Shown in pieces: positions 1 through 64,000 of a stretch of DNA of 64,000 bases. The position numbers and the translations under genes are program-made. Source of the DNA: Gibbula magus (Eukaryota > Mollusca > Gastropoda > Trochida > Trochidae). The notes beneath the pieces are model-generated. The model saw only the letters and a list, made by a program, of their open reading frames with translations, was not told the DNA's origin and ran no database searches. The DNA lies in the NCBI GenBank assembly GCA_936450465.1, contig OW388301.1:19821523-19885522 (forward strand). Direction: 5' to 3'. The first letter of the stretch is position 1; the number at the start of each line of letters is the position of its first letter.

Positions 1-1246
1 CTTCTTCTCTCACAGAAGAGTTCCACACCACTGTCATTTTATACATCGCTCCATTTTCTTCGATATATCCTGCTGACACGAGTTGAATGATAAAGCCTTG
101 TAAAGAAGGTCAATGTCACAAAACTCAACTGGGACATCACAGTTCCCTATATGCAAATATGAAGTGAATAGCTCGGAGGAATAGCATGTACAATCAAATA
201 CACCTCGAACAGATTGTGGTCATGTATTGTAGGAATGTGCTTATAATGACAGGTTTTGGTTATTCATCCGATCAGTTTGCTCTGAAAATAGACCCAGAAT
301 AGTTACCATGAAAGAAGGAGTTGTCAACCACTTATAAACGGACAACACAGAGGAGCTAGTCTATTTTAGGTGAATGCAAGAGCAATAGATATACATGGTG
401 ACACATTGTGATACGTTTTTCTAAAAGTAAGGAATCATGACACAGCCATATAATCCAGAAAAAGTGGCACACACCAGACAATGCACGGCCATTGATTCGA
501 GATTGATTGAATTCTGTCTGACTTGAATAAATCAGGACTATTTGCAATCACCTCTAATGGTTACTTTATTCCAGCTAAAAAGGTCAGGGTTGTTCTTGTC
601 TGCAGTATGTATTAAATCACGACCATGATCTCTGCATTTTTGAAAGCATCATATTTACACAACATGATGTAAAACATTGTTTTTTCGGGTAATCATTTGA
701 AGTTATATCACATGTACAACTCGTTTTCCCTGTGAATGTGAATCATTCCGATCCTGTTAAAGTGGCCTTACGTTTTTAAAAAAAATATTATTTGCCTTTC
801 ATGCGTGAAGTAATACCATATGTCATGATTTAAGTTCAAATTGTTTCATCTAATTTGCACATTGTAACATTAACACCAAATGTACAACGATCTTATACAT
901 GTACAAACAATTGAAAACGTCTTTGAAACAATCACTGATTGGATAATCAGGCGCTATAGAAATGTATCAGTAATTCTATGACATATTAATCATTACCAAC
1001 CTAAATATGTCATTCTGCCTGTTATATATAATGATTTTGATCATGATTTTGAAATGATTTTTGACTAGTTGACCCGGGTCAGCTGATGGACACGTCCGTT
1101 TTTTAACAAAACCGCGATTCTCACCTTTATGTTGTCGCATTAACGAATGAACTAGTTTTAACATGGTAATTTTGAGCAATACAATAGCATCATGTATAAC
1201 GTTTGACGTTGTTATGTGATTCCAAGAACATACTTAATGTTCCTTT

Positions 1247-1310
1247 AAAACGATGTTTTTTCAGAGATCCTACATCTTAAAACGATGTTTTTTCAGAGAT
1301 CCTACATCTT
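1247..1310. repeat. Perfect 32-bp tandem duplication, copy A
   Basis: AAAACGATGTTTTTTCAGAG plus 12 further bases occurs twice without a mismatch (1,247-1,278 and 1,279-1,310). Copy C has a single unit at about 39,266, so the duplication is recent and specific to A. Confidence 0.9.
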
Positions 1311-1593
1311 GTACCGTATGCAGGATATTTCAAGTGCATTAGTCATCTCATTTGTGAAAAATCAAATCCTGTTTACCAAATGTTGTGTTTAAGATATCAC
1401 ACACCGTGTACCGTGCATTTAGATTGTTCCAATGAATTATTCAGTTCGTTGTGAATCTTCCAACATCTCCATCCTGCTAATCACTCATCTGGTACTGTGT
1501 ATGCAGTAACAAATACCGTATGGCACAACTATCCGTGGATATTGACATTAGAGTGAGACCTGGAGAAATGAGAGACATTGAGTGCTCATGTTT

Positions 1594-2116
1594 GAAGGTG
1601 CTGTAACACGCCGTTCTTCCTGAAAATAAAGTGCTCTCACGGACATGTAATTGTTTTTACAAATGGCTAAATAATTCTCCTCAATCCTTACAACGAGTTT
1701 TTAAACGAGTGTACATGGTTGGGTTAAGCCATACAAGTCCATTTACTTTCGAGCAACGATTTTAAGGTGTTCACATTTAAAAGGCCGCTCGAATCTGTAT
1801 CTTGGTAGCAAATATATTTTACAAGTTTTGATGAACAAGAAAACATCCGTCAATTCAAATAGATTTCAGTGTCGCTGTAATTGAATCAATTTTCAACGCT
1901 AAAGCAAGAAAATACACCATCAAAATCGCTCCATATTTTAAACGGAGGTGTTACTTCAGCAGTCTTATGATTGGTACGCTCAACCTCCCATCGTAGACCG
2001 CTGATTGGATGAACTACTAAGGGAGGTAAAAAAAAGTTATCGAGCCGAGCCATGTATTGGTCAAGAGTATACTTAGTAGATGTATGCAATGGATTATCGA
2101 GAATGAGTGTACTCAC
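1594..2116. repeat. R1 repeat, copy A
   Basis: Begins GAAGGTGCTGTAACACG and runs through AATAAAGTGCTCTCACGG, AAATGGCTAAATAATTCTC and TTTTGATGAACAAGAAAAC. Homologues lie at 14,169, 39,587 and, more diverged, 37,682. The best-preserved start (39,583) is TTAAAGGCGCTGTAGCACG, the same as the terminus of the MITE at 54,690. This suggests a TTAA-type element whose right end is not recognised. A 76-codon ORF on the minus strand is not conserved in a coding manner. Confidence 0.55.
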
Positions 2117-3227
2117 AAGGGTAACTTTGTGTAACTAATGTGTAACTTTCGAATTAAAATGGTGTATAAACTTTCAGATTTGTTTCCATTGCTGTCCTCT
2201 GTCCAAATTATCGTGGATAATATGTGTGTCAAGTATACCGGGGCGGTAGAGTGGATGGACGACATGATGAACGCTATATAAGATGGGTATATAAGTAGAA
2301 TAGTTTTAGCCTAACGTGAACATAGGTTACTCAACCTCATTAATACCAAAATATCTTCAGTATGTTGTGTGGTTCTGGTTGCGTAGTGTGAACACATCCT
2401 TTCTCAAATTCCTTTATCAGGTGATTGTATCATTATGACACTTCAAATTGTGTAATTTCAAATTTTGCAAAACATATGTGTTGCTGAAGAAACATAAGAT
2501 ATCGAGATGATTTGGGGGAAAAGATATTTGAGAGATGCATTGTCTGTTTTACAATAGTATTATCAAAGAAATGTCCAAAAACATTCTGTTTCTAAATTAG
2601 AATAGACTGTTATTTTAAAATCGTGACGACATGATATTGAATATTGAGGATCCAGTAACCATGTAGTTTGTAGACAAAGACGAGTTAGCGCCTTTCCATC
2701 TACTTATACTGTAGCGGTTTTCATTGATTTTTACTCTTGAGTATTCCATGTGCGTTTGCGAGGAAGCAAGTCGTTTTACAACAATGCATCTGACATATTG
2801 TCATCAACAAGAAGATATCAGTAAATCTGATAATTACACCTTCTTTTTGGAACTGATGCATTATGAAAGCTAACACCAATGTTTTTCGAGTGCCTATACA
2901 GTAATTCAGCAATGTCACGTGAATGTTTGAATACTGCTTTGACATCGTTCATTTTCCAGTCCAAACACACAAACTAACATTCAATACTTATACTTTCTTA
3001 CGTTATTTTTCGTGATTATCTGTTTGATGAAACCTGTGTCACTCATCATGCTGAATGCTGAGTGAAGCATAATAAAATCATTCAGGGACATGAAGATCAG
3101 AGTTATCCATCCTTTGAATGACGTCATGGCATGGAGGCGGCCATTTGTTGTTGTCACCTCGTGTATTATGTATAGTTGGAAAATTAATATTTCTTTACCA
3201 TGACTGCTCAAATCCGAATCCCGTTAG

Positions 3228-3490
3228 TTTAGTTTTCGAGATATTGCAATTTGAATTGTTTTAACGTTTTGGGTTACCTCCCCTTTTAGGGGCCGACATT
3301 AAAAAATCGGGCTCCGTTACCCACGAGCTTACACCTAGGCCCTTCACTTCTGGCAGTTTCATTGATATCGATGCAGTCAATTTTGCTGGACAGCGGTCAC
3401 AGAAAAAGTACAAATAATAATAATAATAATAATAATAAGGAAAACAAATCAGGATAAGAACAATAGGTCTTCAGACATACGTCTTGAAGA
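3228..3490. mobile_element. A-specific insertion with (AAT)n tail
   Basis: Sequence after GTTAGTTT (3,228) has no counterpart in B or C, where about 490 other bases stand. It includes CCCCTTTTAGGGG, GGACAGCGGTCACAGAAAAAG and then (AAT)n at 3,412-3,438. A microsatellite tail after a unique 3' region is typical of LINE or SINE 3' ends; no reverse transcriptase is present. The family is not identified. Confidence 0.35.
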
Positions 3491-3496
3491 GCTAAT

Positions 3497-3553
3497 TACT
3501 CACTCACTCACTTACTCACTCACTCACTCACTCACTCACTCACTCACTCTCTC
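3497..3553. repeat. (CACT)n microsatellite, copy A
   Basis: About 14 units of CACT, followed by the shared sequence CAATGGTATCGGCCCTTCT. The array lies at the same place in B and C and serves as a boundary for insertions on its left side. Confidence 0.9.
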
Positions 3554-3559
3554 AATGGT

Positions 3560-4915
3560 ATCGGCCCTTCTTCAGGATTACCACAGGTCAAGGTAACCCC
3601 ATACACCAAGAACCACAAGAGACTTCCTTTCTGTGAATAATGACATTGTCTTGCAAGATTGTCCGACTTATCACCCTTCGAGGCTCAAGCAGTTGTTGCA
3701 ACATTTCCATTGACAAATAACCAGGAAAAAATCATCTATCTCAAAGTCAACAGAACAGTTATTCAATCACTCCTCAACAAGAAAACCCTTTTGAAAGGCA
3801 TGTTTGGAGGCATCTTGTTCATTTAGCAAAATGGAGACTGCATTCTGGGCATTTTGGGGATAAAAGCTTTGATTACTTATCAATTAAATATTCAATTAAA
3901 TGTCTCAAAAAACATAATTTATCCTTGATCCTTTAAGGTGTGTGATGAAGGTCTAGGTATGCATTGTATTAACAATTTACATGCATTACTTATTAATAAA
4001 TAAAACGTTTAATAATATAATATATCATTTAATATTAATGGTAATATTTAACTTTCCCTATTTATTTAAACATATTTTGAAGTAGCCGATATTATGAATG
4101 TAATACAAATGTTGTTGAGAGTTTTTTATTGCTAGATTCCAGCAATAAGAATGTGTAGGCTTATTTTCCCTGAAACAAGAAGTCAAACATTTGTTCATTC
4201 TTTTCAAATTTAAAATTTCCTGTTCGATTGATTATGAAGCATATTTCTGTGGAAAGAAGGCTTATGGATCTATTTTTAGTCCAATGTATTGCAATGATTA
4301 GTTCAGTTTGGACATACATATAGTTCCATCCAACATTTGTTTATACATGTACATGCGTCACTGTCGTGACTACATTATCAGTACATTGAGTACAATACAT
4401 ATGTTAGTCTTATTGGCATAGACAAATTTGATAACTGAGATGAAGGTTGGCATGTTGAATAACCGCTAATATTATCGATTTGTAGTTGCTTGCGTTGTGC
4501 AGATAATGTTTGCATGTACTGTTTCTTGGATTTTCCGAAACTGTAGTGTCACATTTTGAACTGAATTTGTCATATCTCCTCACTCAGATGTAAAATGGTT
4601 TTGAATTGAACAATATTATGCTTACTTACATTGAGATTCAAAGTAACACAACGACCATTTCAAATTGCGATTTTAACACAAAATAAATTTAGCTTGGTTG
4701 ATCTTGTTTTCTTTTGTGAAATGTGAACAAAACATAATGAAAGTCATCTCCAACATCATCACTAGAACACAATTTACATGTTTATTCAAAAATATGTTTC
4801 CTATTCCGTCTACCTTTGTTCAATCAGTAAAACATGACATGATGTACGAAATAGAAGTAATCCAATCGCTCTGGGGTAGGTAACTAAGTAAGTAATTTAA
4901 TCGTAAGATCGTCAT
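3560..4915. other. Non-coding stretch between CACT array and minisatellite, copy A
   Basis: AT-rich DNA conserved in B (17,800-19,185) and C (47,830-49,200), with a few percent divergence and small indels. Short ORFs such as 4,698-4,883 are not kept in a coding manner. I see no gene, RNA or repeat in it. Confidence 0.5.
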
Positions 4916-4919
4916 TATC

Positions 4920-5165
4920 TTGCCTCAGTCTTCAGAGATGTTGAGCACAGTTTGTGATTATTTACCCCACTCTTCAAGTCCAGTTCCATTTTATAATGCC
5001 CCACACTTCACAGTTGGTGATCAAAATTCTTGATTATATTGACTCACTCTTTAGAGATATTCAGTGTAGTTTGTGATGATGTTGCCTTCTTCTTTAGAGA
5101 TGATGAGCACAAATCGTGATCAATTTGCCAGACACTTTAGAGATGTTGAGTTGAGTTCTTTAATA
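4920..5165. repeat. ~43-bp degenerate minisatellite, copy A
   Basis: About six units with core CTTTAGAGATGTTGAGCAC and TTTGTGATNATTTGCC, at about 4,920, 4,963, 4,998, 5,038, 5,081 and 5,124. It lies about 240 bases past the stop of the propeller gene, possibly in its 3' untranslated region. Confidence 0.65.
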
Positions 5166-5398
5166 TATGGTCAGCAAAGGTCTCAAGTTTGCTTCATGGG
5201 ATCAATCAGAGATTAAGCGATACATAATATTGCTATATGTTTGCAGATCAGCGTTAATTCAGTGAAATCAATGTTAATTTCACAACATATGGTATCATAA
5301 AAACATAAAGAGAAGAATATGTTCATGATGATTTCTACACTTGAGTAATTAAACGATGAACTCAAGAATCATTCAATTTTAATTGGATTATGTTTCTC

Positions 5399-6478
5399 TT
5401 AAAACAAGGTAAAGAGAACATGCTTTTGAAAACGATTTCTAACCATTGGACATTCACTGATAGAAATAACATTAAAAGCGGTACAGTTCATGTGTATATG
5501 CATTGCTTTGAGGCTTGTTGATGCTTCAATTGTATAATAAAGGACCGATTTTTTAAGAAAAAATACAATTGGGTGTAGATCTTTGAAAGAATGACAGAGC
5601 TTCCTTTTTCTATCTCCCCGTCCTTGTCTGTTTATTTCAAATGTAAAACGGCCCCGTCTATTTGTCCAAGTGATCAATATCAGTGGTGGTGTATTGTAAA
5701 TACCAATATGATAGTATACCCCTCCAGTCATCAGCACACGATGTGTCTTACTAGATGATGGGTGGGCACAGCGAATCTTTCTCGGAATCCCTTTGCCTTC
5801 CGCCCAACAAATCTGATCGCCATCAATTACCATGCCAAAAATTAAAACAGGGTAGGGTCGATACCAAATTGTCTTCTCTTTACAGGTATGCAGAGGGGTT
5901 TTGACAATAGGATTATGTAGCATGTCGGATACGAAAAATAAATGATTTTTGTATATATTCATATATTTACCTGACAATTTACAAAATGTTACATTTGATG
6001 TATTCCCAATTACATGTTTGTATATGCTAATAGTATTTGACCAAAATAAGGTATCTGCATCTCTGTTATATACGATTGATGTTAACGTACCATGAACTTT
6101 AAGTCCAGTCCGTTGGAGTTTACTTGAGGCCGAGGATCCTTTGAACACTTCTCTCCATCCCTTGCTTCCTGTTATACTCACAATGATAAATTCCGAACCA
6201 TTTGTGTTAGGACCTGTGTTTTCAATACTCCTTCTTAATGAATCAATGAACGTTTTATCAAAGTGTCCAAAAAGTAAAGTCTTTCCAAACCTCTTTGCCA
6301 ACTCTTCTGTCTCCACGCCATGGTAGATACAACCAGAACTAGACTCACATCCAATATTACATTGGATTATAGCTCCGTGAATCTTCAGGTATACATTATT
6401 ATCATTGATCATGTTTTCTTTGGAAAACGTAGAATTGATCATCAAACAAATGCAGGTAACAATATTTCTTAAATTCAT
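5399..6478 (-). CDS. Secreted YWTD-like beta-propeller protein, copy A
   Basis: The 359-residue reading starts at the ATG at 6,478, which gives a short signal peptide (MNLRN, hydrophobic core IVTCICLMI, cleavage near residue 19). The frame is open to an upstream ATG at 6,577, but copy C has a one-base deletion there, so the inner start is preferred. From residue about 94 to 335 there is a series of ~40-residue units, each with an aromatic strand motif: LFWSN (143), LFFVSD (180), ICWAE (222), ITWTN (268) and LYYTI (312), plus a first unit near EFIIVS (96). This is the layout of a six-bladed LDLR class B/YWTD propeller. No EGF, LDL-A or membrane segment is seen, so a free secreted binding protein is inferred. 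No introns are visible. An upstream acceptor-like CTGTTTCTTAG precedes the start by 12 bases. The fold assignment rests on motif reading only, and the ligand is unknown. Confidence 0.65.
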   Translation of the reverse strand: MNLRNIVTCICLMINSTFSKENMINDNNVYLKIHGAIIQCNIGCESSSGCIYHGVETEELAKRFGKTLLFGHFDKTFIDSLRRSIENTGPNTNGSEFIIVSITGSKGWREVFKGSSASSKLQRTGLKVHGTLTSIVYNRDADTLFWSNTISIYKHVIGNTSNVTFCKLSGKYMNIYKNHLFFVSDMLHNPIVKTPLHTCKEKTIWYRPYPVLIFGMVIDGDQICWAEGKGIPRKIRCAHPSSSKTHRVLMTGGVYYHIGIYNTPPLILITWTNRRGRFTFEINRQGRGDRKRKLCHSFKDLHPIVFFLKKSVLYYTIEASTSLKAMHIHMNCTAFNVISISECPMVRNRFQKHVLFTLF

Positions 6479-6599
6479 TTCAATTAACTCTAAGAAACAG
6501 TTCACACCACACTGCAGGGTCTGAGCTACAGAGTGACGACTATTCTGGCTTAACAAGTCAGGAATAAAGTTTTTCAAAATCTCAATAATGATTATTGTA

Positions 6600-9500
6600 A
6601 ATGTAAAAGTCTAAGGATCATTTTTGTTACCCAACCAATGCAGAAACATGATTTTAAACCTCATTTATAATACACACATTTGAAGGTGAGGTTGATGTGA
6701 CATAAGATGTAAATATATAATATTCATAAAATCAATAGATTAATTGAAAGTCATGTACCTTTTTCTTGAAACAACTTTGAAATACATTTAAGGATTGCTT
6801 AACGAGTTGTGCGCATCATTGAAACTGCAAGTCATCATGTATTGAGCACTCTACTGGCAAGATTTGTTCTTTCAAGCATCAGTTGTGATTTCCAAAATGA
6901 AAAGACAGGCACTTTCTTTTTGTTTGGATAGTTTGAGACGTCAGAATGGACATTTTATCTATGTTGATCGTGAATTGGTTGCATTTGTTTGAGGGCTCTC
7001 GACCAACCAGAATCCTTGTAATAAGTGCAACAAAATATTTTTAAAATCATAAAGATAAAAATGGGTGTCTATCTAGAATGGGCAACAGCCCAAAATCCCT
7101 ATTAGGAAAAATATTGTATGTTACGAGCCTTGGTAACCTAAATATGTAGTTGTGTTTCCCTGATGCAGGATATATACTTCGATATCGTACAATGTCATCC
7201 TTCATTCTTTTTTGCACAAAACAACGTTGATTTCAAATATTTAAAAACAGAGTATTGGAATGTGTAAGTGAAGAAGATGAAATAATTTGGGACAACACAA
7301 TTCCTCCTTTTTATTGCTTTCATGTGACATAATTGGTTATCTTGTCATTGCCTAAGTTTTTCAGTTTGCCAGGATGTTTCAAACTACAATGACTTTTAAA
7401 GGAACCTCGTTGACGAAATTTGACTCATGTAATGAAGGTCGGCGAGACTATCTCACTTTAAAGACGAGAGCAGCTTCCCTTCCGCTCCAATGCAAAAGGC
7501 AACTTCAGTAGGACAAGGAGTCTACATGAGAACTGAACTGAACTCTCCCACCTCCTTTACACAGGTCACCTGTGTAGAACAATGTAGATGGATATTAGGT
7601 AAGTAAACGTTTGAATAAAACTGCCCTAGGGCCACATTTCAGTAAAAGTCGGGAGATTTCGATTCCCAGTGAACAAATTTTGACACTCTTGGTCATAGTA
7701 CAATTTGCCACAGAAACTTCACGACAGTTATTACGTCGTTAATGTTTTATAATATCTAATGTATATTTTGTGGAAGCTATCCCTTCAAATTGACGTGCTG
7801 CATAGTGTGATGTTAGTAAATTAGCAGTTCAGACTAGGACTGGACTGCTATAAGATTTTTTGCGGTTTTACATCGCCTCCTCAGCCATGTTTTGTTTTGG
7901 CTATAACTTTTTCCTAGTAAGGTTTTAAGAACTGATATATATACCTTCTTACTTATAACACTGGTGAATTTGTTTGACATTTTCACATTCAAGGTCAAAG
8001 GTCAAGTTCACGAGTTGACAAGATCCTATTTGTCTGAATATGAAGAGTTTTATAAAGTCTTGTTCAGTTTTACAGGTCGACTAAACAGAATACATGTACC
8101 TTTTACATATTGATAATCTTATAACAAGTGTTTCCATTACTGCTATTCTAAAATTAATTTTAAAAATCAGTTATTTGAAATGTTCAGTATTGTCTTTGAT
8201 ATGATATATAACTAATAGATGTACATGGTGCGCGTACAACTAGTATTATAAAACATCAGACATAGCATAGCTAAATGACTGGACATACATATTTGAAAAA
8301 TGTTTGCTTCTCACAAGCAAATGAACATTTAGAGATGCCCTCTGTTCAGGGCAAAATGGTTTCACCATCGCCACTTGAATGAATGGTTCAAATATTTCCG
8401 AACATTGATGATGTATCAATTGTATTCATATTAATTATCAACCTTTTGAAACTCGGAAAGGAAATATTGAATGGAAGTCACGCCTCAGATTCCTTAGATA
8501 ATGTGTAAAATGTTCTTTCTATCCTGTATGAAATACCAGAGTCCTAGAGGATATAGGGAACATTCATCCTGGGGAGTAAGTGACTAATATATACTGCAGC
8601 TTATACCTCTTAGTGACATTGAGGGACAGGTCCTCTTAGCTTCGGTACCAGAGGCATTAATGGACAACTTACCTCGTGCATCAATCAACATATTATTTCT
8701 GGCATCAATGGACAAACAGCTTCACTCACTTCGGGCAGTGTAAGAAACCAACTTTGCTGTTCTACATCTGCTTACATAATGTCATTAAGTACAAATTACA
8801 TACTGTATCCTAGACCTAACACATGGTTATATTAAAAACAAGACACGTTAGTTATATTTTTGAAGAAAGTACTATGCTAAATATTCAAAGTATTTTAACG
8901 GGTATTTTATGTGAAAGGGATACAACTGACATACATCACTAAAAATATGCAATACCGTGATTTGATCGGTAACTGCAATCGTTAAAAACTAGATAAGCGT
9001 TTGCAGGACACTGCAAAAGCACAGCAGTCTGGAAACTAAGGGTGTCGCCTTTAACTGTTTCGCCTTTTCCATAGCCACAATAAAATGGGCATTTTTAAAA
9101 ATAAATATACCACAAAACACAACTGAACATTAAACTCTAGAAATTGTCCGTGACCTTGACCTTTGACGTGGAATGATATCATATCAAATGAATTAACATG
9201 GGGCATAATCAACAGTGTTATTATGAGTTCTTAAAACCTATCTCTGCTTTCACAATTTAATCAAAGGGTTAAAATGGCCTTAACCCATATCACGTGACCT
9301 TGAACTTTAATTTTAACAACCAATGATCACTTTTCATTGTTTATTACAAAGTGTTAATAGTTAACATGAGGCTAGTTGCAAGAAGATGCTAAGTCATGAC
9401 CTCATTGTTAATTTGACCGTTGACTGATTGTTTTCCCTACATAGTTAGTGAACTGGAAACATTGATAAACATTACCGAAATACATTCTGATTCTGAACAT

Positions 9501-10419
9501 CTATTAAGGTAATATTGTATGGTCAGTGAATGACATTCTCAAGATAAAAAAAACATGAACAGACTTAATTTATAACAATTTATACATGACAAAAAGTGGT
9601 TGGATCCGTTTATCGGATTCTTCTGGATCCGTCCTGTGTTAGTCTGATGGACCATGGGACCAACTGGTTCCATGCATACAATAAGGTTGGATATTCAATG
9701 AGACGTTCACAATAACACATATTCTAACATGCTAATAGACATTAAGAACAGTTCAAGTTAAGAATCCTTCGGGCAATGTTTGATATTTTCATATAAAGCT
9801 GATAATAAAGATGGACAAAACGTTTTGTTGCTACTAAATTGTACCTGAAATGGTAACTATTCAATCAATGATGAACCAGATACAAGCCAGTCTTTAGCCA
9901 TTGAAATGTCACTGATTATGTCATCTTAACCGTGGGCTATGTCACTAATTAACCATTAAAATGCACCCCAAAGAATGTGATGATGATACCGCAGTGTGTC
10001 ATATCTGAAAGCTAACAATTAGAAACCTTATCAGTCACGACTTTTTATCATGATATACATTATATTCTTCCAAAAACCTCCATGCTATAGTTAAGATATG
10101 TTGACATATAGTTTGTTAGACAAGTAAGTCAGCTTGACCCTTTCACATTCATAGTACGTGTGTGACGTAGTTTCATATATCATTATAACGTCCTGACTAT
10201 ATAACGGGCAGCTTATTTAATAAGACACAACTGTTGATACACCATGTACTCCCAAAACATATCCTTCTTCTAGGAAATTAGGTGAACATAGACGATTTGA
10301 GATGAGATGATTTGGGTTTTAAGCATATCATTTTAAGAGTATTGTGCTTATATCAAGGAGGTCATTTGTCTTTGCACTGAATCCTAGTATTGGTATCTGG
10401 TTGAAACTTCAAATAAACG
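6600..10419. other. Non-coding upstream region of propeller gene, copy A
   Basis: Shared with B (20,850-24,510) and, with four insertions, C (50,880-58,870). A TATA-like ATATTATATATTT on the minus strand (about 6,713-6,725) lies some 235 bases above the gene start. A perfect DR1 site AGGTCAAAGGTCA stands at 7,992-8,004 and further TGACCTTGACCT-type sites at 9,151 and 9,290. No coding sequence seen. Confidence 0.4.
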
Positions 10420-10770
10420 TTATTTTAATCATTCTTATTTTCTTTCAAAAACGCAGAAGTGACTGTCATCAAAATCCACCTAACAATATAGCTAAGATTC
10501 ATTTCAATTAACCCCAGGAAAACACAGTTCGAGCCACCCTACCTCTATGATATGATATACTGCTCAGTGTTGGCTTGTTGATCCAGACGTATCTTCTTAC
10601 TTAAAAATCTAGGGATATTTCTTGTTATTTCAAAAACGTAAAATTAATTTAGGAGCTCATATATAATAGCATATGAAGAAGACGTGGAGTTGACATTAGC
10701 TGTTTTCATAAAATCAATAGATGAAGTATGATTTATGTGTCTTCCTCTTGAAGTGTGTTCTTACTCCTTT
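10420..10770 (-). pseudogene. Relic of propeller-gene 5' end (paralogue 2), copy A
   Basis: On the minus strand an ATG at 10,502 opens a 25-codon frame (MNLSYIVRWILMTV, then SAFLKENKND) that parallels the start of the intact gene (MNLRNIVTCICLMI, then STFSKEN), then meets TAA at 10,425. Homology to the intact gene continues about 270 bases upstream of the ATG, including TCATAAAATCAATAGAT, which is found near 6,726. It is therefore a decayed duplicate of promoter plus signal-peptide region rather than a chance match. Nothing of the propeller itself is recognisable downstream. Confidence 0.6.
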
Positions 10771-13639
10771 TGCGCAGAAATACTCGATATTTCAAAGTAA
10801 ACTTTTCTCCAAATGTTAATCTGATTAATTGTATGCTTTATTCAATGCACTTTTAATTATATACGACTTATTTGCTTTCATTTGATTGATTCATCATGAG
10901 ACTTCATTATAATTTTTGCTTACCGTAACAAAGTACTTAGAATTGAACAAAGTATTTAACTTTCACTGTTTCCTTAAGTGTTCAACAACAGGAGAAATAT
11001 AAACTATGACGTTCCATTGCATGAAGAGAATGTCTTCTGCAAAGCATTGAGAGCTCACAAGACTGAAATCTGATTTCGAAACATCACTAGTGACCTTGAC
11101 CTATGGCCCTTGTTTACTGACATTTGACAATCTAACAACTGAACCTATTTGTTAGAATCCTTCCCCACGTTAATTGATATTGATATGTAGTTTTTGTGTG
11201 CTTGCATCATTCAATATGATACATACTTTATAAAGTCGATATATTTTACCTTATGTATCAAAATATGCTGTCTCCTCAGCTAAGGTTTCATATTCCAAGG
11301 TTATTAAAGATGGTACATAAGGCCAGGTTAGTCTTGTGAATATCATACTTAAAACCTAAAAGATATGCCTACTGCTATTTATTTTCTCTTAATCATCAGT
11401 TATTTCGATATATTCTACCTTGATGCTTCCTGATAGCAACTTTCACTCACTCGGGGATCTCATTTAAATATGTTTTTCTTTAAAACTGAGTTATTTAAAA
11501 AAATATAATTCTGTTTTGTTGACATATTTCAGAAAGAGAAAGTGAATTATAACGTTCTAATATATCCAATTTTGTAGTGCAGACATTGCATAGTACAAGA
11601 TTTGCGGTATTTAGAATAACCACTCATTATCAAGAAATCAGGAAAACAGTAGAAACCGACCTTTGTTCTTGATGAACCTATTGCACTATCAACATTGTCT
11701 AAAGGAGACTGCCCATTATGTACATAAAGTATGATGGTGATCAGATGTCATCAGAGGAAGAATATTCATCCCTCTGTGATAATACATAGCATTCCGTTAC
11801 AGAAAAATAGCATGTCACATCACAAGAGTAAAACCTGACAACTTAAGTAGATTTCGATCGATGACAGATGTCGTCTTGGTTAGAGCAATGATGCAAAGAA
11901 AGATCAGATCGCACTTAAGTAAAGTCAAGGGATTTCTTTACTGTTCTTGGAATCTAGAGTTTGTAGCCATTATCACGGCTGCTAGTAGTATTATATCACT
12001 TATGATAGACGCTCTTTAATGATCATAACGTGATATTCGTTGATGAAAGATGTGGTCAAGGTGAGACGTTTCAAGGTAGAATAGATCAAAATAAACAAAG
12101 GAAACAGATTCCTCAGTAATAATGCCAGTAATTCATAATAACTAGACAAGAAAGCACAAATGATTATCAGAAATACATAAATGTGTTATTGGTTAGCTAT
12201 TCTCGAGATGACGTAACATTATTTTTGATCAGATCATTATTTCAAGAGTGGGTGAATAATATCATGTCTGCTGGTATTATTGAAGGAAAGAACGGTGTCT
12301 TTTTCACTGCATCAACTGAACATGTCAGCGTCGGCTGCAGTTATCGAACCACATGTGCTTTTGAACTGATTTTTAATGCATTTCCTCAGTGACCTCTTGA
12401 ATAGAGACCTTAATCTGTTATTTACAATCAACTACTGGACAGAAAATGATATCAAACTTTTAGAGAAAGTGACATTAATGAATAGGTAAGACCATTACCC
12501 CAGAGAGAGCGTGGAAGTTGTTTCATAGATTCATACATCTGCCCCACTATAACTATACCTTCCTGATTTTGAGACGATTACAAGATTATCATTAATGACC
12601 AATCATCAGAAAATGTTTTTGAAGTAGAATATCATCAACATTCCTAACTGTCACTAATAATATTAAGCAAACGTTTATGTCCTTTTCTTGTTCTAATGTT
12701 AATTTAATTAACACATATGTATGAAATTTGCTTACGTTGACACCTGTGTCACTTTTTGTTTAGTATTCATGCATTAAAGCAACATGTTATTAAGCATTAT
12801 TTGTAGAACGTGTATGACTTCGCTCAATGGAACAAAGTCAGACGGGGCTCTTATATTAAACATACCAATCATATCAACACAAATGGGACATTAATAATTT
12901 AAGTGCATCGAATCAGAAAATGTTAGCTTACTAGAACATTATAAGATAATGGATTCATGATTCTATGATTGTCAACATCAACCACGTTGTCCTCCAATAA
13001 CCCCAATACTCTCAATCCTGTTTCATTATTCAAACTTTAGCGATATCCAACTTACAATACTTGTGTTTTACCTCTCTGTGATAATACATATTCAACTCGT
13101 ATTACCTATGCCGTGTTGAAATGTTGTGGAAATTCAATACACCTCTTAAACAGCCTACATTCTGGATAATGTGAACAAGGAAGTGAAAAGTTGACAGTCA
13201 TTTTGATTTCATATATAAATAGACAATAAACTTTCAGCAATAGAAATTTATAGTTTGTGCTCATTATCCATATCAAATGGAACTTTCCCCAGTAATTAGC
13301 AATGCCAGTTTGCTACTTGAAGGAGTCAACTTGTGGGCAGTGTAGAACTAAATCAAAGTGTAGGCTTATTGAGAATACATGCAGTGATCAAGCGTAGTTG
13401 AGAGTGAGTGTAGGTGAATCTAGAGTGACTGGGGAATCGGTGTGAACCTCAACCACCATAATGATTCTGATTAAAATACTCAACGTATCCTAAATGTCAT
13501 AAATCTACCACACTTTAAAGACTGTATACATCGAAAATGTTGGCAAATTAGAATATAAAAGTCACTTTATTGTAGTTTTCCCTTGTCAGGTGTCAGAGTT
13601 TGTGCACAGGAGGCCACGTATATCAGAACTCTCTCTGAA
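10771..13639. other. Non-coding stretch, copy A right part
   Basis: Homologous to 25,000-27,700 and 59,200-61,800, but from about 12,500 on the identity falls clearly. The 69-codon ORF at 12,183-12,392 is broken by indels in both other copies. Nothing else recognised. Confidence 0.45.
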
Positions 13640-13790
13640 AAAACCCAAGAACAAGGGCAATAACACAAGAAAACATTTAATTTAATTTTGCACTTTTAGT
13701 TATTGATACCCTTCAGCCTGACATAAAATGTGTTATCCAATATTTGACAGTTTCTCAAAAAGCTGTCCACTTTTGGTTATCATGAACGGT
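13640..13790. repeat. Single degenerate ~170-bp pearl-like core unit, copy A
   Basis: AACAAGGGCAATAACACAAG followed by GACAGTTTCTCAAAAAGCTGTCC parallels one core unit of 46,693-47,767 (AACAAGGGCAATAACTC ... CAGTTTCTGAGAAAAGCTGTCC). No flanking hairpin or tetranucleotide tract is present, so it is a fragment. B and C have no counterpart at this place. Confidence 0.55.
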
Positions 13791-14168
13791 TAGCATGAAT
13801 AAAACTAACAACAATAGTAACTAATTAAGAAGAATATTATTAAAAATTCATCATTTTCGAATCAATTAATGTATAACTACCCTCAAGTCCCATACCAAAA
13901 TTCGTTCTCCTGTCCTGTTTCACTGAAAATATGTCACCTTCATCTCAAATCAAATCCTGTTTACCAAATGTCTCACACCGTGTACCGTGCATTTAGATTG
14001 TTCCAATGAATTATTCAGTTCGTTGTGAATCTTCCACCATCTCCATCCTGCTAATCACTCATCTGGTACCGTGTATGCAGTAACAAATACTGTATGGCAC
14101 AACTATCCGTGGATATTGACATTAGAGTGAGACCTGGAGAAATGAGAGACATTGAGTGCTCATGTTTG

Positions 14169-14700
14169 AAGGTGCTGTAGCACACCGTTCTTCCTGAAAA
14201 TAAAGTGCTCTCACGGAAATGTAATTGCTTTTACAAATGGCTAAATAATTCTCCTCAATCCCTACAACGAGTTTTTAAACGAGTGTACATGGTTGGGTTA
14301 AGCCATACAAGTCCATTTACTTTCGAGCAACGATTTAAAGTTGTTCACATTTAAAAGGCTGTTCGAATCTGTATCTTGGTAGCAAATATAGTTTCCAAGT
14401 TTTGATGAACAAGAAAACATCCGTCATTTCAAATAGCTTTCAGTGTCACTCTAATTGAATCAATTTCCAACGCAAAAGCGAGAAAATACACCATCAAAGT
14501 CGCTCCATCTTTTATACGGAGGTGTTACTTCAGCAGTCTTTTGATTGGTACGCTCAACCTCCCATCGTAGACCGCTGATTGGATGAACTACCAAGGGAGG
14601 TAAAAAAAAGTTATCGAGCCGAGCCATGTATTGGTCAAGAGTATACTTAGTAGATGTATGCAATGGATTATCGAGAATGAGTGTACTCACAAGGGTAACT
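14169..14700. repeat. R1 repeat, copy B
   Basis: Collinear with 1,594-2,116, starting GAAGGTGCTGTAGCACACC. Differences from A are scattered over the ORF without sparing amino acids. Confidence 0.55.
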
Positions 14701-15819
14701 TTGTGTAACTCATGTGTAACTTTCGAATTAAAATGGTGTATGAACTTTCAGATTTGTTTCCATTGCTGTCCTCTGTCAAAATTATCATGGATAATATGTG
14801 TGTCAAGTATACCGGGACATTAGAGTGGATGAACGACAGAATGAACGGTTTATAAGATGAGTATATAAGTAGAATGGGTTTAGTCTAACGTAAACATAGG
14901 TTACTCAACCTCGTTAATACCAAAACATCTTCAGCATGTTTTTTGGTTCGGTTTGTGGAGTGTGAACACATCCTTTGAGAAAATCCTTTATCACGTGATT
15001 GTATCATTATGACACTTCAAATTGTGTAATTTCAAATTTTGCAAAACATATGTGTTACTGGAGAAACATAAGGTATCGAGACGTTTTGTGGCAAACAGAT
15101 ATTTGAGAGATGCATTGTCTTTTTTACAACAGTATTATCAAAGAAATGTCCAAAGAAATTCTGTTTCTTAATTAGAATAGACTGTTATTTTAAAATCGTG
15201 ATGACATGAAATTGAATATTGAGGATCCAGTAACCATGTAGTTGGTAGACAAAGATGAGTTAGCGCCTTTCAACTACTTATAATGTAGTGGTTTTCATTG
15301 ATTTTTACTCTTGAGTATTCCATGTGCGTTTGCGAGGAAGCAAGTTGTTTTACAACAATGCATCTGACATATTGTCATCAACAAAAAGATATCAGTAAAT
15401 GTGATAATTAAACCTTCTTTCTGGAACTGATCCATTATAAAAGCTAACATCAATGTTTTCCGAATGCCTGTACAGTAATTCAGCAAAATTGTGTTTCATC
15501 TGCCAGTCACAGACGTATTGCATGTGACTTGATATATAAGTAACAGACACGCACACACACACATTATCTCACCTTGTAGCTATACAACAGGCAATCAAAG
15601 AAAAAAATCATCTTAGTTGATATATATCCGATGACACACACATCATGTGACTTGATAGATATGTCATAGACAGTCACTAATACATACCATCGACTTTGAT
15701 AGAACTTTATTACATATACCAGGTACGAAATGACAGTTACACAAATATAGTGGAAACGTGATTAGCCGGAACATTTCACAATTTTCATTATGAAACTGAA
15801 CAACAAAAAACATCAAATA

Positions 15820-16311
15820 TTCAATCATGACGATGATAAATCACTGTGAAACGTTGGCTGTAAAGTGATTGATTTAGAGGGATTGTCGAAACACAGATTA
15901 AGGATACTGCATGCAGACACGAGAATTTGCCGGTGATAAGGTGAATGTATTCGATCTTGCAAGAAACAGAACAGTTTGGCAGGGGAGGTGTCATGATCTG
16001 ACGAGGATTTGCAGATGTATTAAGATATGGTGATCAATGGCAACTTAAATGCTGCATGCTATCTTAATGAGGTAATAACACATGTGGTGATTCCATTTCT
16101 TTGACGTAGGCTCTTTCGGCATGTCTTACCAGGGACTTTCAAAACTCCATCAACGATTCAACGTTGAACTTCTTCCATGGCCAGCACGATCTCCCGATCT
16201 GTCCCCAATCGAACAATTGCGGGACTATATGGGACGACAAATTCTCAACCAACAGCACCGGCTACTAGTCCATGAAATTGTGGTGGTACAATTTTACAGT
16301 TAATTTTAATT
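15820..16311 (+). mobile_element. Tc1/mariner transposase relic, copy B
   Basis: Broken frames contain hallmarks of the Tc1-like DDE transposase: GGVMI, then NGNLNAACYLNEVITHVV (16,036-16,091), then LPWPARSPDLSPIEQL (16,173-16,220) in an open stretch 16,121-16,303. The last motif contains the catalytic-core SPDLSPIE signature. Frameshifts and stops make it inactive. No terminal inverted repeats were found beside it. The same relic is present in C and deleted in A. Confidence 0.75.
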
Positions 16312-16534
16312 TTCCTGCTGCTGATCGAATACCAGACTATCAGTGGCACTGTGCAATAGTTGTTTTGTGTACTTGAGTGTACTTAATAGAATTGGTTAAT
16401 CTACTTAAATGCATTTTGTTTGAATGTCCTTTATGAGAACTAAATCAATATGTTTGAAAAAAATAGGCCTTATATTGTCTGTTACTTAAGAAAAGAGGTG
16501 ACATTTCTTTTGTTTGTCAGTTTATGATTTGACA

Positions 16535-16822
16535 ACAATATTACATTTGATTTATTCCCACGTACTTGCTTGTATATGTTATTAGTATTTGACCAGAATA
16601 TCGTTCTTGCACTTTTATTATATATGATTGATACTAATAAACCATGAACCATATGTCAATTTTTTTGAGTGTACCTGAAGTAAAGGATCCTTTGAATACT
16701 TCCTTATGTCTCTTAGTTCCGTGTTTATCCAAGATGAGAAAATCCGAACCATTTGTTTTGGGGGCTGTGTTTTCGATGCTCGTTCTGACTGAGTCAATCA
16801 AACATTCATCCAAGCGTTTCCA
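16535..16822 (-). pseudogene. Propeller-gene N-terminal fragment (paralogue 3), copy B
   Basis: Same fragment as at 41,868-42,305 but truncated at its upstream end: similarity begins at RLDECLIDSV and continues through SIENTAPKTNGSDFLI to the second blade region. The truncation point at about 16,820 coincides with a deletion that removes 2.9 kb present in C. Copy A has lost the fragment completely. Confidence 0.65.
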
Positions 16823-17633
16823 AACTCTCGTAAACGAGCCGAGCTCACGTGAATGTTTGAATACTGCTTTGACAGTGCAAACACACAAACTTACATTCAA
16901 TTCCTATACTTTCTTACGTTATTGTTCGTGATTATCTGTTTGATGAAACCTGTGGCACTCATCATTCTGACTGCTGAGTGAAGCATAATACAATCTTTCA
17001 GGGACACGAGATCAGAGTTATCCATCCTTTGAATGACGTCAAGGCATGGAGGCCGCCATTTGCTGTTGTCACCTCGTCAATATTATGTATAGTTGGAAAA
17101 TAAATAGTTCTTTACCATGACTGGTCAAATCAGAATTCCGTTAGTTTATAATGGTTACATTGTATTTATTTCATTATAGATTGCATAATTTGTATTCAGC
17201 CATCGATCGTGAATGTCTTTCTGTTCTACTGTAGTTCAACAGCAAACAGTTGTGCCCGATGTTTTATTGATATGTTTTATATATTTTAACAACTAAGAAG
17301 CTAGTATGATATTTAGATTATGTTTTTCAATCAAATAAGTCGGGAAATAGTAACCGCTTGAAATTTGATATTGAACCTTTTTTGATCACATGATCGAGCT
17401 CTCAACCAACCAACGTTCAGGAATCCGTGTAACCTTCAAAGTAAGAAATTATAAAAGTTTGAATGATGCTTTGACATCCTTCTATTTGTTTAGCAAACAC
17501 ACACATTGTCATTTAATTCTTAAATAATTTTAAACAATGCAGCGAGAAAGTCTAAATATCGATTTGGGTGTCATTAGATTGTATTAAACATGTATGTGCA
17601 TAAATGTCAAGATGACTGTGGTGTGACATTTCT

Positions 17634-17792
17634 CTCACTCACTCATGCATCCACCCACCCACCCACCCACTCACTCACTCACTCACTAACTAACTCAATC
17701 ACCGAAAACCCACCCACCCACCCACCCACCCACCGAACCAACCACCGAACCAACCACCAACCCACTCATTCACTCACTCACTTACTCACTCA
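17634..17792. repeat. Compound (CACT)n/(CACC)n microsatellite, copy B
   Basis: About 160 bases mixing CACT, CACC and CCAACCACCGAA units. It creates a Thr-His-Pro/Ser-Leu-Thr-His-rich open frame, which I regard as a by-product. It is longer and more varied than at the same site in A and C. Confidence 0.85.
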
Positions 17793-19186
17793 ATGCCAAC
17801 GGCCCTTCTGCAGGATTACCCCAGGTCATGGTAACACCCAGAACCACAAGAGACTTCCTTTCTGTGAATAATGACATTATCTTGCAAGATTGTCCGACTT
17901 ATCACCCTTCAAGGCTCAAGCAGTTGTTGCAATATTTCCAGGAACATTTCCAATAACCAGGAACATATCGTCTATCTCAAAGTCAACAGAAGAGTTATTC
18001 AATCACTCCTCAACAAGAAAACCCTTTTGAAAGGCATGCTTGGAGGCATCTTGTTATATAGGATATGTATGTCATCTGTACATTTAGCAAAATGGAGACT
18101 GCATTGTGGCCATTTTGGGGATAGAAGCTTTGATTACCTATCAATAAAATATTCAATTAAATGTCTCAAATAAAATAATTGATCCTTGATCATTTATGTT
18201 GTGTGATGAAGATCTAGGTATGTATTGTATTAACAATTTACATGCATTACTTATTAATAAATAAAACGTTATATAATGTTATATATCATTTAAAATAAAA
18301 GGTAATAATGAACTTTCCCTATTTATTTAAACATATTTTGAAGTAGCCTATATTATGAATTAAATGAAAATGTTTTTGAGAGTTTGTTCATTGCTAGATT
18401 CTAGCAATAAGAATGTATAGGGTTATTTTCCCTGAAACAAGAAGTCAAACATTTATTCATTCTTTTCAAATTTCAAATTTCCTGTTCGATTGATTATGAA
18501 GCATATTTCTGTGGAAAGCAGGCTTATGGATCTATTTTTAGTCCAATGTATTGCAATGATTAGTTCAGTTTGGACATACATATAGTTTCATAAACGTAAC
18601 GTGTGTTTATACATGTACATGCTTCACTGTCATGACTACATTATCAGTACATTGAGTACAATACATATGTAAGTCTTATTGGCATAGACAAATTTGATAA
18701 CTGAGATGAAGGTTGGCGTGTTGAATAACCGCTAATATTATCGATTTGTAGTTGCTTGCGTCGTGCAGATAATGTTTGCATGAACTGTTTCTTGGATTTT
18801 CCGAAACTGTAGTGTCACATTTTGAACTGAATTGTCATATCTCCTCACTCAGATGTAAAATGGTGTTGAATTGAACAATATTATGTTTACTTACATTGAG
18901 ATTCAAAGTAACACAACGACCATTTAAAATTGAGATTTTAACACAAAATAAATTTAGCTTGGTTGGTCTTGTTTTCTTTTGTGAAATGTCAACAAAACAT
19001 AATGAAAGTCATCTCCAACATCATCACTAGAACACAATTTACATTTTTATTCAAAAATATGTTTCCTATTCCATCTACCTTTTTTCAATCAGTAAAACAT
19101 GACATGATGTACGAAATAGAAGTAATCCAATCGCTCTGGGGTAGGTCATTAAGTAAGTAATTTAATCGTAAGATCGTCATTATCTT

Positions 19187-19430
19187 GCCTCAGTCTTCAG
19201 AGATGTTGAGCACAGTTTGTGATTATTTACCCCACTCTTCAAGTCCAGTTCCATTTTATAATGCCCCACACTTCACAGTTGGTGATCAAAATCCTTGATT
19301 ATATTGACTCACTCTTTAGAGATATTCAGTGTAGTTTGTGATGATGTTGCCTTCTTCTTTAGAGATGATGAGCACAAATCGTGATCAATTTGCCAGACAC
19401 TTTAGAGATGTTGAGTTGAGTTCTTTAATA
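19187..19430. repeat. ~43-bp degenerate minisatellite, copy B
   Basis: Same array and unit number as at 4,920-5,165. Unit-to-unit divergence is much greater than copy-to-copy divergence, so the array is older than the segmental duplication. Confidence 0.65.
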
Positions 19431-19810
19431 TATGGTCAGCAAAGGTCTCAAGTTTGCTTCATGGGATCAATCAGAGATTAAGCGATACATAATATTGCTA
19501 TATGTTTGCAGATCAGCGTTACTTCAGTGAAAACAATGTTAATTTCACAACATATGGTATCATAAAAACATAAAGAGAAGAATATGTTCATGATGATTTC
19601 TACACTTGAGTAATTAAACGATGAACTCAACAATCATTCAATTTTAATTGGATTATGTTTCTCTTAAAACAAGGTAAAGAGAACATGCTTTTGAAAACGA
19701 TTTCTAACCATTGGACATTCACTGATAGAAATAACATTAAAAGCGGTACAGTTTATGTGTACATGCATTGCTTTGAGGCTTGTTGATGCTTCAATTGTAT
19801 AATAAAGGAC

Positions 19811-20743
19811 CTATTTTTTAAGAAAAAATACAATTGGGTGTAGATCTTTGAAAGAATGACAGAGCTTCCTGTTTCTATCTCCCCGTGCTTGTCTGCTGAT
19901 TTCAAATGTAATACGGCCCCGTCTATTTGTCCAAGTGATCAATATCAGTGGTGGTGTATTGTAAATACCAATATGATAGTATACCCCTCCAGTCATCATC
20001 ACACGATGTGTCTTACTAGATGATGGATGGGCACAGCGAATCTTTCTCGGAATCCCTTTTCCTTCCGCCCAACAAATCTGATCGCCATCAATTACCATGC
20101 CAAATATTAAAACAGGGTAGGGTCGATACCAAATTGTCTTCTCTTTACAGGTATGCAGAGGGGTTTTGACAATAGGATTATGTAGCATGTCGGATACAAA
20201 AAACAAATGATTTGTGTATATATTCATATATTTACCTGACAATTTACAAAATTTTACATTTGATGTATTCCCAATTACATGTTTGTATATGCTAATAGTA
20301 TTTGACCAAAATAAGGTATCTGCATCTCTGTTATATACGATTGATGTTAACGTACCATGAACTTTAAGTCCAGTCCGTTGGAGTTTACTTGAGGCCGAGG
20401 ATCCCTTGAACACTTCTCTCCATCCCTTGCTTCCTGTTATACTCACAATGAGAAATTCCGAACCATTTGTTTTAGGACCTGTGTTTTCAATACTCCTTCT
20501 TAATGAATCAATGAACGTTTTATCAAAGTGTCCAAAAAGTAAAGTCTTTCCAAACCTCTTTGCCAACTCTTCTGTCTCCACGCCATGGTAGATACAACCA
20601 GAACTAGACTCACATCCAATATTACATTTGATTATAGCTCCGTGAATCTTCAGGTATACATTATTATCATTGATCATGTTTTCTTTGGAAAACGTAGAAT
20701 TGATCATCAAACAAATGCAGGTAACAATATTTCTTAAATTCAT
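19811..20743 (-). pseudogene. YWTD-like beta-propeller protein, copy B, truncated
   Basis: Same gene as at 5,399-6,478, with the same inner ATG and signal peptide. A single change turns a serine codon (TCG in A and C) into TAG at 19,811-19,813, ending the protein at residue 310 instead of 359. This removes the strand motif of the sixth blade (LYYTI in the other copies) and the cysteine-containing tail, so the propeller could not close normally. The lost tail is still readable downstream in the same frame, which points to a recent nonsense change. B also has its own replacements near residues 282-293 (S, A and N where A and C have N, G and K). It may be a pseudogene, a short isoform or a sequencing difference. 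Confidence 0.6.
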
Positions 20744-23700
20744 TTCAATTAACTCTAAGAAACAGTTCACACCACACTGCAGGGTCTGAGCTACAGATTG
20801 ACGACTATTCTGGCTTAACAAGTCAGGGATAAAGTTTTTCAAAATCTCAATAATGATTATTGTAAATGTAAAAGTCTAAGGATCGTTTTTGTTACCCAAC
20901 CAATGCAGAAACATGATTTTACACCTCATTTATAATACACACATTTGAAGGTGAGGTTGATGTGACATAAGATGTAAATATATAATATTCATAAAATCAA
21001 TAGATTAATTGAAAATTATGTACCTTTTTCTTGAAACCACTTTGAAATACATTTAAGGATTGCTTAACAAGGTGTGCGTATCATTCAAAGTATAACTGCA
21101 AGTCATCATGTATTGAGCACTCTACTTGCAAGATTTGTTCTTTCAAGCATCAGTTGTGATTTCCAAAATGAAAAGACAGGCACTTTCTTTTTGTTTGGAT
21201 AGTTTGAGACGTCAGAATGGACATTTTATCTATGTTCATCGTGAATTGGTTGCATTTATTTGAGGGCTCTCGACCAACCAGAATCCTTGTAATAAGTGCA
21301 ACAAAATATTTTTAAAATCATAAAGATAAAAACGGGTGTCTATCTAGAATGGGCAACAGCCCAAAATCCCTATTAGGAAAAATATTGTATGTTACGAGCC
21401 TTGGTAACCTAAATATGTATTTGTGTTTCCCTGATTCAGGATATATACTTCGTTATCGTACAATGTCATCCTTCATTCTTTTTTGCAGAAAACAACGTTG
21501 ATTTCAAATATTTAAAATGAGAGCATTGGAATGTGTAAGTGAACAGGATGAAATAAGTTGGGACAACACAATTCCTCTTTAATATTGCTTTCAGCTGACA
21601 TAATTGGTTATCTTGTCATGGCCTAAGTTTTTCAGTTTGCCAGGATGTTTCAAACTACAATGACTTTTAAAGGAACCTCGTTGACGAACTTGGACTCATG
21701 TAATGAAGGTCGGCGAGACTATCTCACTTTAAAGACGAGAGCAGCTTCCCTTCCACTCCAATGCAAAAGGCAACTTCAGTAGGGCAAGGAATCTACATGA
21801 GAACTGAACTGAACTCTCCCACCTCCTTTACACAGGTCACCTGTGTAGAACAATGTAGATGGATATTAGGTAAGTAAACGTTTGAATAAAACTGCCCTAG
21901 AGCCACATTTCATTAAAAGTCGGGAGATTTCGATTCCCAGTGAACAAATTTGGACACTCTTGGTCATAGTACAATTTGCCACAGAAACTTCACGACAGTT
22001 ATTACGTCGTTAATGTTTTATGATATCTAATGTATATTTTGTGGAAGCTATCCCTTCTAATAGACGTGCTGCATTGGGTGATGTTAGTTAATTAGCAGTT
22101 CGGACTAGGACTGGACTGCTATAAGATGTTTTGCTGGTTTCCATCGCCTTTGTTTTGTTTTGGCTATAACTTTTTCCTAGTAAGGTTTTAAGAACTGATA
22201 TATATAACTTCTTACTTATAACCCTGGTGAATTTGTTTGACATTTTCACATTCAAGGTAAAAGGTCAAGTTCAGGAGTTGACAAGAACCTATTTGTCTGA
22301 ATATGAAGAGTTTTATAAAGTCTTGTTCAGTTTTACATGTCGACTAAACAGAATAAATATACCTTTTACATATTGATAATCTTATAACCATTACATTACT
22401 GTTTCCATTACTGCTATTCTAAAATTAATTTAAAAAATCAGTTATTTGAAATGTTTAGTATTGTCTTTGATATGATATATAACTAATAGATGTACATGGT
22501 GCGCGTACATCTAGTATTATAAAACATCACACATAGCCTAGCTAAATGACTGGACATACATATTTGAAAAATGTTTGCTTCTCACAAGTAAATGAACATT
22601 TAGATATGCCCTCTGTTCAGGGCAAAATGGTTTCACCATCGCCACTTGAATGAATAGTTCAAATATTTCCAAACATTGATGATGTATCAATTATTGTATT
22701 CATATTCATTATCAACCTTTTGAAACTCGGAAAGGAAATATTGAATGGAAGTCACGCCTCAGATTCCTTAGATAATGTGTAAAATGTTCTTTCTATCCTG
22801 TATGAAATACCAGAGTCCTAGAGGATATAGGGAACATTCATCCCGGGGAGTAAGTGACTAATATCTTCCTGTCTGCAGCTTATACCTCTTAGTGACATTG
22901 AGGGACAGGTCCTCTTAACGAGGCATTAATGGACAACCTACCTCGTGCACCAATCAACATACTACTTCTGGCATCAATGGACAAACAACTTCAAACACTT
23001 CGAGCAGTGTGAGAAACCAACTTTGCTGTTCTACATCTGCTTTGTAATGTCATTAAGTACAAATTCTATACTTAACATATGATGGTGTGTATAGACCAAA
23101 ACAAGTTAGTTATTACTTTATTATTTGAAGAAATTACTATGCTAAATATTCAAAGTATGTTAACGGGTATTGCATGTGAAAGGATACAATTGACATACAT
23201 CACTATAAATATGCAATACCATGATTTGATCGGTAACTGCAATTGTTAAAAAATAGCATATGCAGGACCCTGCAAAAGCACATCAGTCCGGAGACTAAGG
23301 GTGTCGCCTTTAACTGTTTTGCCTTTTCCATAGCCACAATAAAATGGACATTTTTAAAATAGATATACCAAAAAAGACAACTGAACATTAAACTCAAGAA
23401 ATTGTCCGTGACCTTTGACTTTGAATGATATCATATCAAAAGAATTGACAAAATGTTAATATGAGTTCTTCAAACCAATTTCTGATTTCAAAATTTGATC
23501 AAATGGTTAAAATGGCCATATCACGTGACATTGACGTTTACTTTTAACAACCGATGATCACTTTTCAGTCATGACCTCATTGTGAATTTGACCATTGACT
23601 GATTGTTTTCTCTACATAGTTAGTGAACTGGGAACATTGATATCCATTACTGAACTACATTCTGATTCTGAACATCTATTAAGGTAATAGTGTATGATCA

Positions 23701-24516
23701 GTGAATGACACTCCCAAGATAAAAAAAAATATAACAGACTTTATTTCTGAAAGGCCAACAATTTATACATGACAAAAAGTGGATGGATCCGTTTACCGGA
23801 TTGTTCTGGATCCGTCCAGTGTTGTCTGGTGGACCATGGGACCAACTGGTTCCATGCATCCAGTAAGGTTGGGTATTCAATGGGACGTTCACAATAACAT
23901 ACATTCTAACATGCTGATAGACATTAAGAACAGGTTCTATTAAGAATCCTTTAGGCAATGTTTGATATGTTCATATAAAGCTGATTATAAAATGGCCAAA
24001 ACCTTATGTCGCTACTAAATTGTACCTGAACATGGTAACTATTCAATCATTGATGAACCAGATACAAGCTAGTATTTGGCCATTGAAATGTCACTGATTA
24101 AGTTATCTTAACCAGGGTCTATGCCACTAATTGACCATACAAATGCAACCCCAAAATTGTGATGATGATACCTCAGTGGGTCATAGCTGTAAGCCAACAA
24201 TTAGAAACCTCATCAGTCACGACTTTTTTATCAAGATATACATTATATGTCCCAAAAACCTCCATGTTATAGGTAATAATGTTGACAGATAGTTTGTTAT
24301 ACAAGTCAGTCTGTTGGACCCTTTGACATTCATAGTACGTGTGTTATGAAGATCCATACTTCATGGGAAAAAGTATAATGATATATAATAATAATATGAA
24401 AAGGACGGCTTATTTAATGTGTCACTACTGTTAACCATGTACTCTCAAAGCATACCTTCTTTCGAGAATATTAGGTGAACATAGACGATTTGATAGGAGA
24501 TCCTTTGGTTGTTTTT

Positions 24517-24687
24517 TTAGTGTGCCATTTGAAGAGTATTGTGCTTATATGTAATTTGTTTGTCAATACTAGTATTTATATTTGGTTGAAACTTCAAGTG
24601 AACATTATTTTCATCATTCTTATTTTCCTTGGAAAACGTAGAAGTAACAATCATAAAAATCCACTTGACAATATAGCTAATATTCAT
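24517..24687 (-). pseudogene. Relic of propeller-gene 5' end (paralogue 2), copy B
   Basis: The best preserved of the three relics: an ATG at 24,687 opens a 56-codon frame whose first 34 residues follow the intact gene (MNISYIVKWIFMIV, then TSTFSKENKNDENNVHLK against STFSKENMINDNNVYLK). After that it departs and ends at TAA (24,517). It would encode a signal peptide plus a short tail. It is either a first exon whose partners were lost or a decayed copy. It lies about 3.9 kb upstream of the copy-B gene, the same relation as in A. The equivalent in C has a stop inside it, so strong constraint is unlikely. Confidence 0.55.
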
Positions 24688-27600
24688 TTCAACTAACCCC
24701 AGGAAAACACAGTTGGAGCCACCCTACCTTTATGATATGAGATACTGCTCAGTGTTGGCTTGTCGATCCAGACGCATCTTCTTACTTACAAATCTAGGGA
24801 TATTTCTTGTTATTTCAAAAACGTAAAATTAATTTAGGAGCTCATATATATTAGCATATGAAGAAGACGTGGAGTTGACATTAGATGTTTTCATAAAATC
24901 AATAGATGAGGTATGATTTATGTGTCTTTCTCTTGAGTGTGTTCTTCACTCCTTTTGCGCAGAAATACTCTATATTTCAAAGTAAACTTTTCTGCAAATG
25001 TTCATCTGATTAATTGTATGCTTTATTCAATGCACTTTTAATTATATACGACTTATTTGCTTTCATTTGATTGATTCATCATGAGACTTCATTATCATTT
25101 TGCTTACCGTAACAAAGTACTTAGAATTGAACAAAGTATTTAACTGTCACTGTTTCCTTAAGTGTCCAACAACAGGAGAAATATAAACTATGACGTTCCT
25201 GTGCATGAAGAGAATGTCTTCTGCAAAGCATTGAGAGATCGCAAGACTGATATCTGATTTCAAAACATCACTTGTGACCCTGACCTTTGATCCTTGATTA
25301 CTGACATTTGACAATCTCACAACTGAACCTATGTGTTAGAAACCTTCCCCATGTTAATTGATATCAATATGAAGATAGCAGTTTTGTGCGCTTGCATCAT
25401 TCAGTTTATAAACACGTTATAAAGTCGATATATTTTACCTTATGTATCATAAATATGTTGGCTCCTCAGCTAAGGTTTCATATTCCAAGGTTATTAAAGA
25501 TGGTACATTAGGCCAGGTTAGTCTTGAGAATATCATACTTATAACCTCAAAGAGTTGCCTACTGCTATTTATTTTCTCTTAATCATCAGTTATTTCGATA
25601 TATTCTACCTTGACGCTTCCTGATAGCAACTTTCACTCACTCAGTAAACTCATTTAATTTTGTTTTTCTCTAAAGCTGGGTTATTTTAAAAATCAAATGT
25701 TGTGTTGTTGACACATTTCAGAAATGGCTTGAGAAAGTGCATTTTAACTTTCTAACATATCCATTTTAATTGTGTAAACATAACATACTACAAAATTTTC
25801 GTTAATTAGAACAACAACTCATAATCAAGTATTCGGCTGGGAAACAGTAAAACTCTACCTTTTTTCTTGATGAATCTATTGCACGTTGTCTGAAGGAGAC
25901 TGCCCATTATGTACATTAAGTATAATGGTCATCAGATTTCGAAGTATATCTCTTCCTCTGCGCCATTGCAGACAAATAGCTTTTCACTTCACGAGAGTAA
26001 AATGTGACAACTTAAGTAGATTTCCATCAGTGACAGATGTCGTCTAGGTTAGAGCAATACTGCAAAGAAAGATCAGATCGCACTTAAGTACAGTCAAGGG
26101 ATTCCTTTACTGTTCTAAGAATCTAGAGTTTGAAGCCATCATCACGGCTGCTAGTACTATTGTATCACTTATAGTAGACGCTCTTTAATGATCATAACGT
26201 GATATTCGTTGATGAAAGATGTGATCAAGGTGAGACGTTTCAAGGTAGAATAGATCAAAATAAAGAAAGGAAACAGATTCCTCAGTAATAATGCCAGTAA
26301 TTCATAATAACTAGACAGGAAAGCACAAATGACTATCGGAAATACATAAATATGTTATTGGTTAGCTGTTCTCGAGATTACGTAACATGATTTCGGATCG
26401 GATCATTCTTCCAAGAGTGGGTGAATAATATCATGTCTGCTGATATTATTGCAGGAAGTAACGTAGTCTTTTCACTTCATCAACTGAACATGTCAGCGTC
26501 GGCTGCAGTTATCGAACCATATCGGGTAATGCATTGATCACAATGTACACATGTGCTTTTGAACTGATTTTACTGCATTCCCTCACTGACCTCTTCAATA
26601 GAAACCTAAATCTAGTATTTACAATCAACTATTGGACAGACACTGATATCAAAACTTTTAGAGAAAATGACATTAATGAACTGGTAAGACCATACCTCAT
26701 GCGTGAAGTCAAATGTCAGACTTTCAACCCTGGCAGTAAATAATGTGTTTGATGGTTATTTTTGGCATCGTATAATGAGCACTGAAGTACTTGTCTGTTA
26801 GACAGATACCGAATATCGTTGATGACCCATCATCAGAACATGTCTTTTGTACAGCAAACCATCAGCAGTCGAGATCAAATATTTCAGATTGTATATTGCA
26901 AACTAACATATTGCAAAATATTATGTATGCAAACAACGGATAAAGTATTCTCAAATCATTAATTATTAATATCCATTGATAAAACATTTGCAGAACATGT
27001 TTTCTGAGGAAGTAAGCTAAACTGTAAACTTTTTACATTTGTCATTCTACACACCAGTTGTATATATACTTACAAACTTCTGTTTTATCTGTATTAATAT
27101 AACAGGAAACGGCACAAATCACCTACATGACTGTATGTCGTGATGGTCATCCTTTTGTCCTTAAATCTATTCACATACGTCATTTTACTATAAAACTTTG
27201 CACTGAACTACCTTGTCTCATGTCTGTCTAGTCATACAGAATCAGTCCACTGAATTATACATTTCCTCATGTATTGCCCAAAAGAGATGATATCATTATT
27301 TAGTTACATGATCTGTGTAGTTATTCCTGTCTAAATAGTATGTCATATAGTGACAATTTAATATGCCATCATAAACTAAGCTGAGGGGGAAAGAGATATA
27401 AAAACAATTCACTAAGAGTATGATACTTCATAATTTATATCTATTCAAACACTCATGGGTTGCTGAAACTGTTAATTCCGGAATTATTAATTGATATTTA
27501 AGGTGAGATTTTATAAGATATGGAAATGATGTTCGTATAATGTGTCTAGTTAAGGAAATTCGAAAGGACAATTTCTTAAAAACGTGTTTTTTTCAGAACT

Positions 27601-27961
27601 ATGAACAGATAATGGTTTTGAAAATTCAAATTAATTTTGGTTGAAGACATAATGTATCTCTATGTATGTATCTTTCGTTGATTGACATATTTCGTGTTTT
27701 GTAATTTGTAATTTCATTTTCGAAATCAATTTATGTGTAACTACCCTCAAGTCCCACACCAACATTCGTTGTCCTGTCCTGTTTCAGTAAAAATATGTCA
27801 CCTTCATCTCGGTCAAAAACTCTGTCACCCTTCTTCTTATGGATAATAACGCATGATGCGTGTATTCATGAGTGAGGAAAACGTTTAAGAAGTTACATTA
27901 TTATAAAAAACATTTTGATCAACTTTCCATATTTTATTAGTTTAAACATAAATATGAAATA

Positions 27962-28283
27962 CACTCAACAGCAAAAGAAACGTCACCATATAAAATACAA
28001 GATAATTTAATCCGCGCGTAACAAAGGCTACTAAAACAGAGATACATCATGTCTCCAGCAGCAAACTAAACTAGATTTAAAAGTTCAAAACCATTATCTG
28101 TTCATATTTCTGTGAAACCCACGTATTAAGAAATCATTGTTTTGAATCTCCATAACTGGGCGAACCAAGGGAGTTAAAAATGCCTTTCTTGGCTTGTTTT
28201 CTGAAAAATCGTCTTTCTCCGGCAGCAATATTTCGTTTTTCACACCGTTGAAAATGTGGTGACTTTTGTTTTGCGGTTGAGTG
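27962..28283. mobile_element. 322-bp TA-flanked MITE, copy B
   Basis: Ends read CACTCAACAGCAAAAGAAAC and, inverted, CACTCAACCGCAAAACAAAA, flanked by TA on both sides, as for Tc1/mariner insertions. The interior includes AAAACCATTATCTGTT, also found in related copies at 34,905 and 62,550. It has no transposase. The element is shared with C at the homologous place, so it predates the B/C duplication. Confidence 0.7.
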
Positions 28284-28289
28284 TATTCC

Positions 28290-30130
28290 GTTGAGAACGT
28301 TTTTTTCTCAATCAATTTCAATTCATGATCTCTGTGTGTGCATACATAATAATGCAAATTATTATACCATTATAAATTAAATTATACAGATATCTTCACA
28401 AAACATATGTTCATCAAAGTCATTCAAAATCCACTTTTTCCGACTATGTTGAAAAGTTGGTTTCATTCCTTTCGCCCGATGTTTTATGTATTATTCACTA
28501 CATTCTCTTACACTGAGTCACAATGGAGTAAGTGTTGCAGTTTAAATAGGTTACAGACAAACACTTCGCTTACACTAAAACACAATTTCAAAAACATTGT
28601 GTAGTCATTTGCAGTTTGCTTTCAGGCAGTGTAATTAAATGCTGCACATTATTGACAATATCATTTGACCCTCCAGTTGAATATATATTCGTACTTACAA
28701 AGCATCATATCTAATCAAGTAATTCATTTATTGATTGCAGTTAGCAGAGAAAAGACGGTCACACATAAATATATTTCATTTGCCTTTTCATATGAATAAT
28801 TTGGTATCTTGCTGTGCAATAATGGTCATGTACCATTGTTGTCTAGACAAAGTAATTTCGCCTTTTATTTGTCAATACCAATCATGCCATTAATGACTTA
28901 TGTGGTCTGTGTCGCCATTTCTGTCTTTCTGTTATGACATAAGAGAACATTAAACATGAATTGTATAGTACATTCACATCTATGTTTTCACGAGTAATTG
29001 TCATTTCAGTTGATATATAAGACAATGTTTGTACATTCATCGTGAATGAGTGTGTTGATGTTGATCACCTGATGTAAGTTCAAATTGTTGTAGAGAGACC
29101 TAAATCTCAAATCTGTTGATTGATTATTGATAATCGACCAAATATTGTATGATAACCTTTCGAAAATCATTTTCTGGATTCTCTTAATCAGAATTACAAT
29201 GACATAGATGTTGTCTTCCAAAATAATGATGACTCACTTAAGGCAAACAAATATATGTCCAGTTTGATAGAAAATATTGACTTAGATTATGCAGATTTGG
29301 TGATTCACCTCTAAAAAATACCTATATTTCAGAGCAAAAGAAGCATTACATCATTTTCAACAGAGTTACAAAACGGAATATGCTGCCTGAAAACTTGAAT
29401 AAGCGTACAGGTATAGCTTACAAAGAAGACTAGCAATGTCATTCATCAGGATAGTTTAGATTATCCTGTCTGTTGATATGGTAAGATCGTTATTTCAAAA
29501 TGGTGTTTGTACAGATTATTTATCATTTAAGTTACAAATTGATTAAATGGGAGTTTTATTAGTAAACAAAGTTGTCAAAATGAATTACCTTGGATTTGAT
29601 ATATCTGAAATAGAAGGAATGTTTCATGTCAAACGATGCTATATATGTGATATGGGAATATATATTCCACAGGAAAAGACAGATTTTGTCTGCGATGGAA
29701 GAAATAGGTAAGTGAGACAACATTCCACTCACAGACGTTGAACTGGGCAAATGTCGGTAGAGTAATGTTCTTGTCAATGACCATTATGGTCGAGCTAACG
29801 AGAATAAAGTACCCATGGTATGCTAAGCATGCATTTACACATGCAAACCGATAACCACTGTATCTTAAGATGAAGCTTCTGTATATGTTGTTTGATTATG
29901 TCATGTATTTCAAAGCCAGTATTCACGGGCCAGTATGTCCAGTTTCATTCATTGGTCATATTCTGATTGATGAATAAACATCTAGTTGATTGAAAATAGT
30001 CATTTATCGTAAGAAATATGTTCAGATAACATCTCCAGTAACATTAATATTATTTCCTCTCTACATTTCCTTCAGAGATCACTGACGAATGAACAATGTT
30101 TCATGTCAGGCGGGGCAATAAAGGTCATAT
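28290..30130. other. Non-coding right flank of copy B
   Basis: Matches 62,750-64,000 up to 29,557. Short ORFs (28,407-28,604; 29,006-29,221) differ between copies by frame changes or extensions and have no recognised product. Confidence 0.4.
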
Positions 30131-30132
30131 GG

Positions 30133-30134
<2 letters not shown>

Positions 30135-30200
<66 letters not shown>
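30135..30200. repeat. (AT)n microsatellite
   Basis: About 66 bases of AT with one AAAT interruption. It starts inside a sequence (30,095-30,150) that is itself a diverged copy of 29,618-29,668 (ATGTTTCATGTCA ... ATATGGGAATATATAT), so the tract seems to have grown from a short ATATAT seed. Confidence 0.85.
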
Positions 30201-30206
30201 TTCATC

Positions 30207-30291
30207 CTAATAAACGCCCTCTCCTAATAAACGCCCCCCTTAGCCATTTTTGACTCGCGGAAAAGGACCCCTAATAAACGTCCCTCTTTTG
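30207..30291. repeat. Three CCTAATAAACG(C/T)CC repeats
   Basis: CCTAATAAACGCCC at 30,206 and 30,223, and CCCTAATAAACGTCCC at 30,269, all in the same direction within 85 bases. They may be the end of a dispersed element; no partner end was found. Confidence 0.4.
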
Positions 30292-30609
30292 TAACGACTT
30301 ATCTTACTGATGTTTCATTGAAGAAGAGTTTTCAATCTTGCTATCAACCTCTTATGTCCAGTAAAGTGTAAGGTACATGGTATTTCCAGTCCCCCGGCGA
30401 CTGTCGTATGTCTGTAACGATCACTCACTACACATTTTATGCAACCGCCATGTTTTAAGAAACAGGAAAATGTCTTGCTCAACTCTCTTGGAGATTTCCC
30501 ACAAGTACAGATGACACTAGTACACTGACCCCGAATTTGTCATGAACTTTATTTTGTTTACGTGTAGTTGTCAATGTGATATAAATAAAGAAGGTAAAGG
30601 TTCAAGATT

Positions 30610-30690
30610 CTCCAGATGTTTTACGTCCACAAAGATATGGTTCCCTCTAGATAATGTTCCAGGACGAGTCCCCCAGAAGGTAAACATGCG
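30610..30690 (-). repeat. Detached degenerate copy of the GON gene 3'-end unit
   Basis: About 70 bases here (GATAATGTTCCAGGACGAG and TCCCCCAGAAGGTAAAC) align with 32,585-32,665 (GATAAGGTTCCAGGAAGAG and CCCTCCATTTGGTTTAC). It lies about 2 kb beyond the gene end and suggests an older GON-gene copy or a spread repeat unit. No other GON sequence was recognised beside it. Confidence 0.4.
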
Positions 30691-31386
30691 CAACACATAC
30701 AACGCATTAGATACTAATAAATATGTTTCATTATACTCAAGGAGGTCATATTTCAAGAAATGAAAAGCGAACATAAACATTATTCAATTCCTCTTCTGGA
30801 GTAGTATGTAACAGTTTGAATTCACTGTGTAAATCAGTTTTATTTCTCTCCTCTGAATCAATGCATGGACATTAAAACCTGTTCAATTTTGATAATCAGT
30901 TTAATTATTGACGCTGATGTTGAAGTTGGAATTCAATAAAACTAAACTATACTCATAGTATCTGCATAATCAATGTTTCAGAACTAGATCATTACCATTT
31001 AAACTGATCTTAGCAATGCTCTACAAGATTGAGAGTATGCAGATAAGTCGCTGGGTGTTATTCCTCTGTAAACACTGAAATGAAAAAGCCAGGAGCTGTT
31101 ATATATGGGCCATAACTTTCAAAATATCCATCGAATCATACAATCATACATACACTATGGGAGGAGTCTGACATGGGAAAGTTCATTCGTTCTAAGTAAA
31201 GGGTGAATACTCTGAAATAAGTGTGGGTTGACACAGAAATGTCATTATACATATATATATATATGTCTTAAAATCACAACACATCAACATATATCTATAA
31301 TTAAGTGCACAACTCCATTCCCTGTACCTTTACAATGCATATGATAGTTTTCATTAATGTAAAACCTTCTAATATTTGTATTTCAG

Positions 31387-31597
31387 ATTCATCTTGTTTC
31401 TTCAATATCTAATATTACATGACACTCTACATGCATCTTTGAGAATTCTGACCGATGCAATGTATATCAGGGGATGATCAATGAAGTAATGGATATGATG
31501 GATCGATTTCCTGGAGTCTATAGAGGACATAACTGATCTCCATTTCGGCACGTTCAAAGAAGAAGCAAATTTTGTTAACAACACGATCCCAGACACT
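31387..31597 (+). pseudogene. Exon-like relic in the spacer
   Basis: A 211-base stretch is framed by TTTGTATTTCAG (acceptor-like) and CTGTAAGT (donor-like). In one frame the last third reads WIDFLESIEDITDLHFGTFK and continues EEANFVNNTIPDT up to the donor, but three stops precede it, and the first third is open in the same frame. It looks like a decayed exon. The product is not recognised. Confidence 0.25.
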
Positions 31598-32183
31598 GTA
31601 AGTTTTTATTGGATGTTGCTAAGTAGAAATTAACTGTAACCTGTCCCTCTGTTATTTAATACACGTGTCTTTATAATAAAATTAAATAATTTTACTTTTT
31701 TGTTTGTATTACTTAATTACAAACATAAAAACATTTCTTGCTTAAACATTAATCAAGACTAATCAAGAGCAATCTAGATTGGATCAAAAGCTAAATCGAA
31801 TGAGAGGATATGTAAAGACATATTGAATGGGTAACAGATGAATTTGATGTACTTGGTAATTTACACATTTACATGTTTGTTTGTACATTGTCAAGGAAAA
31901 AGGAAGTTACAAAAGTGAAAAGGGCCAATACAACCTACATTTATTGCATTTAATTGAGATGACATAAATCATTGATACAACTTAAACTTGTGTAGTGTAA
32001 ACGAACAAATAGTCAGATCCTCACAAATATTAAATAACACGTCCCACCTTTCGAAACCATTTGCATGTTCATCACATATTTTCTAAAAGTACCATTTCAT
32101 TCAAATGTTTTGATAGTCATGTTATTGTTTAATATTTTCAACACCTACTGAATCGAGGGAATTTGTAGCAAGTCGTCCATTTC

Positions 32184-32189
32184 TTTATT
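32184..32189 (-). terminator. Poly(A) signal candidate of the GON-domain gene
   Basis: AATAAA on the minus strand about 430 bases past the stop codon. It is the first canonical hexamer noticed downstream; AT-rich DNA makes chance occurrence possible. Confidence 0.3.
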
Positions 32190-32570
32190 AAAAGGAATTT
32201 TAAATGTGCTATTTCGACTTTGAGTGCTCCCAGTGCATAACTATCGAACATATTCAACCCATACATACTGTTGTGGTGTTTGTTTTTGTGTTGACAAACT
32301 CACTCACATGTGACTTGAAATCATCAAACATTAATAGTAAGCCATGAACTGGAAACAAATCAATAATATTAAAGAGAGCACATCTTTACACCACATGACC
32401 GTTTACATACAGACCTGAACATATATTTGCATAGTATGCAGTATCAATTGTCAAATATGTTAATGGTACTTCTTACTTCTAAAGGCAAACAGATTTATCA
32501 CTTTAACATAATATTACTGAATTTAGAGGTTAGACATAAATGCATTCCAGGAGCATCTCCAGTCTGATAT

Positions 32571-32690
32571 GGTTCCAGGAACAGTCCCCCAGGTGATCTA
32601 AATCCACCAGGATGTGCCTCACTCTGGATAAGGTTCCAGGAAGAGCCCTCCATTTGGTTTACATCCACCAGGATATCCGCCACATGTCAG
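32571..32690 (-). repeat. 61-bp imperfect tandem duplication at the GON gene 3' end
   Basis: The last coding segment (GGTTCCAGGAAGAGCCCTCC on plus, at 32,632) is preceded at 32,571 by GGTTCCAGGAACAGTCCCCC, with a following CCACCAGGAT in both. The shift is 61 bases, so the second unit falls out of frame beyond the stop. In their own frames the units read PGGCKPNGGLFLEPYPE and PGGFRSPGGLFLEPYQTG, showing that a C-terminal coding unit was duplicated. Confidence 0.65.
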
Positions 32691-33854
32691 TTCTATAACG
32701 GTTCCATTAAACTTCCACTCGACAGGTTCCATTGCAGGTAGATATCCATACAGTTCCCATTTTTGTCCCTCCATCACTCTCCAGCCAGTGCCTCTCAGAT
32801 CGATGGTGAACCGTCCAATGACTCCACAGGATATCATCTGATTAGGGTGCGTGGTGTAACAATCATGAGCATATCCATATACCAGATCACTACTGCTGCC
32901 ACTAATGGAAGCAAATGTGTGGTCATTTATTACAAGAATAGATAGGCCATTATTTGGTTCTATTCTTATTTTCCTGAACCATATTTCACCCCCTTTACCT
33001 CTGCAATCACCAATAAGTTCTGTTTCTTCTCCACAATATAAATTAGACTTCTGTGGATATATCCCGTAATTTTCATTATGAAGTGTCAGAAACTCTTCAG
33101 GTTCCTCAGAGTCCATTTTGTGGCAATAGATGTTTGAGGTGTAGGATCTGTTGGTCAGAACAAGCCAGTATTCTCCATCAGGACTCTTCGGTAAATACTG
33201 TTTCACTTGTCTGCAGGAGGATAAGGCTGTACAGACAGATTCGGACCAGGTACCATTAGACAAGCATCGTACACTGTTAGATGCAGATGTGTATCAATTG
33301 TTACAGTGAAATGCTAGCTTGTCTCCAACAGCAGTGAATTCATTGCTTGAATTGATAAAGCCGTTCTCTACAATAGGTTTGCCAATACATTCTACTACTT
33401 GACACTCGTACTGACCATCAATGACTGGCACACATTGAGAGTTCGCTGAACATGAATGATCTGCACATGCACCTGCAAGTCTTTTGGGCCAGTTGGAGAT
33501 ATCAGAGAAAACCACATTGTTATACTTTGGCAGTGATATGTCGTTTGTGCTCGTCATGCTGTTCAGTTGACATTCTTCATTTTCCAGCTTGTAGTTGTAA
33601 GATTTACATCTATCTTTGTACAGACATAACTGCGCACACTGCATGATTCCACTTGCTGTGGTGATGACCATCAGAGAATGAGGAAGAATCTGATCCATCT
33701 GAATAACAGACAGGTTCCCGAAATGTGTACACATTTTGAGATCGGCTCTTCTTATTGCTAGTGATGCATGAACCTGTTGACAGCTGACAAAGAGAATCAA
33801 TATCGACTTTCCCTGCCACTTATTTTTTTCATCAAACAAACATCTTAGGTGCAT
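32619..33854 (-). pseudogene. Secreted PAN/EGF/sushi/GON-domain protein with in-frame TGA
   Basis: A single frame of 411 codons from ATG at 33,854, broken only by TGA at codon 187 (33,294-33,296). Domains in order: signal peptide about 1-31 (core SILILFVSC); PAN/apple-like region about 40-120 with Cys at 42, 73, 77, 83 and 95; a short EGF-like unit about 130-155; a sushi/CCP domain with the four expected cysteines at 156, 184, 197 and 208 and NGTW before the last; and a GON domain from 214 to 398 (PDGEYWLVL, IYCHKM, GGEIWFRKIRI, VYGYAHDCY, then CGGYPGGC). GON is the C-terminal domain of some ADAMTS proteases; no protease is present here. The TGA stands where sushi domains have the Gly of C-x-x-G-Y, so a GGA-to-TGA change is likely. 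No intron is needed. It may be a pseudogene, a null allele or a base-call error. Confidence 0.75.
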
Positions 33855-33892
33855 AGCAAATTCACGCTTGATCTATTGTAAATGGTTGATGC

Positions 33893-33901
33893 TATATATA
33901 A
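33893..33901 (-). promoter_or_regulatory. TATA box of the GON-domain gene
   Basis: The minus strand reads TATATATAAG-type sequence (TTATATATAGC) about 40 bases before the ATG at 33,854. A start site some 30 bases downstream would leave a leader of only about 10 bases, so either the leader is very short or translation begins later. Position relative to the gene supports it; no other core element was seen. Confidence 0.4.
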
Positions 33902-33909
33902 GCTCATGA

Positions 33910-36900
33910 ATCTGCTACTTGTTTTGTACTGCAGTTCTCGTTATCAATCCATACTTAGTTGAACTTATGCTGTTGCACCGAGTAACATTAAACAGATCAT
34001 GATAAAATATTAACAATGCTTACCTTATATACTAAAGCTAATGCAGTCTGTCCAGTACAAGTGCATACTGATTTTCCGGTGCAGGCCATAACGTATGAAT
34101 GAATGAATGAACTATTCAATTCAACACGTACATGAAGTTTGTATGGTTACTGTGAAGCAGAATATCTGAACATTCATTTGGTCGAAGACACCATCAACTA
34201 AGTCTCCTAAATGTTCCCAATGCATTACATGTATTAATGAGATGTAATCACACTTTCAAAGGTGTATGGCTCAGTATATTTAAACCGGAGGAATACTGAG
34301 ACACACCCATAAAGTGTGGAAACATGCTTGTTCCGTCAGTATTTAAAAAAAAGAAAAACACTGATATGTTTAAATGACAACACAATGTTAATTTGTACTC
34401 ATCATTATACATTTGCATCGACTGGTTAAGCCCCCATCATCTGATCTGAATGTTTCTGTAGAGAGGCAACTGATACCAACCAACATGAATCACTGTAAGA
34501 ACGCGAGCAAATATATGATGTTGACACTATATTGTCATATTAAAAATAATGTTTTTGATCGTTTTGTCTTTTGTGCATATTTATTCATTCACGTGTATGC
34601 ATTTGTTCATCTTAATATGTTGTAACGGATACAGTTTGACACAATAACAACTAATTACAGTTCTCCAAAACATGTAGGTGTATCTTAAAGGTGAACTTGT
34701 TTAAGAAAGTGTAGGCGTATCAGCTATTACACCTACACTTATAACAAAGGAACCAAAGCAACGAGACCCGAAGTTGGATAAAATAACTAATGTACCTACG
34801 TAAATGACCAATTGAGCTGGATAAGGGCTTAAGCTTATAATGTCAAATATAAAAAAATGTCCCACACAAAAACAAGATATTTCAAACCATGAGCGATACA
34901 TACAACTGAAACAGATTTACATCATGTCTTCAGAAGCCAACACAAATAGGTTTGAAATTTAAAACCATTATCTGTTAATTTTTTCTGAGAAACACACTTT
35001 TGTAAGAAATAGTCATTTTCGAATATATTTAACTAGACGAGCTAAGAGAGTCAAAAAGTGCTTTCCGACCTGTTTTGTGACGTCATGCAGTAAATACGCG
35101 GCAATAAATTTAAGTCCAAGCAGATGTTTTATGTTGACATTAATTTATTCTAACATAATTTCCATATTTCATTTGACCTTAAAAACCAAAGATGTCCAGG
35201 AAACCCCTTTGAAACAGCGATTTCAGCAGAATATGTGTGTTTAAATGTACATGATAATAAAAGTATCATGCTCTGATGTATAACATTTGTACTCTCTTAA
35301 AAATGGAGATCTTTCTTATGCAAATGAGCATATGTAGACTTATCATGAAATGTTTCACTGCATGTAAACATGTTTCAACACATACCCAATTTCAAAAGCA
35401 GGACAGCCCTTCTATTAGAACCTTAAGAACACAGTTTATAGTCGATACATGGGATGTACATAACTTTTTTTTTTTTGAAGAGTATGTACAGCATATGCAT
35501 TGATACTCAAAACGACCAAGTTCTTTATTTCAGTTCAGTTCACCAAGTGTAACATGACTTATGTTCCACCGACATATGAAAAACAGATAAATATACATTA
35601 CATACTTCTATAAATTAATAGATTTCTTTAGGTACGTTCATCTGTGACATGTGGCAGTCTATATTCTCTTTGAGATTTTTAACTGACTTTGTCAGATATT
35701 GATCTGTGGATGCTTGAGAAATGAAAGGCACTATCAGAATACCGTTTCTGATTGTTGATTGATGAACCAAGACAGACATTCAGGCATTACTAATTCATTC
35801 ACCCTCAAGCAACGGGTCCAGAACATAAGTGGGATATACCCAACCTTTATTCTATTGAGTCTTACAACCAGAATTTAAAAACAGTTATGAATATGTTATC
35901 ATGTTGTAGAAATATGTGTCGTGAATTTAACAAAGCTTTAACGCAGCGGGTGGTCAGTGCATTTATCCATTTGTTAAAATACTGTAGATATACATTGACA
36001 AACAATACAAGGTTAGATGGAGTAGGGTAGTGGATACAAAAACACTGATTGCTCAAGATGATTGCTGCATTATCAATTTCATTGTCTGTTAGCAACATTA
36101 TTTTTTAGCATTTGGAAACCTCTGGATAGAATTTAAAACAGATCGTGGAATTTTCGTTATTTGTCATTCGGTTGTGGATTTAAAGAAGATGATTTTTTAA
36201 TTGTTGTCTCTACCGAAAGTATCAAGACAATAAACAAAGTCTTAGAATCGCTGATTACTTAAAACTCTTGTTTTACTGCTTGTAAAAATATTTCATCAGC
36301 CAACTCAAAATCGAAATAATATTCTTCAAACTAAAAGGACGATTTCTTGTTAAACATGGGCAAAGAGTTTTCAGACATTATTTTTAGTATATCAAGGTCT
36401 TACTTATTTTCTTTGAAACACAAAAATCAGACCAATAGATTCAAGAAGATTAAATGAACCTGATATTGACCTCTTCAAAACACATTCAAAAGACATTTTT
36501 GGTCGACTGCACAAATGCTGTTATACCTTTAGAAAATAAAATGCTCTCACTTATAAGGATAACTTCATACAGAAAACGTCCATCTTCCTGACTTCTGAAC
36601 TGGTAGATAATGTTATCTGAAAATAAAACAATTCTCACACTGATGATTTATAGGTAGTGTCACAGGAATTTGAAAAATAATGCTGACCTTATAAATATGA
36701 AATGTACTGATACTTTTTACTCTAAATATTCTATTCCAATAACGGTTAATAACTGAAATTCCCGTCTTCCAGATTTAGTAATCGAAAACACACTCAGGGA
36801 ATTTAAGCAATAAGCTAAATCAAATCTACTCGAGTAATTATATGCATCCAGATTTCGACAGATAATTCATTCTCGTCTTTGACTTGGTTCTAGTGATTTA

Positions 36901-37640
36901 AATGTCGATATACTTTTTGTCTTTTTCATCACCTGTCCTATCTGAAAAAAGCATAATGTTAAATATATACTTCTTTCTCTGAGGTTTAATGAGGTCTTCA
37001 ATTGAATATGACCACTAGCAGTTATCGGATCAAGTTAATTAAGAACTGTCAACATTTATATATAGTTCCATACCATCATCAAATAGATTTTTTGAATTTA
37101 CGTTAGTATTGATGCAGTGTTATGGCTGTGCCGTGATCTGTTGTAGACTGTTATGTAGGCTCGTACATCCTGATATTTATAGTATTTTATATATTAATAT
37201 TAGCCTTCAGCAGTTAATTGTTTCTTTGCTGGTTGTTTTAGGAAAATATGATATCTGTATATATTGATGTGGTTTTTTTACCATCCATGTACGTCATATT
37301 TATGTAACTGCTTCTAAATACGTGGGCACATTCACAGGGAAGTTTTTGATTGTTTGCCAATCCCAAGTTTCATTTTTATGGAAATGAAGAATATTTTTAA
37401 ATCACATGAATTATTCACATGAATAACATGTTTATTGAAATACGTTTATTGAAACTGACGTCTTCATGAATATATATGCAGATACGCTTTATTCTTTTTC
37501 AGCATGGCCCAGGAGCGGCTTTTGCCAGTCACATGTCACCTGAATAAAAAAGCATAGCCAATACTTTACTGTGAAAATAATGTCAAGGTCATTGAAATAT
37601 ACTGTCCAATCAACCGGTTTTGTGTAAGATATGAAGGGAA
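33910..37640. other. Intergenic DNA upstream of the GON gene
   Basis: AT-rich, single-copy in the window apart from the MITE fragment at 34,905-35,110. It contains a T10 run (35,466) and (GAAT)3 (34,096). ORFs up to 78 codons are unsupported. No gene seen. Confidence 0.4.
34905..35110. repeat. Diverged interior of the same MITE family in the spacer
   Basis: ACATCATGTCTTCAGAAGCC, AAAACCATTATCTGTTA and GAGAGTCAAAAAGTGCTTTCC align with 28,045-28,200 of the MITE (ACATCATGTCTCCAGCAGC, AAAACCATTATCTGTTC, GGGAGTTAAAAATGCCTTTC). No terminal repeats remain. It is an old member of the family. Confidence 0.5.
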
Positions 37641-37681
37641 TCCAGAGATGAGTTCTTGAGATATCCCACCTACAAGCTTAA

Positions 37682-37965
37682 AGGCACTGTATCACGATTT
37701 TCCTACAGAAATAAAGTGATCTCACAAAAAGTAAATACGTGTTACCAATAGCTAAATAATACTCATGAATCAATAAAAAATAGTTCTAAAATGAAAGGAC
37801 ATTGTTCGGATAAGTCCATTTCCCATCGAGCATTCATGTTAAGGTGTTAAAATGGCCTGAAGGTAGTTCAAGGGATTGTATTGATGTAGCGATGGAGTTT
37901 TTGATATGGTACAATGATGATCTTGCTGTCTGAATTCTCAAATTCGCATGAGACCGATAAATATT
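37682..37965. repeat. R1 repeat, diverged copy upstream of copy C
   Basis: After TTAA (37,678-37,681), AGGCACTGTATCACG leads into AATAAAGTGATCTCAC, AATAGCTAAATAATACTC and TTAAGGTGTTAAAATGGCC, matching R1 at lower identity. Two R1 elements therefore lie about 1.9 kb apart at the left side of C, and one of them probably lies just upstream of base 1 for copy A. Confidence 0.55.
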
Positions 37966-37970
37966 CCTCT

Positions 37971-39586
37971 CACACTTAAGAGTTCCACACCACTGTCATT
38001 TTATACATCGCTCTATTTTCTTCGATATATCCTGCTGACACAAGTCAAATGATAAAGCCTTGAAAGGAAGGACAATGTCACAAACCTCAACCGGGGCGTC
38101 ACAGTGTCCTATATGTAAATATGAAGTGAATAGCTCGGAGGAATAGCATGTACAATCAAGTACACCTCGAACATATTGTGGTCCTGTATTGAAGGAATGT
38201 GCTTATAATGACAAATGTTGGTTATTCATCCGATCAGTTTGCTCTGAAATTAGAACCAGAATAGTTACCATGAAAGAAGGAGTTCTCGACCACTTATAAA
38301 CGGACAACACAGACGATAGTCTATTTTAGGTGAATGCAAGTGCAATGGATATCCATGGTGACACATTGTGATATGTTTTTCTAAAAGTAAGGAATCATGA
38401 CAAAGCCACATAATCCAGAATAGGTGGTACACACCAGACAATGCACGCCGTTAATTCGAGATTGATTGAATTCTGTCTGACTTGAATAAATCAGGACTAT
38501 TCGCAATCACCTCTAATGGTTACTTTATGCCAGCTAAAATGGTCAGGGTTGTTCTTGTCTGCAGTATGTGTTAACTCACGACCGTGATCTCTGCCTTTTT
38601 GAAAGCATCATATTTACACAACATGATGCAAAATATTGTTTTTGGTTGTTTTTTTGGTTTCGTTATTTAGGCTAATCACTTGAAGTAATTTCACATGTAC
38701 AACTCGTTTTCCCTGTGAATGTGAATCAGTCTGATCCTGTTAAAGTGGCCTTAAGTATTTAAAAAATATTTTATTTGGCTTTCATGCGTACAGTAATACC
38801 GTATGTCTAGATTTAAGTTCAAATAGTTTCAGTTGATGTGCACATTAACATAAACACCAAATGTACAACGATCGTATACATGTACAAACAATTGGAAACA
38901 TCATTGAGCAATCACTAATTGGATAATCAGGCGCTATAGAAATATATGATTATTAACTTTTTAATTTGATATGCACAGTAATTATATGACATTTTAAAAA
39001 TTAACAACCTGAATAAGTCATTCTGCCTGTTATAGATAATGATTTGATCCTGATTTTGAAATGATTTTTGACTAGTTGACCCGGGCCAGCTGATGTATAC
39101 GACTGGTCTGATATGAGACACGATTCTCCACTTTATATTGTCACCATAATGAATAAACCAGCTTTAACGTTGTAATTGTGAGCAAGTGTCAATACATTTC
39201 AATAAAATAACATCATGTATAACGTTTGACGTTTTTATGTGATTCCAAGAACATTCTTAATGTTCCTTTAAAACAATGTTTTTTCAGAGATCTTACATCT
39301 TGTACCGTATGCAGGATATTTCATATGCATTGGTCATCTCAGTTGTGAAAAATCAAAACCTGTTTACCAAATGTTGTGGTTAAGATATTACACACCGTGT
39401 ACCGTACATTTAGATTGTTCCAATGCATTATTGAGTTCGTTGTGAATCTTCCACCATCTCCATCCTGCTTATCACTCATCTGGTACCGTGTATGCAGTAA
39501 CAAATACTGTATGCCACAACTATCCGTGGATATTGACATTAGAGTGAGACCTGGAGAAATGAGAGACATTGCGTGCTCAAGTTTAA
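37971..39586. other. Non-coding left part of copy C
   Basis: Collinear with 1-1,593 of copy A. B lacks this part because the A/B junction joins at the base corresponding to 1,361. No coding sequence or RNA recognised. Confidence 0.5.
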
Positions 39587-40110
39587 AGGCGCTGTAGCAC
39601 GTCGTTCTTCCTGAAATAAAGTGCTCTCACGGAAATGTAATTGTTTTTACAAATGGCTAAATAATTCTCCTCAATCCTTACAACGAGTTCTAAAACGAGT
39701 GTACATGGTTGGGTTAAGCCATACAAGTCCATTTACTTTCGAGTGACGATTTTAAGGTGTTCACATTTAAAAGGCCGCTCGAATCTGTATCTTGGTAGCA
39801 AATATATTTTACAAGTTTTGATGAACAAGAAAACATCCGTCAATCAAAGAGCTTTCAGTGACACTGTAATTGAATAAATGTTTTGACGCAAAAGCAAGAA
39901 AGTACACCATCAAAGTCGCTCCATCTGTTTAACGGAGATGTTTCACTTCAGCAGTCTTTTGATTGGTATGCTCAACCTCCCAGCGTAGACCGCTGATTGG
40001 ATGAACAACCAGCCGAGGGAGGTAAAAAGTTATCGAGCCAAGCCATGTATGGGTCCAGAGTATACGGAGTAGATTTATTGCAGCGTATACAATGGATTAT
40101 CGAGAATGAG
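39587..40110. repeat. R1 repeat, copy C
   Basis: Starts at TTAA|AGGCGCTGTAGCACG, the cleanest terminus of the family, then follows A and B with small indels that break the minus-strand ORF seen there. Confidence 0.55.
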
Positions 40111-41264
40111 TGTACTCACAAGGGGAACTTTGTGTAACTAATGTGTAACTTTGAAATTAAAATGGTGTATAAACTTTCAGATGTGTTTCCATTGCTGTCC
40201 TCTGTCCAAATTATCATGGATAATATGTGTGTCAAGTATACCGGGACGGTAGAGGGGATGGACGACAGAATGAACGCTATATAAGATGGGTATAAAAGTA
40301 GAATGGGTTTAGTCTAGCGTGAACATAGGTTACTCAACCTTGTTAATACCAAAGTATCTTCAGTATGTTGTGTGTTTCTGATTGCATAGTGTGAACACAT
40401 CCTTTCAGAAAATATTTTATCAGGTGATTGTATCTTCATGACACTTCAAATTGTGTAATTTCAAATTTTGCAAAACATATGTGTTACTGCAGAATCATAA
40501 GGTATCGAGATGTTTTCGGGAAAAAAAGATATTTGAGAGATGCATTGTCTGTTTTACAACAATATTATCAAAGAACTGTCCAAAGACATTCTGTTTCTAA
40601 ATGAATAGACTGTTATTTTAAAATCTCGACGACATGATATTGAAAATTGAGGATCCAGTAACCATATAGTTGGTAGACAAAGACGAGTTAGCGCCTTTCC
40701 ATCTACTTATACTGTAGCGGTTTTCATTGATTTTTAGTTTCGAGTATTCCATGTGCGTTTGCAAGGAAGCAAGTCGTTTTACAATAATAAATCTGACATA
40801 TTGTCATCAACAAGAAGATATCAGTAAATGTGATAATTAAACCTTCTTTATGGAACTTATCCATTATGAAAGCTAACATCAATGTTTTCCGAATGCCTGT
40901 ATAGTAATTCAGCAATGTTGTGTTTCATCTGCCAGTCACAGACGTATTGCATGTGACTCGATAGATAAGTAACAGACACGTACACACGCACATCATCAAC
41001 AGGCAATCAAAGAACAAAATCATGTTAGTTGATAGATATCTAACAACCGATCACACACACACAACTCATGTCACTTGATAGATATGTCATAGACAGTCAC
41101 TTATACATACCATCGACCTTGATAAGTCTGTATTACATATACCAGGTACCAAATGACAGTTTGATACACAAATATAGTGGGTACGTGATCAGTTTGAACA
41201 TTTCAAAATTTTCATAAAAAAAACATCAAATATTTTTCCACACAAAAAGTAAATTTTCCAAACA

Positions 41265-41722
41265 TTCAATCATGATGATGATAAATCACTGTGAAACGTT
41301 GGCCGTAAAGTGATTGATTTAGAGGGATTGTCGAAAACACAGATTCAGGAAACTGCATGCAGACACAAGAATTTGCCGGTGGTAGGGTGAATGTATTCGA
41401 CTTTGTTGCAAACAAGACACAGAACAGTTTGGCAAGGGAGGTGTCATGATCTGGCGAGAATTTGCAGATATATTAATATCTGGTGATCAATGGCAACTTA
41501 AATGCTAGCTTAATGAGGTAATACCACATGTGGTGATTCCATTTCTTTCACGTAGTCAACGAAATGCATTTTTGCAAGGCAATGCCAAGGCTCATTCGGC
41601 ATGTCTTACCAGGGACTTCCAAAACTCCATCAACGATTCAACGTTGAACTTCTTCAACGGTCAGCACGATCTCCCGATTTGTCCCCAATTGAACAAGTAC
41701 TGTGTGAGTGTACTGAATAGAA
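41265..41722 (+). mobile_element. Tc1/mariner transposase relic, copy C
   Basis: Collinear with the relic at 15,820-16,311 but retaining a stretch lost there: IPFLSRSQRNAFLQGN and AKAHSACLTRDF, corresponding to the FQQDNA-PH-A region of Tc1 transposases. The part after SPDLSP is lost or altered (41,690 onward). So B and C have decayed differently since they separated. It is inactive. Confidence 0.7.
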
Positions 41723-41867
41723 TTGGTTCATCTACTTTAATGCATTTTGTTTGGTTTGTCTTTTAATAGAACTAAATCATTTCATTTTTAAAAATCGGCC
41801 TGGTGTTGTCTGTTACTTAAGAAAATAGGTGACATTTCTTTTGTTTGTCAATTTATGATTTAACATC

Positions 41868-42305
41868 AATATTACATTTGATTTTTTCGTAGGTACTTGC
41901 TTGGATATGTTATTAGTATTTGTCGAGAATAACGTTCTTGCACTTTTATCATATATGAATGATACTAATAAACCATGAACCATATATCCAGTTTTTGGAG
42001 TGTACCTGAAGTAAAGGATCCTTTGAATACTTCTCTACGTCTCTTAGTTCCGTGTTTATCCACAATGAGAAAATCCGAACCATTTGTTTTGGGGGCTGTG
42101 TTTTCGATGCTCCTTTTGACTAAGTCAATCAAACATTCATCCAAGCGTTCCAAACGTAAGGTGTTACCAAACCTCTTTCCCATGTCTTCTGTCTCTACAC
42201 CGTAGTAGATATTACACACACGAGACACATAAAATATTGCATTGGATTATGTAACTCCATGAATCTTTAGATATACTTTTTTTCATTGATCCTGTTTTCC
42301 TTGGA
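41868..42305 (-). pseudogene. Propeller-gene N-terminal fragment (paralogue 3), copy C
   Basis: An 87-codon open stretch (42,228 down to 41,965) aligns with residues of about 45 to 132 of the intact gene: YYGVETEDMGKRFGNTL against IYHGVETEELAKRFGKTL, and VKRSIENTAPKTNGSDFLIV against LRRSIENTGPKTNGSEFLIV. Nucleotide similarity extends on both sides, from the region coding for KEN near the signal peptide (about 42,300, in another frame) to the LFWSN blade region (about 41,870). It has frameshifts and stops and no C-terminal blades. It lies about 8.5 kb downstream of the intact gene and represents an older duplication than copies A, B and C. Confidence 0.7.
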
Positions 42306-42914
42306 ATAGTATTATATCTCATGCAACCCAATATAGATTTTCCACCACTTATAATATCAATGTACAGTACATGCAACCGGGTATACACCAGCGAATTTAT
42401 ACCGGGAAACGTGCTTGTCGATGTTCGTGTTTAAACATATATTATTTTAAAGTTTTTAATATTATCTTTAAAGGTTAGATGAAATGACATATGGTCACAT
42501 TCGGATTCTTTGAAAAGGAGTTTCAATTTAACAATTGCTCTATTCTAAATGAAATCGACCCATAAATTACTTATATACAGCTTTTTAAAAAAGTGCCTAA
42601 TTAAGCCCCGTCGACCAGAATGAAAGTGGGCGGGCTGTGGTCACTGAAGCTTATCGTGCTGTGACGTACGTGGAGGAGTCTCAATATGGCCGCTAATGTT
42701 AATTTAACGCGTTTTCCCAACTTTTTAACTGCTCATATAAGACAGAAAACTTCATCAAAACAACCCAAATTTTCGATAAACGGATTACTTAACTATTGAA
42801 CTAGAGATTTCATATGGTTACATCGACTGGAGCCTGCTGAATTGGAGTGCATCCTGCGCTTATGTATAGTATGTTGTAGCAATTAACCGCGAAACTGCTG
42901 TCATATCACTTTCC

Positions 42915-43070
42915 ATGGAATGTTTGTCTTCAAGCTCCGTCATTTCAACTGACGTGGCCGATGCCTTGCCTTACCTGTATGAACCAAATGACAGTTCAAG
43001 TGACATTGACACAAGAGAAGAAGACTCTCGCGGGAATCGGGGCGAAGAGAGATTAAGTAGCACCAATTGA
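42915..43070 (+). CDS. Short serine/acid-rich ORF with PYLYEP motif
   Basis: A 51-codon frame from ATG at 42,915 with a Ser-rich start, PYLYEP at residues 19-24, then DSSSDIDTREEDSR, ending RLSSTN and TGA. Two overlapping AATAAA hexamers follow at 43,119-43,128. The region just upstream contains TGACGTACG and CAATATGGCCGC, which look like promoter elements. A (P/Y)-x-(F/Y)-EP motif followed by a Ser/Asp-rich tract recalls the N-terminal part of invertebrate proteins with a P2X7-C-terminal-like domain; this is from memory and weak. It could be a first exon or a dead fragment. It is present only in C, within the 2.9 kb missing from A and B. Confidence 0.3.
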   Translation: MECLSSSSVISTDVADALPYLYEPNDSSSDIDTREEDSRGNRGEERLSSTN

Positions 43071-44069
43071 TCAAATTATGTTCCATAATCGACAGGTTAA
43101 TTTTGTTTTGTATGTATTAATAAATAAAGTAATATGGTAGGTATAATTTCATAAACACTGAACGATTGGCTGTTCAAATAAGCGAGACAACATTGCTGTA
43201 ATGCAATGCAAACCATTTTCACTTCACTTTCATGAATAAATACATGAACTGGATTAGTCAACAAGCTCAATGAAATTTACATGAAGATTGCTCCATTGTA
43301 CACGCAAACATATACATTATGATAACACAGATTGCTATAGACAACGAACATTATCGAAGGAAAGAATTATGTTACCAGTTGCATCTTAATGCACATCTCG
43401 TAAGTGAAAACGAAAAGGTTTAAAAAGTGTCACTTCAGCACACTAACACACAATTCTCAGTTTAGCGTACCATATAGATGTTTCTTCCAGATCAAAGGGG
43501 AGAATTGTTGTTACAGCATATTACTTTACTCAATTAAAAAGCTGAGTATGTGAGAAGGAAGGAGTGTAATTACTCGTATGTTTGTACAGATAACAAGTTT
43601 ACTGGACAGATTGAATTATATAACAAATGGCATGTCGGTGACCAGCGTGTCATATATGTTTATTGTCAAACGTCCTGTCTTGGTGACACACAATACACTT
43701 AAACGACATTCAGTCTATTTGTTTTTCTTTCTTGCCATTTGCGAAAAGTCTTTTGCTGAAAGAGGGTTAGTATTTGACCATCTTCTGTTTCCAAGTACTG
43801 TCATTGATGGATTTATAGGGTTACAATTTCTGTCTAATGTGCATTTGGATATTCATATTGTCCGTTTGGATACGTTTATAAGGTAAGTTTCTTACATTAA
43901 TTGATACTCTTTCTGAAATGTCAATTTAATACGATGTTTATTTTATTTGATTAACCACACATTTTATTGAAAACATTATTTTATTATCTATTAGATTATG
44001 AATGTTTAAATATGTTAATAAGTGATAACTAAATCGTAAAATGTAACATTGAGATGCGGTGTTTTCGTA

Positions 44070-44457
44070 GGTGGATTCGTAGACGTAGTATTATCGTTGA
44101 TAACCAACTTCATTTGGTGTTTTAAAATGTGTGGTGAGTTGCTTTGATTATTGTAATGTACTGTTAGTAACTTAGGTTGTCGGTAGATTAACAACGTTAA
44201 AAAAGCAGGACGTTGTGATGTGCTGTGATTGTCGATGGCTTACTGTAGGGCCTACTTCGTCGGAGTCTGCTTATCTCACGTTTGTTGTTTTATTTTAAAC
44301 ACAGGCATTCACCAAAAAACAATCACAACACCGACTATCTGATTTCGTTGTCTCAACTATACTTCGTTCATATTATCATATCTTGGTTTCATTTTGTCAT
44401 CTTATAATCTCATTATCATTGATTTATCCTATGTCTACGAACGTCTATGAATCCACC
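44070..44457. repeat. Inverted repeat pair, MITE-like
   Basis: GGTGGATTCGTAGACG (44,070-44,085) is inverted at 44,442-44,457 with one mismatch, enclosing about 390 bases. No clear target duplication could be assigned. Confidence 0.35.
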
Positions 44458-45042
44458 GTCTTTCACTATTCATATCAATTATATTTGATATATATATAAC
44501 GATATTTTGGGACATTTGTAAAGTGAAACTTGATAACTAATATTACTCGAACAGTTTACAGCAGAACAACAATGTGGCATTATTGCAAAGCATAGATATA
44601 ACAGTTTAACTGACTGATTCCCCAGTGTTTGCCATTGTAAATAGTAAGGGAATGTTTACACCCCGTACCTTCACGTACGTCACGTATCTTCCATCTCTCT
44701 CAGCCCCGCACCATTTTTGGTTTGTTGTTCATGGGTGAAAAGCAGACGATGTTTTTGGCAAAGTTTAAGTCGCTGTAGTTTAATATGGGAACAACATATG
44801 GATTTTTGGTGGGTCTCGTTTTTCACAAAATAGTCTAATGAACCAATTGCAGTTAAGAATTCAATAGAAAATAATATAGTTCGGCCTTCCTTTAATAATC
44901 GAGACCACGGTCATGTGATTTAAATAAATTTAAAACTGTTATAATTGTGTGTAAACCATTTCAATATCGTGTGAACTTTGATGGAACATTTAGACTTCAG
45001 TATGAACGTACTTGCAAGCTCGGTACTACGTTTTTGAACAAT

Positions 45043-45109
45043 GTCAAAGCGGGATTCAAACTCCCGTGAACGAGCCGAGATCACGTGAGAGTTTGAATAC
45101 CGCTTTGAC
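45043..45109. repeat. Imperfect palindrome at a deletion hotspot
   Basis: GTCAAAGCGGGATTCAAACTC (shown short of its full arm) pairs with the complementary right arm ending CCGCTTTGAC at 45,109. Arms are about 27 bases around a loop that contains CGAGCCGAGA. The corresponding deletion endpoints of A (2,914) and B (16,820) fall inside it. Confidence 0.75.
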
Positions 45110-46363
45110 AAGGTTCATTTTCCAGTGCAAACACACAAACTTACATACAATTCTTATACCTTTTTACGTTATTTTTCATGATTATCTGTTTGATGAAACC
45201 TGTGGCACTCATCATGCTGGCTGCTGAGTGAAGCGGAATAAAATCTAATGTTTAAGGGACACAGGATCAGAGTTATCCATCCTTTGAATGACGTCCTGGC
45301 ATGGAGGCCGCCATTTGTTATTGTCGTCTCGTCAATATTATGTATAGTTGGAAAATAAATATGTCTTTACATGACTGCTCAAATCCGAATCCTGTTATTT
45401 CATAATGGTAAGATTGTATGTATTTGCTTATAGATTGCATAATTTGTATTCAGCCAGCGATCGTGAAACTATTTTGGTTCTACTGTAGAATAAGCCTTTT
45501 GACTCGCTTAGTTCAACAGCAAACAGTTGTGCCCGATCTTTTATTGATATGTTTCATATATTTTAACAACTGAGAAGCTAGTATGATATTTAAATTATGT
45601 TTTTCAATCAAATAAGTCGGTAAATAGTAACCGTTTGAAATTTGCTAATGAACCTTGACATTTTGATCACATGACCGTGCTCTCAACCCACCAACGCTCG
45701 GGAATCCGTGTAAACTTCAAAGTCAGAAATTATAAGAGTTTGAATGATGATTTGACATCCTTCTATTTGTTTTGCAAACACACACATTGTGATTTAATTC
45801 TTAAATAATTTTTAAACAATGCAGCGAGAGTCTCAATATCGATGTGAGTGTCATTAGATTTTATTAAACATGAATGTTATAAATGTCAAGATGACTGTGG
45901 TGTGACATTTCTAGCATATAATGTATTCGCACATTCAAAGGTAACATGTAGTCGGAGATATTAAGAACGGTGCCTTAGATGTGTTCATAGTGGACATGGA
46001 TTGAAATAAACTCACGGGCAAAAGAAACTACATCAAAATAGTTTCTTTTCCCAAAAAATCAAATAAGTGTTTCCATTTGAAATTGTATAATTTTACAACA
46101 TCCTTCGAACACAAATGTTAATGTACCCAATGAAAATCATGTGACTTCCATATATTTTGACTTGGACGACTTTTTATAAAAACTGTAATGCACCTAAATA
46201 AGGACAAGATTGAGTAAAAGGGTATAAAAACCACCAATCAGCTTGTGAATCAGCACTGTCGAAACGACAAAAAAATTTGCATACCAGGATTGCAGTCACA
46301 AAAGCGAGAGAGGGAAATGTGTATCCTGCAATTGGGAACGTGACATGCCCAATTTGCTTGAAT

Positions 46364-46406
46364 CACAGGACAAAAAGTGATGGATTCTGTCACTTTTTGC
46401 CCTGTG
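46364..46406. repeat. 17-bp hairpin
   Basis: CACAGGACAAAAAGTGA and its inverted copy with one mismatch around a 9-base loop. It lies 290 bases left of the pearl-like element. The arms are short for a microRNA precursor. Confidence 0.5.
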
Positions 46407-46692
46407 AATCTTCGATTGCACCCTAACCATAATAACCTTCAGCAACGAAGGACAAAAACAGGCCAGACCAATGACATGTCAGGAATATGTAAACAGAGTG
46501 GCATCAACGCCAAAGAAAACTTACATAGCTGTACTTTACATCAGTGTAATCATTTCGTCACTTTGACCGAACATCATGTGGGCAGCAGAAAGACAGTTAC
46601 TTATCCCTTTTGGGAACACGGTATTCAATGCAACCACTTGTCCCTAATGACGGCGATACTACCAATTACAACAAGAAGACATAGTCATCAAC

Positions 46693-47767
46693 ATCCCCCG
46701 CCAGACACAAGAAATGAGAACAAGGGCAATAATTCAAGAAGAAATAATTGTGCGCTTCTCATTTTCTTTCCATTAAGGTAACGATATCCTCAAGCCACAC
46801 AACTGATTTGATGTTAAGCAATGTCTGAGAAAAGCTATATCCTTGGATACTTGAAACAGAGTCGAAAAAGAGGAACAAGGGGAATAACTCCGGAAAAAAT
46901 AATCACATGCTTCTTTTTTACAAACTCCATCAAGGTATCGATGGCCTTAAAGTACACACCAAATTTGGTTATCCTATCTTAAATAGTTTCTGAGAAAAGC
47001 TGTCCCCTTTGGTGATACCTTGAACAAAGTCCAAATGTACAGAACAAGGGCAATAACTCCGCAAAGATTAATTGTGTGCTTCTCATTTTCGAACTCCATC
47101 AAGGTACTTATGCCCTCAAGCCATCCACTAAATTGGGTAATCCTATCTTAAATAGTCTCTGAGAAAAGCTGTCCCCTTTAGAGATAGCATGAACCGAGTC
47201 CAAACATACGGAACAAGGGCAATAACTCCGGAAAATATAATCACACGGTTCTTATTTTCGAACTCCATCAAGGTATTTATGTCCACAAGCAACACACCAA
47301 ATTTGGAAACTCTATCCTAAACAGTTTCTGAGAGAAAATGTGTCCCTTAAGAGATACCATGAACAGAGTCCAAAAATACGGAACAAGGGCAATAACTCTG
47401 GAAAATATAATAACACGTTTCTTATTTTCGATCTCCATCGAGGTATTTATGTCCACAAGCCACACACCAAATTTGGAAACTCTATCTTAAACAGTTTCTG
47501 AGAAAAGCTGTCCCCTTTGGAGATACCATGAACAGAGTCCAACAATACGGAACAAGGGCAATAACTCCGGAAAAAATAATCCCACGTTTCTTATTTTCGA
47601 ACTCCATCGAGGTATTCATGTCCACAAGCCACACACTAAATTTGGTTGTCCTATCTTAAATAGTTTCTGAGAAAAAGTATCCCCTTTATAGCGCACGGAC
47701 GGACGGATGGACGGACGGACGGACGGAGCCCAAACGTATATCCCCCTTCCACTTCGTGGCGGGGGAT
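46693..47767. mobile_element. Pearl/Helentron-associated-like non-autonomous element, copy C
   Basis: Architecture: ATCCCCCGCCA at 46,693-46,703 and its inverted copy TGGCGGGGGAT at 47,757-47,767; between them about six tandem ~170-bp units, each with AACAAGGGCAATAACTC (46,720; 46,876; 47,042; 47,212; 47,384; 47,551); then a (GGAC)n tract (47,696-47,728); then a terminal hairpin. This order (core tandem repeats, tetranucleotide tract, 3' hairpin, subterminal inverted repeats) is that of bivalve pearl elements and Helentron-associated elements. It lies just left of the (CACT)n array, where A and B have no such element. Confidence 0.65.
47696..47728. repeat. (GGAC)n tract in the pearl-like element
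   Basis: About eight GGAC/GGAT units between the tandem core repeats and the terminal hairpin, the position such tetranucleotide tracts take in pearl-type elements. Confidence 0.8.
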
Positions 47768-47768
47768 A
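47739..47768. repeat. Terminal hairpin of the pearl-like element
   Basis: TATCCCCC and GGGGGATA form perfect 8-base arms, with a second CCAC/GTGG stem inside. It sits at the 3' border as expected for a rolling-circle-type terminator hairpin. Confidence 0.6.
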
Positions 47769-47769
47769 A

Positions 47770-47826
47770 TTACTCACTCACTCACTCACTCACTCACTCA
47801 CTCACTCACTCACTCACTCACTCATT
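47770..47826. repeat. (CACT)n microsatellite, copy C
   Basis: About 13 CACT units directly after the hairpin end of the pearl-like element, followed by CAATGCCATCGCCCCTTCT as in A and B. Confidence 0.9.
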
Positions 47827-49204
47827 CAATGCCATCGCCCCTTCTGCGGGATTACCCCAGGTCAAGGTAACCCCATACACAAAGAACCACAAGAGCCTTC
47901 CTTTCTGTGAATAATGATATTATCTTGCAAGATTGTCTGACTTATCACCCTTCGAGGCTCAAGCAGTTGTTGCAACATCTGCATTGACAAATAACCAGGA
48001 AAAAATCATCCATCTCAAAGTCAACGGAACAGTTATTCAATCACTCCTCAACAAGAAAACCCTTTTGTAAGGCATGCTTGGAGGCATCTTGTTCTACAGG
48101 ATATGTATGTCATCTGTACATTTAGCAAAATGGAGACTGCATTGTGGCCATTTTGGGGATAAAAGCTTTGAATACTTATCAATTAAATATTCAATAACAT
48201 GTCTCAAATAAAATAATGGACCCTCGATCATTTCAGTTAGGTGATGAAGGTCGAGGTATGTATTGTAATAACAATGTAAATGCATTACTTATGAATAAAT
48301 AATATGTTAACTTATATAATCATTAAAAATAAAAGGTAATATTTAACTTTCCCTATTTATTGAAACATATTTTGAAGAAGCCTATATTATGAATTTAATA
48401 AAAATGTTGTTGAGAGTTTTTTCATTCCTTGATTCAAGCAATTAGAATGTGTAGGCTTATTTTCCCTGAAACAAGCAGTCAACCATTTGTTAATTCTTTT
48501 CAAATTTAAAATTTCCTGTTCGATTGCTTATGAAGCATATTTCTGTGGAAAGAAGGCTTATGGTTCTATTTTTAGTCCAATGTATTGCAATAATTAGTTC
48601 AGTTTGGACATACATATAGTTCCATCCAACATTTGTTTATACATGTACATGCTTCACTGTCGTGACAACATTATCAGTACATAGAGTACACTACATATGT
48701 AAGTCTTATTGGCATAGAAAAATTTGATACTTGAGATGAAGGTTGGCGTGTTGAATAACCGTCAATATTATCGATTTGTAGTTGCTTGCGTCGTGCAGAT
48801 AATGTTTGCATGTACTGTTTCTTGGATTTTCCAAAACTGTTGTGTCACATATTGTACAGAATTTGTCATATCTCCACATTCAGATGTAAAATGGTTTTGA
48901 ATTGAACAATATTATTTTTATTTACATTGAGATTCAAAGTAACACAACGACCATTTCAAATTGAGATTTTAACACAAAATAAATTTAGCTTGGTTGGTCT
49001 TGTTTTCTTTTGTGAAATGTCAACAAAACATAATGAAAGTCATCTCCAACATCATCACTAGAACACAATTTGCATTTTTATTCAAAAATATGTTTCCTAT
49101 TCCATCTACCTTTTTCAATCAGTAAAACATGACATGATGTACGAAATAGAAGTAATCCAATCGCTCTGGGGTAGGTAATTCAGTAAGTTATTTAACTGAA
49201 GATC

Positions 49205-49455
49205 GTCATTATCTTGCCTCAGTCTTCAGAGATGTTGAGCACAGTTTGTGGTTATTTACCCCACTCTTCAAGTCCAGTTCCATTTTATAATGCCCCACAC
49301 TTCACAGTTGGTGATCAAAATTCTTGATTATATTGACTCACTCTTTAGACATATTCAGTGTAGTTTGTGATGATGTTGCCTTCTTCTTTAGAGATGATGA
49401 GCACAAATCGTGATCAATTTGCCAGACACTTTAGAGATGTTGAGTTGAGTTCTTT
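49205..49455. repeat. ~43-bp degenerate minisatellite, copy C
   Basis: Same array as in A and B, with single-base differences only (for example TTTAGACATATTC for TTTAGAGATATTC). Confidence 0.65.
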
Positions 49456-49692
49456 AATATATGGTCAGCAAAGGTCTCAAGTTTGATTCATGGGATCAAT
49501 CAGAGATTAAGCGATACATAATATTGCTATATGTTTGCAGATCAGCGTTAATCCAGTGAAATCAATGTTAATTTCACAACATATGGTATCATAAAAACAT
49601 AAAGAGAAGAATATGTTCATGATGATTTCTACACTTGAGTAATTAAACGATGAACTCAACAATCATTCAATTTTATTTGGATTATGTCTCTC

Positions 49693-50772
49693 TTAAAACA
49701 AGGTAAAGAGAACATGCTTTTGAAAACGATTTCTAACCATTGGACATTCACTGATAGAAATAACATTAAAAGCGGTACAGTTCATGTGTATATGCATTGC
49801 TTTGAGGCTTGTTGATGCTTCAATTGTATAATAAAGGACCGATTTTTTAAGAAAAAATACAATTGGGTGTAGATCTGTGAAAGAATGACAAAGCTTCCTT
49901 TTTCTATCTCCCCGTCCTTGTCTGTTTATTTCAAATGTAATACGGCCCCGTCTATTTGTCCAAGTGATCAATATCAGTGGTGGTGTATTGTAAATACCAA
50001 TATGATAGTATACCCCTCCAGTCATCAGCACACGATGTGTCTTACTAGATGATGGATGGGCACAGCGAATCTTTCTCGGAATCCCTTTGCCTTCAGCCCA
50101 ACAAATCTGATCGCCATCAATTACCATGCCAAATATTAAAACAGGGTAGGGTCGATACCAAATTGTCTTCTCTTTACAGGTATGCAGAGGGGTTTTGACA
50201 ATAGGATTATGTAGCATGTCGGATACAAAAAACAAATGATTTGTGTATATATTCATATATTTACCTGACAATTTACAAAAATTTACATTTGATGTATTCC
50301 CAATTACATGTTTGTATATGCTAATAGTATTTGACCAAAATAAGGTATCTGCATCTCTGTTATATACGATTGATGTTAACGTACCATGAACTTTAAGTCC
50401 AGTCTGTTGGAGTTTACTTGAGGCCGAGGATCCTTTGAACACTTCTCTCCATCCCTTGCTTCCTGTTATACTCACAATGAGAAATTCCGAACCATTTGTT
50501 TTAGGACCTGTGTTTTCAATACTCCTTCTTAATGAATCAATGAACGTTTTATCAAAGTGTCCAAAAAGTAAAGTATTTCCAAACCTCTTTGCCAACTCTT
50601 CTGTCTCCACGCCATGGTAGATACAACCAGAACTAGACTCACATCCAATATTACATTGGATTATAGCTCCGTGAATCTTCAGGTATACATTATTATCATT
50701 GATCATGTTTTCTTTGGAAAACGTAGAATTGATCATCAAACAAATGCAGGTAACAATATTTCTTAAATTCAT
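49693..50772 (-). CDS. Secreted YWTD-like beta-propeller protein, copy C
   Basis: This 359-residue protein is collinear with copy A, with about eight amino-acid differences and at least five silent ones counted by eye. All the aromatic blade motifs are kept. Upstream of the inner ATG a run of five T in A and B is four T here (near 50,865), which breaks the frame to the outer ATG while leaving the protein from MNLRN intact. This supports the inner start in all copies. The flanking minisatellite (49,205-49,455) and upstream AT-rich region are also shared with A and B. Regulation is not evident; a weak TATA-like stretch lies about 230 bases upstream. Confidence 0.65.
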   Translation of the reverse strand: MNLRNIVTCICLMINSTFSKENMINDNNVYLKIHGAIIQCNIGCESSSGCIYHGVETEELAKRFGNTLLFGHFDKTFIDSLRRSIENTGPKTNGSEFLIVSITGSKGWREVFKGSSASSKLQQTGLKVHGTLTSIVYNRDADTLFWSNTISIYKHVIGNTSNVNFCKLSGKYMNIYTNHLFFVSDMLHNPIVKTPLHTCKEKTIWYRPYPVLIFGMVIDGDQICWAEGKGIPRKIRCAHPSSSKTHRVLMTGGVYYHIGIYNTPPLILITWTNRRGRITFEINRQGRGDRKRKLCHSFTDLHPIVFFLKKSVLYYTIEASTSLKAMHIHMNCTAFNVISISECPMVRNRFQKHVLFTLF

Positions 50773-51589
50773 TTCAATTAACTCTAAGAAACAGTTCACA
50801 CCACACTGCAGGGTCTGAGCTACTGATTGACGTCTATTCTGGCTTAACAAGTCAGGGATAAAGTTTTCAAAATCTCAATAATGATTATTGTAAATGTAAA
50901 AGTCTAAGGATCCTTTTTGTTACCCAACCAATGCAGAAACATGATTTTAAACCTCATTTATAATACACACATTTGAAGGTTAGGTTGATGTGACATAAGA
51001 TGTAAATTTATAATATTCATAAAATCAATATATTAATTGAAAATAAGGTACGTTTTTCTCGAAACCACTTTTAAATACATTTTAGGATTGCTTAACGAGT
51101 TGTGCGCATCATTCAAAGTATAACTGCAAGTCATCATGTATTGAGCACTCTACTGGCAAGATTTGTTCTTTCAAGCATCAGTTGTGATTTCCAAAATGAA
51201 AAGACAAACACTTTCTTTTTGTTTGGATAGTTTGAGACGTCAGAATGGACATTTTATCTATGTTCATCGTGAATTGGTTGCATTTATATGAGGGCTCTCG
51301 ACCAATCAGAATCCTTGTAATAAGTTCAACAAAATATTTTTAAAATCATAAAGATAAAAATGGGTGTCTATCTAGAATGGGCAACAGCCAAAAATCCCTA
51401 TTAGGAAAAATAGTGTATGTTACGAGCCTTGGTAACCTAAATATGTAGTTGTGTTTCCCTGATGCAGGATATATACTTCGTTATCGTACAATGTCATCCT
51501 TCATTCTTTTTTGCACAAAACAACGTTGATTTCAAATATTTAAAATCAGAGTATTGGAATGTGTAAGTGAACGGGATGAAATAATTTGG

Positions 51590-51790
51590 GAAGCTATCCG
51601 TTCTAATAGGCATGCTGCATTGTGTGATGTTATGTTAATGAGCAGTTCAGACCAAATTCCTGTTAAGAATCATTTAGGCAATGTTTGATATGTTCATATA
51701 AAGCTGATTATAAAGATGGCCAAAACCTTATGTCACTTCTAAATTGTACCTGAATCAATCATTGATGAACCAGATACAAGCCAGTCTTTT
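51590..51790. repeat. Templated patchwork insertion, copy C
   Basis: A and B read AATTTGGGACAACACAATT without a break; C has about 200 bases between TTTGGG and TTTGGGACAACAC. The first ~65 bases resemble 53,439-53,505 (GAAGCTATCC...TTCTAATAG) and the rest resembles 23,930-24,080 and 55,753-55,890 (GATATGTTCATATAAAGCTG, AACCAGATACAAGCCAGTC). Both source pieces are in the same orientation. Confidence 0.75.
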
Positions 51791-53128
51791 TGGGACAACA
51801 CAATTCCTCCTTTTTATTGCTTTCAGGTGACATAATTGGTTATCTTGTCATTGCCTAAGTTTTTCAGTTTGCCAGGATGTTTCAAACTACAATGACTTTT
51901 AAAGGAACCTCGTTGACGAAATTTGACTCTTGTAATGAAGGTCGGCGAGACTATCTTACTTTAAAGACGAGAGCAGCTTCCCTTCCGCTCCAATGCAAAA
52001 GGCAACTTCAGTAGGACAAGGAGTCTACATGAGAACTGAACTGAACTCTCCCACCTCCTTTACACTGGTCACCTGTGTAGAACAATGTAGATGGATATTA
52101 GGTAAGTAAACGTTTGAATAAAACTGCCCTAGAGCCACATTTCAGTGAAAGTCGGGAGATTTCGATTTCCCAGTGAACAAATTTTGACACCCTTGGTCAT
52201 AGTACAATTTGCCACAGAAACTTCAAGACAGTTATTACGTCGTTAATGTTTTATAATATCTAATGTATATGTGACAGGGCATATTTTATATAATGCCTCT
52301 ATCATACAATGTTATGGTCATTTCATGATGTGTTAAATGTTCATTTGTCCCTAATTGTCTGTGTTTGCCGTTGAACGCCGCCTCTTAACATTTCCACCTT
52401 TTCTCTTCTGTTTCTGGAGCCTTGTCAACAAGGATTTCCCTTCATTTCATTCTATTTTTAGCTGTCTTTCCCAACTAGTGGGCTTTCCCTATTCTATTTA
52501 TAGGTCACATCAAAGGATTCCTTTGATGTGTTACCTGTCTCCTAATTGGCCACTGTGTCCTCTGTCCTCACTTCCTCTGCCTACCTGTTTTCCACCTCAC
52601 TCCAATTGCTGTTGTTGAGGTGGAAACATCATTTCCTATTTCCAGGTGTGGCCATTTCCTAATCTATTTTAATCTGCCTCATTACTTTATAAATTTCTTA
52701 AATAAGGTGCATAATGTCTTTAAACATAATATTTGTAAATCATTAAAGTAATATTTAAATGATAACATATAAATTTTAGTGAATAGATTAATATATTAGA
52801 TTGATAGTTTGAATAAACATGGCTAGACCATGTGCTTTTTATAATAATATAATTTCGAAGTGTAGTATGAGTATTTAACTATTTAAATGCCCTGTGATAT
52901 ATTATGTGCAATACAAATGTGATGTTAATTGTTGAAACTATTATTTACTTGATTGTTAAATTTTAAGACTCCAATTGCTGTTGTTGAGGTGGAAACATCA
53001 TTTCCTATTTCCAGATTTACCTCAGCAACAGCCTCATCAACCTCAATAAATTTCATTCATCATCAACATCGTTTTGTCGTCTTGATCAACGCGGCCCAGT
53101 GCTGAACAAATACACCCGGCCACAAATT

Positions 53129-53141
53129 TGGCGCCCAACGT
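53129..53141 (+). other. Primer-binding-site-like motif
   Basis: TGGCGCCCAACGT is found four bases after the CCACA end of the left LTR-like segment. It matches the start of primer-binding sites complementary to the 3' end of lysine tRNA in retroelements. The downstream bases (CGGTCC) depart from that tRNA, so the priming tRNA is uncertain. Confidence 0.5.
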
Positions 53142-53331
53142 CGGTCCGGGACAATTCCTTAATGTCACTGCACCTTTAAGTCCTTTTCAGGTTTGTAAAT
53201 CCTTATAGGTATGTAAGTCCTTCATAGGTATATCTCCCGAATTCTTGACTCGAGGACGAGTCACTTCGTGGAGGGTGTGTGTGTGGCAGGGTGAGGTCAA
53301 TAGCGTTCCTACTAGCTTGGACTAGTGGGAT

Positions 53332-53402
53332 GTCCCTTTAACTCAACTGGTAGAGCGTCTGTCTCCCACCCGGAGGTCCCGGGTTCGAATCCCCTGGATG
53401 TT
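53332..53402 (+). tRNA. tRNA-like sequence (CCC anticodon), likely a pseudo-tRNA or SINE head
   Basis: A 71-base segment has an A-box-like TAACTCAACTGG (53,339) and a perfect B box GGTTCGAATCC (53,382). It folds into D, anticodon and T arms with a loop CTCCCAC, giving anticodon CCC (Gly). The acceptor stem pairs poorly, two T-stem pairs are mismatched and one anticodon-stem pair is mismatched. It is therefore probably a Pol III promoter-bearing pseudo-tRNA. It lies inside the short 3' LTR-like end of the retroelement at 52,270-53,429. Confidence 0.5.
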
Positions 53403-54689
53403 GAAATTTGTATTTTCACTCCTGCTACATATATTTTGTGGAAGCTATCCCTTCTAATAGACGTGCTGCATTGTGTGATGTTAGTTAATTAGCAGTTCAG
53501 ACTAGGACTTGACTACTATAAGATTTTTTGGCGGTTTTCCATCGCCTCCTCAGCCATGTTTTGTTTTGGCTATAACTTTTTCCTAGTAAGGTTTTAAGAA
53601 CTGATATATATATAACTTCTTACTTATAACCCTGGTGAATTTGTTTGACATTTTCACATTCAAGGCCAAAGGTCAAGTTCACGAGTTGACAAGATCCTAC
53701 TTGTTCAGTTTTACAGGTCGACTAAACAGAATACATGTACCTTTTACATATTGATAATCTTATAACAAGTGTTTCCATTACTGCTATTCTAAAATTAATT
53801 TTAAAAATCAGTTATTTGAAATGTTTAGTATTGTCTTTGATATGATATATAACTAATAGATGTACATGGTACATCTAGTAATATAAAACATGAGACATAG
53901 CCTAGCTAAATGACTGGACATACATATTTGAAAAATGTTTGCTTCTCACAAGCAAATGAACATTTAGAGATGCCCTCTGTTCAGGGCAAAATGGTTTCAC
54001 CATCGCCACTTGAATGAATGGTTCAAATATTTCCGAACATTGATGATGTATCAATTGTATTCATATTAATTATCAACCTTTTGAAACTCAGAAAGGAAAT
54101 ATTGAATGGAAGTCACGCCTCAGATTCCTTAGATAATGTATAGACTGTTATTTCTATCCTGTATGAAATACCAGAGTCCTAGAGGATATAGGGATCATTC
54201 ATCCTGGGGAGTAAGTGACTAATATATACTGCAGCTTATACCTCTTAGTGACATTGAGGGACAGGTCCTCTAAGCTTCGGTACAAGAGGCATTAATGGAC
54301 AACTTACCTCGTGCACCAATCAACATATTATTTCTTTCATCAATGGACAAACAGCTTCACTCACTTCGGGCAGTGTAAGAAACCAACTTTGCTGTTCTAC
54401 ATCTGCTTACATAATGTCATTAAGTACAAATTACATACTGTATCCTAGACCTAACACATGGTTATATTAAAAACAAGACACGTTAGTTATATTTTTGAAG
54501 AAAGTACTATGCTAAATATTCAAAGTATTTTAACGGGTATTTCATGTGAAAAGGATACAACTGACATACATCACTATAAATATGCAATACCGTGATTTGA
54601 TCGGTAACTGCAATCGTTAAAAACTAGATAAGCGTTTGCGGTACACTGCAAAAGCACAGCAGTCTGGAAACTAAGGGTGTCGCCTTTAA

Positions 54690-55046
54690 AGGCGCTGTAG
54701 CACGTTTTTTTGCAAATTTTATTTTTTCAAATTTCCCATTTATAATTAAAGTTTATGTCATTTATATTTACTTTAGGAGATATAACATATTATTACACAA
54801 ACCAATTATCTGTAGTGGTAATAACTTTGTTGCGTATAAAGCAAAAATTGCATGGCGGCCATTTTATTGTGAACACAATTTATTATTTCCAATGACAAAA
54901 AACGTTTCCCATGGCTTTACGGAACCATGTACATTCATATTATAGCTTGATTTTCTGAAGAGGGAAGGGTGTTTTACTGTTGGTGACATTATTTTTCAAT
55001 TACATTTCATCGACTTATTTCACCAGAAAAACGTGCTACAGCGCCT
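54690..55046. mobile_element. 357-bp TTAA-flanked MITE, copy C only
   Basis: Terminal inverted repeats AGGCGCTGTAGCACGTTTTT at both ends, flanked by TTAA (54,686-54,689 and 55,047-55,050). The empty site with one TTAA is visible at 9,051-9,054 in A and 23,310-23,313 in B. TTAA duplication is typical of piggyBac-class transposition. The interior is AT-rich with no ORF and contains a GGCGGCCATTTT motif. Confidence 0.85.
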
Positions 55047-55911
55047 TTAAATGTTTCGCCTTTTCCATAGCCACAATAAAATGGGCATTTTTAAAAATAA
55101 ATATACCACAAAAGACAACTGAACATTAAACTCTAGAAATTGTCCGTGACCGTGACCTTTGACGTTGAATGATATCATATCAAACGAATTAACATGGGGC
55201 ATAATCAACAGTGTTATTATGAGTTCTTAAAACCTATTTCTGCTTTTTACAATTTAATCAAAGGGTTTAAATGGCCTTAACCCATATCACGTGACCTTGA
55301 ACTTTAATTTTAACAACCAATGATCACTTTTCATTGTTTATAACAAAGTGTTAATAGTTAACATGAGGCATAGTTGCAAGAAGATGCTAAATCATGAACT
55401 CATTGTTAATTTGACCGTTGACTGATTGTTTTTCCTACATAGTTAGTGAACTGGAAACATTGATATACATTTCTGAACTATATTCTGATTCTGAACATCT
55501 ATTAAGGTACTATTGTATGGTCAGTGAATGACATTCTCAAGAAGAAAAAAAACAGACTTGATTTCTGAACGGCAAACAATTTATACATGACAAAAAGTGG
55601 ATGGATCCGTTTATCGGATTCTTCTGGATCCGTCCTGTGTTAGTCTGATGGACCGTGGGACCAACTGGTTCCATGCATACAATAAGGTTGGATATTCAAT
55701 GAGACGTTCACAATAACACATATTCTAACATGCTGATAGACATTAAGAACAGTTCCTGTTTAGAATCCTTCAGGCACTGTTTGATATTTTCATATAAAGC
55801 TGATGGTGAAAAGTTTTGTCGCTACTAAATTGCACCTGAACATGGTAACTATTCAATCATTCATGAACCAGATACAAGCCAGTCTTTAGTCATTGAAATG
55901 TCACTGATTAA

Positions 55912-58368
55912 CTCATTAACGCCGAGAGACGCGTATAGGCGGGCCGTTAATCTCTCGCTCACAGCGAGAGACGCTTATAGGGGTCAGCTAACTGCCAGTT
56001 CCTCACAGCGAGAGACGCTTATAGGGGTAGCTGATTAACAGCTTCTCACAGCGAGAGACGCGTTTTAGGGGTGCTGCCTATTGAATCACAAACACACATA
56101 ATTTAAAACAATTAGGTATCTATCGTGCGAGATGCATGTTTTTTTAGAGAGTTGCTACATATAGAGTTGATGGCCGGAAGTATTTAAAGTGTTTTGATAG
56201 CAGTCAGAAATAGGTATCAAAGGCTTACCTGCAGTAATCGCTTTTTCTATATATCCGTTGAATATTTTGTGTCTGTTTTACTTTGTGTAAACAAAGGCAA
56301 TGCCTGAATATGTATTATGCAGTGAGCGTATAGAAAGAATAATTAAAATATTACAATACCTATTGTTTTGCATGTTTACATACGATTATGTAACTATATC
56401 AAAGACGCAACGCACATCTAAGCCAATAGAAGAGTGTTGAAGTATTTTCATTTATCTATAACTTATGTACTATAACACTTTCCTGGGTTAATATTGTTGT
56501 CCACAGTAAACATTCATGTCATTGTTGTTATTGATAAGATATACAATGTAGTTTACCTAACTAGTCTGCAAAAACCTATCCATTGTACATGGTTACCGAT
56601 ACTTATTGTACTTGTTACATTGTGTGTCATAATTTGCATCTAATTCATTTCAATGATATTTCATGCAAGGGTATTGAAATATTCGTATTGATATTCTACA
56701 CGTACAACAATGATTCGGTAATCCTTTACAGTTTTTAGGTACTTTCATGAATATAAAATGCTTTCATTCAAAAATTATCTAAACACGTTTACACACTCTG
56801 GTATAATCCAATGCCATTGTCATATATATCAATGGATCCGGTCTCTTGTGATCCGTCGTCAATAAAATCATAGTAAATACACATATGTTCTTGCAAATAA
56901 CCATTCAATCAGACTATGGTAACACAATATTTGAGAAACTCAATTGACCATGAAATGTAAATCCCTTGGGGTAATTCGGCACTCCTGTTTGATCCGTGAC
57001 ACCTGCTAGAATAAACACCTGCCATAGATAGACAACACGATTCATTGTCACGCCCGTGTAATTGTGTGTATATGTCGACATATGTGTATGTTCAAAACAG
57101 ATAAGAATTTGCGTTACGGCAATTATGCGTGTGAATATTCAATCAATCAAGATCAAGGTAATTTAGCTATGAATAACATACTGGTAATTTCGGCTACATT
57201 CTGACGTTTCTCCCGTGACATGTGTTATATCATGATGGAGCTTGATTATTGTAGCCACGCCTACGTTAGTTTTATTCATGAGAACATACTTGGTAAATCC
57301 TTTCAATATTTCTATACACCTTCAGGTTACTAAATACAATCTTACATTATACGTAAGTAACATAATTGTTATAATTCATTTCAGGTTGTGAACCTGCAAA
57401 ATATCAAACGTGCTGTTTAGAGATTTGGGCCACGCCCATCACGAGCCACAGTATCGATTGGTTATTGTTAGATCAATCAACTGACCAAGCTGTTCAGCGA
57501 AAAATCAAACGTGCTGTTTAGAGATTTTGGTCACGCCCATCACGAGCCCTAACATTGACGGATATCTTATACGATTGGTGAACAAAATTGTTAAATCTCT
57601 AGCTATCTTTGCTCATCACAACTGGCTTCTAATCAACTGCTCAATCTCCTCAACAACTTTTGTACATCAACCTATTCAGCTGTATAAACAACTCATCCTA
57701 ATTTATTGTAACAACAATGTTTGTATATGTTATCTTCCTTTCCATCACAGTATCACTTGCTTGTCAACGACACGGCGTTAGTATCTATTTCGAAATGTCG
57801 CCTCTACAGAATAAAGAAATTTAATATCCAAAAAAGTTTGCTATTGTTTATAAATGTTTCAGGCATGGAACTTTTCAGCCAAACTCAAGTGATAAAAAAC
57901 TGAGACTTATGAATATGCTACTTGCTAGTTTCGAACTACTAATTGATTTTTATTTTGAATATGACTTATAAAACGTATGAAAGGATAAATAAGTATTTGA
58001 TGTCAGTAACTTATAATCCCAGCATATTAAGGTTTGATCTGGAAAGGTAAAGCAGAAACAAATATCAGAGATATATGTAACGGGATTACATAATTGATAA
58101 GACGACAAAGAGTCGTGCACGTGCAGTTATGTAGAATGATGCAATCTATTCACATTTTTGGCTTTCAATGTCATCTTGCCGTGAATATACAATCAGTTCA
58201 TTCTACACAATGGACGGAAGCGCTTAACGATAAATACACGTTTGATAACAAGAAATTCCTCTCGCTGAATCAGAGGTGCCAGGCTAATTAGCGTGTCGCT
58301 GTGGTACGCTAACCTTGAGGCGTGACGGCCAGGCGTTCAGCTGAAGATCGGTGCTCGGCGTTAATGAG
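55912..58368. mobile_element. 2,457-bp TTAA-flanked DNA transposon, copy C only
   Basis: Perfect 15-bp terminal inverted repeats CTCATTAACGCCGAG, flanked by TTAA (55,908-55,911 and 58,369-58,372). The B copy shows the unfilled site GATTAAG at about 24,096. The left end has four subterminal units of about 43 bases with core CAGCGAGAGACGCTTATAG (55,923-56,071). A further ~50-bp direct duplication (AATCAAACGTGCTGTTTAG at 57,401 and 57,503) lies inside. No transposase reading frame longer than 84 codons was seen, so it is a non-autonomous piggyBac-like element. Confidence 0.85.
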
Positions 58369-58873
58369 TTAAGTCATCATTACCGTGGATTATGTCACTA
58401 ATTAACAATTAAAATGCACCCCAAAGAATGTGATGATGATACCTCAGTGTGTCATATATGAAAGCCAACAATTAGAAACCTTATCAGTCACGACTTTTTA
58501 TCATGATATACATTATATGCTTCCAAAAAAACTCCATGCTATAGTTAAGATATGTTGACAGTTTTATACAGGTCAGTCAGCTTGACCCTTTGACATTCAT
58601 AGTACGTGTGTGACATAGTTTCATACTTCATGAAAAAGAACTATAACGTCCTGATTATATAACTGTTAATTTACACCATGCACTCCCAAAACATACCCTT
58701 TTTCTAGGAAATTAGGTGAACATAGACGATTTGAGGTCAGATGATTTGGGTTTTAAGCATATCATTTTAAGAGTATTGTGCTTATATCAAGGAGGTCATT
58801 TGTTTTTGCAATGAATCCTAGTTTTGGTATTTGGTTGAAACTTCAAGTAAACGTTATTTTCATCATTCTTATT

Positions 58874-58936
58874 TTATTTGGAAAACGTAAGAGTGACCAT
58901 CACAAAAATCCACTTAACAATATAGCTAAGATTCAT
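58874..58936 (-). pseudogene. Relic of propeller-gene 5' end (paralogue 2), copy C
   Basis: ATG at 58,936 followed by 20 codons that match the relics in A and B (MNLSYIVKWIF...TFSK), then TAA where B has a glutamate codon. The frame resumes in register after the stop (NKNDE), so it is a point nonsense change in a non-functional copy. Its distance from the copy-C gene is 8 kb because three insertions lie between them. Confidence 0.5.
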
Positions 58937-58999
58937 TTCAACTAAACCCAGGAAAACACAGTTCGAGCCACCCTACCTCTATGATATGAGATACTGCTC

Positions 59000-61842
59000 A
59001 GTGTAGACTTGTCGATCCAGACCTATCTTCTTACTTAAAAATCTAGGGATATTTCTTGTTATCTCAAAAACATAAAATTAATTTAGGAGCTCATATATCA
59101 TAGCATATGAAGAAGACGTGGAGTTGACATTAGGTTTTTTCATAAAACCAATAGATGAGGTATGATTTATGTGTCTTCCTCTTGAAGTGTGTTCTTCACT
59201 CCTTTTGCGCAGAAATATTAGATATTTCAAAGTAAACTTTTCTGCAAATGTTAATCTGATTAATTGTATGCTTTATTAAATGCACTTTTAATTATATACG
59301 ACTTATTTGCTTTCATTTGATTGATTCATCATGAGACTTCATTATCATTTTTGCTTACCGTAACAAAGTACTTAGAATTGAACAAAGTATTTAATTTTCA
59401 CTGTTTCCTTAAGTGTTCAACAACAGGAAAAATATAAACTATGACGTTCCTGTGCATGAAGAGAATGTCTTCTGCAAAGCATTGAGAGCTCGCAAGACTG
59501 ATATCTGATTTCAAAACATCACTTGTGACCCTGACCTATGATCCTTGATTACTGACATTTGACAATCTAACAACTGATCCTATGTGTTAGAAGCCTTCCC
59601 CATGTTAATTGATATCAATATGAAGATAGCAGTTTTTGTGCGCTTGCATCATTCAGTATGATAAACACGTTATAAGGTCGATATATTTTAACGTAAGAAT
59701 CATAAATATGTTGGCTCCTCAGCTAAGGTTTCATATTCCAATGTTGAAACTGCTATAAATATGGTACATTAGGCCAGGTTAGTCTTGTGAATATCATACT
59801 TATAACCTAAAAGATATGCCTACTGCTATTTATTTTCTCTTAATCATCAGTTATTTCGATATATTCTACCTTGATGCTTCCTGATAGCAACTTTAACTCA
59901 CTCAGTAAACTCATTTAATTTTGTTTTTCTCTAAAGCTGGGTTATCAAATGTTGTATTGTTGACACCTTTCAGAAATGGCTTGAGAAAGTGCATTTTAAC
60001 TTTCTAACATATCCACTTTAATTGTGTAAACATAACATAGTACACAATTTTCGTTAATTAGAACAACAACTCATAATCAAGTATTCGGCTGGGAAACAGT
60101 AAAACTCTACCTTTTGTCTTGATGAATCTATTGCACGTTGTCTGAAGGAGACTGTCCATTATGTACATTAAGTATAATGGTCATCAGATTTCGAAGTATA
60201 TCTCTTCCTCTGCGCCATTGCAGACAAATAGCTTTTCACTTCACGAGAGTAAAATGTGACAACTTAAGTAGATTTCCATCAGTGACAGATGTCGTCTAGG
60301 TTAGAGCAATACTGCAAAGAAAGATCAGATCGCACTTAAGTAGAGTCAAGGGATTCCTTTACTGTTCTAAGAATCTAGAGTTTGAAGCCATCATCACGGC
60401 TGCTAGTACTATTGTATCACTTATAGTAGACGCTCTTTAATGATCATAACGTGATATTCGTTGATGAAAGATGTGGTCAAGGTGAGATGTTTCAAGGTAG
60501 AATAGATCAAAATAAAGAAAGGAAACAGATTCCTCAGTAATAATGCCAGTAATTCATAATAACTAGACAGGAAAGCACAAATGATTATCGGAAATACATA
60601 AATATGTTATCGGTTAGCTGTTCTCGAGATTACGTAACATGATTTCGGATCGGATAATTCTTCCAAGAGTGGGTGAATAATATCATGTCTGCTGGTATTA
60701 TTGCAGGAAGTAACGGTGTCTTTTCACTTCATCAACTGAACATGTCAGCGTCGGCTGCAGTTATCGAACCATATCGGGTAATGCATTGATCACAATGTAC
60801 ACATGTGCTTTTGAACTGATTTTACTGCATTCCCTCACTGACCTCTTCAATAGAAACCTAAATCTAGTATTTACAATCAACTATTGGACAGACACTGATA
60901 TGAAACTTTTAGAGAAAATGACATTAATGAACTGATAAGACCATACCTCATGTGTGAAGTCACATGTCAGACTTTCAACCCTGGCAGTAAATAATGTGTT
61001 TGATGGTTATTTTTGGCATCGTATAATGAGCACTGAAGTACTTGTCTGTTAGACAGATACCGAATATCGTTGATGACCCATCATCAGAACATGTCTTTTG
61101 TACAGCAAACCATCAGCAGTCGAGATCAAATATTTCAGATTGGATATTGCAAACTAACATATTGCAAAATATTATGCATGCATACAACGGATAAAGTATT
61201 CTCAAATCATTAATTATTAATATCCATTGATAAACCATTTGCAGAACATGTTTTCTGAGGAAGTAAGCTAAACTGTAAACTTTTTACATTTGTCATTCTA
61301 CACACCAGTTGTAAATATACTTACAAACTTCTGTTTTATCTGTTTTAATATAACAGGCAACGGCACAAATCACCTACATGACTGTATGTCGTGATGGTCA
61401 TCCTTTTGTCCTTAAATCTATTCACATATGTCATTTTACTATAAAACTTTGCACTGAACTACCTTGTCTCATGTCTGTCTAGTCATACAGAATCAGTCCA
61501 ATGAATTATACATTTCCTCATGTATTGCCCAAAAGAGATGATATCATTATTTAGTTACATGATCTGTGTAGTTATTCCTGTCTAAATATTATGTCATATA
61601 GTGACAATTTAATATGCCATCATAAACTAAGCCGAGGGGGAAAGAGATATAAAAACAATTCATTAAGAGTATGAGACTTCATAATTTATATCTATTCAAA
61701 CACTCATGGGTTGCTGAAACTGGAATTATTAATTGATATTTAAGGTGAGCTTTTATAAGATATGGAAATTATGTTCGTATAATGTGCATAATGTGCCTTC
61801 TTTGACTAAAATATGTATGTAGGAATGTCATTGTTACTATTT
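59000..61842. other. Non-coding stretch, copy C right part
   Basis: Almost identical to 24,800-27,540 of B and clearly less like A (for example GACACCTTTCAGAAATGGC in C and GACACATTTCAGAAATGGC in B against GACATATTTCAGAAAGAG in A). No gene seen. Confidence 0.5.
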
Positions 61843-62130
61843 GTGTCTAGTTAAGGAAATTCGAAAGGACAATTTTTTAAAAACGTGTTTTTTCAGAACT
61901 ATGAACAGATAATGGTTTTGAAAATTCAAATTAATTTTGGTTGAAGACATAATGTATCTCTATTTTAGTTGTCATTTTTTACTCTCTATTTTTGTCTAGT
62001 TAAGAAGATTCGAAAGGACAATTTCTTAAAAACATGTTGTTTTGTCAGAACTATGAACAGATAATGGTTTTGAAAATTCAAATTTAGTTTTGTTCGGTTC
62101 TGAAGACATAATGTATCTCTATTTTAGTTG
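61843..62130. repeat. ~150-bp tandem duplication, copy C
   Basis: TGTCTAGTTAAGG-AATTCGAAAGG at 61,843 and TGTCTAGTTAAG-GATTCGAAAGG at 61,993 start two successive units that both end near GAAGACATAATGTATCTC. Copy B has one unit (27,542-27,670). The two units differ at several sites, so the duplication is not brand new. Confidence 0.7.
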
Positions 62131-62428
62131 TATGTATCTCTCGTGTATTGACATATTTCGTGTTTTGTAATTTGTAATTTCATTTTCGAAATCAATTAAT
62201 GTATAACTACCCTCAACGCCAACACCACAATTCGTTGTCCTGTCCTGTTTCAGTAAAAATATGTCACCTTCATCTCGGCAAAAACCTCTGTCACCCTTCT
62301 CCTTATGGATAATTACGCATGATGCGTGTATACATGAGTGAGGAATACGTTTAAGAAGTTACATTATTATAAAAAAACATTTTGATCAACTTTCCATATT
62401 TTATTAGTTTAAACATAAATATGAAATA

Positions 62429-62746
62429 CACTCAACAGCAAAAGAAACGTCACCATATAAAATACAAGATAATTTAATCCGCTCGTAACAAAGGTTACTG
62501 AAACAGAGATACATCATGTCTCCAGCAGCAAACTAAACTAGATTTAAAAGTTCAAAACCATTATCTGTTCATGTTTCTGTGAAACCCACGTATTAAGAAA
62601 TCATCGTTTTGAATCTCCATAACTGGGCGAACCAAGGGAGTTAAAAATGCCTTTCTTGGCTTGTTTTCTGAAAAATCGTCTTTCTCCGGCAGCATTATTT
62701 CGTTTTTCACACCGTTGAAAATGTGGTGACTTTTGTTTTGCGGTTG
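62429..62746. mobile_element. Same MITE in copy C, right end lost
   Basis: Identical in order to 27,962-28,283, but the right terminus stops at GCGGTTGATCT. The final GAGTG and about 45 following bases of B are replaced by short GATCT/GATCA repeats. The left terminus CACTCAACAGCAAAAG remains intact. Confidence 0.65.
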
Positions 62747-64000
62747 ATCTGATCTGATCATGATCTGTGTGTGTGCATACATAATAATGCAAATTATTAT
62801 AAATTAAATTATACAGATATCTTTACAAAACATATGTTCATCAAAGTCATTCAAAATCCACTTTTTCCGACTATGTTGAAAAGTTGGTTTCATTCCTTTC
62901 GCCCGATATTTTATGTATTATTCACTACATTCTCTTACACTGAGTCACAATGGAGTAAGTGTTGCAGTTTAAATAGGTTACAGACAAACACCTCGCTTAC
63001 ACTAAAACACAATTTCAAAAACATTGTGTAGTCATTTGCAGTTTGCTTTCAGGCAGTGTAATTAAATGCTGCACATTCATGGTATAGGCCCATTATTGAC
63101 AATTTCATTTGACCTTCCAGTTGAATATATATTCGTACTTACAAAGCATCATATCTAATCAAGTAATTCATTTATTGATTGCAGTTAGCAGAGAAAAGAC
63201 GGTCACACATAAATATATTTCATTTGCCTTTTCATATGAATAATTTGGTATCTTGCTGTGCAATAATGGTCATGTACCATTGTTGTCTAGACAAAGTAAT
63301 TTCGCCTTTTATTTGTCAATACCAATCATGCCATTAATGACTTATGTGGTCTGTGTCGCCATTTCTGTCTTTCTGTTATGACATAAGAGAACATTAAACA
63401 TGAATTGTATAGTACATTCACATATATGTTTTCACGAGTAATTGTCATTTCAGTTGATATATAAGACAATGTTTGTACATTCATCGTGAATGAGTGTGTT
63501 GATGTTTATCACCTGATGTAAGTTCAAATTGTTGTAGAGAGACCTAAATCTCAAATCTGTGGATTGATTATCGATAATCGACCAAATATTGTATGATAAC
63601 CTTTCGAAAATCATTTTCTGGATTCTCTTAATCAGAATTACAATGACATAGATGTTTGTCTTCCAAAATAATGATGACTCACTTAAGGCAAACAAATATA
63701 TGTCCAGTTTGATAGAAAATATTGACTTAGATTATGCAGATTTGGTGAATCACCTCTAAAAAATACCTATATTTCAGAGCAAACGAAGCATCACATCATT
63801 TTCAACAGAGTTACAAAACGGAATATGCTGCCTGAAAACTTGAAAAAGCGTACATGTATAGCTTACAAAGAAGACTAGCAATGTCATTCATCAGGATATT
63901 TTAGATTATCCTGTCTGTTGATATGGTAAGATCGTTATTTCAAAATGATGTTTGTACAGATTATTTATCATTTAAGTTACAAATTGATTAAATGGGAGTT

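Follow-up and report, generated by a model that had tools for sequence, protein, structure and literature searches.

Helenus (TRIMp3) is a Pol III-type TRIM whose LTRs carry tRNA-derived A and B boxes; it was tied to Gypsy mainly by the similarity of its primer-binding site (PBS), and Pol III transcription from its boxes is listed as unproven (Kojima 2024, PMC10886601). Tandem arrays are reported there from zebrafish, and the molluscan Helenus elements that it describes all come from pteriomorph bivalves. According to the same source, it is not known how the dependence of TRIMs on an autonomous element is maintained, LTR homology seeming unnecessary, and nothing points to an autonomous partner of Cassandra, a plant TRIM with a 5S rRNA promoter in its LTRs. 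A 2026 meeting report mentions Helenus no more than in passing (PMC12859917).

Elements recombined at or near their LTRs have been described in several systems. Template-switch insertions of the Triticeae contain three LTRs, of which the outer ones are similar; they are single insertions with an intact duplication, for which two co-packaged RNAs have been invoked (Sabot and Schulman 2007, PMC1950507). Pairwise recombination within the Onsen family of Arabidopsis is likewise ascribed to reverse transcription of co-packaged RNAs, with the LTR cases lying mostly at the first template switch and others in the coding part (PMC5668417). For HIV-1 LTR recombinants, intermolecular second-strand transfer has been discussed from the recombination patterns of related genomes (PMC5651808).

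We describe here an insertion in the trochid gastropod Gibbula magus that resembles Helenus in its right part but, unlike Helenus, has an unrelated LTR, identified below as that of a Gypsy element, on its left. It shares the intact duplication and single insertion of the Triticeae cases but has two LTRs of unrelated families, one parent being a Pol III-type TRIM; in contrast to the Onsen recombinants, its exchange lies between families and at the PBS, and in contrast to HIV-1, its LTRs are plainly unrelated. Helenus hybrids whose two LTRs are unrelated did not come up in our literature searches, outside of which most subscription journals lay, and a search by the name Helenus, not aimed at gastropods, found no gastropod study. 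LTR swapping is said to have been described in soybean by Du et al. in 2010.

Anatomy and target site of the insertion

The window, i.e. the whole stretch of 64,000 nucleotides analysed, lies on chromosome 13 of G. magus and contains three paralogous blocks, the third of which holds an insertion of 1160 bp (52270–53429). TATA flanks the insertion on both sides (52266–52269 and 53430–53433), and both other paralogous copies carry the empty site TAATG-TATA-TTTTG; the same TATA on both sides together with the empty site in two paralogues indicates one insertion with a 4-bp duplication. All parts of the insertion are read on the forward strand. The left LTR (52270–53124, 855 bp) runs from TGTGACAGGG to CCGGCCACA, and its best other genome copy is 93% identical over positions 1–855. 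It is followed by a spacer, AATT (53125–53128), which can be read as the AA of the left-hand family and then the beginning of a Helenus-type TTTGG, and by the PBS, TGGCGCCCAACGTCGGTC (53129–53146), a variant found in some Helenus copies. A non-coding, Helenus-type internal stretch (53147–53261), 85–97% identical to the internal parts of paired Helenus elements (81% over part of it in L013), leads to a purine-rich tract, CACTTCGTGGAGGGTGTGTG (53262–53281), which precedes the right LTR (53282–53429, 148 bp, TGTGGCAGGG to CTGCTACA; best other genome copy 97%). We take the PBS to be of the tRNA-Lys type.

The two LTRs have the terminal bases alone in common (TGTGACAGGG versus TGTGGCAGGG), and none of the six open frames of at least 120 aa (stop to stop) in the window overlaps the insertion. 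Thus, the TATA-flanked insertion absent from two paralogues, the short distance between PBS and polypurine sites with no coding part, and the mismatch between the 855-bp and 148-bp LTRs, all of which a first-pass annotation had claimed, are confirmed. Rfam listed no 5S rRNA match for either the window or the element, and the C/D snoRNA-like matches inside the left LTR were all below the gathering scores.

The right end and the Helenus family

The assembly (140 contigs, 1,470,318,725 bases) was searched with 153 bases of the right end. Among the 1000 first-look candidates, 40 were scored and all 40 were matches, so the family must be larger than the portion seen here. These matches represent 34 distinct places, all of which were opened: 17 are paired LTRs, 12 are solo LTRs, two are hybrids (the window copy and L019), and the three others are an element without its 3' LTR (L006), a nested one (L027) and a broken one (L030). 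In the six pairs with both LTRs scored, the LTRs are spaced 283–309 bp from start to start, and the two LTRs of a pair agree at 134/145 to 145/145 positions (six of seven pairs compared, L034 being dropped), giving a TRIM of about 435–460 bp in this genome. Exact 4-bp duplications were found at 16 of the 29 places scanned (the window, L006, L019, L027 and L030 were left out), a proportion that leans towards matches because the scan takes the best of several boundaries.

The paired and solo LTRs and the TRIM size identify the 148-bp right end as a TRIM LTR. Its tRNA-like A and B boxes would also be expected of a tRNA-derived SINE or tRNA pseudogene that had landed beside an LTR, a reading for which we see practically no room: 17 of the 34 places are LTR pairs around a PBS/PPT stretch, another 12 are solo LTRs, and exact 4-bp duplications recur. 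The first-pass annotation had named an invariable occurrence as an independent SINE or tRNA pseudogene as the outcome that would speak against it, and had called for a genome search and a check of target duplications; both came out in favour of an LTR, with duplications of 4 bp, as in the TATA of the window copy. Its comparison with the Cassandra principle, carried over to a tRNA-like unit in an animal, is supported. Cassandra is similar in its short non-coding form with a Pol III-type internal promoter in the LTR (PMC10886601) but differs in being a plant element with a 5S-like unit, and no 5S rRNA-derived sequence was recognized by Rfam here.

For the tRNA-like part of the right LTR (53333–53402, limits set by eye), we use the customary names and consensus of the A and B boxes. 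Rfam matched the tRNA family at 53336–53400 with 17.4 bits, below the gathering score of 29, and ARAGORN detected none anywhere in the window. Of the two boxes of the window copy, B (GGTTCGAATCC) is intact, whereas A reads TAACTCAACTGG instead of the TAGCTCAACTGG of L005 and L082, the two other copies checked. The tRNA-like part noted in the first-pass annotation is thus real but degenerate; with its altered A box, the window copy may serve Pol III poorly as a template.

The right-end TRIM fits Helenus as Kojima defines the family (PMC10886601): there are two LTRs with tRNA-derived sequence (17 of 34 places paired, with both boxes in L005 and L082), a PBS and a PPT close together between them and no coding part, a Gypsy-like PBS and, as in animal Helenus, 4-bp duplications (16 of 29 loci, and TATA in the window). 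The window copy itself departs from this definition in that only its right LTR is of Helenus type, the left one coming from the Gypsy family. As in the zebrafish arrays (PMC10886601), evenly spaced Helenus junctions occur in G. magus: seven leader junctions at exact 271-bp steps (C9:27309691–27311344) are arranged like a tandem array of LTR-internal units, and two-copy runs of leader junctions are present on C7, C10 and C18. Whereas the molluscan elements of Kojima (PMC10886601) are from pteriomorph bivalves, G. magus would extend molluscan Helenus to gastropods.

The left end and Ty3/Gypsy family A

A search with 857 bases of the left end, in which 40 of 168 candidates were scored, gave 42 matched stretches from the scored candidates, the best other copy being 93% identical. 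On C8 and C13 the family, named A, has proper LTR pairs at a spacing of about 9.1 kb, with the PBS behind the first LTR, the PPT ahead of the second and TATA outside both, and several single copies have 4-bp duplications (e.g. CAAT, ATAA and TATG). In the copy at C8:45167187/45176284, a 487-aa frame has a PNMA match slightly over the cut-off (E 3.4e-06; 27 bits, cut-off 25), and a 566-aa frame contains RVT_1 (E 4.1e-38) and RNase H domains and has Ty3 as its best solved relative (E 1.8e-83); a 336-aa frame between them has no Pfam match. The anatomy of the A pairs, the PNMA match and the RT/RNase H nearest to Ty3 identify the 855-bp left end, by sequence comparison, as the LTR of a Ty3/Gypsy family, the Gag and RT/RNase H between paired LTRs being read from this one copy. 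The LTR is presumably of the Pol II type.

A further candidate pair, C2:37315545/37324954, was rejected, since the second LTR has the left flank of the first and no PPT and the region is rearranged; the surrounding segment, C2:37313050–37335500, contains several A LTRs, some full and others partial, whose flanks are repeated, indicating a rearranged or duplicated A region. On C10, three A LTRs with the same flanks at exact 4180-bp steps (4923050, 4927230 and 4931410) represent a tandem duplication. The A LTR also contains a perfect 47-bp direct repeat (52599–52645 and 52968–53014 in the window), which is kept in the full-length A LTRs compared.

The junction at the PBS

In the copies compared, A elements have CCGGCCACA-AAT-TGGCGCCCAACGTGGGGC and then CGCT or TGCC, and Helenus elements read CTACA-TT-TGGCGCCCAACGTGGGGCCGGGAC, or CGTCGGTCCGGGAC in some copies. 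The window copy reads CCGGCCACA-AA-TTTGGCGCCCAACGTCGGTCCGGGAC, i.e. it follows A through the LTR end plus about two bases and then Helenus, including a Helenus variant of the PBS. The PBS TGGCGCCCAACGT is common to A and Helenus, the sequence shared around it amounts to about 18–20 bp, and both families show 4-bp duplications. L018 and L033 are among the Helenus copies that carry the variant of the window, with CGGTC; it was found at 5 of 74 Helenus junctions versus none of the 11 A copies displayed with their PBS. By these letters, two families, Ty3/Gypsy A and Helenus, are joined at the PBS in the window copy. The earlier reading of the insertion as an LTR-element derivative with mismatched LTRs stands, the mismatch being that of a Helenus x Ty3/Gypsy hybrid; the type with a tRNA-like unit in its LTR is already known as Helenus (PMC10886601).

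Recurrence of the hybrids

Junctions were counted as exact pattern matches in the assembly, so that all counts are lower bounds; backward-pattern controls gave zero for the A-LTR/Helenus leader, Helenus/Helenus and A/A patterns. At least six exact matches were found for an A-LTR end, PBS and Helenus leader (the window and five other places), compared with at least 74 Helenus-to-Helenus and at least 17 A-to-A junctions; we opened every hybrid, 8 of the 74 Helenus-to-Helenus junctions and 6 of the 17 A-to-A junctions, and the rest were classed by their junction letters alone. All six hybrid places have an A-type LTR, or the right part of one, followed by a Helenus internal part and a Helenus LTR. 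Since L083 and L084 have both of their flanks in common (90% and 96%), these two represent one insertion duplicated with its surroundings, and the six places correspond to five insertions: A x H1 (window), A x H2 (L086), A' x H1 (L084 and L081) and A' x H2 (L082). The A' LTR is about 75–76% identical to A in L082 and L084, and H2 is a Helenus-like type whose LTR is 83–86% identical to H1 over about 125 bp; both types are set by LTR sequence in the hybrids, whereas coding frames between paired LTRs are seen in A, and LTR pairs in H1. The partial left end of L081 is 67–69% identical to A, which makes its placement with A' less sure. In L081 and L086 the A LTR was matched over positions 543–855 and 490–855 only, so the left boundaries were not reached by the match; clean 4-bp duplications are present in two of the five insertions, the window and L082 (TTTT/TTTT, low in information), and L084 has CATG/CAAG. 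When tandem neighbours on C7, C9, C10 and C18 were merged by hand, the 74 Helenus junctions became 65, and a Gypsy LTR is therefore found on about 7% of intact Helenus leader junctions (6/80, or 5/70 after merging the arrays and the segmental duplication).

Two insertions, nested or adjacent, followed by a deletion between two PBS copies could give a similar arrangement, and one place does look nested: at L037 (= L027, C16), Helenus follows immediately on the PBS of an A'-type LTR, is flanked on either side by CCAAC and comes with a partial, inverted Helenus LTR, and this place was rejected as a hybrid. The nested Helenus occupies 4640–5060 of L037, its 5' LTR being inverted and partly deleted. 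Unlike two separate insertions, however, the outer ends in the window share one duplication and an exact empty site. For the window copy such an origin is refuted by the empty sites, barring two insertions at the same TATA, and we regard it as highly improbable in general.

Replacement of the left LTR of an ordinary Helenus by an A LTR after integration, through DNA recombination or gene conversion, could make use of the 18–20 bp common to the two families around the PBS. Common sequence on the left is limited to about 10 terminal bases, and still both the window copy and L082 have an intact duplication; the hybrids also recur in combinations of A or A' with H1 or H2; we therefore consider this course very unlikely. 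We give slightly less credence still to a self-propagating family in which the A-LTR/Helenus internal/Helenus LTR structure is copied from older hybrids. The architecture is present at six places, and L081 and L084 are alike in their A'-type and H1-type parts, as such a family would have it. First-strand transfer, however, needs matched R regions, and the unmatched ones of a hybrid should block its normal course; moreover, different LTR subfamilies are combined with different Helenus types.

Formation of the hybrids

During reverse transcription, the minus strand provides the right LTR, whereas the left one stems from plus-strand strong-stop DNA annealing at the PBS (PMC5651808). An element with a Helenus internal part, a purely Helenus LTR on its right and a pure A LTR on its left is what would be expected if A strong-stop DNA annealed to a Helenus minus strand, for which both RNAs would be needed in one particle. 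We thus propose, with a good degree of confidence, that the hybrid is the one-step product of co-packaging and then intermolecular second-strand transfer. One particle would hold the RNA of A and that of the Helenus TRIM; the Helenus minus strand would be copied in the usual way and supply the right LTR of Helenus together with the internal part up to the PBS; A plus-strand strong-stop DNA would anneal to the Helenus PBS and, upon extension, yield the whole A LTR on the left; and an integrase, presumably that of A, would accept both ends and insert the hybrid with a 4-bp duplication. A would then be the enzyme source for Helenus, and the hybrid points to A as its likely mover. What counts against this proposal is that second-strand transfer in HIV is described as generally intramolecular (PMC5651808) and that clean 4-bp duplications are confined to two of the five insertions.

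With such a transfer, junctions should fall at the PBS alone, which is where they are seen, and hybrids on the PPT side are not predicted. No exact match was found from the Helenus PPT to the A LTR or from the A PPT to the Helenus LTR; these zeros are weakened because normal PPT junctions were not counted as a yardstick and A' LTR starts lie outside the patterns. Reciprocal hybrids, with a Helenus LTR and an A internal part, are also predicted, and narrow and broad patterns gave no exact match; few would be expected among 17 A junctions, zero having a probability of 0.27 at a rate of 6/80. The difference between 0/17 and 6/80 is not significant (Fisher p 0.59), so the absence of reciprocal hybrids is not surprising.

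Copy-choice would yield the same product and junction, with the PBS coming from Helenus as seen: the minus strand on Helenus RNA would jump at the shared PBS to the A 5' leader, copy U5-R, jump to the 3' end of the A RNA and copy U3, with priming at the A PPT trimming the end. This course requires one more jump and a further PPT priming, and second-strand transfer is the simpler explanation for junctions confined to the PBS; we hold copy-choice to be unlikely, while ranking it first among the alternatives.

Kojima linked Helenus to Gypsy mainly by PBS similarity (PMC10886601), whereas the hybrids link it to a specific Gypsy family: through their two unrelated LTRs, they connect a single Helenus lineage with a single family and with second-strand transfer at the PBS. 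Junctions between a Gypsy LTR and a TRIM leader suggest that partners might be assigned without LTR homology in other genomes, Cassandra included. We see about an even chance that, in this snail, Helenus cDNA regularly receives the entire 5' LTR of the Gypsy family through intermolecular second-strand transfer. If this is true, hybrids of Gypsy and Pol III-type LTRs would offer TRIMs and autonomous elements a way to trade LTRs and gain new partners.

Other features of the window

Each of the three paralogous blocks has a long open frame on the minus strand (5399–6610, 19811–20875 and 49693–50874), the three being alike by eye. Two adjacent open frames at 32619–33872, also on the minus strand, are cysteine-rich and extracellular-looking by eye. 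A direct repeat at 46836–47643 consists of four copies at steps of about 169 bp.
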